Shown piece by piece: positions 1 to 40,802 of a stretch of 40,802 bases of DNA (position 1 is the first letter of the stretch; the number at the start of each line of letters is the position of its first letter). The notes under the pieces were generated by a model. It was given only the letters and a program-made list of their open reading frames with translations, ran no database searches and was not told the origin of the DNA. This DNA comes from a virus, in IMG/VR virus record IMGVR_UViG_3300033996_000289, positions 1 through 40,802 of that record; one strand, written 5' to 3'. The translations under genes were made by a program, and so were the position numbers.

Positions 1-67
1 GTGCGTGTCTATGATCGACGTCTGCTGATTGTTGTGACTGCTGCAGGCGTTGATCATAGACACGCAC
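1..67. repeat. Inverted repeat at the contig edge (1-16 against 52-67), probable fold-back artefact
   Basis: Bases 1-16 are the exact reverse complement of bases 52-67. The first 15 bases do not match the corresponding place in the other copy of the overlap, where the sequence upstream of 40677 is normal coding sequence of the giant gene. The simplest reading is that a read or amplification product folded back on itself and was added to the contig end. Treat bases 1-15 as not belonging to the genome. Confidence 0.75.
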
Positions 68-1075
68 TGCAGCGTCGACGGTTTTTGCCAGCGTCACCTG
101 GCCACCAGAGCTGACGATTGTCGCCACCAATGTTTGGGCAGCAGCGTCTGGTCGCTCCTTTAGGTATTCAGCAAACGGCTTTTCAGGATTGAGCGTTGCC
201 CACTCGGTGAAGTCTTGGACCACCGTGGCCGCCTGCTCCGACGGGATCTCGCGAGCCAGGTTATTGACTAGCGTCTTGTACAGCGGCGTGCCTGCCTTGA
301 TGTCGCCAATGAATTTCATGGCCGGCATTCTTTCGGTCAGGTATTCCCAGCCAGCCTGCGTCGCTGCGTACTGTGTAGCTGGTACTGCACTCAAACCTTT
401 TTCTCGTGCCTTGCCGTACTCTTCGCCGCCCATAGGCGCAACGATGCTGGCCAGGTAAGCGCCTTGGCCACCAGGTAAAAACGCCAGCGGCAATCCGGCC
501 AGGTTGCGGGTCAACGATCCGACGCCAGAATAGATGCCCGATTCGATGTTGCCCTCGCCCTTGGGCATTAGCGCATCGGCGTCAGCCTTGATACCGGCCT
601 GGTACTTCTCCAGCCAGGTCGTGGCCGGCGTAAGCGGCTTGTTAAGCCCAACCGCGCCCATGGCCTCGTTGGCCATCTCGAGCGGTATGCGCGGCAAATT
701 GACCACGCCTGCGCTTGCACTCAACAAACTCGAATAACTGGCGCGCCCTAGATTCTTGGCAAAATCAAAGCCCTTCTCGATTGCAGATAAATTCTGAATC
801 GAGGTCTGCGCCATCGATGCATTGTTGACGTCTTGAGACAGCCAGTCGCGCAGCTTTGGCGACTGCTCGAGTAACGGCATGGCGTCTTCAACTTTGGCGC
901 GTGCCTCGTAGTCCGGCTTGTATTGCTTGATCAGTCCGACCGGCAGGTTGTATCGCTTGGCAAGCAGATCTGCCTTGGCAGCTTCATCAGGATTTGTTTC
1001 AACCCCAAAACGGAGAGACAGCCCAGCTTGCGACGCGTTGTTGCCGCCGTCAAAAAGATCGTCGTACTTGCCCAT
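1..1075 (-). CDS. Giant internal virion (ejection) protein, N-terminal part; continues at 40802-33406
   Basis: This is the first part of a 2,776-aa protein split by the linearisation point. It starts at the ATG at 1075-1073, overlapping by one base the TAA stop of the preceding 608-aa virion gene, so translation is probably coupled. The first ~315 residues are encoded here and in the last few bases of the window. They begin MGKYDDLFDGG and contain glycine/alanine-rich, mildly hydrophobic stretches (around LAGLPLAFLPGG) that could touch membrane. The frame has no stop to base 16; bases 1-15 are probably artefactual. Position after gp14- and gp15-like genes matches T7 gp16, which is injected into the cell and helps draw in the DNA. 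That role is inferred from gene order, not from recognised homology in this part. Confidence 0.8.
   Translation of the reverse strand, partial: MGKYDDLFDGGNNASQAGLSLRFGVETNPDEAAKADLLAKRYNLPVGLIKQYKPDYEARAKVEDAMPLLEQSPKLRDWLSQDVNNASMAQTSIQNLSAIEKGFDFAKNLGRASYSSLLSASAGVVNLPRIPLEMANEAMGAVGLNKPLTPATTWLEKYQAGIKADADALMPKGEGNIESGIYSGVGSLTRNLAGLPLAFLPGGQGAYLASIVAPMGGEEYGKAREKGLSAVPATQYAATQAGWEYLTERMPAMKFIGDIKAGTPLYKTLVNNLAREIPSEQAATVVQDFTEWATLNPEKPFAEYLKERPDAAAQTLVATIVSSGGQVTLAKTVDAAVRVYDQRLQQSQQSADVDHRHA
16..141. repeat. Terminal overlap of a circular contig (copy 1; copy 2 at 40677-40802)
   Basis: These 126 bases are identical to the last 126 bases of the window. The 8.3-kb reading frame of the giant virion protein continues in phase through the overlap: joining 1075-142 to 40802-33406 gives 8,331 nt, exactly 2,777 codons. 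This is what an assembler produces from a circular or circularly permuted molecule. It lies inside a coding region, so it is unlikely to be the physical end of the packaged DNA, although a short direct terminal repeat cannot be excluded from sequence alone. Confidence 0.9.
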
Positions 1076-2901
1076 TATTTGAATTTTCCTTGGTTGACAC
1101 CGCGGGTGTATGCACGCTCAATAGCTGCAATAGCGTCATTTGTCATGATGTATTTGCCAGAACTGTCACGCTTCAACGCGGACGGGTTCAGGCCAACGTA
1201 ATCGCGTAGCAGCTCCTGACGTACATTGACAGGAATGTCGTCGTATTTCTTGACGATGAAGTTAGCGCCTGGTTTGATATTCGCATCTGTCGCTATTTCA
1301 TAACCGCGCTTCTTGCTTTGGAAGAACCCAAAGAAACCAGATCCCTGCTCGATGCCTTCGCGCAGCATCGACATGCCTATGCGCTTGGCTTCGTCATCGG
1401 TCAGTGGCTTGCCTTTTTCTTTGGTTGCCTGGTCCAATGCTTGAGTCAGAGCGCCCATGAACTGTTGCGTTTTCTGCGCTTGCGGCGTTCCCTCTTTGGG
1501 CGTCATGTCAATGCCGGCAGCGGCAACTTCCGACTTGATCAACGTCAATGTTTGCTTGATCACACGCGACGATTCCATCGCTTTGACGTCGTTCTTATTG
1601 ATGCCGCCTTGTATGTCGATCAGCCCTTCCATCTGGCTTTTCGACATGTACGGTGCAAACTTGCGCAGATCAAGTGAAGTAAATGCAGCGGGGTCGTCCA
1701 TCGCCATGCGACGCAAACCGTAGTATTGATCGAGGCCATAGTTGCCGCCCTGCTCTGCCTCTGATTTGGCTTGACGTCGTTTTGCGTCAATCCAATCGTT
1801 GATTTGCCGCAGCTCTTCTGGATTAGTTTCAAGCAGTTGTGTCTGCAGCGTGGTCGGCATTCTCTTACCCTGCAACACGTAGCCCCATGCCTCGTTGCCT
1901 ATTTTCTTGTTCTGCAGCTCCTTAATTGCTTGCTGCTCTTGGGCAAACGACTTCAAACGCAATACCACCGCGTCTTCTTCTTTGCCTGACAACATGTCGC
2001 GAGCCATGGAAATCGCACCAGCAAGGTCACCCTTTGACGAAACCCAGAATTTGTCCGCAAACCCCTGCGTCTTGGCCTCGAACGTGCCGACGTCCAGCGC
2101 CTTGTCGATCTGGTTTAATTGATCAGGCGAAATCTCTGGCCGAAATTTTTTGAGGTAGTCGCGTGCAAAATCGAGCTGGTCATTGTTGATTGCACTGCTC
2201 AAAACCTTGGTGTGCAGCGCGGTGTTCGCTTCGCGCATCAGCGACTTGTATTGCTCCGACTTGGTGTCGACGTTGCCTTCGCGGTCGACGATACCTTGCA
2301 GGCGCGCAATGTTGCCGACTTCTATTTCCATGGCCAGCTTGCGCTCGTCATAAATGCCGCCGCGCACCTTGTAGCTGGGAGCGTTGTCGATGGCGTCCAT
2401 CATTAAATTCGATACCCGGTCTTTGCTTTCAGTCAGGTTCCACTGCTGCAGCTCCTTGAGCTGGTGTTGATTCATGCTGGCCCGTGCTGCCTGCAGCCGG
2501 CGTTCAGCAACCTGGCCGTACATTTTGCGCTGCATGTCGTTTTCCAAGCCGTCCATCTGACTGGCCACGTACTTGGTCAAATCGTCATCAACCGCTTTGT
2601 AGCCGTTAATTGCATCCTGCCCTTTGGTAAACAGATAGTCGGTCTGCTTTTTGCGGATGTATTCAGCGGTCGAGTTGTCAAACTTTTTTGTGTTGGCTTC
2701 GTCGATGGTGTCCTGGATACGCTCGGCAATTTTGATGACGGCCGAACCAGAATTGATCATGGCCGCGCCAAGCGCCTCGGCTTGTTTGCCGGTGTAGTCC
2801 GGGCCCTGCTGAACTGCGGGTGCCGCGACCTCGGGCGCGACAAAACGGCCCATCGGGTTTGCGTTAAGGTCAACGCTTGGGTCCATCGGTACAGTTGCCA
2901 T
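1075..2901 (-). CDS. Internal virion protein, T7 gp15-like position
   Basis: This is a 608-aa hydrophilic protein, largely alanine-, glutamine- and charge-rich and apparently mostly helical, with no signal peptide or membrane segment. It lies directly after a gp14-like gene and directly before the giant protein, the order of T7 genes 14-15-16, whose products form the internal core and are ejected into the host envelope. Its ATG at 2901 overlaps the stop of the upstream gene, and its own stop overlaps the giant gene's ATG, so the three are one translational unit. No catalytic motif is visible. Similar long helical proteins are common in podoviruses at this place. The assignment as a DNA-injection protein rests on order, size and composition. 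Confidence 0.65.
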   Translation of the reverse strand: MATVPMDPSVDLNANPMGRFVAPEVAAPAVQQGPDYTGKQAEALGAAMINSGSAVIKIAERIQDTIDEANTKKFDNSTAEYIRKKQTDYLFTKGQDAINGYKAVDDDLTKYVASQMDGLENDMQRKMYGQVAERRLQAARASMNQHQLKELQQWNLTESKDRVSNLMMDAIDNAPSYKVRGGIYDERKLAMEIEVGNIARLQGIVDREGNVDTKSEQYKSLMREANTALHTKVLSSAINNDQLDFARDYLKKFRPEISPDQLNQIDKALDVGTFEAKTQGFADKFWVSSKGDLAGAISMARDMLSGKEEDAVVLRLKSFAQEQQAIKELQNKKIGNEAWGYVLQGKRMPTTLQTQLLETNPEELRQINDWIDAKRRQAKSEAEQGGNYGLDQYYGLRRMAMDDPAAFTSLDLRKFAPYMSKSQMEGLIDIQGGINKNDVKAMESSRVIKQTLTLIKSEVAAAGIDMTPKEGTPQAQKTQQFMGALTQALDQATKEKGKPLTDDEAKRIGMSMLREGIEQGSGFFGFFQSKKRGYEIATDANIKPGANFIVKKYDDIPVNVRQELLRDYVGLNPSALKRDSSGKYIMTNDAIAAIERAYTRGVNQGKFK

Positions 2902-3611
2902 TATGGTGTTCCTGATTTAGCGTTTTTCAGCAGGGTCGCCAATTGATTGTCGCGGTACCATGTGTTGGCCACAGCGCCGGCGTTGCCCAGCAGGCTGCTG
3001 AATGCCTGGCCAAATGGGCTGATGCTGTCTGCTGATGATGCTAGGTTAGCCGCTGACAGCTCGCCCATGGCCGCCACGTTAGAAGCCGAGACGCCTGACA
3101 TCAATCCCTGGTTGGCGTAGTTTACGCGCTGCATCCTGGCAGCCGCTGCTGCTCGAGTACGGTTGGCGTTGATGGTCAGCATGTCAACCTGCTTGGCCAG
3201 CTCGATCGATGCGTCGACTTCGGCTGCAGATCCCTCGCCGAGCTGAATACCCCGGGCGGCCATGCTTGCGCGGTTGGATGACTTGGCCCTGCCATAGCGC
3301 CGGCTGATCTGGCCTGCCTCGCGCTCGCCAGCCAGCAAGACCTGCTGCGCGTCTGCCTCGGACAGCTCCGCATTTAAGAGCGACATGTCCTTTTGGAACT
3401 GCAGCGACATCGCCTGCGACTGCGACTGGTATCGCAGTGTGTCGCTTTGTGCTCGAAGCTGGCTTTGTTGGACCTTGGCGCCGTAATAACTGCCGATAGC
3501 CTGGGTGGCCATGCCGGCAATTTGCATGATTGGGCCTGCCTTGCCAAGCGCCTGCATGGTGGTTTCTGACGGCGTCAAATATGTAGTTAGATCATCTAGC
3601 CATTGAGGCAT
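2901..3611 (-). CDS. Internal virion protein, T7 gp14-like
   Basis: This is a 236-aa protein starting MPQWLDD. The ATG at 3611 is chosen because GGAGATTGAC precedes it with good spacing; a start 4 codons upstream is also open. A small hydrophobic glycine/alanine segment (GPIMQIAGMATQAIGSYYGAK) near residues 25-45 is followed by a long helical region and the stretch GREAGQISRRYGRAKSSNRA, then GIQLGEGSAAEV. This arrangement (short hydrophobic N-terminus, then helix with RR-Y-G-R-A) is typical of gp14-type internal core proteins that enter the outer membrane during ejection. It is the first gene after a conserved GGTACCCGTAA site, so it opens the ejection-protein block. Confidence 0.7.
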   Translation of the reverse strand: MPQWLDDLTTYLTPSETTMQALGKAGPIMQIAGMATQAIGSYYGAKVQQSQLRAQSDTLRYQSQSQAMSLQFQKDMSLLNAELSEADAQQVLLAGEREAGQISRRYGRAKSSNRASMAARGIQLGEGSAAEVDASIELAKQVDMLTINANRTRAAAAARMQRVNYANQGLMSGVSASNVAAMGELSAANLASSADSISPFGQAFSSLLGNAGAVANTWYRDNQLATLLKNAKSGTP

Positions 3612-3638
3612 GTCAATCTCCAAATGCGTTGTTGAACT

Positions 3639-3668
3639 CTACTCATTGCCGCAGTTTTTACGGGTACC
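3639..3668 (-). promoter_or_regulatory. Conserved late-module site (copy D): GGTACCCGTAA-N15-GTAG
   Basis: On the minus strand the 11-mer GGTACCCGTAA (3668-3658) follows immediately after the TAA stop of the gp12-like gene. Exactly 15 nt later comes GTAG (3642-3639), then AGTTCAAC. The gp14-like gene starts 28 nt beyond with a normal ribosome binding site. Three further copies with the same spacing lie at 9805-9834, 14047-14076 and 33375-33404. It is likely a promoter or activator site for the ejection-protein genes; it does not match the sigma-70 consensus well. Confidence 0.7.
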
Positions 3669-6341
3669 TTACCCGCCTATCGACACTTCGAGGGTCAGCG
3701 CTACGCACGTCAACGGTAATGGATCGGATTGACGCACAAACACCTGGCCAGAATCCTGCCAGGTTGGCGTCGTCATTACCAGGATCTCCTGGGTTTTAAG
3801 CGCAGGCGGCGTGCCATAGGGCTCTGTGCTGCGCTGCTTGGCCTCGGTCAGGTTGTTGACGTCAGGGCCAATAAAGATGCCTGAAGACTGGTAGACGCGC
3901 AGCCAAGCCTTGTTGACGTTTTTGTACCGACCCTGGCCAAAGCCATCGATCTGCAAGGCCACCGGCAAGGTCTGCAAGTCAGAGTCGTAGGGCAACCCGA
4001 TATGAATGATGGTTGCCGGCCGCGGTACGCTGACCACGCCGGCGGTGACTACCTGCTGCGGCTGCACCGCGCCGTCGGCCAGGATTGACACGGTCTTGCC
4101 CTGGAGGTGCGACAGGCCGCCAATGTCCTTAATGGCCAGCGCCCAGTTGGTCACTGCAGTGTTCCTAAACCCTGCCGGCAGTACCTTGTCCACCCGGCCC
4201 AAGGCCTCGTTGCCTGCAATCACCGAGGTGATAGTGATGCGGTACTCTGTGCCGTCGGCGGCCGTCAGCACAATCGCGTCGTTGACGTTGCCGGCGGTCA
4301 GCGACCAGTACGTGGTCGACGACAAGAAAATGGTCAGCGATTCGCCCGGGCCCCAGTTGGTTCCGCCCGAAATTGTGACGGTGGTCGGTGACGTGTTGTT
4401 GCCGTTGTAGGTCAAGCCGGAGTCGACAAAGAAACAATCCTTAATGTCGTCAAAATGCCTGGACGCCATGCGCTCGATGTAGCGCTTGGTCTGGCCGTTG
4501 ATCGTGCGCTTGACGACCACGTACAGCACGTCGTCATTGCCTTCTGCCACGGTCGCACAGCTTTCAAACGAGCCATCGGTATCGTGCCAGTGCCAGGACG
4601 AGACTTGCTGCTCCGGGATGTAGGTCAGGCCCAGCAGCCTGCCGTTGCTTGAGACAAACCACAGCAGCGGAATCGGCGCCTTGCTGAACGCCATGTCGGT
4701 AATGCTGTAGTTGTCGAACAGGTGAGCGGCACGCAGTGACACGTCGCCGGTGACGAATGCGGATGACTGCCAGGAATAGCCCAGCTCGCGCACATGGCCG
4801 CCACGAGCTGCGCAGTAGACCAGGGCATTGTTGATGATCTGCGGCTGCACGTTCGACGCGCCTACGTAAGACTGCGGCCGTACCGAGATTGAGCTAGGGG
4901 TCAGTGCGTCCGAGTTGACCGACGTCACGCGCCACTCTGCAGCAGCGGTCAGCAGGATGAGCTGGGTCAGCGGCACAATGTGCCTGATCGTGTTGGCTTC
5001 ACGGGCTGCGACGCGGAACTCGATGCGGTCGGTGTCTTGGGTCGGCAGCGAGTAAGCCATCGTTGACTCGGTTCCAGACTTGGTCATCCAGATCTTTTGC
5101 GGATCAAAGGTTGTGCCGGCAAAGCACCTGCGCTGCTCGAAGTAAGACACGGCGCCAGGGTAGTTGCCTGTGCCCACAAAATCGTTGTTATAGATGGGCG
5201 GCGTCGTGCCCATGTCCGGCGCAATGTTGTCGTCAATGATTGACGTCGTGGCAGTGCTGCCGATGTATCCGTACACACCGCCCTGCAACTTGTAGACGTT
5301 GTACCTGCTGGCGCCGTTGTGGTTCCATGCAATGGTGACAATCCCACCTGTCTCGAGCAAATTACCCGATGCACTGGCAGCGACTGACTGCGAGCTTTCG
5401 GTGATGGTGTCAGATGCGATGGCCGTGACCACGTAGTAATACGTGTATTTGGCCGTTGTGTGTCCTGCTGCCGTGGCGGTTACGCCTGTCGGCGCGCTGA
5501 TTGGCGAGTTGAAATCGATGGTCGACAGCACCCAGGTTGTCGAGCCCAGGCGTCGCAGCTCGCGTGGTGCGTAGTTAGGATGCACGAGCGTCAGCACGTC
5601 AGCGGACTGCACATAGTGGATGTCGAACAAGTCTGCTTCGGCAAATGGGTTTGGTATCTCGTATGCAGATGTTGGTAATGCGTACCAAAAACTTGCGTTG
5701 GGTGGCGCGTTGTTATACCCGTCGGCGATGCAGTAGTAATCGATGCTGCTTGATCTAACCAGGTCACCGACGACGTACCACTTGTGCACACTGTGCGTGC
5801 CCGATTGCGTGCCGCTTGTATTGATTGGGGTGCCGCCTGCAGTTGCAGCTATTTGAAACGTGTTGGTCGCGCCGTTGATCACAAAGTATGTGACGCCTGC
5901 GGTGATGCCGGTTGGCAAAGAACCTGTGCTTGTAAACACCACGCGCTCGCCATTTTGAAAGCCGTGATTGTTTAACGTGATCACAGCCGGCGATGCGATG
6001 GTGATCGTAACTGTTGCTGCTGCTCGGTAGGGATTAGGCGACCCCACTTGCAGCGTTGCGCCCTGGGTGTGAAACCGAAAGTATCCGGCGCCGATTTCCA
6101 GAACCATGGTCTGCGAGGTCGAATACGTAAACGGTATCAGCCTGGTGCGCTTGGTCGAGTCTTTGACCTCACGCACAAACTCAAAGCCTGGCCGGTTTTC
6201 TGCAGGCCCTTGTGGCGTGGCAATCATGTTGCGCATGGTTGCTGCACCGGTCTGGTATTTGACGTCATCAATACGGCCGAACATCTCGGGCGAGAGCTCG
6301 CCACCAGAGAACGACCGTTGCAGGGTGCGCGTATTTGGCAT
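3669..6341 (-). CDS. Tail tubular/nozzle protein, T7 gp12-like
   Basis: This is an 890-aa structural protein, close to the usual ~800-aa size of T7 gp12-type nozzle proteins. It starts MPNTRTLQRSFSGGELSPEMFGR, a hallmark opening of this podoviral family (SGGE-SPE). An inserted beta-rich module lies at about residues 119-185 (NNHGFQNGERVVF ... GTQSGTH), a type of insert common in phage tail proteins. A fibronectin-III-like module follows at about 280-375 (PTGVTATAAG ... SRYNVYK). It lies just downstream of the gp11-like gene, as in T7, and together they would build the short non-contractile tail. The stop is followed directly by regulatory site D. Confidence 0.82.
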   Translation of the reverse strand: MPNTRTLQRSFSGGELSPEMFGRIDDVKYQTGAATMRNMIATPQGPAENRPGFEFVREVKDSTKRTRLIPFTYSTSQTMVLEIGAGYFRFHTQGATLQVGSPNPYRAAATVTITIASPAVITLNNHGFQNGERVVFTSTGSLPTGITAGVTYFVINGATNTFQIAATAGGTPINTSGTQSGTHSVHKWYVVGDLVRSSSIDYYCIADGYNNAPPNASFWYALPTSAYEIPNPFAEADLFDIHYVQSADVLTLVHPNYAPRELRRLGSTTWVLSTIDFNSPISAPTGVTATAAGHTTAKYTYYYVVTAIASDTITESSQSVAASASGNLLETGGIVTIAWNHNGASRYNVYKLQGGVYGYIGSTATTSIIDDNIAPDMGTTPPIYNNDFVGTGNYPGAVSYFEQRRCFAGTTFDPQKIWMTKSGTESTMAYSLPTQDTDRIEFRVAAREANTIRHIVPLTQLILLTAAAEWRVTSVNSDALTPSSISVRPQSYVGASNVQPQIINNALVYCAARGGHVRELGYSWQSSAFVTGDVSLRAAHLFDNYSITDMAFSKAPIPLLWFVSSNGRLLGLTYIPEQQVSSWHWHDTDGSFESCATVAEGNDDVLYVVVKRTINGQTKRYIERMASRHFDDIKDCFFVDSGLTYNGNNTSPTTVTISGGTNWGPGESLTIFLSSTTYWSLTAGNVNDAIVLTAADGTEYRITITSVIAGNEALGRVDKVLPAGFRNTAVTNWALAIKDIGGLSHLQGKTVSILADGAVQPQQVVTAGVVSVPRPATIIHIGLPYDSDLQTLPVALQIDGFGQGRYKNVNKAWLRVYQSSGIFIGPDVNNLTEAKQRSTEPYGTPPALKTQEILVMTTPTWQDSGQVFVRQSDPLPLTCVALTLEVSIGG

Positions 6342-6344
6342 TCT

Positions 6345-7019
6345 TTATCTCCCCGATACCCAGCTCACAATATGCTCTGGCTTGATGTTGCGCTGGTTGG
6401 CGTCAGACGATTCTGCCTGCGCCAGGTATGAGGCCATGACTGCAGCGCATCGCTTGCCCTCTTGCTGACCCATGTCGCCCTTGATCACCGGGCCTGCCAG
6501 CATCGATGCCAGGTGCCATGATAGCGTGATGATAAACAGCGGCGTAAACTTGGTCGGGTCAGTGACTTGGGCGGTGTAGCGGATCACTGCGTCCTTTTGG
6601 TTGGTGTATACGATCAACGTACCGTCGTCGAGTGACTCGAGTGAGTACGGTTGAGGCACGTAGCGACCTGCTGCAACAACAGGAGAGTAGTTGGTCCATG
6701 GTGCGTCAGTTGGCGCCCAACGTGTCGAATAATCGTCTTGTGCATCGGGCGGCAACACAGCCACGATGTTGACCGTGTTTTGCGGTATCTGGTACGCGTA
6801 CTTCCATTCTGGCCAGTTGCTGGTCAATTCTGCGGGCACGATACGGCGCGACGCAAAACCCCAGTTGTGCATCTCGAGAAGCGTGTCTCGTGCAATCGGG
6901 TAAAACCGTGCGCAGTGTTCTGATTGTACTGATCCTTCAGGTGGGTCAATGCTGGCGACCGTGGCGTTGTCACCCAAGTGCGCAAGCGCCAAGTTGCAAA
7001 TATCAACGACTGATGCCAT
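6345..7019 (-). CDS. Tail tubular protein, T7 gp11-like adaptor
   Basis: This 224-aa protein begins MASVVDICNLALAHLGD, the classic opening of gp11-type head-to-tail adaptors (ICN-AL-LG). The next part contains CARFYPIARDTLLEMHNWGFA, matching the family pattern of an ARD-L--W-FA helix that contacts the portal. The C-terminal half has the SWHLASMLAGPVIKG helix, also typical. Length fits the family (about 190-230 aa). The ATG at 7019 is preceded by CAGGAGGCCGCG, a good ribosome binding site. It sits just after a terminator-like hairpin, so expression probably depends on read-through from the capsid genes. The gp12-like partner follows 3 nt downstream. Confidence 0.82.
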   Translation of the reverse strand: MASVVDICNLALAHLGDNATVASIDPPEGSVQSEHCARFYPIARDTLLEMHNWGFASRRIVPAELTSNWPEWKYAYQIPQNTVNIVAVLPPDAQDDYSTRWAPTDAPWTNYSPVVAAGRYVPQPYSLESLDDGTLIVYTNQKDAVIRYTAQVTDPTKFTPLFIITLSWHLASMLAGPVIKGDMGQQEGKRCAAVMASYLAQAESSDANQRNIKPEHIVSWVSGR

Positions 7020-7036
7020 CGCGGCCTCCTGATGTT

Positions 7037-7065
7037 AAAAAGGGGCCGCAGTTTCCCACGGCCCC
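7037..7065 (-). terminator. Rho-independent terminator after the capsid genes
   Basis: On the minus strand GGGGCCG (7065-7059) pairs with CGGCCCC (7048-7042) across a 10-nt loop and is followed directly by five U residues (7041-7037). It lies about 25 nt after the stop of the 61-aa gene and just before the gp11-like gene. It should cap the capsid/cement transcript and reduce, rather than abolish, expression of the tail genes, since no promoter motif is visible between it and them. Confidence 0.75.
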
Positions 7066-7089
7066 CATGCTGGTTACTACAAGGCGAGA

Positions 7090-7275
7090 TTATGCCGGAA
7101 CCGCGTCGTCGGCTTTGGCTTTTCCGCGTGCTTTTGGCACACTGTCTGCCTCTTCCGATTTGCCGTCTGCCCTTACCAGGTTGGTGTTGGGCGGACCGTT
7201 GTACTCAAAGACCGTGCCCTCCTCGCGGAGGCCATTGTCGACAAAGCACGTTACTCTTGCGCGATACATAGGCAT
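7090..7275 (-). CDS. Small protein downstream of the capsid cement gene
   Basis: This 61-aa gene starts MPMYRARVTCFVDNGLREEG, with AAGGGGGATGATCT before its ATG as ribosome binding site. The N-terminal half looks like a small beta-structure (YRARVTCFVDN, GTVFEYNG). The C-terminal third is charged and probably disordered (SEEADSVPKARGKAKADDA). It is the last gene before the capsid-block terminator, co-transcribed with the major capsid and cement genes, so a minor head-completion or capsid-associated role is plausible. I do not recognise a family. Confidence 0.6.
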   Translation of the reverse strand: MPMYRARVTCFVDNGLREEGTVFEYNGPPNTNLVRADGKSEEADSVPKARGKAKADDAVPA

Positions 7276-7293
7276 AGATCATCCCCCTTGTTG

Positions 7294-7728
7294 TTAGACC
7301 ACAGAGAAGCCAGAAGCGTAGAACTTCTTGCCGTCCTGGATCGTTTCTACGATGTCAGCAGTCACCTTGCCGGCAGTGTTCGTGCCGGACACGGTGTAGC
7401 GTGCGCCGATATAACGCTTGCCCAGCGAGCCGATCAGCGGGTTGATGCGAACGGCCACATTCGTGCCGAGCGTCAAACCAGCAGTAGCGATTGCGCCGGA
7501 TGCACCGACGACAACCACGTTGCTCGAGAGTGCTGCGTTGTCAGCAATGATCACCTCGAAGTTAGTCGAAGTGCCGCCTGCGAAAGCCTCGGTCATGGCA
7601 AAGTTCATAAGCAAGTTATGACCTTCACCAATGTCACGGGCCACCGACAGATCGATCGTGTCGCTAGACACGGCAGTAACCGTCACTGCCTGGTCGGTCG
7701 ATACGCGAAGATTTTTATCAGTAATCAT
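7294..7728 (-). CDS. Capsid cement/decoration protein, Bbp16-like
   Basis: This 144-aa protein lies immediately after the major capsid gene. It has the features I associate with the Bbp16 capsid cement family of BPP-1-like phages: DTIDLSVARDIGEGHNLLM early, TEAFAGGTSTNFEVI in the middle, ALSSNVVVVGASGAI, and NPLIGSLGKRYIGARY near residue 100. Members form beta-rich trimers or monomers that clamp neighbouring capsomers. Length is near the usual ~140 aa. A good AAAGGATGACATC ribosome binding site precedes the ATG at 7728. Confidence 0.8.
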   Translation of the reverse strand: MITDKNLRVSTDQAVTVTAVSSDTIDLSVARDIGEGHNLLMNFAMTEAFAGGTSTNFEVIIADNAALSSNVVVVGASGAIATAGLTLGTNVAVRINPLIGSLGKRYIGARYTVSGTNTAGKVTADIVETIQDGKKFYASGFSVV

Positions 7729-7759
7729 GATGTCATCCTTTCAATGTGTGATTGCCCGA

Positions 7760-8779
7760 TTAGCTGACAGCAGCTTCGGTGTTGAGCAAGGAATCGACAC
7801 GTCGCAGGGGCACGCCCAGGAACGACAGCCACGAGTACGGCTGACCGAACTGTGACAGGCCTTCGTTGATCTTGAGCACGTACTGCGACTTGTCGAGAGC
7901 TGCGATGCTCAAGCCAGAGTGCACGGTACGGTTCATGTAGAAGGCAGCCTTACCCATAGCCATGTTCGGGATACGGTACAGCGAACGTGCCATCAACTTG
8001 ACGATGTTAGTCGCAGCCGATGCAGCCTGGGTACCACTTTGAGCGATCAGGTCAGACACATCGATGTTGCAGATGCGAACGACATAGCGCCAGTCTTTGA
8101 CGACCAGGCCATTCTTCCACTGATAGCGAGTGGCCAATGCCTGCAGACGGGTGCCGTCCGAGTTGTAAACCGTCTGCTCGCCGAGATCCTCATGGACCAG
8201 GCCAGCTTTCGAGCCTTTCGGAAACGGGCAGTACACAGTCTGATCACCCCACACAACCAGGTAGACCGAGGTGTTGTCCGAGCCAGAGCCGCCGGCCGAC
8301 AGGATGTTCTGCGCGTTGCCGCCGGTGAGCGAGCTGTAACGTGCAGCCAGGCCCAGGAACTGCTTCGGGTCGACGCCAGGGTTGCCGTAGAACAGGGTGG
8401 TTGCCTGGGTCTGGTTCATTGCCTCGAGGAACGCGGTGTCTTCCGACAGGCGGAATTGAGCCGTGTTGCCGTTGAGCATAGCCAGATCCTTGTCCACTTC
8501 CGAGCGAGCTTCCAAGATGCCGCACGCCTCGTCGACCTGTGCAGTGGTCGATTTGGACGACGGGATACCTTGGTTCAGCGCACGCCAGTAGACAGTGGGC
8601 AGACCGGTACGGATGACGACGCGCTCGCCGGTTGGCAGGTTGCCTTCCTTGAAGACGCAATCTTCGAGAATCTCGTTGGACTGCGAGAGCAGTTCGGCCA
8701 CGATCGGCACGCGGCCGTCCGGGTCGGTACGTTTGGCCCAATCGGCCAGTGTCAAATTACCATTAGCAAGAGTTGCCAT
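7760..8779 (-). CDS. Major capsid protein
   Basis: This 339-aa protein starts MATLANGNLTLADWAKRTDPDG and lies between a scaffold gene and a Bbp16-like cement gene, the canonical place for the major capsid protein in BPP-1-like podoviruses. Features typical of this capsid family are the ADWAK-DPDG opening, VIRTGLPTVYWRALNQGIP, a loop GILEARSEVDKDLA, and the C-terminal FLGVPLRRVDSLLNTE. It is likely HK97-fold; no protease gene is nearby, and the N-terminus shows no obvious delta domain, so a separate scaffold is used. AAAAGGAGCTAATC provides a very strong ribosome binding site, fitting a highly expressed protein. Confidence 0.85.
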   Translation of the reverse strand: MATLANGNLTLADWAKRTDPDGRVPIVAELLSQSNEILEDCVFKEGNLPTGERVVIRTGLPTVYWRALNQGIPSSKSTTAQVDEACGILEARSEVDKDLAMLNGNTAQFRLSEDTAFLEAMNQTQATTLFYGNPGVDPKQFLGLAARYSSLTGGNAQNILSAGGSGSDNTSVYLVVWGDQTVYCPFPKGSKAGLVHEDLGEQTVYNSDGTRLQALATRYQWKNGLVVKDWRYVVRICNIDVSDLIAQSGTQAASAATNIVKLMARSLYRIPNMAMGKAAFYMNRTVHSGLSIAALDKSQYVLKINEGLSQFGQPYSWLSFLGVPLRRVDSLLNTEAAVS

Positions 8780-8791
8780 GATTAGCTCCTT

Positions 8792-9487
8792 TTAAGTTTG
8801 CGATTCATACAAAGCCGACGCTAGATCGTTGAAGCCTTTGGGCTGGGATTTGCTGCCTCCCTTGCCTATGTCTCCACCAACATAGCGGTCTTCGCTAATT
8901 GCCTTTCCAGCCCGGTACATAAACCGGATCACGTCCGGGTGATTACCCAGGCCGGAATCGTTTAACAGCGCGCGCAGCTCGGGCGTGCCGAACTGGTCGA
9001 GCGCCTTCTTGGCCACGGCAAGGTTTTCTGGCAGCTTCTCGCCGCCAAATTCTTTGTCGTTCCTCGAGGCATCAGCCCACTGTGAGCGGACCTGCTCGAT
9101 TTGCTGGATCTGACGTTGTTCCACAATGGGCCCCATCTTGTCCAGCAACTTCTGCGCGGCATCCTGCGTCAGGTTCAATTCCTTGGCGACTTCCGAGAAG
9201 TTATTCAGCACCTCGGCGTCGAACTCGCGGCCATCCGGGGCTTTGAATTCGTACTTTTCAGGGGCGCCCTGGGCTTCCTTATCGTCAGCCTGGTTGCCTT
9301 CTGTGTCGCCGTCGGCCTTGTCAGTAGTGGCGCTGTCCTGCGCTTGCTGATCCTGTTTGCCTTCAGCCTGCTGCTTATCCCCGTATAGCGCGTCAGCCGT
9401 CGCTTGTACGCTGTCCAGGGCATCCGATGCGGCGTTGCCTTCAGTGGTCGTTGCGGCTTGGTCCTGCGTCGGTGATTCTGTTGTCAT
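8792..9487 (-). CDS. Capsid scaffolding protein
   Basis: This is a 231-aa, very acidic and glutamine/alanine-rich protein directly upstream of the major capsid gene. The first ~75 residues are low-complexity and probably disordered (ATTTEGNAASD, DQQAQDSATTDKADGD). A folded region with FKAPDGREFDAEVLNNFSEVAKELNLTQDAAQKLLD follows, the standard scaffold signature in podoviruses and myoviruses. The C-terminus is basic (KGGSKSQPKGF) and could bind the coat protein, as in P22 scaffold. The start has AAGGAGCAAACGA before it, and the reading frame overlaps the end of the Bbp19-like gene by 47 nt, which implies coupled translation. Confidence 0.85.
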   Translation of the reverse strand: MTTESPTQDQAATTTEGNAASDALDSVQATADALYGDKQQAEGKQDQQAQDSATTDKADGDTEGNQADDKEAQGAPEKYEFKAPDGREFDAEVLNNFSEVAKELNLTQDAAQKLLDKMGPIVEQRQIQQIEQVRSQWADASRNDKEFGGEKLPENLAVAKKALDQFGTPELRALLNDSGLGNHPDVIRFMYRAGKAISEDRYVGGDIGKGGSKSQPKGFNDLASALYESQT

Positions 9488-9794
9488 TCGTTTGCTCCTT
9501 GACCATCGTTGGATAAAGCTCTGGGCAGATCGAGTGGATTATCGAAAGTGTGCGGTTGCCGAAGTTCCTGTTACCTTCCGCAAATGCCATCTGCATCGCG
9601 TTGGTGTTGAACGACATGCGAAACACACCCGAGTTCTCCAGAAGACGCCATACAATCCGGCGCCCCCGTTTGCTGCCCATGAGCCACTTCAAATCGGCTT
9701 CCTCGTTTTCGCGGTCGAGCTTGGCACGTACTTCCTTTTCGGCCTTCTCACGCTCTTGACCTCGAATATCGAGAGGGTCGTAATTTGCGCTCAT
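9441..9794 (-). CDS. Bbp19-like small phage protein upstream of scaffold
   Basis: This 117-aa protein starts MSANYDPLDIRGQEREKAEKE. The ATG at 9794 is preferred to a longer TTG-started form, because the longer form would run through the conserved regulatory site C. The centre has MGSKRGRRIVWRLLENSGVF and AMQMAFAEGNRNFG, which matches the pattern of Bbp19-family proteins (GRR--W-LLE ... F-EG-RN-G). Members sit beside scaffold and capsid genes in many podoviruses, and no function is known to me. No Shine-Dalgarno is visible; the ATG lies only 10 nt beyond the ATAG element of site C, so the message may be leaderless or nearly so. Confidence 0.75.
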   Translation of the reverse strand: MSANYDPLDIRGQEREKAEKEVRAKLDRENEEADLKWLMGSKRGRRIVWRLLENSGVFRMSFNTNAMQMAFAEGNRNFGNRTLSIIHSICPELYPTMVKEQTNDNRITDAGPSRNDH

Positions 9795-9804
9795 AGTTGA
9801 CAAT

Positions 9805-9834
9805 CTATCCACGGCCGGCGGCATTACGGGTACC
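9805..9834 (-). promoter_or_regulatory. Conserved late-module site (copy C): GGTACCCGTAA-N15-ATAG
   Basis: The minus-strand GGTACCCGTAA lies at 9834-9824. Exactly 15 nt later is ATAG (9808-9805), then ATTGTCAAC and the ATG of the Bbp19-like gene at 9794. This copy is also near-palindromic (ACGGTACCCGT). It heads the capsid block (Bbp19-like, scaffold, capsid, cement) and is preceded by a 183-nt gene-free region with three dyads. Confidence 0.72.
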
Positions 9835-10017
9835 GTTTTCCACAATCGGTTTTTACGTGTCCGTTTTGGCCGGCGATGTTGATAACTCGTTTAATATATT
9901 AAACAGCAGTAACTACGGTGGGTTAAGTACGAAAAAGGCTTAACAGAAATACGCTTATCAGTACCAAATGGGGTACGCAATTTTTATGCCGTGCAAATTT
10001 GTTTAGTGCCACTAAAC
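9835..10017. repeat. AT-rich gene-free region with three inverted repeats upstream of the capsid block
   Basis: Three dyads occur in 183 nt of AT-rich sequence. At 9889-9904 there is a perfect 16-bp palindrome, GTTTAATATATTAAAC. At 9961-9976 GTACC and GGTAC face each other across 6 nt. At 10001-10017 GTTTAGTG and CACTAAAC flank a single C, immediately after the stop of the upstream head gene. The last could form a weak transcript hairpin but has no U-tract. Two dyads share the outer sequence GTTTA/TAAAC. They could be operators for a dimeric regulator of capsid expression. Confidence 0.6.
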
Positions 10018-10599
10018 TCACGGGTACGAGCCATCGACCTCATTCATGGTCACAATTACCGACGGAACCGCAGGCCTGACCGGGGCGGTCCTGGCCGCAG
10101 TGTAGTCAAGTGACACCGCCGTCGATGGCGTCGACCACATCAGTTGTACATATTCGCCGGCCAGCAAGTCAATAAAAAAGTTCCAGGCCGCAACCTCCGC
10201 GCCATCAACAGATCCATGTCTCGCCGGCACCGTGATGTCTGTGGTGCTGTTGGCCACGTCGTTGCCGTTCTTGCGCAACCAAATGCTGATGTTGTGCTCT
10301 GCCGAATCGGTGTTCAAGAGCTGGGCGGAAAACTGAAAATTGTAGGTGCCCTTGCGACTGACCGTGAACCGGTTGCCGCTTACTACCGATATGCCCCGGC
10401 TAATGTCTGCCGTGTTGCAGCCGACGGCCGTGGCCGTGTTCGCTGTGGCCGTCTGGTGCGTGGTGTCATAGAACGACGCAACATGCGGTATGCGCATGAA
10501 CAAAAGCTCGGACCCATCTGGATCTTTGACCCCGATGATGTCGCCGGTGTCGGCGTCATACAGGAACGGCGAGCCGGCGTATTTTTGGACGATGGTCAT
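10018..10599 (-). CDS. C1q/TNF-like jelly-roll structural protein, possible head fibre
   Basis: This is a 193-aa protein. The N-terminal ~30 residues (AGSPFLYDADTGDIIGVKDPDG) look like a capsid- or virion-attachment tag. The remainder reads as a C1q/TNF-like beta jelly roll: GTYNFQFSAQLLNTDS, then HNISIWLRKNGNDVANSTTDI, WNFFIDLLAGEYVQLMWSTPSTAVSLDY and PSVIVTMNEV at the end. That strand order and the closing P-V---V-V pattern are typical of phage jelly-roll domains on fibres and decoration proteins, which often form trimers. Located between portal and capsid genes, it is more likely on the head than the tail. A surface-binding role is inference. Confidence 0.6.
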   Translation of the reverse strand: MTIVQKYAGSPFLYDADTGDIIGVKDPDGSELLFMRIPHVASFYDTTHQTATANTATAVGCNTADISRGISVVSGNRFTVSRKGTYNFQFSAQLLNTDSAEHNISIWLRKNGNDVANSTTDITVPARHGSVDGAEVAAWNFFIDLLAGEYVQLMWSTPSTAVSLDYTAARTAPVRPAVPSVIVTMNEVDGSYP

Positions 10600-10600
10600 A

Positions 10601-11014
10601 TCAAGCGAGGCGCTTTAGTTTGTACAGCGTGCTCGACAGCAGCGTGCAGATACCGTCGATGTCGTTCTGAATGTGCGAATCGCTGCCCATCATGCCGCGC
10701 TTGCTTTCGACGTAGTCGTACAGGCCCTGCACCTCGGCCATCGCATCACCAGCAATCGTGAACGAGCCGCCGCCAAAGGTCAGCTTTTGCCCAGTGCAGC
10801 CCATCCAGGACTCGGCCAGGCCGTCAGCCAGGTCAGCCAGGTCCGAGTACATGCCCAGCGCCATGTGCGCTGCGTACGATCCCGGGCCCTCGACCATTAG
10901 GTGGTGCATGTGGACTGCGGTCGATCCATGTAGCAGCCGGGTGATGAATTCCGACGCATCTTTCGAGTTGCCGTAGCTGTCGTTGCCGTACAGCAGTGTG
11001 CCTTTCGTTGCCAT
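10601..11014 (-). CDS. Ferritin-like helical phage protein (DUF5856/Dps-like)
   Basis: This 137-aa protein lies between portal and the jelly-roll gene. The segment from about residue 33 reads HMHHLMVEGPGSYAAHMALG, continuing MYSDLADLADGLAESWMG. This H--HL ... G-GSYA-H-ALG ... L-DLAD-LAE pattern resembles helical-bundle proteins of the Dps/ferritin type and the phage family DUF5856. The histidines and acidic residues could in principle bind metal, but I cannot confirm the di-iron spacing. It is uniformly helical with no membrane segment, and its role in the head module is unknown. Confidence 0.5.
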   Translation of the reverse strand: MATKGTLLYGNDSYGNSKDASEFITRLLHGSTAVHMHHLMVEGPGSYAAHMALGMYSDLADLADGLAESWMGCTGQKLTFGGGSFTIAGDAMAEVQGLYDYVESKRGMMGSDSHIQNDIDGICTLLSSTLYKLKRLA

Positions 11015-12736
11015 TTATACCTCCACCGCGGACGGCGAACCGTACCCGCTATATAAGTTCATGATGTCCATCAGCGCGTTGTCGCCGCCGCCGGTTTGAG
11101 ATGCTGCCAGGTTGCGTGCTGTCTCCGACTGTTGCTTCAACATTTCGGTTTGCGCCTGCGCTGCCTCCGCTTGTGCGCGTGCCTGGCGGATCAGGGCTAC
11201 CTGGTCGTTGGCAATGATCAGCTTGGGATCGACGCCCAGCATGTCGCTGTAGGAATCTGCCCACTGATCGGCGTCGAATTTGTCCAGGACATCCGGCTTG
11301 AACTGTGCCACCGCACCCAGGTTGCCCACGAAGCGGTCCACGCTGTTGGTGCCGATAGCGCGCTGGGCTTGTGCCAGCATTGAGACGAATTCAACATTGA
11401 GCTCCATTCCTTGCAGTTCAGGTGGCGGTGGCGGTACCAGGTTGGCTTCGACCATGCGCTCAAAGGTCATGTCAATCAACGGGTCGAGCAGCTCGTTGTG
11501 CAGGCGCTCGAGTACCGGGCCCAGCATTAACAACTTCTCTTCGTGGCGCTCGGCAACCTCGGTGGCCGTCATCCTGGTGTCGGTCGCATTGGCCAGCATC
11601 AGGAACAGGTCAGCGTAGAAGGCGCCGCGCACGCGCTCGCGACAATCCTGGATGTCGAGCAGCAGGTGCTGCAGGTCCAGGTTGACGTCGAACATGGTTT
11701 TGATACCGCCCTGCGGGTTGTTGGCTTCGTAGAACGTGATGCCGCCTGGCAGCTTTTCGACGTCGCGATTCTTCAATGACGTGGGCGCCTGCAGCGGTGG
11801 CATGGTCTTGTAATCGATGGCCTGCGCTTTGCGGAGCTGCTCGTGCTGGAGCTGCTTAACGTCGCCCAGGGCTTCCATGCCTGGCGAGTTGCCGTACATG
11901 TCACCGCCTGCAATAGCCCAGCGTGGCACCAGTGCCGGGAACGATTTGAAACCAGACTCGCGCAGGTACTTGTCCGGGTTGCCGCCCACCTCGAAATAGA
12001 TCGAGCGCCATGGCATGTTGAGGCTGTCGCGCTTGGATAGGTCGCGGTCGGCCCTCGGTTCAATCGCGTGAATGATTGGTATCCAGGCGTCGAGCGTGCC
12101 GCTGTCGTAGAAGCTTTTGACCGTGTTGCTGACGTTCTCGATGCCGAACTCTTTGACGATCTGCGACACCTGCTTCTCGAACTCGCGGTAGATCGTCGTC
12201 ACCCTACCCTGCCAGTCAGTCGCAATGCAGTACTCGCCGATGGTCGACGGGTAGTGGTGAATGACGTTTTTGTAGTCGGGCAGCACGATCGATGCCGATG
12301 TGCCAAAACCGCCCAGCTCCTCGTACATCTGGTGAATGGTGCGGTACGTGTTCGACTTCTGGAAGATGATCTGCATCCGGTGCGTCACATCGTCGAGCCA
12401 CAGCTTGACCGGCTGGTACGAGTTGAGCTCCGGGTCTGCAGTACCAAGGCGGAACCAGGGGCGAGCTGGCGAGGTGGCTCCGGCCATCATACCCGCACCA
12501 AGGACTCGCAACGCCCTGGTCCCTGTGTTGTCGTAAATTGCATTGTGCCGGCGCCAACCCTTGTCGCGGTCCTGGCGGAAATAACGGCCATTACGCGGTA
12601 GCAGGTATGTGCTGATCTCCTGCCAGTGCGCCCACCAAGATGCGCGCTCTGCTTTGAGCTGACCCCATCGGGTCCAAAGCTTGTCGCGTGGTGGCGCGCC
12701 TTTGTACGACTTGTTGTCGCCGGTGTACTGACTCAT
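11015..12736 (-). CDS. Portal (head-to-tail connector) protein
   Basis: This 573-aa protein has the opening typical of T7-type/podoviral portal proteins of the head-tail connector family: RWGQLKAERASWWAHWQEISTYLLP near residue 25 (the W---W-----Y--P motif). GTRALRVLGAGMMAGATSPARPWFRL follows around residues 72-97. The middle contains ALVPRWAIAGGDMYGNSPGMEALGDVKQL, another diagnostic region in which G--YG-SP----L-D---L is conserved. The C-terminal 80 residues are coiled-coil-like and glutamine/alanine-rich (crown/barrel region). Twelve copies would form the DNA entry vertex, where terminase docks and the gp11-like adaptor binds. The start codon directly follows the upstream stop (TAAATG). Confidence 0.9.
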   Translation of the reverse strand: MSQYTGDNKSYKGAPPRDKLWTRWGQLKAERASWWAHWQEISTYLLPRNGRYFRQDRDKGWRRHNAIYDNTGTRALRVLGAGMMAGATSPARPWFRLGTADPELNSYQPVKLWLDDVTHRMQIIFQKSNTYRTIHQMYEELGGFGTSASIVLPDYKNVIHHYPSTIGEYCIATDWQGRVTTIYREFEKQVSQIVKEFGIENVSNTVKSFYDSGTLDAWIPIIHAIEPRADRDLSKRDSLNMPWRSIYFEVGGNPDKYLRESGFKSFPALVPRWAIAGGDMYGNSPGMEALGDVKQLQHEQLRKAQAIDYKTMPPLQAPTSLKNRDVEKLPGGITFYEANNPQGGIKTMFDVNLDLQHLLLDIQDCRERVRGAFYADLFLMLANATDTRMTATEVAERHEEKLLMLGPVLERLHNELLDPLIDMTFERMVEANLVPPPPPELQGMELNVEFVSMLAQAQRAIGTNSVDRFVGNLGAVAQFKPDVLDKFDADQWADSYSDMLGVDPKLIIANDQVALIRQARAQAEAAQAQTEMLKQQSETARNLAASQTGGGDNALMDIMNLYSGYGSPSAVEV

Positions 12737-13126
12737 TTAGGCACCCAGCAATGTGGACTTACCAAGCTTCAAATCGTTGGGGTCAACGCCCGTTGGGCCG
12801 GTCAGCATGGTCGATCCGACGCCGCCCTGTTGCACTGATTCGGCTGCAGCCATAATCCCGGAAACGTCCGGGCTTTTGCGCGTCGCTGCGTTGATCTGCT
12901 CTTCGGACGCCTTCTTTTGCTCTTGCGCTGCGACTCTGGCTTCGGCCTGCGCTTCCTTTTGCTGGTTCAGCGCTTTGTTCTGAATTGCTGCCTGCTCGCG
13001 TTGAGCGCGCTCTGCTTGGTCTGCCGCACGTTCGCCCTGGTAAATCGAATACCCGGTGGCAACTGCGGCGCTGGCTGCGGCGATTGGTAGTGCATTCGCG
13101 GCGACAAACGTAACTGCTCCTGACAT
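12737..13126 (-). CDS. Small virion-associated protein with N-terminal hydrophobic segment
   Basis: This is a 129-aa protein. The start MSGAVTFVAANALP at 13126 is preceded by AGGAGAATGAC, better than upstream alternatives. Residues ~5-30 are hydrophobic and could be a single membrane or signal-anchor segment (LPIAAASAAVATGYSIYQG). A long glutamine/alanine/glutamate coiled coil (about 33-80) follows, then a flexible tail. It resembles in layout the gp14-like protein and other small podoviral proteins encoded next to the portal, so it may be a minor internal or tail protein. No family is recognised with confidence. Confidence 0.6.
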   Translation of the reverse strand: MSGAVTFVAANALPIAAASAAVATGYSIYQGERAADQAERAQREQAAIQNKALNQQKEAQAEARVAAQEQKKASEEQINAATRKSPDVSGIMAAAESVQQGGVGSTMLTGPTGVDPNDLKLGKSTLLGA

Positions 13127-13127
13127 G

Positions 13128-13589
13128 TCATTCTCCTGTGATGATGATTGAATTCTTGGCTGACGCGTTGCGAGACAGCAATCGATCCGCCTCGTCGGTG
13201 AACTCGTCCTCCGCCTCTTCGACCGTCTGCGCCTTTGTCGCAAACACCATGGTCAACCACGTATCTTCGACTGCAAAAAACGCCTGCTTGCGATGCTTGC
13301 TTGCGGCAAACACATGATGCCCGTTCAGGTACACCGCCTCGTCACCGATCGTCACGCGCACGCTGCCGTTGATGATCAGCATCGTCGGCACGTTGACCAG
13401 GGCGCCGGTCAATACCGTGTTGGCCGGCATCATGATCGTTCTCGCGTACATGCCGCCGTGGATGACGTGATGCGTCTCGACCATGTCCTGCGGTAGCGTC
13501 AGCACGAACTGTTCAAACTTGCGAACCAGGTCGATTGACTGATCGGTCATCGCCGGGATCTTGCTGTCGGCTACCACCAGGTTGCTCAT
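13128..13589 (-). CDS. Cupin-like phage protein of the head module
   Basis: This 153-aa protein starts at MSNLVVADSKIPAMTDQ; the ATG at 13589 overlaps the GNAT gene's stop. The central part reads as a small double-stranded beta-helix: ETHHVIHGGMYARTIMMPAN, GALVNVPTMLIINGSVRVTIG, then LNGHHVFAASKHRKQAFFA and TWLTMVFAT. Paired histidines early (THHVIHGG) and a later GHHVF match the usual metal-ligand positions of cupins loosely, not exactly. Similar genes occur between terminase and portal in other podoviruses, function unknown. The C-terminus is acidic (VEEAEDEFTDEADR). Confidence 0.55.
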   Translation of the reverse strand: MSNLVVADSKIPAMTDQSIDLVRKFEQFVLTLPQDMVETHHVIHGGMYARTIMMPANTVLTGALVNVPTMLIINGSVRVTIGDEAVYLNGHHVFAASKHRKQAFFAVEDTWLTMVFATKAQTVEEAEDEFTDEADRLLSRNASAKNSIIITGE

Positions 13590-14038
13590 GTCAGCTCTTT
13601 CAAAAACATCGTGTTCGTGTGCCGGTATCCCCACATCGGCATGGCCTTCTCCAGCTTGCTGCCTGCAGGCGCACTCACAAACATGCCGACCGCACCCAGC
13701 TCCTTGGCGTGCGCTTCAGCAGCGCGCAGCAGCTTGATGCCTGTACCGCCCTTGCGGTAATACCGATGCACAAAGAACGATTCCAAGGTGCCAATCGGCA
13801 AGCCGTAGTGCGGCACCATGTTGACCAGCAACGCAACAAACCCGATCAGCTTGCCATCGTCATACGCGCCCCAGGTATGCAAGATGTTCATGCTTTCCAT
13901 GGTTTCGTATACCTGGCGCTGCGGGTTGTGTGGCGGCAATCCCTTGGTCTTGGATTCTTCCGCGTACAACTCCCACAGCTCCGCGATATTCGACTCGGCG
14001 TAGTACTGCTCGACGGTGATTTTGCGGATCTCTGTCAT
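13586..14038 (-). CDS. GNAT-family N-acetyltransferase
   Basis: This is a 150-aa single-domain GNAT. The acetyl-CoA-binding motif A is present as LESFFVHRYYRKGGTGIKLL, with RKGGTG as the pyrophosphate loop (consensus R/Q-x-x-G-x-G/A) near residues 93-98. It is followed by the helix LLRAAEAHAKELG and the strand VGMFVSA. Substrate is unknown. Phage GNAT genes between terminase and portal are recurrent and could modify a virion or host protein. It is the first gene after conserved site B. Its ATG has no visible Shine-Dalgarno and lies 8 nt past the ATAA element, so it may be translated from a leaderless message. Confidence 0.8.
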   Translation of the reverse strand: MTEIRKITVEQYYAESNIAELWELYAEESKTKGLPPHNPQRQVYETMESMNILHTWGAYDDGKLIGFVALLVNMVPHYGLPIGTLESFFVHRYYRKGGTGIKLLRAAEAHAKELGAVGMFVSAPAGSKLEKAMPMWGYRHTNTMFLKELT

Positions 14039-14046
14039 GTTGCAAT

Positions 14047-14076
14047 TTATGGTGGTGTTGACTGGTTACGGGTACC
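14047..14076 (-). promoter_or_regulatory. Conserved late-module site (copy B): GGTACCCGTAA-N15-ATAA
   Basis: On the minus strand GGTACCCGTAA (14076-14066) begins on the last base of the TerL TAG stop. Exactly 15 nt on is ATAA (14050-14047), then ATTGCAAC and the ATG of the GNAT gene. ATAA-ATTG-CAAC here and ATAG-ATTG-T-CAAC in copy C are closely alike, extending the conservation beyond the two core elements. It heads the head-assembly genes from GNAT through portal to the jelly-roll protein. Confidence 0.72.
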
Positions 14077-15419
14077 TAGTTCATCCGGCTGTACGGATCG
14101 TATTCGCGGTGCTGTTTCTTGCGGCTGATGCCGTACTGATCTGCAATGATGTCGACCTCGGCGCGCTTCGATACCGGGTAGGCAAACGTCAGCGCCAGGG
14201 CGTCGGCCATGTCCGGGCTGCCACCACCCTGCAGGCGCTTCTTGATCTCGTCCTTGGGCTCGAGCACGCGCCGGCCGGCCGAATCGTACCAGTACATGGG
14301 CGTGGCCAGCTCCTGCTTGAGCGTCGGGTCGTTCGGGATCTTGCCGCCGTTGACTAGCCAGTCGCGCAGCTCGAACCACATCTCGGCCCGTCGGTTGACG
14401 TACAGGTTGGGCTGCACTGCCTTGCCGCCAAAGGGCACCTCGATCACGTCGTGGCCAAGCTGGCGCAGGCGGTCGATCACGCCGGCCCCGGCGCCGGAGT
14501 CAACGAAGACAGCATCCGGCCGCCAATCCTGGATGGCAAACGCCACCCGGGCAGCCAGGTCCATGTTGTCGATGCCGCGGTAGATGTCGGGCTTGAAGGC
14601 AACCAGGCCTTGGCGCTTGAATACCACGCTTCTGTCGTCACCAAAGCGCGCAGGATCGACGCCAATGACCCGGGGTGCCTGGGATATATCCCGGTCGACA
14701 TACTCGCGCCTGGCGGCGTTCTCGGCGTCGTTGAGGGATATGAGCTGGTCGTCGCCGGCCGCGGCAAAGTCGCACATGAACTCACGGGCAAATGCCGTCT
14801 CTGACATGTCGCGCTTCAAGCGCTCGACCTCGTCCGGGTCGATGGCCTGGGTGTCGTAGACCGTGTAGCGGCCAGCGTGCCAGTCGGGCAGCGCCATGGC
14901 CTTGTAGTAGATTTCCGAGAACAGGTTGACCCCAGCCGGCGTACCGATAAACATGGCCCACCCTTTGCGGTCCGACAGGGTTGGCTGCACCACGTCGACC
15001 CACACCTCGGGCTTAATCTGCGCCACCTCGTCGATTACACAGCCGTCCAGGCGGACGCCTCGCATCGCATCAGGATTGTCGCCGCCAAACACCCGGATCA
15101 CGGCGCCGTTGTGCTTGAAGGTGACCATCAGGTCGCCCTCGTTGATGTCGACAGCGTTCATGATGCGCAGCGGCTCGAGCTTCTGCTTCAGCCTGGACCA
15201 GGCAATCGTCTTGGCTTGCTTTAGGAAGGGCGCCACGTAGAAGAACAGGCCCAGGTCTTTGTCAAACTTCAGGGCCCGGTGTATCAGCTCCATCAGCGCC
15301 AGCTCGGTCTTGCCGGCACGTCGGTGCAGGGCTAGCACCGTGAATCGTTTGCGCGCCTTGTGGCACTCGAGCTGCCAGGCACGGGGCCGGTAGCCCAGGT
15401 CGATGTTGTTATTCGCCAT
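14076..15419 (-). CDS. terL: Terminase large subunit (TerL)
   Basis: This 447-aa protein is the motor ATPase and nuclease that packages DNA through the portal. The start MANNNIDLGYRPRAWQ at 15419 overlaps TerS by 11 nt; a longer open frame reaching 15605 is antisense-like sequence overlapping TerS. Walker A is HRRAGKTEL (32-40), Walker B is CVIDEVAQ (127-134) and the coupling motif is probably MFIGTPAG (156-163). The RNase-H-like nuclease has D255 (VIGVDPARFGDD), D307 (VFVDSGAGAGV) and the closing D403/D406 (SPDMADALAL). All key residues are present. The mode of packaging (cos, pac or direct repeats) cannot be decided from it by eye. Confidence 0.93.
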   Translation of the reverse strand: MANNNIDLGYRPRAWQLECHKARKRFTVLALHRRAGKTELALMELIHRALKFDKDLGLFFYVAPFLKQAKTIAWSRLKQKLEPLRIMNAVDINEGDLMVTFKHNGAVIRVFGGDNPDAMRGVRLDGCVIDEVAQIKPEVWVDVVQPTLSDRKGWAMFIGTPAGVNLFSEIYYKAMALPDWHAGRYTVYDTQAIDPDEVERLKRDMSETAFAREFMCDFAAAGDDQLISLNDAENAARREYVDRDISQAPRVIGVDPARFGDDRSVVFKRQGLVAFKPDIYRGIDNMDLAARVAFAIQDWRPDAVFVDSGAGAGVIDRLRQLGHDVIEVPFGGKAVQPNLYVNRRAEMWFELRDWLVNGGKIPNDPTLKQELATPMYWYDSAGRRVLEPKDEIKKRLQGGGSPDMADALALTFAYPVSKRAEVDIIADQYGISRKKQHREYDPYSRMN

Positions 15420-15846
15420 CCGGTATGCCGGTGTTGACCGTGATGGCCACGCCGCCGCCATGATTGACGTCGACCTTGTCGCCGTACTTCTTCGGCTTGA
15501 GCTTGGCCGCAATCCATTTGCGCGCATCGATGCGGTTGCGCTGCCATTGGACCCAGCCAGAATCGGTGCGGCCGTTGGCATCCAGGGGCGGCATCTCGTC
15601 CACAATCACCGACATCTCGTCGGCCATCGTCTCGGCCTGGTCTTCGCGTGCGCGTGCGTAACTGTTGCGGAAATCTTCATGCTCCATCATCCACCGGTAG
15701 ACGGTGACCATGTTGGGCATGTGCGGATCTTTGGTAATTTTGTTAAGACTTTCGCCTGCAGCCAGGCGTCCGCAGATTTCGGCTGCGAGTTCAGACGAGT
15801 ACTTTGACGGCGCGCCTCGCTTGGCCGGTTCAGTCTTCGCTTTCAT
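15409..15846 (-). CDS. terS: Terminase small subunit (TerS)
   Basis: This 145-aa protein lies immediately upstream of TerL, overlapping it by 11 nt. An N-terminal helix-turn-helix is visible (YSSELAAEICGRLAAGESLNKITKDPHMPNMVTVYRWM, about residues 16-54), the DNA-recognition domain. A central helical oligomerisation part (DQAETMADEMSVIVDE) and the conserved RIDARKWIAAKLKPKKYGDKVDV (about 105-127) follow. The last pattern is characteristic of this TerS type. It should bind the packaging start site and stimulate TerL. Confidence 0.9.
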   Translation of the reverse strand: MKAKTEPAKRGAPSKYSSELAAEICGRLAAGESLNKITKDPHMPNMVTVYRWMMEHEDFRNSYARAREDQAETMADEMSVIVDEMPPLDANGRTDSGWVQWQRNRIDARKWIAAKLKPKKYGDKVDVNHGGGVAITVNTGIPDGE

Positions 15847-16090
15847 TTTTTACAACCTTCTTCCAGCGTTGTGGTGTTTGAGCTCTGCGCTCGTACTTGC
15901 ACAGCTTGGCGACGACGGACCGCGACAGGTTGAACATCTTGGCCAGTCGCCGGTAGCCGATGCCGTCGTCCTCGTGGAGGTCGCGCATTTTGTCGACGAC
16001 CTCGTCGGAGATGGTGGCGTTGTGGTGGGATGACCCGATCCGGTACCCTTGTTCGTTGACAGCAATGATCACGATCTTCCTTCGTTTCAT
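15830..16090 (-). CDS. Small helix-turn-helix DNA-binding protein next to terminase
   Basis: This is an 86-aa protein starting MKRRKIVIIAVNEQGYRIG. A homeodomain-like HTH is clear: ISDEVVDKMRDLHEDDG, then IGYRRLAKMFNLSRSVV and AKLCKYERRAQTP. This type is common just upstream of terminase genes in phages of Proteobacteria. It overlaps TerS by 17 nt. It could act with TerS in packaging or be the transcription factor for late genes. The second idea is attractive because the conserved late sites need a protein, but it is only inference. The ATG at 16090 was chosen by alignment of the HTH; a longer form from 16138 is open. Confidence 0.75.
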   Translation of the reverse strand: MKRRKIVIIAVNEQGYRIGSSHHNATISDEVVDKMRDLHEDDGIGYRRLAKMFNLSRSVVAKLCKYERRAQTPQRWKKVVKNESED

Positions 16091-16126
16091 TTTGGCAACG
16101 TAGCGCCGTGGTTGCACTTGCGTGGC

Positions 16127-16155
16127 ATTTTCCACCAACGGTGAAATATTTGCAA
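16127..16155 (-). promoter_or_regulatory. Possible sigma-70 promoter for the HTH-terminase operon
   Basis: On the minus strand TTGCAA (16155-16150) and GAAAAT (16132-16127) are separated by 17 nt, in the short gap before the HTH gene. Matches to consensus are 4 of 6 at each element, so the call is tentative. Confidence 0.3.
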
Positions 16156-16162
16156 CAGCGAG

Positions 16163-16390
16163 TCAGAGAAATGCCTGGGCATGTTTGCGCTTGTTGTGAA
16201 TGGCCAGAATGATTTCTTTGAGCTTGCCGACCGCTTGCTTGCCGCGCTCGTCTTCGACTTTGTTCAGGTAGCCGGCTCGCTTGTTTTTTTGCAGGTCGAG
16301 TACGTGCATGGCCTCGCACTCCAGGCGCCAATCCTCGGACCAGGAGCTGACGACCTGGCCGTTGTGCAAGGTCACCATGCGGTGGTTCAT
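16163..16390 (-). CDS. Small hypothetical protein, charged
   Basis: This 75-aa protein starts MNHRMVTLHNGQVVSSWSEDWRLECEAM. The ATG overlaps the stop of the preceding gene (ATGA). The pattern HNGQVVSSWSEDWRLECEA followed by a basic helix (KNKRAGYLNKVEDERGK) is of a kind seen in small phage proteins of unknown role. No membrane segment is visible. It is the last gene of the small-gene run before the HTH-terminase operon, and may be co-transcribed with either. Confidence 0.6.
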   Translation of the reverse strand: MNHRMVTLHNGQVVSSWSEDWRLECEAMHVLDLQKNKRAGYLNKVEDERGKQAVGKLKEIILAIHNKRKHAQAFL

Positions 16391-16572
16391 TTGCCGTATG
16401 CCTCTTTGAGCCAGTTTTTCATGGCGATGTATTGGCCGCGCTGGGTGTCTTGCGCAACGACGACCATGCCGTTTTCAATTCCCTCGGTCATTTGTTTGAA
16501 TGCGTGCAGCGGTCTTTTGCCATGCGCGTGGCGGATCAGCTTGCGCAGGCCTTTTGCTTTCTTTGCGTTCAT
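16387..16572 (-). CDS. Small basic hypothetical protein
   Basis: This 61-aa lysine/arginine-rich protein starts MNAKKAKGLRKLIRHAHGKRP. AGGAGACACGC precedes the ATG as a strong ribosome binding site. The basic N-terminal third could bind nucleic acid; the rest contains MVVVAQDTQRGQYIAMKNW, which looks like a short beta hairpin. It overlaps its neighbours by 4 nt on both sides, so it belongs to a tight translational chain. No family is recognised. Confidence 0.6.
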   Translation of the reverse strand: MNAKKAKGLRKLIRHAHGKRPLHAFKQMTEGIENGMVVVAQDTQRGQYIAMKNWLKEAYGK

Positions 16573-16742
16573 GCGTGTCTCCTTGGTATGACGTCATCTT
16601 TGCGCTTTTTGTAGATGCTTTCGTAGACACGGTTCAGACAACCCTGGCACACCCACCTGGGCACGCCGCGGGTTAGTTTGGTCTGACCGCCGGCCAAAGA
16701 CTTCGTCGCCTGACAACTCGTGCAAAACTTGGTGTCGTTCAT
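16569..16742 (-). CDS. Small zinc-ribbon protein
   Basis: This 57-aa protein starts MNDTKFCTSCQATK. Two CxxC knuckles are present, FCTSC (7-10) and VCQGC (32-35), spaced as in zinc ribbons. The tail is basic (YKKRKDDVIPRRHA). The ATG at 16742 has GAGGATTGCGAA upstream. The stop overlaps the next ATG. It probably binds nucleic acid or a host protein through a zinc-stabilised fold; no specific function can be assigned. Confidence 0.7.
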   Translation of the reverse strand: MNDTKFCTSCQATKSLAGGQTKLTRGVPRWVCQGCLNRVYESIYKKRKDDVIPRRHA

Positions 16743-16755
16743 TTCGCAATCCTCA

Positions 16756-17034
16756 TCATTGCTTGCGGTAGGTCAACAGCTTTGGGTCATACGCAGACGT
16801 CTTGCCGCCCTGGCCAATCCACACCACATGCACCATGTCCGCAAAGTAGTACCAGCACCCGTGAACGGTTGTGCCGTCTTTTGTCGTGGTGATCACAAGC
16901 CTGCCCAGGTTGCCTTCGTTGCAGCCGGTGTTCAAAAACAGGATGCGGCCGCCGGCTTCGTTTGGTGTTTCGAGCCACTCTTCGGCATGGGTTACGCCAG
17001 CCACCAGCAAAGCGATTACGAATAATTTTTTCAT
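16756..17034 (-). CDS. Secreted (periplasmic) small phage protein
   Basis: This 92-aa protein starts MKKLFVIALLVAGVTHAEEW, a textbook Sec signal peptide: KK, a hydrophobic core, and an A-x-A-like site THA before EEW. The ATG at 17034 has GGGGATCAAC upstream. The mature ~75 residues contain ILFLNTGCNEGNLGRLVITT and HGCWYYFADMVHVVW; the two cysteines could form a disulfide in the periplasm. There is no lipobox and no lysis motif. An exported protein among early/middle genes may alter the host envelope, for example in superinfection exclusion, but that is inference. Confidence 0.75.
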   Translation of the reverse strand: MKKLFVIALLVAGVTHAEEWLETPNEAGGRILFLNTGCNEGNLGRLVITTTKDGTTVHGCWYYFADMVHVVWIGQGGKTSAYDPKLLTYRKQ

Positions 17035-17054
17035 GTTGATCCCCATTTGCGACT

Positions 17055-17363
17055 TCAGTCTTTACCCAACGAACTGACGCGACGTAACCCTGCTGCGTCA
17101 ACTTGTTGCCGTATGGCTTGCTGGTATTCGTCAAGCAGTTTGTGTGCGTCATCCCAGGTGCGCTCCGGGTTACGCAGCGAGCCCTCCAGCATTGCGGCCA
17201 GCCGGTGACAGTAGCGATCTTCGACATCAGGCTGCGCGAGTCGGGTGCGGAGCATTTTGATTAAGTTGTTTTCAAGGGTAGTAACGTCTTCAGCTTCCTC
17301 TAAAAACAATTCAAACACTTCTAATAACTGCTGCGCTTCCTCGCGGGTTAGTGTGATTGTCAT
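17055..17363 (-). CDS. Hypothetical helical protein
   Basis: This 102-aa acidic protein starts MTITLTREEAQQLLEVFELFLEEAEDV; the ATG overlaps the preceding stop. It is uniformly helical (LENNLIKMLRTRLAQ, WDDAHKLLDEYQQAIRQQV) with no cysteine pairs or membrane segments. The opening LTREEAQQLLE-FE is of a kind common in small phage proteins. Function is unknown, and the gene belongs to the tightly packed small-gene run. Confidence 0.65.
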   Translation of the reverse strand: MTITLTREEAQQLLEVFELFLEEAEDVTTLENNLIKMLRTRLAQPDVEDRYCHRLAAMLEGSLRNPERTWDDAHKLLDEYQQAIRQQVDAAGLRRVSSLGKD

Positions 17364-17539
17364 TCTTCTCCCCTTGCTTGATGTTTAGCCTCGAGCTCGC
17401 GCATGTCCATGGCCAGGTCAGCGACGCCGTGCCAGTCTTCCCTTGCAATCATCACCTGCAGATATTCCAGGAAAACCCTGCGCTGCGTTTCGTACTGGGC
17501 GTAGTAGTTACCGTGCTGCTGGTGTTTGCGCCAGTCCAT
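17360..17539 (-). CDS. Small hypothetical protein
   Basis: This 59-aa protein starts MDWRKHQQHGNYYAQYETQRR. It is rich in Q, Y, R and E and probably helical throughout (VFLEYLQVMIAREDWHGVADLAMDMRELEAKHQ). Start and stop overlap its neighbours (TGATGG before, ATGA after), so it is translated as part of a chain. No family is recognised. Confidence 0.6.
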   Translation of the reverse strand: MDWRKHQQHGNYYAQYETQRRVFLEYLQVMIAREDWHGVADLAMDMRELEAKHQARGEE

Positions 17540-17640
17540 CACTTCACCCACAGGTAAAAAGCTGATGCTATAAACGCGACGCACAAGCCGCTGCCAATCA
17601 GCACACCTGCGCCGACGAGTATCACTGCTGCAGTATTCAT
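17539..17640 (-). CDS. 33-aa single-span membrane peptide
   Basis: This tiny gene starts MNTAAVILVGAGVLIGSG and ends AFYLWVK, almost entirely hydrophobic with glycine/alanine-rich small residues, so a single membrane span. GGAGGAAAAA gives a near-perfect ribosome binding site, which is the main reason to accept so short a gene. It overlaps the previous 39-aa membrane gene and the next gene by a few bases. Confidence 0.6.
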   Translation of the reverse strand: MNTAAVILVGAGVLIGSGLCVAFIASAFYLWVK

Positions 17641-17756
17641 TTTTTCCTCCGGTTAGATTGACCACATATCAACATCGACAGTACTGCAAACGCTACAGAG
17701 ACAGCCATGCACGCTATGCCTATCACGGCACACATATCCCAAATAATTTGCTTCAT
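17637..17756 (-). CDS. 39-aa single-span membrane peptide
   Basis: Starting MKQIIWDMCAVIGIACMAVS, this is one hydrophobic span followed by a short basic tail (CGQSNRRKK), so the C-terminus is probably cytoplasmic. The ATG at 17756 overlaps the nuclease-like gene's stop (ATGA), and GGAGG lies upstream. It is followed at once by a second tiny membrane peptide. The function is unknown; small inner-membrane peptides of phages can act in exclusion or host takeover. Confidence 0.55.
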   Translation of the reverse strand: MKQIIWDMCAVIGIACMAVSVAFAVLSMLICGQSNRRKK

Positions 17757-18322
17757 GTAAACACGTCCTCCGCAGAAAATTTATGCAGCTCGACAAACAG
17801 CTCCGGCCAGGACTTGGCTCGGTAGAACAAATCCTCGTTTGCAATTTCGTAGGTAGTTGTTTTCATCGCAAAGGTTGTGGAGTCATCGCGTGTTCTGACG
17901 GCGCCCTTTGCGTACAACCTCGCCCGATCGAACAGCAGGGGTTTGGGTAACCAGCCACAAACAGTCAGCCGGTTAGAGCTGGTGTCGAGCGAAAGGAAAA
18001 TATAAGCATCGACATCGAACTTTGTCTGCTGTTTGATCAGATTGTTTACAAAATTTATTTTGGGTGGGCAGGTACGGCCCATGGTTTTGACATCAAACCG
18101 CAGGCCAAAGAGCTCGAAGTCGTAACCGCCATCAAACTGTCCGGTCGGCTCCATCAGTCGCCGGCCAATGGCGACATTGACCATGTTTTCGCCAATGATG
18201 CCAACGAGCTGCTGGCTTTGAGTGCCGTCCGAACCATCTCCGCGCTGGCCAAGGTTGTGCTGCCTGCAGACCTCGACCGATGCGTCGATGACGTAGTCCG
18301 GCACGTCGACTGTGAATGCCAT
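17753..18322 (-). CDS. PD-(D/E)XK nuclease-like protein
   Basis: This is a 189-aa protein starting MAFTVDVPDYVIDAS at 18322, overlapping the upstream stop (TGATG). A PD-(D/E)XK arrangement is visible: a helix with E45 (GIIGENMVNVAIG), D68 in DGGYDFELFG, then D77-V-K79 in LRFDVKTMG, followed by a strand VDAYIFLSLD and the closing KSWPELF. That order (E, D, D-x-K, beta strand) fits the fold of restriction-like nucleases. It sits among replication genes, so host DNA degradation or recombination intermediate processing are possible. Activity is inferred from motifs only. Confidence 0.65.
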   Translation of the reverse strand: MAFTVDVPDYVIDASVEVCRQHNLGQRGDGSDGTQSQQLVGIIGENMVNVAIGRRLMEPTGQFDGGYDFELFGLRFDVKTMGRTCPPKINFVNNLIKQQTKFDVDAYIFLSLDTSSNRLTVCGWLPKPLLFDRARLYAKGAVRTRDDSTTFAMKTTTYEIANEDLFYRAKSWPELFVELHKFSAEDVFT

Positions 18323-18525
18323 CACCGGAAGACAAAGACCAGTGAAAAGACCGCGGCGATGACGATCATCACGTACCGAGCTCGACGGCTGTAGAGGATC
18401 TCGTCGTCATCAAAGTCGTTGCGGTTAATGTAGCCGCCGTTGGTAGCCTCTTCCCAGGTGCGCGGCACCGAGCTGGGGTACAGGTTGCGTGACACGTTGC
18501 GGTCGTTATACTGCTTCAGGTCCAT
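18322..18525 (-). CDS. Small tail-anchored membrane protein
   Basis: This 67-aa protein begins MDLKQYNDRNVSRNLYPSSVP, soluble and charged for ~48 residues, then ends with one membrane span (YVMIVIAAVFSLVFVFR). ACCAAGGAGGACAAAG before the ATG is a strong ribosome binding site. Its start overlaps the end of the P-like replication gene by 20 nt. It could tether a replication or nuclease complex to the membrane; no evidence beyond its place. Confidence 0.6.
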   Translation of the reverse strand: MDLKQYNDRNVSRNLYPSSVPRTWEEATNGGYINRNDFDDDEILYSRRARYVMIVIAAVFSLVFVFR

Positions 18526-18952
18526 CTTTGTCCTCCTTGGGGTTCGACATTGACATCTTGGATTTTAGGTTAGCCATGATCTCGGTGATCTTTTGCTTGC
18601 CGGCTTCGTACTCTGCTTCGGTCAGCGTGCGGTCAATCATCAGGTGTTTGGGCGCAACGTAAGCGTGACGACAGAGCTCGAGAAACTGCGGCAGCGTAGG
18701 CGGTTCAAGCGGCAAACACTCGAGCACGCGCTTCAAAGTTTCCGGCGATTCTTTGTAACCGGCCAGTCGTTCAGCCCACACGTTCATCGCGTTGACCAGG
18801 CCTGCGTCCTGGCCATCAGGCAGGATCTGGCCAGTGCGCCACATGAGAATGAACTTCTGCCCGTAGTAAGCCTGCATGGTGCTAAAGATCTTCTGAATCC
18901 AGGAATCCGGCAACCGACGTGGGTGTGACGTCAATGATGTGACTTTGTCCAT
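18506..18952 (-). CDS. Lambda P-like replication protein (helicase loader type)
   Basis: This 148-aa protein starts MDKVTSLTSHPRRLPDSW at 18952. The body contains IQKIFSTMQAYYGQKFILMW, VNAMNVWAERLAGY, and LECLPLEPPTLPQFLELCRHAY. The last pattern (LP--PP----FL-LC) is the conserved C-terminal feature of phage replication protein P families, which load the host replicative helicase. It follows and overlaps (71 nt) the DUF1376 replication gene, the usual O-then-P order. No helicase or polymerase gene is present, so the phage should rely on host DnaB and Pol III. Confidence 0.7.
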   Translation of the reverse strand: MDKVTSLTSHPRRLPDSWIQKIFSTMQAYYGQKFILMWRTGQILPDGQDAGLVNAMNVWAERLAGYKESPETLKRVLECLPLEPPTLPQFLELCRHAYVAPKHLMIDRTLTEAEYEAGKQKITEIMANLKSKMSMSNPKEDKDGPEAV

Positions 18953-19763
18953 TTTGCAATTTCCTTTCGTCTCCAAAGATTGTCCTGGCTGCTGCCAGGG
19001 TTGCGGCTTGCGCGTGCGTCATCCGCCCAGGGCCGTTGCCGCCGTTGCCAGTCCTGGCCATCTCGTTGGTTAGCCACTTGGCCTCGAACCCACCCCAGCT
19101 TTTTTTGACGCAGTACTCGATCGCGTCAGGCAAAGACAGGTTGGCCTCGATTGCTTCCTTGGCAACCGCCTCAAATGCCCGTTCGGTGTGAACCAGCTTT
19201 TTGGCAAGCCTGACCTTCAACCAGTCTTCAGCAATGTCAACCGGTACACCGCGGTCGGTTAACCACTTGGCCGGTCTAAACTTCTCATGCTTAACTTTTT
19301 TGACGAGAGAGATCGGCGCGGTAGCGCCTATGTCTTTATCTTCTGTTTTCTGTTTTATGGTTTCTGTTTCTTGGTTTATGTTTGGTTGCACGTTCGTTGC
19401 TTTTGTGTTGAACGTCCGTTGAACAGACGTTGAACGGGCGTTGGCTCTCTTTTGAGCAGACAATTTGCCAGCCCTTGAAGCAGACTCCTGCTTGTCGTGG
19501 TACTTGGCAATCTCATCATCGGCCCGAGAGTGAGTCCAGCCGCGGCCTTCCACGTAAGTAAAGAACTCTTCAAGCACCGACTGCACGTCTTTTTCGTGCT
19601 TACGCATGTTGATCAAACGTGCAACGGTCGTTGAACACTCGTTCAACGGTTGTTCATGCAGGTAATACAGGTCTAAAAGTCGGCGATAAGCGAGATCTTC
19701 CATCTCCGACAGGTGTCGGGTGTGGCTGGCGTAGTCGCCAATGTTAAAAGAGTAGTAGTGCAT
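18882..19763 (-). CDS. DUF1376 replication initiator-type protein
   Basis: This 293-aa protein opens MHYYSFNIGDYASHTRHLSE, continuing EMEDLAYRRLLDLYYLHE, the standard DUF1376 domain (about residues 1-90), a winged-helix-like module of phage replisome organisers. A charged, polar linker (100-150) follows. The C-terminal half (FRPAKWLTDRGVPVDIAEDWLKVR ... SWGGFEAKWL) matches DnaT-like primosomal C-domains. Together this is the likely origin-binding and primosome-recruiting protein, equivalent to lambda O. The ATG at 19763 overlaps the upstream stop (GTGATG) with GGGGGAGC as ribosome binding site. Confidence 0.78.
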   Translation of the reverse strand: MHYYSFNIGDYASHTRHLSEMEDLAYRRLLDLYYLHEQPLNECSTTVARLINMRKHEKDVQSVLEEFFTYVEGRGWTHSRADDEIAKYHDKQESASRAGKLSAQKRANARSTSVQRTFNTKATNVQPNINQETETIKQKTEDKDIGATAPISLVKKVKHEKFRPAKWLTDRGVPVDIAEDWLKVRLAKKLVHTERAFEAVAKEAIEANLSLPDAIEYCVKKSWGGFEAKWLTNEMARTGNGGNGPGRMTHAQAATLAAARTIFGDERKLQNGQSHIIDVTPTSVAGFLDSEDL

Positions 19764-19969
19764 CACGCTCCCCCTTTGGCAAGTTTGAGCAATGCCTTGA
19801 TCTTCTCCCTGTTTTTTCTCATGCCTTCACGCGCACGAGCGCCAGAGCATTCCACGCAGGTTCCGTTGATCGTGTAGCGACGAGTGGTGCCGCAGTTCTT
19901 GCAGGGCGTACCATCGAACGTAGTTTCACCTTCTCTTGCTGCAGCCAGTCTGATGGTGTTGATTGACAC
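19763..19969 (-). CDS. Small zinc-ribbon protein, first gene of the replication operon
   Basis: This 68-aa protein starts at GTG 19969 (MSINTIRLAAAREGET), with AAGGAGGGCCAT upstream at ideal spacing; an ATG 2 nt away is out of frame. CKNC (23-26) and CVEC (38-41) around TTRRYTINGT form a zinc ribbon of the type seen in small phage and HNH-related proteins. The C-terminus is a basic helix (REGMRKNREKIKALLKLAKGG). It lies ~20 nt after a strong sigma-70 promoter and immediately before the DUF1376 gene, so it is expressed early. Confidence 0.75.
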   Translation of the reverse strand: MSINTIRLAAAREGETTFDGTPCKNCGTTRRYTINGTCVECSGARAREGMRKNREKIKALLKLAKGGA

Positions 19970-19984
19970 ATGGCCCTCCTTAAT

Positions 19985-20007
19985 GGTTATTTGTACAAAC
20001 AATAACC
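19985..20007 (-). promoter_or_regulatory. Operator-like inverted repeat over the -10 box
   Basis: GGTTATT (19985-19991) and AATAACC (20001-20007) form a perfect 7-bp inverted repeat across 9 nt, with an inner TTGTACAA dyad. The repeat overlaps the -10 box of the minus-strand promoter, so a bound dimer should repress it. The Cro-like HTH protein at 21076-21309 is the obvious candidate binder (inference). Confidence 0.65.
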
Positions 20008-20027
20008 GGCATGGGAACCAGTGTCAA
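19999..20027 (-). promoter_or_regulatory. Strong sigma-70 promoter for the replication operon
   Basis: On the minus strand TTGACA (20027-20022, 6/6) and TATTGT (20004-19999, 4/6) are exactly 17 nt apart. Transcription would begin near 19992, about 22 nt before the GTG start of the zinc-ribbon gene. Confidence 0.75.
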
Positions 20028-20247
20028 CAAAATAATTTGATCCGGGCGGGTGCCCGTCTTTCCGGGCTGTCCACCAGGTCACCGCCTTCGTGAAGGGAGG
20101 AGCGCGGCCCTGGCTGCCGGAGTTAGCAGGAGAAACCGAGCAAAACCTGCGCCACTACCGGCTGGGCTCGGTGAGGGGTACTCGCTGCACTGGCTCTATC
20201 CTTGACGACTTGTTGTCGACAAACCAGCATCCGCTTTCCCCCGGGGA
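20028..20247. other. Gene-free, GC-rich structured region (possible replication origin or non-coding RNA)
   Basis: These 220 bp between two genes of the early minus-strand block hold no credible reading frame. They contain many inverted repeats: CGGGC/GCCCG (20043-20056), CCTTC/GAAGG (20085-20096), GCAGG/CCTGC (20126-20150), ACCGAGC/GCTCGGT (20135-20171), and the perfect palindrome TTGTCGACAA (20213-20222), which itself lies in a larger imperfect hairpin from 20202. The clustering beside the promoter of the DUF1376 replication gene suggests an origin, a structured RNA or a regulatory leader. No known RNA family or tRNA is recognised. Confidence 0.5.
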
Positions 20248-20427
20248 TTAGTGTACGTCGACTTGCTCTGCGGCGTGATCCTTCTGCGCCTCGATGGCGT
20301 GGCTTGCCATAGTCTGCAGCTTGGTCATCAGCAAGTTGACCTGGTCGTACGGCAGCTTCGACAGTGCGTAGAGAATGACGTTGACCTCTTCAACGAACAG
20401 CGTCATCGGTAGTGGTTTACTTTCCAT
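20248..20427 (-). CDS. Small hypothetical protein
   Basis: This 59-aa protein starts MESKPLPMTLFVEEVNVILY and is amphipathic-helical (ALSKLPYDQVNLLMTKLQTM) with a histidine/acidic tail (EAQKDHAAEQVDVH). GAGAGGCAATC gives a ribosome binding site. The pattern EVN-IL-AL-KLPY-QV--L---L is of a kind common in small phage proteins of unknown role. It lies between the SSB-like gene and the structured gene-free region. Confidence 0.65.
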   Translation of the reverse strand: MESKPLPMTLFVEEVNVILYALSKLPYDQVNLLMTKLQTMASHAIEAQKDHAAEQVDVH

Positions 20428-20439
20428 GATTGCCTCTCA

Positions 20440-20733
20440 TCAAAATGGATTGTCGTCGTTAGGCGCACTAGCAGGACTAGCTACAGCGCCAGGTGCATTC
20501 GGATTGGCCATCTTTTCCCGTGGCGGAAACTTCCACACAGCAATACTGCTGTCGGCTTTGCCATTGAGGTTAGGCACGCCGGCCGGGTTAAACCATCGAT
20601 CAATCAGCAGGTAGGTGCTGCCGTCGTCGCCCTGCAACTCGGCGCCGATGTTTCTGTAATCGGCTTTCTTCTCACCGTTTTTGTTGGTGTACTCACCGAC
20701 CTTAACTACCAGGTCGTTCAATCTCTTGACCAT
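20440..20733 (-). CDS. Small SSB-like protein with acidic C-terminal tip
   Basis: This 97-aa protein starts MVKRLNDLVVKVGEYTNKNG, with GGAGACAGTC as ribosome binding site. The body reads as a short beta-barrel (VKVGEYTNKNGEKKADYRNIG, STYLLIDRWFNPAGVPN, SSIAVWKFPPRE), followed by a proline/alanine linker and a terminal APNDDNPF. The ending is like the D-D-I-P-F tip of single-stranded DNA-binding proteins, which docks partner enzymes. Encoded next to RusA and in a genome with RecT, it is probably the phage's ssDNA-binding protein or a recruitment factor. The OB-fold is inferred. Confidence 0.55.
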   Translation of the reverse strand: MVKRLNDLVVKVGEYTNKNGEKKADYRNIGAELQGDDGSTYLLIDRWFNPAGVPNLNGKADSSIAVWKFPPREKMANPNAPGAVASPASAPNDDNPF

Positions 20734-21088
20734 GACTGTCTCCTGAAATGCGGACTAAAACGTAACCGCCGATCTCGTCCGCAACCCGAACGGCGATGGT
20801 GTCAAACCTCTTGTCGTCAATGCGCAGACCATCGGCCACGCCATCAAGCCCTGACTTCATCCTGGCCAGCAGGTTGTCGCGGTCATAGTCGCGCCGATTC
20901 GGCCGGTAGAAGGTGAGCTCGACGCGCAGCTTGGCCGGCAGGCCGGCACCCTGGGATTGGCGCTGCTGGATAGTCGCCCAGGAACAATCCTGACGGTATT
21001 TTTTCTTGGCCCGAAACAGCGCCATGTAGTGGCCGCGGCTGTTGGGTGACAGCTCGCTCGGTGGCCAGGGGAGTTTTAATTCGACCAC
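20702..21088 (-). CDS. rusA: RusA-family Holliday junction resolvase
   Basis: This 128-aa protein starts at GTG 21088 (MVELKLPWPPSELSPNSRGH). The family signature is complete: PWPPS and the N-terminal N-R region, then RRDYDRDNLLARMKSGLDGV with D67/D69/D71-N72 and D82, followed by DGLRIDDKRF (D91, D92), the acidic metal site. Length is normal (about 120). It resolves four-way junctions as a dimer. It overlaps the HTH gene upstream by 13 nt and the SSB-like gene downstream by 32 nt, one operon. Confidence 0.9.
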   Translation of the reverse strand: MVELKLPWPPSELSPNSRGHYMALFRAKKKYRQDCSWATIQQRQSQGAGLPAKLRVELTFYRPNRRDYDRDNLLARMKSGLDGVADGLRIDDKRFDTIAVRVADEIGGYVLVRISGDSHGQEIERPGS

Positions 21089-21309
21089 GATACGTCGCGC
21101 CCAAAGATTACGTCATGGGCGGAAATCTCTATGCCTTGATCCCAGGCAGTCTGCAGGATCTTTTTCTGCACCGAGGTAGGAACCACGCCCAGGCGCTTCC
21201 AGCGGCTGACCGCGGCAGGGTCACGGCCAATGGCCCGGGCTAGTTTTCTGACACCGCCGAACAGCTCGATGACCAGGTCGACAGGGGTAATGTGTTTGGT
21301 TGGACTCAT
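21076..21309 (-). CDS. Cro-like helix-turn-helix regulator
   Basis: This 77-aa protein starts MSPTKHITPVDLVIELFGGV. The HTH is VRKLARAIGRDPAAVSRWKRLGVVP, the standard arrangement of Cro/DNA-binding proteins that sense FGG-x-x-x-LA (a pattern also seen in carph-isopro-type regulators), followed by VQKKILQTAWDQGIEISAHDVIF. As the first gene leftwards from the divergent region at 21310-21487, it probably regulates the early operons on both sides. No CI-type repressor with a protease/dimerisation domain is seen. Confidence 0.8.
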   Translation of the reverse strand: MSPTKHITPVDLVIELFGGVRKLARAIGRDPAAVSRWKRLGVVPTSVQKKILQTAWDQGIEISAHDVIFGRDVSWSN

Positions 21310-21415
21310 CGCATAATGATGACACAGTATCAACACCATTTTCCATAGTGTTTTGCCAATCAGGTGATTAAACGTGTTGCAGGAACATTAAGGAATAATT
21401 CGGATTAAAAAGTTG

Positions 21416-21444
21416 TTGACGACTGCTTTGGTGTGGAGGAGAAT
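21416..21444 (+). promoter_or_regulatory. Possible promoter of the plus-strand recombination operon
   Basis: TTGACG (21416-21421) and GAGAAT (21439-21444) are 17 nt apart, 5/6 and 4/6 matches to sigma-70, and lie ~45 nt before the first plus-strand gene in the 178-nt divergent region. The rest of this region (21310-21487) is AT-rich and holds no gene. A clear minus-strand promoter for the HTH gene was not found. Confidence 0.45.
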
Positions 21445-21487
21445 GCAACGCATGGCAGCAGTCGTTGCCGCTTACCAGGAGACAACC

Positions 21488-21685
21488 ATGATCAAGTACG
21501 ACAGTGACGCAGTGGGTATCGCCGAAGGCTGGATTCCGGTCGACAACGCAGAGCAGCGCCTCGAAGCCTGGCAGCACCTGATTGACACCGGTCTGTGCTG
21601 GCAACTGCAAGGCTGGTTCGGCCGCACCGCGGTAGACCTCATCGAGCGCGGCCTGTGCCGCCCTGCCCAGGACAAACTCAACTAA
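21488..21685 (+). CDS. Small conserved-type phage protein (first gene of the recombination operon)
   Basis: This 65-aa protein starts MIKYDSDAVGIAEGWIPVDN at 21488, with CAGGAGACAACC upstream, better than the TTG at 21413. The core AWQHLIDTGLCWQLQGWFGRTAVDLIERGL is of a type that recurs in short phage proteins in which an L-DTG--W-LQGW-GR-A helix pair is conserved. No function is known to me. The tight, aromatic-rich helices suggest a protein-protein interaction role. Confidence 0.7.
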   Translation: MIKYDSDAVGIAEGWIPVDNAEQRLEAWQHLIDTGLCWQLQGWFGRTAVDLIERGLCRPAQDKLN

Positions 21686-21701
21686 CCATTCGGAGCACGC
21701 C

Positions 21702-21881
21702 ATGCCCTACTACCAGTCATTCAAAGCGCCCACGGCCGAGCTGGCCAAGGCAGCAGCAGAGAAGTTCGTCAAGCAACTGCCCTTTATGTCCGACCCCAGC
21801 ATCGACAAGGTCGTCTACATTGAGCACCCGGACGGCAAAAAAGAATGGTCCGCCACGGTGATCTACTACACCCTCGACTAA
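21702..21881 (+). CDS. Small hypothetical protein
   Basis: This 59-aa protein starts MPYYQSFKAPTAELAKAAAE, with CGGAGCACGCC upstream as ribosome binding site. An alternating helix-strand pattern is visible (ELAKAAAEKFVKQL, then KVVYIEHPDGKKEWSATVIYY), like a small alpha/beta domain. No family is recognised. It lies 16 nt after the preceding gene in the recombination operon. Confidence 0.6.
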   Translation: MPYYQSFKAPTAELAKAAAEKFVKQLPFMSDPSIDKVVYIEHPDGKKEWSATVIYYTLD

Positions 21882-21889
21882 TTTTCTTG

Positions 21890-21919
21890 TTGACGTTATT
21901 TCCACATTGGTGTTATCTT
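21890..21919 (+). promoter_or_regulatory. Probable internal promoter for the YqaJ-RecT genes
   Basis: TTGACG (21890-21895) and TATCTT (21914-21919) are 18 nt apart (17 nt if TTATCT is used) in a 69-nt AT-rich gap. The next gene starts 31 nt later after a GGAGC ribosome binding site. Confidence 0.55.
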
Positions 21920-21950
21920 ATCAACGCAACATTACTAAACGGAGCTTTTA

Positions 21951-22112
21951 ATGGATATGCGCATTCACTGGGTCAAGACCATCGACATCACCGAAATCAA
22001 GCCGATTGGTGACGACCATCACTACCGCAAGATCACTGTCAAAACCGACAAGGACCAAGAGTTTGAGCTCGTGCTGTTTGCCGACGAATTTGACCGCCTG
22101 GTGATTCAATGA
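21951..22112 (+). CDS. Small hypothetical protein
   Basis: This 53-aa protein starts MDMRIHWVKTIDITEIKPIG after ACGGAGCTTTTA, a reasonable ribosome binding site. It alternates short strands (RKITVKTDKDQEFELVLFA), as in a small beta-sheet protein. Its stop overlaps the start of a membrane peptide (ATGAGG). It is the first gene after the internal promoter. Confidence 0.6.
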   Translation: MDMRIHWVKTIDITEIKPIGDDHHYRKITVKTDKDQEFELVLFADEFDRLVIQ

Positions 22113-22210
22113 GGTACGTCGACCGATTTCTGGAGCGGTATCCGCTCTTGTACATCAGCCTGCTATTGCTGGCGGCGCTGATCATTCCCGCACTACTGGA
22201 GGCCCTATGA
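22109..22210 (+). CDS. 33-aa single-span membrane peptide
   Basis: This peptide starts MRYVDRFLERYPLLYISLLL and is hydrophobic from residue 13 to the end (LLYISLLLLAALIIPALLEAL), preceded by a basic N-terminus, so N-in orientation. Start and stop overlap the neighbours by 4 nt on both sides. It is accepted because of this strict overlap chain; the YqaJ ribosome binding site (TGGAGG) lies within its end. Confidence 0.55.
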   Translation: MRYVDRFLERYPLLYISLLLLAALIIPALLEAL

Positions 22211-23151
22211 GCATTATCACGATCCCGATTCAAAACCGCGAGCAGTGGCTGGCCGAGCGCGTCCATGACGTGACCTCGACCGAAGTGTCGGCGCTGTACG
22301 GCCTGAACCCGTACAAGTCCGAGTTCGAGCTGTTCCACGAAAAGCGCGACCAGGTCGTCGTGCAAATCCAGGAAAACGAGCGCATGAAATGGGGCACCCG
22401 TCTGGAGTCCGCGATCGCGCACGGCGCCGCTGAAGACCAGGGGTGGAGCATATCCAAGCTGGACGTCTACATGCGCGACAGCGCGGCCAAGATCGGCAGC
22501 TCATTCGATTACGAGATCCTCTCGTCGTCCGACGGCCCCGGCATTCTCGAGGTCAAGAATGTCGACTGGCTGCAGTACCAGCAGAAATGGATCGACGACG
22601 GCAACGGCAACATCGAGGCGCCCGAGCATATCGAGCTGCAGGTCCAGCACCAGCTCGAGGTGTCTAACCGATCCTGGGCCGCCATCGTCATATTGGTCGG
22701 TGGCAACGAGCAGAAGATTGTCCTGCGCAATCGTGACACCGCCATCGGCTCCGACATCCGCACCAAGGTCGCCGACTTCTGGTCCAAGATCGAGGCCAAC
22801 CGGGCGCCGTCTCCGAACTACGAACAGGACGCCGAGTTCATCATCAAGCATCTGCGCCGCGACGGATCTGGTGGCGCCATCGTGGCCGACGCCGAGCTCG
22901 AAGAGCTGATCCAGGATTACGTCGACCTCAATCAACGGTACGCCGACCTGGAAACCAGCAAGAACGCCAGGCGCGCCAAGATCCTCGAGCGCATCGGAAA
23001 TGCAGGCAAAGTTATAACGTCGTTCGGCTCGCTTACCTGCAGCGAAACCAAGGGCAGCCAGGGCACCCTGGTCAAGCCTGACATGGTCGGCACCTACCTG
23101 GGCGGCCGTGACGGGTACCGGCAGTTCCGTTTCTACCCCAAGAAGAGGTAA
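22207..23151 (+). CDS. YqaJ-family exonuclease (recombination)
   Basis: This is a 314-aa protein of the lambda-exonuclease/YqaJ type. The catalytic PD-(D/E)XK core is clear: TSTEVSALYGLNPYKS (23-38), the E67 helix WGTRLESAIAHG, D101 in GSSFDYEI, E115-V-K117 in PGILEVKNVD, and the closing IELQVQHQLEV (Q147 region). A C-terminal helical part (240-285) continues to about residue 314. It should digest one strand 5'-3' at duplex ends and make ssDNA for the RecT annealase encoded 200 nt downstream, a complete single-strand annealing pair. The start overlaps the upstream stop with CTGGAGG before it. Confidence 0.9.
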   Translation: MSIITIPIQNREQWLAERVHDVTSTEVSALYGLNPYKSEFELFHEKRDQVVVQIQENERMKWGTRLESAIAHGAAEDQGWSISKLDVYMRDSAAKIGSSFDYEILSSSDGPGILEVKNVDWLQYQQKWIDDGNGNIEAPEHIELQVQHQLEVSNRSWAAIVILVGGNEQKIVLRNRDTAIGSDIRTKVADFWSKIEANRAPSPNYEQDAEFIIKHLRRDGSGGAIVADAELEELIQDYVDLNQRYADLETSKNARRAKILERIGNAGKVITSFGSLTCSETKGSQGTLVKPDMVGTYLGGRDGYRQFRFYPKKR

Positions 23152-23153
23152 CC

Positions 23154-23360
23154 ATGTCGACACCAAAGCGCATTTATATCGTCGAGGGCGGACGGTGGCC
23201 ATACCTGGTCAAGGCCTACAGCAAGGCCAACGCCCTGCAGATCATCGCAGAACGTAAGTACACAGTACGAGCAGCAACCACGTTAGAAGTAGCCGACCTG
23301 ATGAGGGCCGGCAAACGCATCATAGAAACCACAACCAAGGAGGAAAACCATGAGCAATGA
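23154..23360 (+). CDS. Small hypothetical protein between exonuclease and annealase
   Basis: This 68-aa protein starts MSTPKRIYIVEGGRWPYLVK. The layout RIYIVEGG---LV-A-S-ANALQIIAERKYTVRAATTLEVADLM resembles small phage proteins found beside YqaJ genes, in which a strand is followed by a helix A--A---I and then the pattern V-AAT--EVADLM--GK. A role in recombination is suggested only by position. The stop overlaps the RecT start by 11 nt. Confidence 0.6.
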   Translation: MSTPKRIYIVEGGRWPYLVKAYSKANALQIIAERKYTVRAATTLEVADLMRAGKRIIETTTKEENHEQ

Positions 23361-24171
23361 ATTGACACCGTACGAGGCAATGAAGAACACCCTACAGAAA
23401 ATGGGCCCCGAGTTTAAAGCGGCCTTGCCTCCGCAGATCTCACCTGATAAGTTTATACGTACAACTCTTACAGCCATTGCGCTTAACCCGGAGCTGCTTC
23501 AAGCAGACCGCAAAAGTCTGCTAGGGTCCGCCATGAAGGCGGCTCAAGATGGGCTGCTCTTGGATGGAAGGGAGGCGGCTCCGGTCCTCTTCCGTACCAA
23601 AGAGGGTACCAAAGTGCAGTACATGCCCATGGTGGGCGGCATTCTCAAGAAGCTGCGCAACTCGGGCGAACTGGCGTCCATCAGCGCCAACGTGGTCTAC
23701 GACAAAGACCAGTTCGAGTACGAGCTCGGCGACGAGGAACGCATCATTCACAAGCCGTTCCTGGGCGAAGATCGAGGCAACCCGATCGCTTGCTATGCGA
23801 TTGCCAAGACCAAGGACGGCGCCGTGTACCGCGAGGTCATGAGCGTGGCCGACGTCGAGAAGGTGCGCTCATCAAGCCGTGCAGCCAACAACGGGCCATG
23901 GACCCAGTGGTGGGATGAGATGGCCAGGAAAACTGTGATCCGCCGCATAGCAAAGCGTCTGCCCTCGTCAGCCGACCTGGACCAGGTACTGGCCAGCGAC
24001 AACGAGGTGGTCGGCTTTGTCCAGGTCGAGAACAAGGAACCGATCAACATCACGCCGGCACCGGAGGAGCAGGTCGCACCGCTTTCCAGGCTCAAGAAAT
24101 CAATAGCCGATCACCAGGGCGAATTGATTGAACCGCCTGTGCAGGAGGTCGCTAATGTTACTCACGCCTAA
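23350..24171 (+). CDS. recT: RecT-family single-strand annealing protein
   Basis: This 273-aa protein has the RecT pattern: LPPQISPDKFIRTTLTAIAL (26-45), SLLGSAMKAAQDGLLLDGRE (56-75), VQYMPMVGGILKKLRNSGEL (88-107), then YDKDQFEYELGDEERIIHKP, and the end of the core KTVIRRIAKRLP (193-204). GGAGGAAAACC before the ATG is a strong ribosome binding site. It anneals the ssDNA made by the YqaJ exonuclease during replication or repair. The C-terminal 60 residues are acidic and flexible, possibly contacting the SSB-like protein. Both proteins of the pair are on the plus strand, while RusA is on the minus strand. Confidence 0.92.
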   Translation: MSNELTPYEAMKNTLQKMGPEFKAALPPQISPDKFIRTTLTAIALNPELLQADRKSLLGSAMKAAQDGLLLDGREAAPVLFRTKEGTKVQYMPMVGGILKKLRNSGELASISANVVYDKDQFEYELGDEERIIHKPFLGEDRGNPIACYAIAKTKDGAVYREVMSVADVEKVRSSSRAANNGPWTQWWDEMARKTVIRRIAKRLPSSADLDQVLASDNEVVGFVQVENKEPINITPAPEEQVAPLSRLKKSIADHQGELIEPPVQEVANVTHA

Positions 24172-24331
24172 AGAGCTGGCGCATCGTCTCAAGATCCACA
24201 CCAACACGCTGGCAAAGTGGCGAATGGATAGCCTGGGCCCGAAGTTTATCCGCCTGGGCGATGGCCCCAAATCGAGGGTACGCTACCGCCTGCAGGACGT
24301 CGAAGACTATGAGAGGTCCAAGGTGAAGTGA
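24155..24331 (+). CDS. MerR/excisionase-like HTH protein
   Basis: This 58-aa protein starts MLLTPKELAHRLKIHTNTLA, with GCAGGAGG upstream, and overlaps the end of RecT by 17 nt. LTPKELAHRLKIHTNTLAKWR is a winged HTH of the excisionase/HTH_17 type, followed by the wing region GPKFIRLGDGPKSRVRYRLQDVEDY. Such proteins act as excisionases or small transcription regulators. No integrase is in the genome, so here a regulatory role (for example late-gene activation or repression) is more likely than excision. Confidence 0.8.
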   Translation: MLLTPKELAHRLKIHTNTLAKWRMDSLGPKFIRLGDGPKSRVRYRLQDVEDYERSKVK

Positions 24332-24334
24332 CAT

Positions 24335-24365
24335 AAAAAAAGCCGGGGGTGTCTGTGCCCCCGGC
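24335..24365 (-). terminator. Strong Rho-independent terminator of the minus-strand lysis/tail-fibre transcript
   Basis: On the minus strand GCCGGGGG (24365-24358) pairs with CCCCCGGC (24349-24342) across 8 nt, followed by seven U residues. It lies between the end of the endolysin gene and the end of the plus-strand operon, which converge here. In the plus direction the same stem has no U-tract, so termination should be mainly for minus-strand messages. The remaining bases 24366-24410 hold no gene. Confidence 0.9.
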
Positions 24366-24410
24366 GAAGCGGCCGCCGGAGAGCACCGGCACCGAAGGGG
24401 TCAGCAACCC

Positions 24411-24884
24411 TCAACTCATGTACAACGCACGCTCGTCGTTGCGTCGATTGACCAGGCCACGCAGCACCTTGCCGCCTGCCTTGGTGAACTTCAAGAACTC
24501 TTCCGCAGCGCCCTCGTAGTCGCCCCTGTTGTGCTTCTGGCGCAGCGTAGAGCGCTGCAGCGTGCCCAGGCCTACATTGAAAGCAAACGATACCAGTGCA
24601 TCAAGCTGACCTTGAGTAAGGCTGCCAGGGCAATAACGGGATACCCCAGCCACAAAGCGTCGCAGATCCTGCGCCAATATCTCATCGACCTCTTCCTTGG
24701 TAAATGTCCGGGCATCTTCCGGCCGTAGCGCAAACTGCGCCCGGTCCTCCATCTTCATTTTGCCTTGCTCCGGGTACAGCACATGGCCGACGCCGATTGT
24801 CCACAAAGCAGCCGGGCACCGGTAGGGCTTAAACCGCACGCCCTCGTGGTGCTTGATCATTTCTAAAGCGCGCTTGCTGATCAT
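24411..24884 (-). CDS. Endolysin: phage lysozyme (GH24 muramidase)
   Basis: This 157-aa protein cleaves peptidoglycan. The catalytic layout E-x8-C-x5-T is exact: E14 (IKHHEGVRF), C23 (YRCPAALW) and T29 (WTIGVGHV). The family continues with LVSFAFNVGLGTLQRSTL (about 98-115), typical of GH24. No signal peptide or signal-anchor is visible at the N-terminus, so release depends on the holin. The ATG overlaps the stop of the 25-aa peptide (ATGA), closing a tight lysis cassette that ends in a terminator. Confidence 0.9.
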   Translation of the reverse strand: MISKRALEMIKHHEGVRFKPYRCPAALWTIGVGHVLYPEQGKMKMEDRAQFALRPEDARTFTKEEVDEILAQDLRRFVAGVSRYCPGSLTQGQLDALVSFAFNVGLGTLQRSTLRQKHNRGDYEGAAEEFLKFTKAGGKVLRGLVNRRNDERALYMS

Positions 24885-24958
24885 TTTGGTAGATGCATAA
24901 TCATGTAAACACTAGCCGCCACCGTGACGGCCATCCTGGCATAGATCCCGTAGATCAT
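24881..24958 (-). CDS. 25-aa membrane micropeptide in the lysis cassette
   Basis: The peptide MIYGIYARMAVTVAASVYMI (then MHLPK) is a single hydrophobic span. Its start overlaps the holin-like gene's stop and its stop overlaps the endolysin's start, each by the ATGA arrangement. This precise fit is the reason to regard it as real. It could be an antiholin or holin partner; this is inference. Confidence 0.45.
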   Translation of the reverse strand: MIYGIYARMAVTVAASVYMIMHLPK

Positions 24959-25470
24959 TTGCCGAACGCCCGGCCGCCAAAGTGAAACGCAATAATCGAC
25001 GCGAACAGCGCTTGCGTCTCTGAATCCCACAGCATGTCGGCCAGCTCTTTGAAGTCGGTGCCACGGTGCCAGCCGTAAGCAAACAGGCCAACGTCGACAA
25101 ACACCAGCAAGAAAAAGAAACCGAACGTGATGATCGGCCGCACGCCTGCGCGCAGGTTTTTCATCCACTGGCTGGTGCCCTCGTTCAAGCTCATGTCGTG
25201 CGCGTAGATAGCCTGCATTTCTGCCTGCTGCGCCTGGATCAGGGTCTGCCTATCCTGCGACGCCGTCTCGGTCCGTATCTCCTCGAGCTTGATCTCTTCG
25301 ATCTTCTGCTGGGCAGCGTAGCCTGCAGCCATTAACTGCATCTCGCGCTCGGTCTGCATCTGCGCCAGGGTGAGCTCGTGTTTCTTGTCAGCGCGGTCCT
25401 GGAAAAAGTCCAGGATCTTTGGCAAGCCGCCCATCAAAAACGAGACGAGCGTTGAAAGCAGTGTAAGCAT
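24955..25470 (-). CDS. Holin, 3-TM gene-transfer-agent-holin type
   Basis: This 171-aa protein starts MLTLLSTLVSFLMGGLPKIL (hydrophobic N-terminal span), continues with a long charged coiled coil (ADKKHELTLAQMQTEREMQL, EEIKLEEIRTETASQDRQTL, about residues 27-90), then two more spans (VRPIITFGFFFLLVFVDVGLFAYGW and ALFASIIAFHFGGRAFGK). The order (span, coiled coil, RP-ITF span, FGGRAFGK at the end) is that of the family called holin of 3TMs. It lies two genes before the endolysin, as expected for permeabilising the inner membrane. Confidence 0.75.
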   Translation of the reverse strand: MLTLLSTLVSFLMGGLPKILDFFQDRADKKHELTLAQMQTEREMQLMAAGYAAQQKIEEIKLEEIRTETASQDRQTLIQAQQAEMQAIYAHDMSLNEGTSQWMKNLRAGVRPIITFGFFFLLVFVDVGLFAYGWHRGTDFKELADMLWDSETQALFASIIAFHFGGRAFGK

Positions 25471-25473
25471 GTT

Positions 25474-25722
25474 TTACTCCTTGAAGGTACCCAACAAAAT
25501 CTTTGCTCTTAAGTCGCGCATTTTATTGATTTCTTCGATGGCTTTATTCGTTGCGTTGTTCATGTCCATGTACATTATGCCGAGTAGTGGGAGAACGATG
25601 ACAAAGGTCAGCGCCATGACCAACATGCAGATCAGTAGAGCGAACGGTAGCTGTGGCTCGTCCTTATCAGAACGAGGAGGTATATTGCCCACAGAATTAC
25701 GAATGTCACCGCGCCGAACCAC
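25474..25722 (-). CDS. Small single-span membrane protein of the lysis cassette
   Basis: This 82-aa protein starts at GTG 25722 (MVRRGDIRNSVGNIPPRSDK) with GGAGAGGGCAAC upstream. A single span (LPFALLICMLVMALTFVIVLPLLGIMY, 25-51) is followed by a short helical tail (MNNATNKAIEEINKMRDLRAKI). It overlaps the end of the preceding 227-aa gene by 91 nt in another frame. It could be a spanin-like or antiholin protein, but it has no lipobox. A shorter form starting at M34 is possible but lacks a ribosome binding site. Confidence 0.6.
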   Translation of the reverse strand: MVRRGDIRNSVGNIPPRSDKDEPQLPFALLICMLVMALTFVIVLPLLGIMYMDMNNATNKAIEEINKMRDLRAKILLGTFKE

Positions 25723-26315
25723 GTTGCCCTCTCCTTAAGTACTGCAATCATTCTTCTTTTTTTAGCCTGCGCTATTTTCATCTGACGCAAATCTTCTGCT
25801 TGCGCTTCCTTCTGTTCTTTCAAAATCTGCTCGCGCATCTTATCGAAACGCGTCCACAAATCAGTCAACTCTGGCGGCACTTTGTACACGAGCTGCTCGC
25901 GTATCTCTGCCTGCAACTGCTGCAGCCTGGTGCGAACCAGCACGCGCTGCAACGCTCGCCTGGAAAGTGACACATCGCCCTTGTATACCTTTTTGGCGTT
26001 GCTCTCCTCTTCCCAAAACAACTGCTCAATCGCGTCATACGCATCGAAGAACGCACCGAGCTGCTCGCCAATATGGCTGATCACATCGGTCGGATCTTTC
26101 TTTGCTACCTCCTGGACCCGTTGTACCTCTTCGTTAAACTGCCGCTTCTCTTCTACTGTCGGCGGGTGTGGCTTTGCTGCAAACTGCTCTTTAAGATCAT
26201 CGATTACTTCTTTGACGTTGCCGGCTGTGGACTTGACTTCCTTATAAAGCTCGATCCCCTTTTTCGCCAAACCGATGGCCGTGTTGGCCGCGGCGAGTAA
26301 GGTGAACGGGTCCAC
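25632..26315 (-). CDS. Helical protein with C-terminal membrane anchor
   Basis: This 227-aa protein starts at GTG 26315 (MDPFTLLAAANTAIGLAKKG), with GAGGTAAT upstream. Residues 1-200 are a long helical, strongly charged region (EVIDDLKEQFAAKP, EEKRQFNEEVQRVQEVAKKD, RRALQRVLVRTRLQQLQAEI). A single span lies near the C-terminus (WFGAVTFVILWAIYLLVLI, about 198-216) with a short basic tail. Similar proteins occur in aquatic phages between tail fibre and lysis genes. It might be an ejected or membrane-associated virion protein or part of lysis; unassigned. Confidence 0.6.
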   Translation of the reverse strand: MDPFTLLAAANTAIGLAKKGIELYKEVKSTAGNVKEVIDDLKEQFAAKPHPPTVEEKRQFNEEVQRVQEVAKKDPTDVISHIGEQLGAFFDAYDAIEQLFWEEESNAKKVYKGDVSLSRRALQRVLVRTRLQQLQAEIREQLVYKVPPELTDLWTRFDKMREQILKEQKEAQAEDLRQMKIAQAKKRRMIAVLKERATWFGAVTFVILWAIYLLVLIRTSHSYRSLY

Positions 26316-26316
26316 A

Positions 26317-26622
26317 TTACCTCGGTCCGCCCAGGCCCAGCTTCGCCATCAGGCCGGTCACTATGATCCCGATCAAGATGATGATGCCGCCCCATATCCC
26401 CTTCTTCGCAATGTCAAGTTTAAGCTCGCGCCAGAATTCTGTCTGTGCTTTCGCTGCTCTAATCATCTCTTCGTGATACTGACGATGACCAGAAAAGTCC
26501 ACGCTGCCATCGTCGTTCTTGGCAAACGCTCCGTTTATTTTTTGGAGCTCTTCCATTATTTGATCGAATCGTTTGTCCAGGTGTTCGTTGTCGTCCTGGG
26601 TCAAATTGCTGTTGCCTTGCAT
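26317..26622 (-). CDS. Small protein with C-terminal membrane span
   Basis: This 101-aa protein starts MQGNSNLTQDDNEHLDKRFD: a soluble helical part (ELQKINGAFAKNDDGSVDFS, HEEMIRAAKAQTEFWRELK) and a final hydrophobic span (KKGIWGGIIILIGIIVTGLMAKLG, 73-96). This shape (soluble domain, KKG-WG span, glycine end) is common in small phage lysis-region proteins. Its stop TAA precedes the GTG of the next gene by 1 nt. Possible holin accessory; not certain. Confidence 0.6.
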   Translation of the reverse strand: MQGNSNLTQDDNEHLDKRFDQIMEELQKINGAFAKNDDGSVDFSGHRQYHEEMIRAAKAQTEFWRELKLDIAKKGIWGGIIILIGIIVTGLMAKLGLGGPR

Positions 26623-26636
26623 TTATTATCGCCCTA

Positions 26637-26993
26637 TCAAACATTGACAACCCAATTCTGACTCGCTTCATCCCAGCTATACCGTTGGTCATCAGTTGGC
26701 ATCGGCACAGGCGGCTGCCAGTTGGCATCATCGTCAAGCGTCCAGCTTTGATAAGGCTGCGGTGGAATGAACGCATCGCGTACGGCGTTGTAGGTGTAGC
26801 CAATGCCTGCGTAGTGCTTGCGGAAGTTGCCGTTGTAGCTGGTCTGCTTCCATGTTCCACCGAACAATCGTTCGCAGAAGGCTGCGCCGATGTGTTCCTT
26901 CTCAACGCCTGCTGCGTCGCTGGTGTCCTTGTTGTCCACCACGATCACGCGCAGCACGATGTTGTTGCTGTCAATCTCTGCAAAGTGCGCCAT
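26637..26993 (-). CDS. Conserved-type aquatic-phage protein
   Basis: This 118-aa protein starts MAHFAEIDSNNIVLRVIVVD. The pattern (MAHFA-ID--N-V--VIVVDN, then FCERLFGGTWKQTSYNGNFR, KHYAGIGYTYNAVRDAFIPP, QPYQSWTLDDDANWQPPVP) is one I associate with a small protein found in many marine and freshwater phages near tail-fibre genes. It is rich in aromatic residues (W, Y), like a carbohydrate-binding or protein-interacting beta-domain. Its function is unknown. A role with the adhesins upstream is possible. Confidence 0.7.
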   Translation of the reverse strand: MAHFAEIDSNNIVLRVIVVDNKDTSDAAGVEKEHIGAAFCERLFGGTWKQTSYNGNFRKHYAGIGYTYNAVRDAFIPPQPYQSWTLDDDANWQPPVPMPTDDQRYSWDEASQNWVVNV

Positions 26994-27596
26994 TCAAGCC
27001 TCCAGTTTTAATCCAGTCAAACTTAACTCATCGCCAACGACACCGACGGGGAACGTGTTGAACGACATACTGATGCGGACATCGTCACCCTGAACCGTCG
27101 GCACGTTATGCTCAAGCGATGAAGGAAACAGAATCAACCGCCCAGTGATGGCTTCAAACCACCATGACTCGGAGTTGTACGAATTCCAGTTCTCGGGCGG
27201 GAACTTAATTTGCTGCCAGCCAGAGCGATAGAAATATATGCGGTCATCAGGGTTGGTGTTTAGGTAGAACACGCCAGACACAAAGCTGTTCGGATGCGCG
27301 TGCTTGTGATGCCATTGGCCCTGCTCGGAATAGTTTAACCACGATTGAGTGATTCGCAAGTCAACCTCATGCTTCGGGTCGCTAGTCGCTTTGAAGTATT
27401 CGGCAACGCAGCCCTCTACCCAATCCCGCAAGGAAGTCATTACCTGTTCGCGCAGCACAAAGTTGTTGACGCTGGTGGTGTTGCCTTCATTTGCCCGTGT
27501 TTCCTGTCCGCGCACGAACAGCATTTCCTCATCCGTCAGTAAACGGTCAAGGTCAAACATCCCGATAGGTGTCGGAAATAGGTTGTGCATATTCAT
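26994..27596 (-). CDS. 2-oxoglutarate/Fe(II)-dependent oxygenase (TIGR02466-like)
   Basis: This is a 200-aa protein beginning MNMHNLFPTPIGMFDLDRLL, the opening typical of this phage family (LFPTPI). The metal region WHHKHAHPNSFVSGVFYLN (95-113) supplies histidines H97/H99/H101, and H163 (SSLEHNVPTV) would be the distal ligand; R174 in DDVRISMSFNT is the likely 2-oxoglutarate-binding arginine. I see the family pattern, not the exact ligand set. The gene sits between the glycine-rich adhesin and the lysis genes, so a protein substrate such as an adhesin is one possibility. Phage members have no settled substrate that I know of. Confidence 0.78.
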   Translation of the reverse strand: MNMHNLFPTPIGMFDLDRLLTDEEMLFVRGQETRANEGNTTSVNNFVLREQVMTSLRDWVEGCVAEYFKATSDPKHEVDLRITQSWLNYSEQGQWHHKHAHPNSFVSGVFYLNTNPDDRIYFYRSGWQQIKFPPENWNSYNSESWWFEAITGRLILFPSSLEHNVPTVQGDDVRISMSFNTFPVGVVGDELSLTGLKLEA

Positions 27597-27847
27597 GCGA
27601 TTGCGTCCTCTATTTCTTTGACCTGCGCGTTCATGGCTTCAAGTTGCTCTGGCAAGTAAATGGTCGGGATGCTGTCCTCAAACTCTTTAATCTTGTCCAT
27701 CACCCAGTAAACCTCCTCAATGCTAGGACAAGGGCGAGAATCTTCCCAACGGGTAAAGACACCATTGCTGATTTCCCATTTAGCACCCGGACGCAGCATT
27801 TGCATTGCTACGTCAATGCCAAAGAAGCGGTAGATTTTTGTGTTCAT
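27593..27847 (-). CDS. Small protein, possible tail-fibre assembly factor
   Basis: This 84-aa protein starts MNTKIYRFFGIDVAMQMLRP. The pattern FGIDVAMQMLRPGAKWEISN, followed by VFTRWEDSRPCPSIEEVYWV, is one seen in small aquatic-phage proteins beside the 2OG oxygenase gene. The C-terminus is an amphipathic helix (LPEQLEAMNAQVKEIEDA). Immediately downstream of an adhesin gene, an assembly or chaperone role is plausible but unproven. Its stop overlaps the oxygenase start. Confidence 0.55.
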   Translation of the reverse strand: MNTKIYRFFGIDVAMQMLRPGAKWEISNGVFTRWEDSRPCPSIEEVYWVMDKIKEFEDSIPTIYLPEQLEAMNAQVKEIEDAIA

Positions 27848-27849
27848 AA

Positions 27850-29427
27850 TTATTGATTGAGTTTAATGATTACGATGCCAGAGCCGCCGTTTCCTCCAGA
27901 AAAATTTCCACCAGCGCTGGCAGTTGCTCCACCACCACCATTACCAGTGTTTGCCGAAGCGGATGTTCCATTACCTTGTCCAGCACCACTTTCAGTGTAT
28001 CTTCCACCTGCTCCACCTGCTGAATATGTAACTGATGAACCAGAAATGGATGATGCGGTTCCTGCCCCTCCGCTTCCACCTCCACCGCTTGTGCCATCAG
28101 AGCCTACGGCGCTTGAACCACCGCCACCACCAGAACCATAACTTGGCGCCGAACTATTTCCAGCACCACCATCATTTCCTTGTGAGGGTGTTTGGTTAGG
28201 TGTATTGCCATTTCCTTTTGCGCCTCCAAAACCCGCGCCGCCGCCGCCAGAGCCGCCATTTGCACCAGCAGCTCCCCCTGTTGGGCCGCTCGTTCCCCCG
28301 CCACCACCGCCAGCAGAAGTAATGGTGCTAAATACGGAATTTGAACCGTTTAATGCAGACCCTCCGGTATTATTTGCTCCAGCACCACCAGCCCCAACGG
28401 TAATTGTGTATTCAGTTCCTCCAGTAACAGAAAGCCCTGTGCCTGTGCGATAGCCTCCCGCGCCACCACCACCACCAACTTGACCACCTCCTGCCGCGCC
28501 ACCAGCCACGACCAAATAATCCACGCTGGTCACACCAGTCGGAGCAACCCACCTAGTCGATGACTTAAAGGTAAAGACAGTCTGCGATGCGACGGTGTAT
28601 TTCAGGATGACGATACCGGAACCGCCTGCACCGCTTGTATAAGCAGAAGTAGGATGATTTCCTGCGCCTCCACCGCCACCACCACCTGTATTTGCAGTTC
28701 CATCTACCGGAGTTAAAGTACCCCCACCTCGACCACCACCGCCTGTGCCTCCTGCACCACCAGTACCAGAAGCAGGGGATGGATAACCAGCACCGCCACC
28801 ACCACCGCCTGCATAGGTTACGGATGAGCCTGAAATCGTTGATGCGGTTCCATTGCCGCCAGTACCACCCGTATTTGTAGCTGGAGCCGCGCTTCCAACA
28901 GCACTAGCACCACCGCCGCCACCGCCAGCGCCGCCCCAACTTATTGTGTCATCTGCGCCATTACCTCCAGCACTTCCTTGGGACGGACTAGTTGATGGTG
29001 TGTTGCCTGCGCCACCTGTTGTAGCAGCACCGCCGCCGCCACCGCCGCCGGAACCGCCAGCAGTTCCGTTCGTACTCCAATAACCACCGCCGCCGCCACC
29101 GTTGGCTGTAATGGTAGAAAAAACAGAATTTGACCCAGCAGTTCCGCTGTTTGTACCACCGACAGCAGCGCCGCCCCCACCAACAGTTACTGTGTAATCT
29201 GTGCCAGCGGTTACTGACAGACCTGTGCCAGTTCTATATCCACCAGCACCGCCGCCACCACCTCGGTCTGCACCACCAGCAGCACCACCTGCGACAACAA
29301 GGTACTCAACCTCGGTCACGCCAGTAGGTGCAGTCCAAGTGCCAGTTGCGGTAAAGGTCTGAACAACAGTAAACGTGCCGCCGCCAGCAGCAAGCCTGCC
29401 CAACAGCATAGCCATAATGCCACTCAT
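27850..29427 (-). CDS. Glycine-rich adhesin with two tandem modules
   Basis: This is a 525-aa protein composed mostly of glycine, alanine, serine and threonine. Two modules of about 260 residues repeat. Each opens with a short beta-part (TGTWTAPTGVTEVEYLVVAGG, and STRWVAPTGVTSVDYLVVAG) and is followed by polyglycine stretches (GGGGGAGGYRTGTGLSVTAG in both) that end with SGIVILKY or SGIVIIKL. The layout is like glycine-rich phage adhesins with polyglycine II helix bundles (compare gp38-type tips), which determine receptor specificity. DNA of the two copies differs widely at third positions, so the duplication is old. Its start overlaps the upstream stop by 4 nt. Confidence 0.75.
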   Translation of the reverse strand: MSGIMAMLLGRLAAGGGTFTVVQTFTATGTWTAPTGVTEVEYLVVAGGAAGGADRGGGGGAGGYRTGTGLSVTAGTDYTVTVGGGGAAVGGTNSGTAGSNSVFSTITANGGGGGGYWSTNGTAGGSGGGGGGGAATTGGAGNTPSTSPSQGSAGGNGADDTISWGGAGGGGGGASAVGSAAPATNTGGTGGNGTASTISGSSVTYAGGGGGGAGYPSPASGTGGAGGTGGGGRGGGTLTPVDGTANTGGGGGGGAGNHPTSAYTSGAGGSGIVILKYTVASQTVFTFKSSTRWVAPTGVTSVDYLVVAGGAAGGGQVGGGGGAGGYRTGTGLSVTGGTEYTITVGAGGAGANNTGGSALNGSNSVFSTITSAGGGGGGTSGPTGGAAGANGGSGGGGAGFGGAKGNGNTPNQTPSQGNDGGAGNSSAPSYGSGGGGGSSAVGSDGTSGGGGSGGAGTASSISGSSVTYSAGGAGGRYTESGAGQGNGTSASANTGNGGGGATASAGGNFSGGNGGSGIVIIKLNQ

Positions 29428-30446
29428 GACACGTTTCCTGTAACGACGCAGACTGTGCCGCTGATAAACAGAATCGTCGCAACGCCTCTGGTTGCCAATG
29501 TCATCGTGTCCTTGTCCGTATTCGTGCCTGCGATGTAGGCCGTGGTGATCGAACAGGTGATCGTGATGTTGCCGGTCGTGTTGTTGAAGATCGACACGAT
29601 GTCGCCAGCAGCGAAGGTCGAGTTCGGAATCGTGATCGACCCACCCGAACCAACGCCGACAAACTCACCGATGTCGGTGGTCGCCAAAGTGTATGAGCTA
29701 GTTTTGTCAGATCCTGACTGTGGAACATTAAGATAGCCAAGCGTATAGTTGGCGCCACCATCAGGAATCGTGACTGTTCTGCTTGCGCTCAACGTGGCAG
29801 GCGTTAACGTCACCGCATACGAACTGGTGCCACCAGCTCGGCCTGCAATCACCACTGCATCCTGCGTTGACGCGGCCTCTGACCGGATTGCGTTTGCAGC
29901 TCTGAATGTCTGCGCAGCGGTAAAGGTATTTGACGTCGTAGGATCTACAGGACCGGTATCGCCTTTGGCTGCCAGCACTTGCCAGTACGCCGTTGCTGTC
30001 GTCGGGTTTTGGTTTGTGCTTGCTTGGATTGCCAGGTAGCTGGTGCCGCTGACGGTGACCACATCGTTGACCGCATACGTGGACCCGGATGACCAGGCGC
30101 CGCGTGGCGTAAAGCCAACCGCTGCAGGCGTGGCCGAGTTTTCATACACACCGTAGTCGGTAACGATCGAGCTGTTGGCCGAGGCTGACGCGATGATCTT
30201 GTCACCGACCGCCATGTTCATTGGCTTGGGCCAGTTGTACGTCGAGTTAGCAGCAATAGACAGCGCAGCTACCAATTGGGTAGTCGCGCCTGTCGAGGCA
30301 ATGTATCGCTTTATCGAGATTGTGATTGCGCCGGCAGTGACGTTAGAGAACACCAGGGCGTGGACGCTGGCCTCCTGCGTTGCTGGGCAGACATAGACAT
30401 CTTGGTCGGATGTCGTCAGTACAAGTGGTTTACCTTTGAGTGCCAT
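29424..30446 (-). CDS. Tail-fibre/baseplate-like protein with carbohydrate-binding module
   Basis: This is a 340-aa protein. The N-terminal ~110 residues look like a small beta-sandwich attachment domain (LVLTTSDQDVYVCPATQEAS, HALVFSNVTAGAITISIKRY). A CBM5/12-like module follows at about 118-150: GAWSSGSTYAVNDVVTVSG, then TSYLAIQASTNQNPTT and YWQVL (the W--G--Y--GD-V pattern). A short collagen-like stretch KGDTG leads into a C-terminal beta-rich domain (YTLATTDIGEFVGVGSGGSI ... TRGVATILFISGTVCVVTG). The protein is likely a receptor-binding or fibre-connecting protein. Confidence 0.65.
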   Translation of the reverse strand: MALKGKPLVLTTSDQDVYVCPATQEASVHALVFSNVTAGAITISIKRYIASTGATTQLVAALSIAANSTYNWPKPMNMAVGDKIIASASANSSIVTDYGVYENSATPAAVGFTPRGAWSSGSTYAVNDVVTVSGTSYLAIQASTNQNPTTATAYWQVLAAKGDTGPVDPTTSNTFTAAQTFRAANAIRSEAASTQDAVVIAGRAGGTSSYAVTLTPATLSASRTVTIPDGGANYTLGYLNVPQSGSDKTSSYTLATTDIGEFVGVGSGGSITIPNSTFAAGDIVSIFNNTTGNITITCSITTAYIAGTNTDKDTMTLATRGVATILFISGTVCVVTGNVS

Positions 30447-30449
30447 AAA

Positions 30450-33344
30450 TTAACCCCCGAAAACTAATGCCATCGCGACTGGGTCGGCGACGGTTTGCCA
30501 GGACGGCGCGGAACTAGATCCGTTTGAAGTGAGCACCTGGCCGCTTGAGCCGTAATTGGCGCCATTGATACCCATTGCACCGCTGTCATTAAACACCTGG
30601 CGCAGATTGCCATCGCCATCTGACAGCACGATGTGGTTGCTAGACGTTCTGATGTCCAGACCGCCACCGTTGCCGCTATATGAACCGATGATGGTGTTGA
30701 GTGATCCGGTGGTAATTGCCGAACCTGCGCTGTAACCGATGACTGTGTTCCAGGTACCGGTTGTGCTGTTTAGCAAAGCGCCTGCACCCACTGCCACGTT
30801 CTGCTGGCCGGTTGTTGCAGCAACCAAAGCGTTGGCACCAATCGCTACGTTATACGAGCCGGTGGTTGCCACAAGCAGCGCAGATGAGCCCAGCGCGGTA
30901 TTTGATCCGCCGGTGGTGACGCCGCTCATCGAGCTGCGGCCGACTGCCGTGTTGTACGAGCCCGTGGTGTTGGCGTCCAGGGCATACGCGCCCACTGCAG
31001 TGTTCTGCGTACCGGTGGTGTTGGCAAACAGCACGTTGTTGCCCAAGCCAGTAATTTCGCCGGTCGTGGTATTGACGCCTGCGTAATTGCCGACCGCAGT
31101 GCTGTAGCTCGTGGTGACGCTGCTGTACAGCGCGTCGCTACCGATTGCTGTGTTGCCTGACCCGGTAGTGTTGAGCAGCAGGGCGCGTGTACCGATAGCC
31201 GTGTTGCGCTGGCCTGTGGTGTTTGCGTTCAGAGCTGATGCGCCGATGGCAATGTTGTAGTCGACGTTGCCCTGCGAATACATCGACTGCTCGCCGATGG
31301 CTACGTTGCCGACGCCAGTCGTGGCTCTGGCAGCGCCTGTGCCGATTGCAACATTGCTTGTGCCGACAGTGTTGGTTTCGAGAGCCGACACGCCGATTGC
31401 GATGTTGTTGCCGCCGGTAGTAAGCGCTTTACCCGCATCGAAACCGACAGCGACGTTGTCGTTTGCCGTGGTGTTTGCAGCAAGCGCGTTTCTGCCGATG
31501 GCCACGTTTTGGCCGCCGGTCGTGTTTGCCTGCAGTGCAGATACACCGAGGATCGTGTTGCTGTTGACGTTGCCGGTGCCGACCCTGACGCCGTTCACGG
31601 TGCCAAAGGTTACCGAGCTCGAGCTGCCCAGGCCCAGGTTTGTGCGTGCCGCTGATGTGCTTGCTACGTCAGACAGGTTGTTTGCAGCGGCCAAGAAGCC
31701 GGAGCCAGAGACGTACGCAGCGGTCCACACCGAACCGTCGTACACCTTCATAACGTCAGACGTGGTGTTGAAGTACAGGTCGCCTGCTTGCAGCGCTGTG
31801 CTGTCGTTTCTGGTCGATGGGTCGTTGGCTTTTGCTCCCTGATAAATGTCAGAGAACATCGTCAAATCGGTGATGTTGTCCGCCACAATCCCAACATCTA
31901 CGGCGACGCCTGCCACAGCGGTCACGTCAGCAGAGATGCCGGCCACCGTGTTGATGTTGGCCGCGTTGCTGTTGACCGTGTTGATTGCAGCCGACATGCC
32001 GGCAACCGTCGACACTGCAGCCGATATGCCAGCCACGGTGTTGACGTTCAAAATGTTGTTGCCTACGTTGTTGACGTTGGCAATGTTGGTCGCTACGGTG
32101 TCGATCTCTGACGTTGGTTCGTTCAGATCGTTGGCCACCGTCTGAATGTCTGCAATGTTGGTGGCGACCGTTGTCACGTTGGAAGAATTATTCGCAACCG
32201 TGGTGACGTTAGCGCTAATGCCTGCGACGGTGTTTATGTTTGCCGCGTTAGAGTTGACCGAAGTGATGGCCGCGCTCATGCCGGCAACGGTATTGACGTT
32301 GGCTATGTTGCCGCCGACTGCGTTGACGTTTGCAATGTTTGTTGAAACCGTCGTTATTTCAGTGGTTTTCGCAGCGACTGCATTGATGTTGGTCGAGTTA
32401 TTGTTGACCGAAATAACCGCACTGATGTTTGTACCAACCGCAGATACAGCAACCATATTGCCGGACACAGAAGTGACCGACGCCATGTTGTTCGACACGT
32501 TGGTTACAGCAGCCGCAGCAGCAGCAACGCTCGTCACGTCGCCCGATATACCGGCCACCGTTTGAATCTGGCTCGATATGTTGGCGACCGTTTGAATTCT
32601 GTTTGTCGGAGAAATCTGACCAGCAACAAGATTGATGTTTGTCGTTGATCCAGCTACCGTGTTGACGTTGGCAATATTGCCGCCAACATTATTGACGTTT
32701 GCAATATTCGTCGCGACTGTGTTGACGTTAGTCAATCCGCCAGCTACGGCGTTCACGTTCGCTATGGACCCGCCAACCGAATTGACGTTGGCTATATTTG
32801 TGCCGACCAGGTTGACGTTTGCGATGTTTGTCGCAACTGTGTTGACGTTTGCTATGCTGGCGGCAACCGTGTCGATGTTGTTGGCACTATCAGCGATCCT
32901 GATGATGTCCTCAACCAGCGCCTGCGAATCCGCGTCGCTTGTGATGGGCAGCTTGGCCGCACGGTCGACACCTTCCTGAAGCTGCTGAATCTGGATCGTT
33001 GCCCGGTCGAGCGCGTCGTTGATGACCTCCGGGTAAAAGCCGCCCTGGTTCGTCAGATCCGTCGGCTGCAGGTTGGACATGTCCGACGTGATCACCATGT
33101 TGTTGCCGGTGGCCAGTGCTGACGTAAGCACAACATTACCGCCCGGGCTGGTGTTCTGATCCGCGTTTAGCGAGACAGAATAATCCGTGCCAAGGACCAG
33201 AGTCGTCTCGACCTCGGTAGACGTGTTTACCCTGACGACCAACAGATCGGCAGCGGCAAAGACTTTGAACGTGAATGGAAAGGTGGTCGTTACGTTATTG
33301 CCGACGAACGGGCCTGCCTTTCGGGTATTGGAATTGATCGTCAT
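30450..33344 (-). CDS. Long tail fibre protein: T7 gp17-like N-domain, decapeptide repeats, YadA-head-like repeats
   Basis: This is a 964-aa protein. Residues 1-125 match the T7 gp17-type attachment domain (GNNVTTTFPFTFKVFAAADL, GTDYSVSL, and NMVITSDMSNLQPTDLTNQ). Residues ~153-494 are about 34 tandem decapeptide repeats of consensus IANVNTVAxN. A short region (YQGAKANDPSTRND ... LYFNTTSDVMKVYDGSVW) links to about 16 YadA/Hep_Hag-like head repeats (NVAIGxxALxxNTTG, 591-891). The end is a fibre C-terminal region (GSSGQVLTSNGSSSAPSW). It would trimerise, attach through the first domain to the tail and bind the receptor at the end. It follows regulatory site A. Confidence 0.85.
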   Translation of the reverse strand: MTINSNTRKAGPFVGNNVTTTFPFTFKVFAAADLLVVRVNTSTEVETTLVLGTDYSVSLNADQNTSPGGNVVLTSALATGNNMVITSDMSNLQPTDLTNQGGFYPEVINDALDRATIQIQQLQEGVDRAAKLPITSDADSQALVEDIIRIADSANNIDTVAASIANVNTVATNIANVNLVGTNIANVNSVGGSIANVNAVAGGLTNVNTVATNIANVNNVGGNIANVNTVAGSTTNINLVAGQISPTNRIQTVANISSQIQTVAGISGDVTSVAAAAAAVTNVSNNMASVTSVSGNMVAVSAVGTNISAVISVNNNSTNINAVAAKTTEITTVSTNIANVNAVGGNIANVNTVAGMSAAITSVNSNAANINTVAGISANVTTVANNSSNVTTVATNIADIQTVANDLNEPTSEIDTVATNIANVNNVGNNILNVNTVAGISAAVSTVAGMSAAINTVNSNAANINTVAGISADVTAVAGVAVDVGIVADNITDLTMFSDIYQGAKANDPSTRNDSTALQAGDLYFNTTSDVMKVYDGSVWTAAYVSGSGFLAAANNLSDVASTSAARTNLGLGSSSSVTFGTVNGVRVGTGNVNSNTILGVSALQANTTGGQNVAIGRNALAANTTANDNVAVGFDAGKALTTGGNNIAIGVSALETNTVGTSNVAIGTGAARATTGVGNVAIGEQSMYSQGNVDYNIAIGASALNANTTGQRNTAIGTRALLLNTTGSGNTAIGSDALYSSVTTSYSTAVGNYAGVNTTTGEITGLGNNVLFANTTGTQNTAVGAYALDANTTGSYNTAVGRSSMSGVTTGGSNTALGSSALLVATTGSYNVAIGANALVAATTGQQNVAVGAGALLNSTTGTWNTVIGYSAGSAITTGSLNTIIGSYSGNGGGLDIRTSSNHIVLSDGDGNLRQVFNDSGAMGINGANYGSSGQVLTSNGSSSAPSWQTVADPVAMALVFGG
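30670..31570 (-). repeat. YadA-head-like ~22-residue coding repeats in the tail fibre
   Basis: About 16 units of roughly 66 nt encode variants of NVAIGxxALxxNTTGxx. They resemble the left-handed beta-roll repeats of trimeric autotransporter head domains. The repeat number can change by recombination and alter fibre length. Confidence 0.75.
31862..32887 (-). repeat. About 34 tandem decapeptide coding repeats in the tail fibre
   Basis: A 30-nt period encodes 10-residue units of the form IANVNTVAxN; the first units (IANVNTVATN, IANVNLVGTN, IANVNSVGGS) are nearly identical, later ones drift. The period is 10 residues, not the 7 or 11 of simple coiled coils. This may form the fibre shaft. Confidence 0.75.
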
Positions 33345-33374
33345 CTGACGTACTCCTCGGAGATAATAAAGAGG

Positions 33375-33404
33375 CTATACAGTAGCCGGCTGATTACGGG
33401 TACC
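33375..33404 (-). promoter_or_regulatory. Conserved late-module site (copy A): GGTACCCGTAA-N15-ATAG
   Basis: On the minus strand the 11-mer (33404-33394) begins one base after the TGA stop of the giant gene, and ATAG (33378-33375) follows exactly 15 nt later. The tail-fibre gene starts 30 nt beyond with a GAGGAG ribosome binding site. A small GGCTA/TAGCC hairpin overlaps ATAG in this copy only. This site heads the tail-fibre, oxygenase and lysis genes, the last late module. Confidence 0.72.
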
Positions 33405-33405
33405 T

Positions 33406-36400
33406 TCATGGCTTGGATGCCTCGCTTGCCTTGCCGGTGACCAGGCCTCGGATGTAGTCCATGGTGTCGGTCGGCTGGATCTTGCCGCGCTCGACCTCCA
33501 TCTCGTAACCGATCGGCCGGCCCAGCACGGTCAGCGGTATGCCCGTGACCAGCGACAGCAGTGTCAGCACGTCGCGCACATTCTTGCCGGTGACCTCTTT
33601 GTCGTCGCTCACCACGTTGATGCCAGCCTTGACCACGCCCACGGTCGCGCCTTCCAGGGTAGAGATCGACGGGCTGGTTGCCATGCGGTCATCGTATGGC
33701 TTGTCGTTGAATGCGTTGAACACGGCTGCCGCACCAGGACCAAAGCCTGGCACCAGGGCCACGGCGCCGCGGAACTGCGACCCAAAGAACCATTCCATGA
33801 ACTCGTCCAGGTAGCCGTCGTCGTCCTCGTCATCCCAGGCGCCGCCCAGGGTGCGCACGATGGCGTCTGACAGGATCATGGGCAGCATGAAGCCCAGCAC
33901 GTAGATCATGGCCAGCTTGCCCTTGTTGCCGCGCCATCCCAGGTCACGGAAGACCTTGATGTACTCGTCAGCATTCAGGTTGGCCAGCATGTTGAAGTAG
34001 CCGGAGAACTGAATGAAGGTTTTGTAGAACGGCGTGCCCACTTCAAAGGCTGCAATGTCCTCGGCTGCCAGGCTGGACTGGGTCATGCGGACGGCTGCGT
34101 CGGCGCGCTGCACTGCCTCGCGCACTGCCTGCTTGTCCGACACGTCGGCCTCGAGCTCGGCCAAAGTTTGGTTGTAGGTGCCCATCCAGGTCACGGTGTC
34201 GACCATGTTCTGGAATGCCTGCTGCAAGAAATACCCGTGATGCGTCGCCCACTTCTGGACCTTGTCGAACTTGGTGGGATTGATCACCAGGTCGTTCATC
34301 ATGTCCTGGATCTCGATCATTTGGTTTTGCATCCGGTCGGCCATGAAAGGCGACAGCTCGGCAACCTGCTCGGCGCTCTGCGTAGGGCTTGTCACATAGC
34401 TCGCCAGGGCGCTGCGGATGTACCGGCCCTTGACCTTGAGCGCTGCCGGGAAAAAGCCCGTCACCTGCTGCAGGGCGTTGGTGATGTTGGCAAACATGAT
34501 CGAAATACCGGTGCGCGAGCGTACGCCACGCCAGAATGCGTCGATCGCCTTGTGCTTACCTGGCTCGCTGGTGATCTGGCGCGCCGCACGGTTAAGCCAC
34601 GGCAGCAGCATGTCCTCGATGACCGACGGGTCGATGCGGCTGATGTTGTCTGCAAACTCGCGGTTGCGCAGGATCTTCACTACGTCCTTGACTGCAGGCT
34701 GCACGTTGACGAACCTGATCACGTCGTCGATATGCTTGGCCATTACCCGGATGTCGAGCGACAGGGGTTTGTTGTACTCGACACGGGCCTTGGTGAACCC
34801 CATGCCGGTCGACGGCATAGCGTTGCGGAAGTCGCTCTCGAGCTCCTCCATCTTCGCCTGCTTCTGCGCGTCGCGCACAATGAAGGGGTCGGTCTTGGCC
34901 GGCACATAGCCACCGCGCCAAACGCCCAGGGCATTGCTCACCGTGTTGGATTCGACCTCTTTGAAGTAGTAGCCATACAGGTCGTGGTGCGCCTTCTGCG
35001 CCATGGGCTTCAACTCTTCGTTCAGATCCCACACCGACTGCGCCCAGTCATAGTCAGCCTTGGTCAGCTTGCCCTCGTTGATCATCCTGGCCTCAAATGC
35101 GCGCCAGTTAGTGTCGTCCAGCGTGCCGTCCTCGCGCAGTGATCCCCAGCCACGGCCCAGTAGCAGCTTGCGGTAGTTCGACTCGTTGCCGGTGTGCAGG
35201 ATGGCGCCCAGGAGCTCCGCCTTGCCGATGCCGCCGTTGCCATTACCGAAGGTATAGCCGAGCTCTCGCGCCTCGATTTTGGCTACCGGCAAATCGAGTT
35301 TGGCGATCGATTCGACATAGCGCTTGGTGTAGACGTTGCGCATCGCCCGGTAGGCGTCCAGGGCCTGGCGTATTGGCCGCCAGATATAGGTCGTGAACGG
35401 GCCCACGCCCTTGGCGCCGTCGGTGGCATTGGCCCAGTGCTCGACGCGCCTGGTGGCCGCCTTGGCCTCGTAGAACGAGCGGATCGCCCGGTCCTTCGTG
35501 CCGGGTGCTGCCTGCTCGCCGGCAACCTTGAGCGGTATCCCGATGGCTGCCAGGCGTGCATTGAGCTCGTCGGTGATCAGCTCGAGCGCCATGGCCTTGC
35601 CCTCGATCATCACCTCTTTCTCACGCTTGGACTGGAACCACAGGGTTTCGACACCCTCGCGCATCAGGCGGAACTCGGTCAGGGTCATCTGTGTGTAATC
35701 CTTGGCGCCGGCTGCGGCCTCCAGGATCAGGGGCTCGAGCTCTGCGTACAGGTCCGGGTTGTACGTGCGCAGCTTCTCGATGTAGTCGGTCGGCGACTTG
35801 TTCGACTGGCCCAGGCCATAGCTGGCCAGGATAGCGCGAGCTGCATCGACCAGGTCCATATTTCTGGCCTTGGCCATCTTCTCGTCGCTCTTGAAGAACT
35901 TGCGGAACGACTCGACCGCCTTGTCGACTTCTTGGCGCGCCTTGACCGCCTCGGCTGCGAGCTGGTTTTGCACAAGCTGGTTTTGCTTGGACTTCGCTGC
36001 CAGGGCAGGCTCGCCTTTCTTCATGTGCTTTTCGGTCTGCTTGGCCGCCCGGGCCTCGGCCAGCGAGTAATCACGCGGCCGGATCTCCCGGATCGGTTTG
36101 CCGGCCAGGATGTCACGAGCTGCCTGGCGAGCTGCCTGCATCATCACGCGCACCGGCTGGGTCGATTTGTTCAGGAACCGGAGCTCGGCCGCCACGAACC
36201 TGGCCCGTGCCTCGTTGTGCAGGGCCTCCTCAACCTTGAGCTGGATCTCGCGCTCGTCCGTCATGTCGCCGAATTCGGCTTCCATGCGTGCGTCGGTCCT
36301 GGACTTGATCTCTTCGTTGATCGGCTTGGCCTCCAGCAGGGCGCGCACCAGGGCGTCGCCTGACGAGAAGTCAAACATGGTGGCCACCAGGTCAGGTGCC

Positions 36401-39400
36401 AGGCCTTGCTTGGCCAGCATCCCGTACTTGCCATGGCCCAGGCCGGACCAGTCGAGCAGAGCAAACTTGTCGCCCTCGCCCATGTACATCTCTTCCAGGG
36501 CAGCGATCGACAGCTTGAAGTCGCCGTCGGCTTTCTGGACCGTGCCGTCCGGCAGCACCAGCTCGCCACGCTTTAAGAACCGCATGGCCTTGTACACCGG
36601 CTCGTTCTCGACCTCGACTGTCACCTGCTCGCGCACCTCTTTGCGCTGGGCGTCTGCCGCCTTCTGCATCTCCTTCAAAACCCGGCTGCGTGCGTTCGAC
36701 AGCCAGCGCATATTCCGCAGGCTGGCCTTGGTCAGGTCGGTGACGGCAGCGTCGTGGGCTTCCTGGTACAGCTCCTGGTACGCCTGCCAGGTGGCGTCGT
36801 CCATGCCTGACTGTTCCTGGGTCTGGAACATGGGCACCATGTTGCGCACCTGCTCGGCCTGGCTTACCTGCTGTTCGCTCGCGTACATGCGTGCGAATAC
36901 GCTTCTGACCTCGTCGTTCAGGATAGGCAGATCTTTGCCGTAGTTGGCCTTGTACAGGTCGTTTATCGAGGTCGCAATGTAGTTGTATATCTTGCGCATC
37001 CAGGCGCTGATACGGTCGAATACAGGCTGCAGCTCGACGCTGGGCGCCTTGCCTTCAAAAAACCAGAGCTCGTGCGCCGACGCCATAGCCTCGTGTAGGG
37101 GCCGCTGCTCCTCCAGGGTCATAGCGTTCCAGGCTTCGACGTTGGCCACGCCGACAAAATCCATCAGGGTCTGAAAATCCTGGACGATGGTGGCCGGCGC
37201 GTTAGGCTGCGATGCGATGCGTGCGTAAATCTCGACGATGGCGTGCATCGTCTCGTGGTGCAGGGTTGAGTAGTCTGCGTCCTTGGTCAGGACGATCGAC
37301 AGGTCGCGAGGGTTAAACCCACCGCGATCAGTCTGCGACAGACGGCCAGCGGCCGCCTCCGAAATTAGGCGGGATTGTTCTTCGAGGGAAAGCCCGGATT
37401 GTCGGAGGGTTCCTGCCTCATCGTCTCTTGGGGCTTGTCCTGCTTCGATTCGGTCGAGCTGTTTTTCGAGGAGGGTGGTCGCTTGAGCCCGGGCATCACG
37501 AGCCCGTTGCCTAGCCACTCCCGCGTCTCCTGCAGGGTCGCTTCTCGGATCGGCATAATCGTATTCCTCCTTTTCAGGGAACGCAGCAAACACCCGGTGT
37601 TTCGCGATGTCGTACTGCTTGTTAAGCGCACTATCTACCAGTGTTGATAATACCTCAACATCGGTGTCAGAATCAAGCAAAATCGTCATCATGCCACCGC
37701 TGGTCGACTGGCCACCGATAGGTTGCTGGCCGTCGATGGTGATGGCGCGCAGAGTGTCGTAGATCTGGCCGATCTCCTCTGGTGTCTTCTCGCCGATATT
37801 GATGCGCAGAGCTCTTGACTCGAATGAGTCGGCAAACTCGTCCGACGCGATGGCCATCATTGAATCTTGAGACAGCACAAACCCCAAAAACTTTGACAGG
37901 ATGGCCGGGTCGCCCTTGTCCAGGCGAAGGGCAAATGATGGGTTCGTGTCGTCCAGGTAGCTGCCGACCTGCGGCAGGATCTCGCCCTTAAACTTGAGTC
38001 CTTTCAATACCTTCGGAACAACCTCTCGAGCGACTTCTAAACTTACTTGCAAGCGGTCTTCCTGCGAAAGCTCGCGCCAACGATTGACCAGCTCTGCGTT
38101 GTTCGGGTCCGGCGCGACCTCGAAGTTGACCCGGGCGGCCGCGGCCTGCTGCTCTTCGATTATTTTTCTGTTGCGGTCGATGATGAACTGGGTTCGCTCA
38201 TCAGCTTGGAACGGGCTAGCTCGCCCAGCCCTTTGATCATTGCCTTGTACTGCTTCGGCGTTTGCTCCGTCATTTGCTTGTCGTACAAGTCTTGATCCAA
38301 GTTCGGCTGCAATATCGAGTTGCTGTTCATTGATCCCCTCCGCTAATAGAAGTTTGCGTGCGGCGCCTGCGTAATCCTGGCTGGTCACACGTAGCTTGAC
38401 ACCCATGGCCTTGTACAGCTCCTGCTCCGGGTACCAAATCAGGGCCTGCAGGGCAGCCGGCGGTACACGCTGGCCGTACTGTGCTTCGACCATGCTGACC
38501 ATTTGCGACACCACATCGCGCAGGTTGTTGCGCTCACCGCCAGAAGCCGGCACATCCCTGGGCTTGTCGAGCGAAATAATCATCGTCTCGGCCGCGGCCA
38601 CCATGTCGCTCTTTTTGCGGGTGCCTGCGTCGAACGCTGCGCGATTGTTTTTGTAGTCGCGCTCATGTGCGCTCTTGACCAGGCGAGCCAGCTCAATGGC
38701 TGCGCCCTCATCGGTGCGCGCACGGCTAACCAGGTCACGATCGAACTGCGATGCGTATAGACCTTCTTCTTTTTTGCCGCGCTCTTTGAATGCGTTGCGG
38801 AACCGATCGAGCTGCTTGTCAAACTTTGCCCGGTCAAACGCAGGCAATGTGCCTGTCAGCCGGCCGATGGTACGCATGAACCACATGTCCATGGTCACCG
38901 GCTCAAAGTTGCCGTTTAGGTTTGAGTAAAAACCGAAACCGATCTTGGGTCCGAAGATGGCGCTACCCAGCACCATGGTGTCCTTGTTCTCGCCGCCGAC
39001 TGCAAAGCCTGCCGTCTCGAGCTCGCGCACAGTGAACGGCGTGACCAGGAACTGGGCAAACATATCCTGGCCCATCTCGGCGATCAGGTCGTTGGCCTTC
39101 TGAAAGTTGGCCGCCATGGCGCCGGCGCTTTCGCCCTTGCCAGTCACCGGGAACGAACCGGTATCGCGCCAAGCCTCGTACTGCTCTTCGGCAAACCGCA
39201 GGTTGTCTTCGACGTTCATGCCCTGCGATGCAATTGCCGTCGACAGCAAGAATGCGTTGCGTGCGTTGCGGTCAAGGTTAAGCTCGGGGTATTTGATCGA
39301 CATCATGGCCACGGTCTTGGCCACGGTTGCGTCGTACCACTCGAGGCTGTTGCCTGCGTTGCGGATGTGCGCCAGGGCTTCTGCAGCCATCAATCGGGCG

Positions 39401-40802
39401 AGCTCTGTCCTGTCTTCCGGCTTGTTGATGTCAAGCACAGGCAAGCCAGACTCGAGGCGGCGCTCATGCAGGAACGCGACGACCTCGGACAGGCCGCCAA
39501 CGTACGGCGGCAAAAATGCCATGTCACCAGGTAGACCAGTCATCCACTGCATTGCCGTGGTGTTGATCTCTTCAGGCGTGAGGCCCATCTCATTGGTGAT
39601 TGCGTCGAACAGCGCCGGGCCCGTTTGAACGCGTGCGGATTGCTTGAGAATGCCAGGTGCGCTGCGGCCGGTAATCTCAAACGCAGGCTCGGTCATGCCC
39701 TTGCCAACGACGGTGCCTAGTTTTGTGGTCTTGGCGCCCTCTCGCATCTTGACGTCGTAGCCTCGACGCTTTAACGCCTCGTAGATGCGCGCAGCTTCCG
39801 GCTGCACGGTGGCGTCGCTGTAGACGGTCAAGCCACGGTTCAGCGCATTATCGACCACCGCCTGGTACAAGCGCAGGCCTTCGCCTTGGCCGCGAGACTC
39901 CATTTCGACTTGAGAGTTGGTGATGTGTACGCCGTCATTACGTATGTCTGCAGTGACGTACCCAGCATCCGACCTTGCGTTGAGTGTTTGCTCATCGGTT
40001 TCAAGGTTTATCGGTATGCCTTCTGCCTGCTGGTTAAATACCGCCTGCCCTTCCTGGCCGATCGTGATCGGGTACATCTCGTAGGCTTGTTCCGGCAAAA
40101 TGCCCAAGCGCTCGGCCATGACCGAATACATGTTGCTCATCAGTACAGCTTCGCGCTTGAGCTGCTGCGGCGTGTAGATGTTGGTCGCGCCCGAGATCTG
40201 CTGCTCGAACCGCGCCTGCACCTTGCTGGCGGACTCGTCGAACTCTTTGGTTCTGACTATCTTTTCTTCAACCGTTTCGGTGACTTGCTTCAGGATTTCG
40301 TTGCGCTCTTGCTCGGCAATAATCTTCTCGGCTGCGCTCAACGTATCGATGTCGTCATTGATGCGGACGTGCTGCGCCAGGTTAGTGCCCAGGTCGGTGC
40401 CGGCCATGTAGGTCGCATATTTCTCGACGGGAATAGCGACATCGCCACCGCCCTTGAATAACGCCTCCTGCGCGCTCTCAACCACGGTGGGCATGTTCTG
40501 GTTCAATTGATCAAGCGTGATGCCTGATTGCTTCAGTACATCGACAAATTGATTGACGTCGACAAACAAGGTTTCAGCGCCAGATCCCTCGGCCTGTTTT
40601 TTGATGACCGCCTCATACGCCAGCGGATTGATCTCGCGCAGTTTTGCAGTGGCAGAATTTTCTGTGATCGTATTGACGACGTCTGCTGATTGTTGTGACT
40701 GCTGCAGGCGTTGATCATAGACACGCACTGCAGCGTCGACGGTTTTTGCCAGCGTCACCTGGCCACCAGAGCTGACGATTGTCGCCACCAATGTTTGGGC
40801 AG
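33406..40802 (-). CDS. Giant internal virion (ejection) protein, main part (residues ~312-2776)
   Basis: This is the rest of the 2,776-aa protein that starts at 1075. An apparent TTG start at 40791 is only where the window cuts it. A GNAT-like segment lies at about 609-665 (ESRGQGEGLRLYQAVVD ... AARIYEALKRRGYDV). A domain at about 1195-1270 (NFEVAPDPNNAELVNRWREL) is of a kind seen in phage polyvalent proteins. A zincin motif follows: H1494-E1495-T-M-H1498 in STLHHETMHAIVEIY, with E1549 in LHEAMASAHELWFFEGKAPS as possible third ligand. A long helical region runs to about 2300. The C-terminal ~450 residues (ITNALQQVTGFF, KLAMIYVLGFMLPMIL at about 2602-2620) resemble a domain of phage polyvalent proteins (LPD38-like). 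Its place after gp14- and gp15-like genes suggests it is injected. Confidence 0.75.
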   Translation of the reverse strand, partial: AQTLVATIVSSGGQVTLAKTVDAAVRVYDQRLQQSQQSADVVNTITENSATAKLREINPLAYEAVIKKQAEGSGAETLFVDVNQFVDVLKQSGITLDQLNQNMPTVVESAQEALFKGGGDVAIPVEKYATYMAGTDLGTNLAQHVRINDDIDTLSAAEKIIAEQERNEILKQVTETVEEKIVRTKEFDESASKVQARFEQQISGATNIYTPQQLKREAVLMSNMYSVMAERLGILPEQAYEMYPITIGQEGQAVFNQQAEGIPINLETDEQTLNARSDAGYVTADIRNDGVHITNSQVEMESRGQGEGLRLYQAVVDNALNRGLTVYSDATVQPEAARIYEALKRRGYDVKMREGAKTTKLGTVVGKGMTEPAFEITGRSAPGILKQSARVQTGPALFDAITNEMGLTPEEINTTAMQWMTGLPGDMAFLPPYVGGLSEVVAFLHERRLESGLPVLDINKPEDRTELARLMAAEALAHIRNAGNSLEWYDATVAKTVAMMSIKYPELNLDRNARNAFLLSTAIASQGMNVEDNLRFAEEQYEAWRDTGSFPVTGKGESAGAMAANFQKANDLIAEMGQDMFAQFLVTPFTVRELETAGFAVGGENKDTMVLGSAIFGPKIGFGFYSNLNGNFEPVTMDMWFMRTIGRLTGTLPAFDRAKFDKQLDRFRNAFKERGKKEEGLYASQFDRDLVSRARTDEGAAIELARLVKSAHERDYKNNRAAFDAGTRKKSDMVAAAETMIISLDKPRDVPASGGERNNLRDVVSQMVSMVEAQYGQRVPPAALQALIWYPEQELYKAMGVKLRVTSQDYAGAARKLLLAEGINEQQLDIAAELGSRLVRQANDGANAEAVQGNDQRAGRASPFQADERTQFIIDRNRKIIEEQQAAAARVNFEVAPDPNNAELVNRWRELSQEDRLQVSLEVAREVVPKVLKGLKFKGEILPQVGSYLDDTNPSFALRLDKGDPAILSKFLGFVLSQDSMMAIASDEFADSFESRALRINIGEKTPEEIGQIYDTLRAITIDGQQPIGGQSTSGGMMTILLDSDTDVEVLSTLVDSALNKQYDIAKHRVFAAFPEKEEYDYADPRSDPAGDAGVARQRARDARAQATTLLEKQLDRIEAGQAPRDDEAGTLRQSGLSLEEQSRLISEAAAGRLSQTDRGGFNPRDLSIVLTKDADYSTLHHETMHAIVEIYARIASQPNAPATIVQDFQTLMDFVGVANVEAWNAMTLEEQRPLHEAMASAHELWFFEGKAPSVELQPVFDRISAWMRKIYNYIATSINDLYKANYGKDLPILNDEVRSVFARMYASEQQVSQAEQVRNMVPMFQTQEQSGMDDATWQAYQELYQEAHDAAVTDLTKASLRNMRWLSNARSRVLKEMQKAADAQRKEVREQVTVEVENEPVYKAMRFLKRGELVLPDGTVQKADGDFKLSIAALEEMYMGEGDKFALLDWSGLGHGKYGMLAKQGLAPDLVATMFDFSSGDALVRALLEAKPINEEIKSRTDARMEAEFGDMTDEREIQLKVEEALHNEARARFVAAELRFLNKSTQPVRVMMQAARQAARDILAGKPIREIRPRDYSLAEARAAKQTEKHMKKGEPALAAKSKQNQLVQNQLAAEAVKARQEVDKAVESFRKFFKSDEKMAKARNMDLVDAARAILASYGLGQSNKSPTDYIEKLRTYNPDLYAELEPLILEAAAGAKDYTQMTLTEFRLMREGVETLWFQSKREKEVMIEGKAMALELITDELNARLAAIGIPLKVAGEQAAPGTKDRAIRSFYEAKAATRRVEHWANATDGAKGVGPFTTYIWRPIRQALDAYRAMRNVYTKRYVESIAKLDLPVAKIEARELGYTFGNGNGGIGKAELLGAILHTGNESNYRKLLLGRGWGSLREDGTLDDTNWRAFEARMINEGKLTKADYDWAQSVWDLNEELKPMAQKAHHDLYGYYFKEVESNTVSNALGVWRGGYVPAKTDPFIVRDAQKQAKMEELESDFRNAMPSTGMGFTKARVEYNKPLSLDIRVMAKHIDDVIRFVNVQPAVKDVVKILRNREFADNISRIDPSVIEDMLLPWLNRAARQITSEPGKHKAIDAFWRGVRSRTGISIMFANITNALQQVTGFFPAALKVKGRYIRSALASYVTSPTQSAEQVAELSPFMADRMQNQMIEIQDMMNDLVINPTKFDKVQKWATHHGYFLQQAFQNMVDTVTWMGTYNQTLAELEADVSDKQAVREAVQRADAAVRMTQSSLAAEDIAAFEVGTPFYKTFIQFSGYFNMLANLNADEYIKVFRDLGWRGNKGKLAMIYVLGFMLPMILSDAIVRTLGGAWDDEDDDGYLDEFMEWFFGSQFRGAVALVPGFGPGAAAVFNAFNDKPYDDRMATSPSISTLEGATVGVVKAGINVVSDDKEVTGKNVRDVLTLLSLVTGIPLTVLGRPIGYEMEVERGKIQPTDTMDYIRGLVTGKASEASKP

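Follow-up and report, generated by a model that had tools for sequence, protein, structure and literature searches.

A predicted modular RNA beside the replication genes of a virus ends in a hairpin that recurs across many bacterial phyla

Covariation among homologous loci shows that a gene-free stretch of a viral genome encodes, on the minus strand, a predicted structured RNA of modular build, in which all four modules (A, B, C and D, from 5' to 3') are supported by compensatory changes. The window analysed here is the whole virus record IMGVR_UViG_3300033996_000289, 40,802 bp long, and the stretch occupies positions 20028-20247. The RNA lies on the same strand as the flanking genes, and its set of modules in the window is among the fullest (Table 1). 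We propose, with a probability of about 0.36, that its function is that of a cis-acting boundary (intercistronic) element in polycistronic transcripts of phages.

Table 1. Positions of the RNA, its modules and the adjoining features in the window
Feature	Position	Strand	Description
Upstream 59-aa ORF	20248-20427	minus	No family matches
Structured RNA, modules A-B-C-D	20051-20245	minus	~195 nt; begins a few nt past the stop codon of the 59-aa ORF
Module A	20175-20242	minus	Hairpin closed by GGGG/CCCC; GAA and AGUA strands; stem CUGG/CCAG; apical CGAC/GUCG; conserved CGUCAAGGAUAG
Module B	20116-20167	minus	H-type pseudoknot; conserved GUGGC and AAC
Module B, helix a	20167-20165 / 20153-20151	minus	GCC / GGC; nearly invariant
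Module B, helix b	20162-20158 / 20120-20116	minus	GCCGG / CCGGC; covariation
Module C	20073-20114	minus	Helix GCCAGG/CCUGGU; GC / GUGA internal loop; inner helix CGC/GCG
Module D (tail hairpin)	20051-20071	minus	GACA-GCCCG-GAAAGA-CGGGC-A
Sigma-70-like promoter of the next gene	19999-20027	minus	TTGACA, 17, TATTGT; 3' of the RNA
Inverted repeat GGTTATT..AATAACC (GGTTATTGTTTGTACAAATAACC)	19985-20007	minus	Overlaps the -10 of the small-gene promoter
Downstream 68-aa ORF	19763-19969	minus	GTG start behind AAGGAGG; distant PHROGs match, endonuclease VII-like

Results

Locus and Conservation

The sequence-only reading had described positions 20028-20247 as free of genes, and no plausible gene does lie inside. 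The DUF1376 gene, whose protein matches primosomal and O-like initiation families, starts at 19766, which places it 262 bp from the region, with a small ORF intervening, rather than the 500 bp first given. Other minus-strand neighbours are Cro-like and RusA-like genes and one for a small protein with a DDNPF end that is likely SSB-like; RecE-like and RecT-like genes run in the opposite direction. The promoter said to adjoin the region is present, sigma-70-like and on the minus strand, but it faces away from the region and serves the next gene; the inverted repeat that overlaps it, whose bases differ in the related locus L002, is likely a repressor operator. No promoter was seen directly 5' of the RNA in the window, and just 3' of the element there is no convincing and no dedicated terminator.

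The repeats that first drew attention to the region are present (TTGTCGACAA at 20213-20222, ACCGAGC/GCTCGGT and GCAGG/CCTGC), but as a cluster they do not exceed expectation: arms of 5, 6 and 7 nt number 11, 2 and 1 against means of 13.8, 3.5 and 1.06 in 300 dinucleotide shuffles, and as many 6-nt arms occur in 67% of the 220-nt intervals of this genome. Folding energy is likewise ordinary (z = -0.40 for the plus strand and -1.09 for the minus strand). Because both repeats and folding are at chance level, the original finding could not stand alone. The TTGTCGACAA palindrome is not conserved, since L002, 97% identical, has TTGTCGACTA in its place; the small CGAC/GUCG hairpin that contains it is retained there. 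The other two pairs of arms exist but are mostly not the conserved helices, and ACCGAGC/GCTCGGT is mismatched in the relative L003 and overlaps a conserved helix of the pseudoknot. What distinguishes the region is conservation and covariation, which a reader of the single sequence could not see. On that evidence the suggestion of an uncharacterised structured RNA has held up, with strong minus-strand covariation, homologues elsewhere and no Rfam family at threshold.

Two viral contigs from one metagenome carry the element, and three distant relatives were reached via the flanking genes; a BLASTN search of phage and plasmid records with the region as query returned short pieces only and no homologue spanning the element. 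The RNA is 97.0% identical to L002, with 71.0% for the small downstream gene, 67.6% for the promoter stretch and 87.0% for DUF1376; relative to L003 the values are 79.2% for the RNA, 45.8% for the small downstream gene and 57.1% for DUF1376. The 59-aa ORF is 94.4% identical in DNA to L002 and 75.6% to L003. The upstream RusA and Cro-like genes (97.4% and 99.6% to L002) equal or exceed the RNA in conservation, so that the RNA also sits at a mosaic junction.

Covariation and Module Combinations

In alignment A1 (19 sequences, 24 pairs), 94.0% of cells are paired against 74.6% after shuffling, two-sided cell changes number 80 against 22.3, and the score is 0.499 against 0.145, slid versions reaching at most 0.066; the pairing of D and part of helices a and b is there by selection, because only candidates with a paired D stem and a CCYAGC..TGGY or GCCNAGCCGG core were admitted, and helix C lay outside these criteria. 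Its rows were hand-picked, mostly from 33 distinct candidates, with L331, L118 (no core) and near-duplicates dropped and L099 added. Eight of 18 sequences leave column pair 8-26 unpaired, and pairs 17-58 and 18-57 fail in 4/19 and 6/19, respectively, partly owing to a bulge in one group. The outer helix of module C is paired in 100% of cells, with two-sided changes in five of its six pairs, and its inner helix has such changes in three of four. Helix b of the pseudoknot shows 13 two-sided cell changes against 3.6 shuffled and a score of 0.356 against 0.112. For module A, alignment A2 (17 sequences, drawn from 44 distinct sequences with CGTCAAGGATAG, plus L288) gives 97.0% of cells paired, both sides changed in 8 of 12 pairs and a score of 0.476 against 0.215 shuffled, with L027 and L003 slightly misaligned and counted unchanged. 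A comparison of homologous regions, proposed at the outset as a check, supports base-paired helices.

The window contains the features that define the B-C-D family, namely the a/b pseudoknot, the C helix with its GC/GUGA loop, and GAC followed by the tail hairpin, and it scores 84.7 bits with the B-C-D covariance model, of whose seed it is a member. Outside the seed, the model matched 8 of 300 Burkholderiales genomes (E of 0.001 or better); the best match, at 51.6 bits, has a new helix b pairing, GUCGC/GCGAC (five alignments were inspected), and some of the weaker ones are probably driven by the tail. Loci with D only gave weak, D-driven full-length scores with model R1 and are not counted as B-C-D members.

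A second search pattern, built from the 5' module, matched 56 stretches. The modules are combined in several ways: A+B+C+D (the window, L003, L025, L054, L132 and others), B+C+D (L024, L037, L044, L071, L301 and others), A+D (L288, L291, L318) and A alone beside a start codon (L151, L154, L170 and others). Elsewhere D is exchanged for a different hairpin after the same GAC, for example GACCGC-CGUAA-GCGGUC (L157, L158, L160, L175, L353), so the tail position tolerates alternative loops. The genes downstream are unrelated between phages that carry the element. Where module A stands alone, it lies within ~10 nt of the start codon of an MSKLNRQRG... protein that lacks an obvious Shine-Dalgarno sequence (L151, L154, L170, L173, L179).

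Spread and Placement of the Tail Hairpin

At least 120 viral contigs contain the tail 19-mer ACAGCCCGGAAAGACGGGC, and many of them have the upstream core in common. Module D has the general form UGACA-stem-G[GAAAGA]C-stem. With TGACA, GGAAAGAC and the final A fixed and the stem positions left free, 84 of 118 examined matches are fully complementary, compared with a shuffled mean of 14.3; these 84 stems are of 29 kinds, 16 with at least one G-U pair. Of 1172 GAAAGA occurrences among the collected loci, a stem closes 184 (126 of which contain the 19-mer used as query), compared with 0.9-3.4% for rearranged letters, and 39 of the other 58 come after TGAC. The exact D 22-mer is present in 41 bacterial genomes or MAGs, with ~0.03 chance matches expected (an estimate for a stated 257 Gb); the genome titles include Proteobacteria, Bacteroidota, Clostridia, Spirochaetes and Gastranaerophilales, and also Planctomycetia, Lentisphaerae, Kiritimatiellae, Verrucomicrobia and Ignavibacteria. 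Isolated phages with the 22-mer include Bacteroides phage BS-TP2 and Stenotrophomonas phage BUCT708, and near matches were found in phiEt88 and FoX2. Two small Burkholderiales genomes (L356, L357) have a T run directly after a D-type hairpin, which could there be a terminator itself. The D loop GGAAAGAC also equals 23S rRNA 2056-2063, a stretch close to the peptidyl transferase centre, which may be a coincidence; the rRNA sequence is that of positions 2054-2068 in the accessible text of one paper (PMC12887398).

The placement of D was examined on 218 distinct hairpins, from loci found mostly with D-based or A-based patterns, with the opposite strand or shifted positions as controls. A T-arm follows D within 400 nt in 51/218 and precedes it in 43/218, the opposite strand giving 0 and 0. 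ARAGORN places 41 same-strand tRNAs within 600 nt downstream, 19 of which start at 2-8 nt, and no opposite-strand tRNA in that range. By crude ORF rules, 55 of 212 D hairpins have a Shine-Dalgarno sequence and a start codon no more than 100 nt away (27 of 395 at control positions), the shortest distance being 17 nt; a further 40/212, apart from these 55, have a T-arm within 150 nt downstream, and 117/212 have neither. D is thus often immediately 5' of the next same-strand unit, be it a tRNA, a tRNA-like gene or a ribosome-binding site. Terminator-like sites follow D in 25/212 against 23/378 shifted controls, a modest, about twofold difference. Same-strand runs average 2.46 genes upstream and 2.96 downstream of D (P = 0.19, 90 loci), which gives no significant operon-start bias in a count that uses the same crude gene calls and omits 32 of 122 hairpins located within called ORFs of 100 aa or more.

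In L097, L126, L200 and L233, very short tRNA-like structures lie directly 3' of D, with an acceptor stem and a T-arm and no normal anticodon arm. In an E. coli prophage, D stands in a 1-kb ORF-free leader after the repressor gene, and in a plasmid-borne Klebsiella prophage it stands in a 490-nt ORF-free leader in the same position, with five GGAAAGAC motifs and terminator-like hairpins. Long ORF-free leaders after a repressor gene were seen in L237 (3850-4360), L236 (6540-7590) and L142 (2350-3050), where GGAAAGAC hairpins or variants accompany embedded terminator-like hairpins. BUCT708 has a promoter-like sequence just upstream of D; in FoX2 and 035JT001, D lies past the final gene of a same-strand run.

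Comparison with Known RNAs

At threshold, Rfam gives no family in the window and none at the element in the related loci scanned: 17 loci yielded tRNAs only, outside the element, and 8 further loci one hammerhead II, also outside. Among the closest known RNAs is Proteo-phage-1 (RF03044), named as a phage RNA, whose whole model is matched on the right strand by the core CCCAGCC...AAC-CCGGCAGCC; however, the window scores 15.9 bits (E = 1.9), far under the gathering score of 42, the aligned model has no D hairpin, and in eight other B-core loci (L149 in a looser form) no match appeared at E up to 10. In the Burkholderiales genome L353, a hammerhead ribozyme of type II, which scores 57.6 bits against a gathering score of 37, shares its strand with a B-C type element and lies ~315 nt to the 3' side of it (1111-1185 and 1501-1597, minus strand).

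ROOL and GOLLD are hundreds of nucleotides long and are characterised by a homo-oligomeric RNA cage. The accessible text of one account describes them as elaborate phage and prophage RNAs, commonly near tRNAs, of unknown function (PMC12286853). The present RNA differs in consisting of short exchangeable modules in series, and neither family was matched at its gathering score in the window, the 17 loci or the 8 further loci. The put RNA of phage HK022 has a two-hairpin structure. The accessible part of its source describes it as a structured RNA that acts in cis, is ~70 nt long and follows early phage promoters (PMC9378689). D has a comparable leader position in the two prophages, but nearness to operon starts is not general for D, and HK022 26000-31500, compared for D-type hairpins only, has no GAAAGA hairpin. 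STAXI, which the accessible text of PMC2864571 describes as a repeated pseudoknot whose neighbouring genes encode proteins that handle DNA (integrases and single-stranded-DNA-binding proteins, for example), and the radC motif are both sub-threshold or absent on the window and the element. One contig (L269) has a radC RNA match of 29 bits (gathering 40) at 385-571 on the minus strand, together with a B-C-D element away from it. We found no account of Proteo-phage-1 or of the hairpin CCCGGAAAGACGGG in the literature searched, and none of this element in the accessible main-text passages, those of PMC8040213, PMC11109978 and PMC8632094 among them.

Discussion

The structured RNA would belong to the early transcript, that of the replication genes, in a tailed phage. 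It would fold while the polycistronic transcript emerges and, once folded, would set the upstream message apart from the downstream unit; the junction would be cleaved by RNase P before a tRNA and by another endonuclease elsewhere, and the compact D-capped structure would guard the new 3' end against exonucleases and leave the next start unpaired. That the GAAAGA loop and the UGAC linker are invariant implies a partner conserved throughout bacteria, which would recognise the element or serve as its docking site, and the unrelated genes that follow the element in different phages argue against gene-specific regulation. Several points count against a boundary function: 117 of the 212 D hairpins have neither a T-arm nor a good start close downstream, a promoter stands between the RNA and the next gene in the window, so that cleavage of the junction would be unneeded there, the terminator-like sites after D fit control of termination too, and the complexity of the pseudoknot exceeds what a plain 3' shield needs. 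For D taken by itself, we give a little under even odds to its being a near-universal viral RNA element that controls transcript junctions and is read by a bacteria-wide machine (RNA polymerase, the ribosome or RNase P); phages of many phyla would use it by itself or combine it with pluggable modules, namely the pseudoknot and the GAA/AGUA hairpin.

The main rival to the boundary function is RNA antitermination of the HK022 put kind, in which the nascent RNA would bind host RNA polymerase and lead to read-through of terminators in early operons and untranslated tRNA arrays. We regard this as rather unlikely, yet the leaders of the E. coli and Klebsiella prophages make its best case, and it is mainly on their account that the boundary function is held to 0.36. 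In lambdoid phages the nutL/putL site lies just after the repressor gene. D occupies that place in both prophages, in leaders without ORFs whose terminator-like hairpins precede the first gene; in BUCT708 it is close downstream of the promoter-like sequence, terminator-like sites are about twice as frequent after D, and a conserved polymerase would suit its spread over phyla. Against this stand the lack of a clear operon-start placement (P = 0.19 in 90 loci, with crude gene calls), the position of D after the last same-strand gene in FoX2 and 035JT001, the HK022 segment without a hairpin of the D kind, and the want of a convincing terminator just past the element in the window. Less probable again is a stable RNA that acts in trans, frequently shares a transcript with phage tRNAs, and serves as decoy or sponge, the target being a host factor or a defence nuclease directed at RNA. 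Its GAA/AGUA strands in module A, which we take to be those of sarcin-ricin-like loops, resemble parts of the translation apparatus, and aberrant or minimal tRNA-like structures adjoin D; the GGAAAGAC identity with 23S rRNA 2056-2063 (PMC12887398, partial text) points the same way, if it is not chance, as do ROOL and GOLLD, which likewise occur in phages near tRNAs and have no known function according to the accessible text (PMC12286853). The short gap to the next gene or tRNA suggests action in cis, however, and in the window the RNA has neither a promoter just 5' nor a dedicated terminator.

A translational cis-regulator or riboswitch of the downstream gene would fit the frequent position of D directly 5' of a ribosome-binding site and the lone module A within ~10 nt of a start codon (L151, L154 and L170, for example); we consider it improbable, given that the downstream genes differ and are unrelated between phages, that in the window a separate promoter, 3' of the RNA, serves the next gene, and that tRNAs are preceded by D as well. 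A replication origin, which the sequence-only reading had offered, or another DNA-level element would fit the location inside the replication operon and the palindrome, but now seems very improbable. The base pairs, G-U included, are kept by compensatory changes as in an RNA, the orientation is fixed relative to tRNAs, and relatives of the element occur in unrelated, non-replication gene settings. There is no skew switch at 20 kb, and 20028-20247 holds no DnaA-box match, DnaA-box-like sites being at chance level and elsewhere. The region was accordingly rejected as an origin in favour of repeats in the DUF1376 gene: four of the five copies of CGTTGAAC in the window lie inside this O-like gene, and blocks with 11-bp start-to-start spacing (19384-19453 and 19596-19654) make it the better candidate for an origin with iterons.

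That a hairpin with an invariant loop stands at gene and tRNA starts in phages of many phyla suggests contact with conserved host machinery, an interaction that has seemingly gone uncatalogued. Because D is short, self-contained and easily placed in a reporter, the role of structured phage RNAs near tRNAs becomes testable, and the pseudoknot family, with its covariance support, offers a practical model for annotating the non-coding parts of phage genomes.
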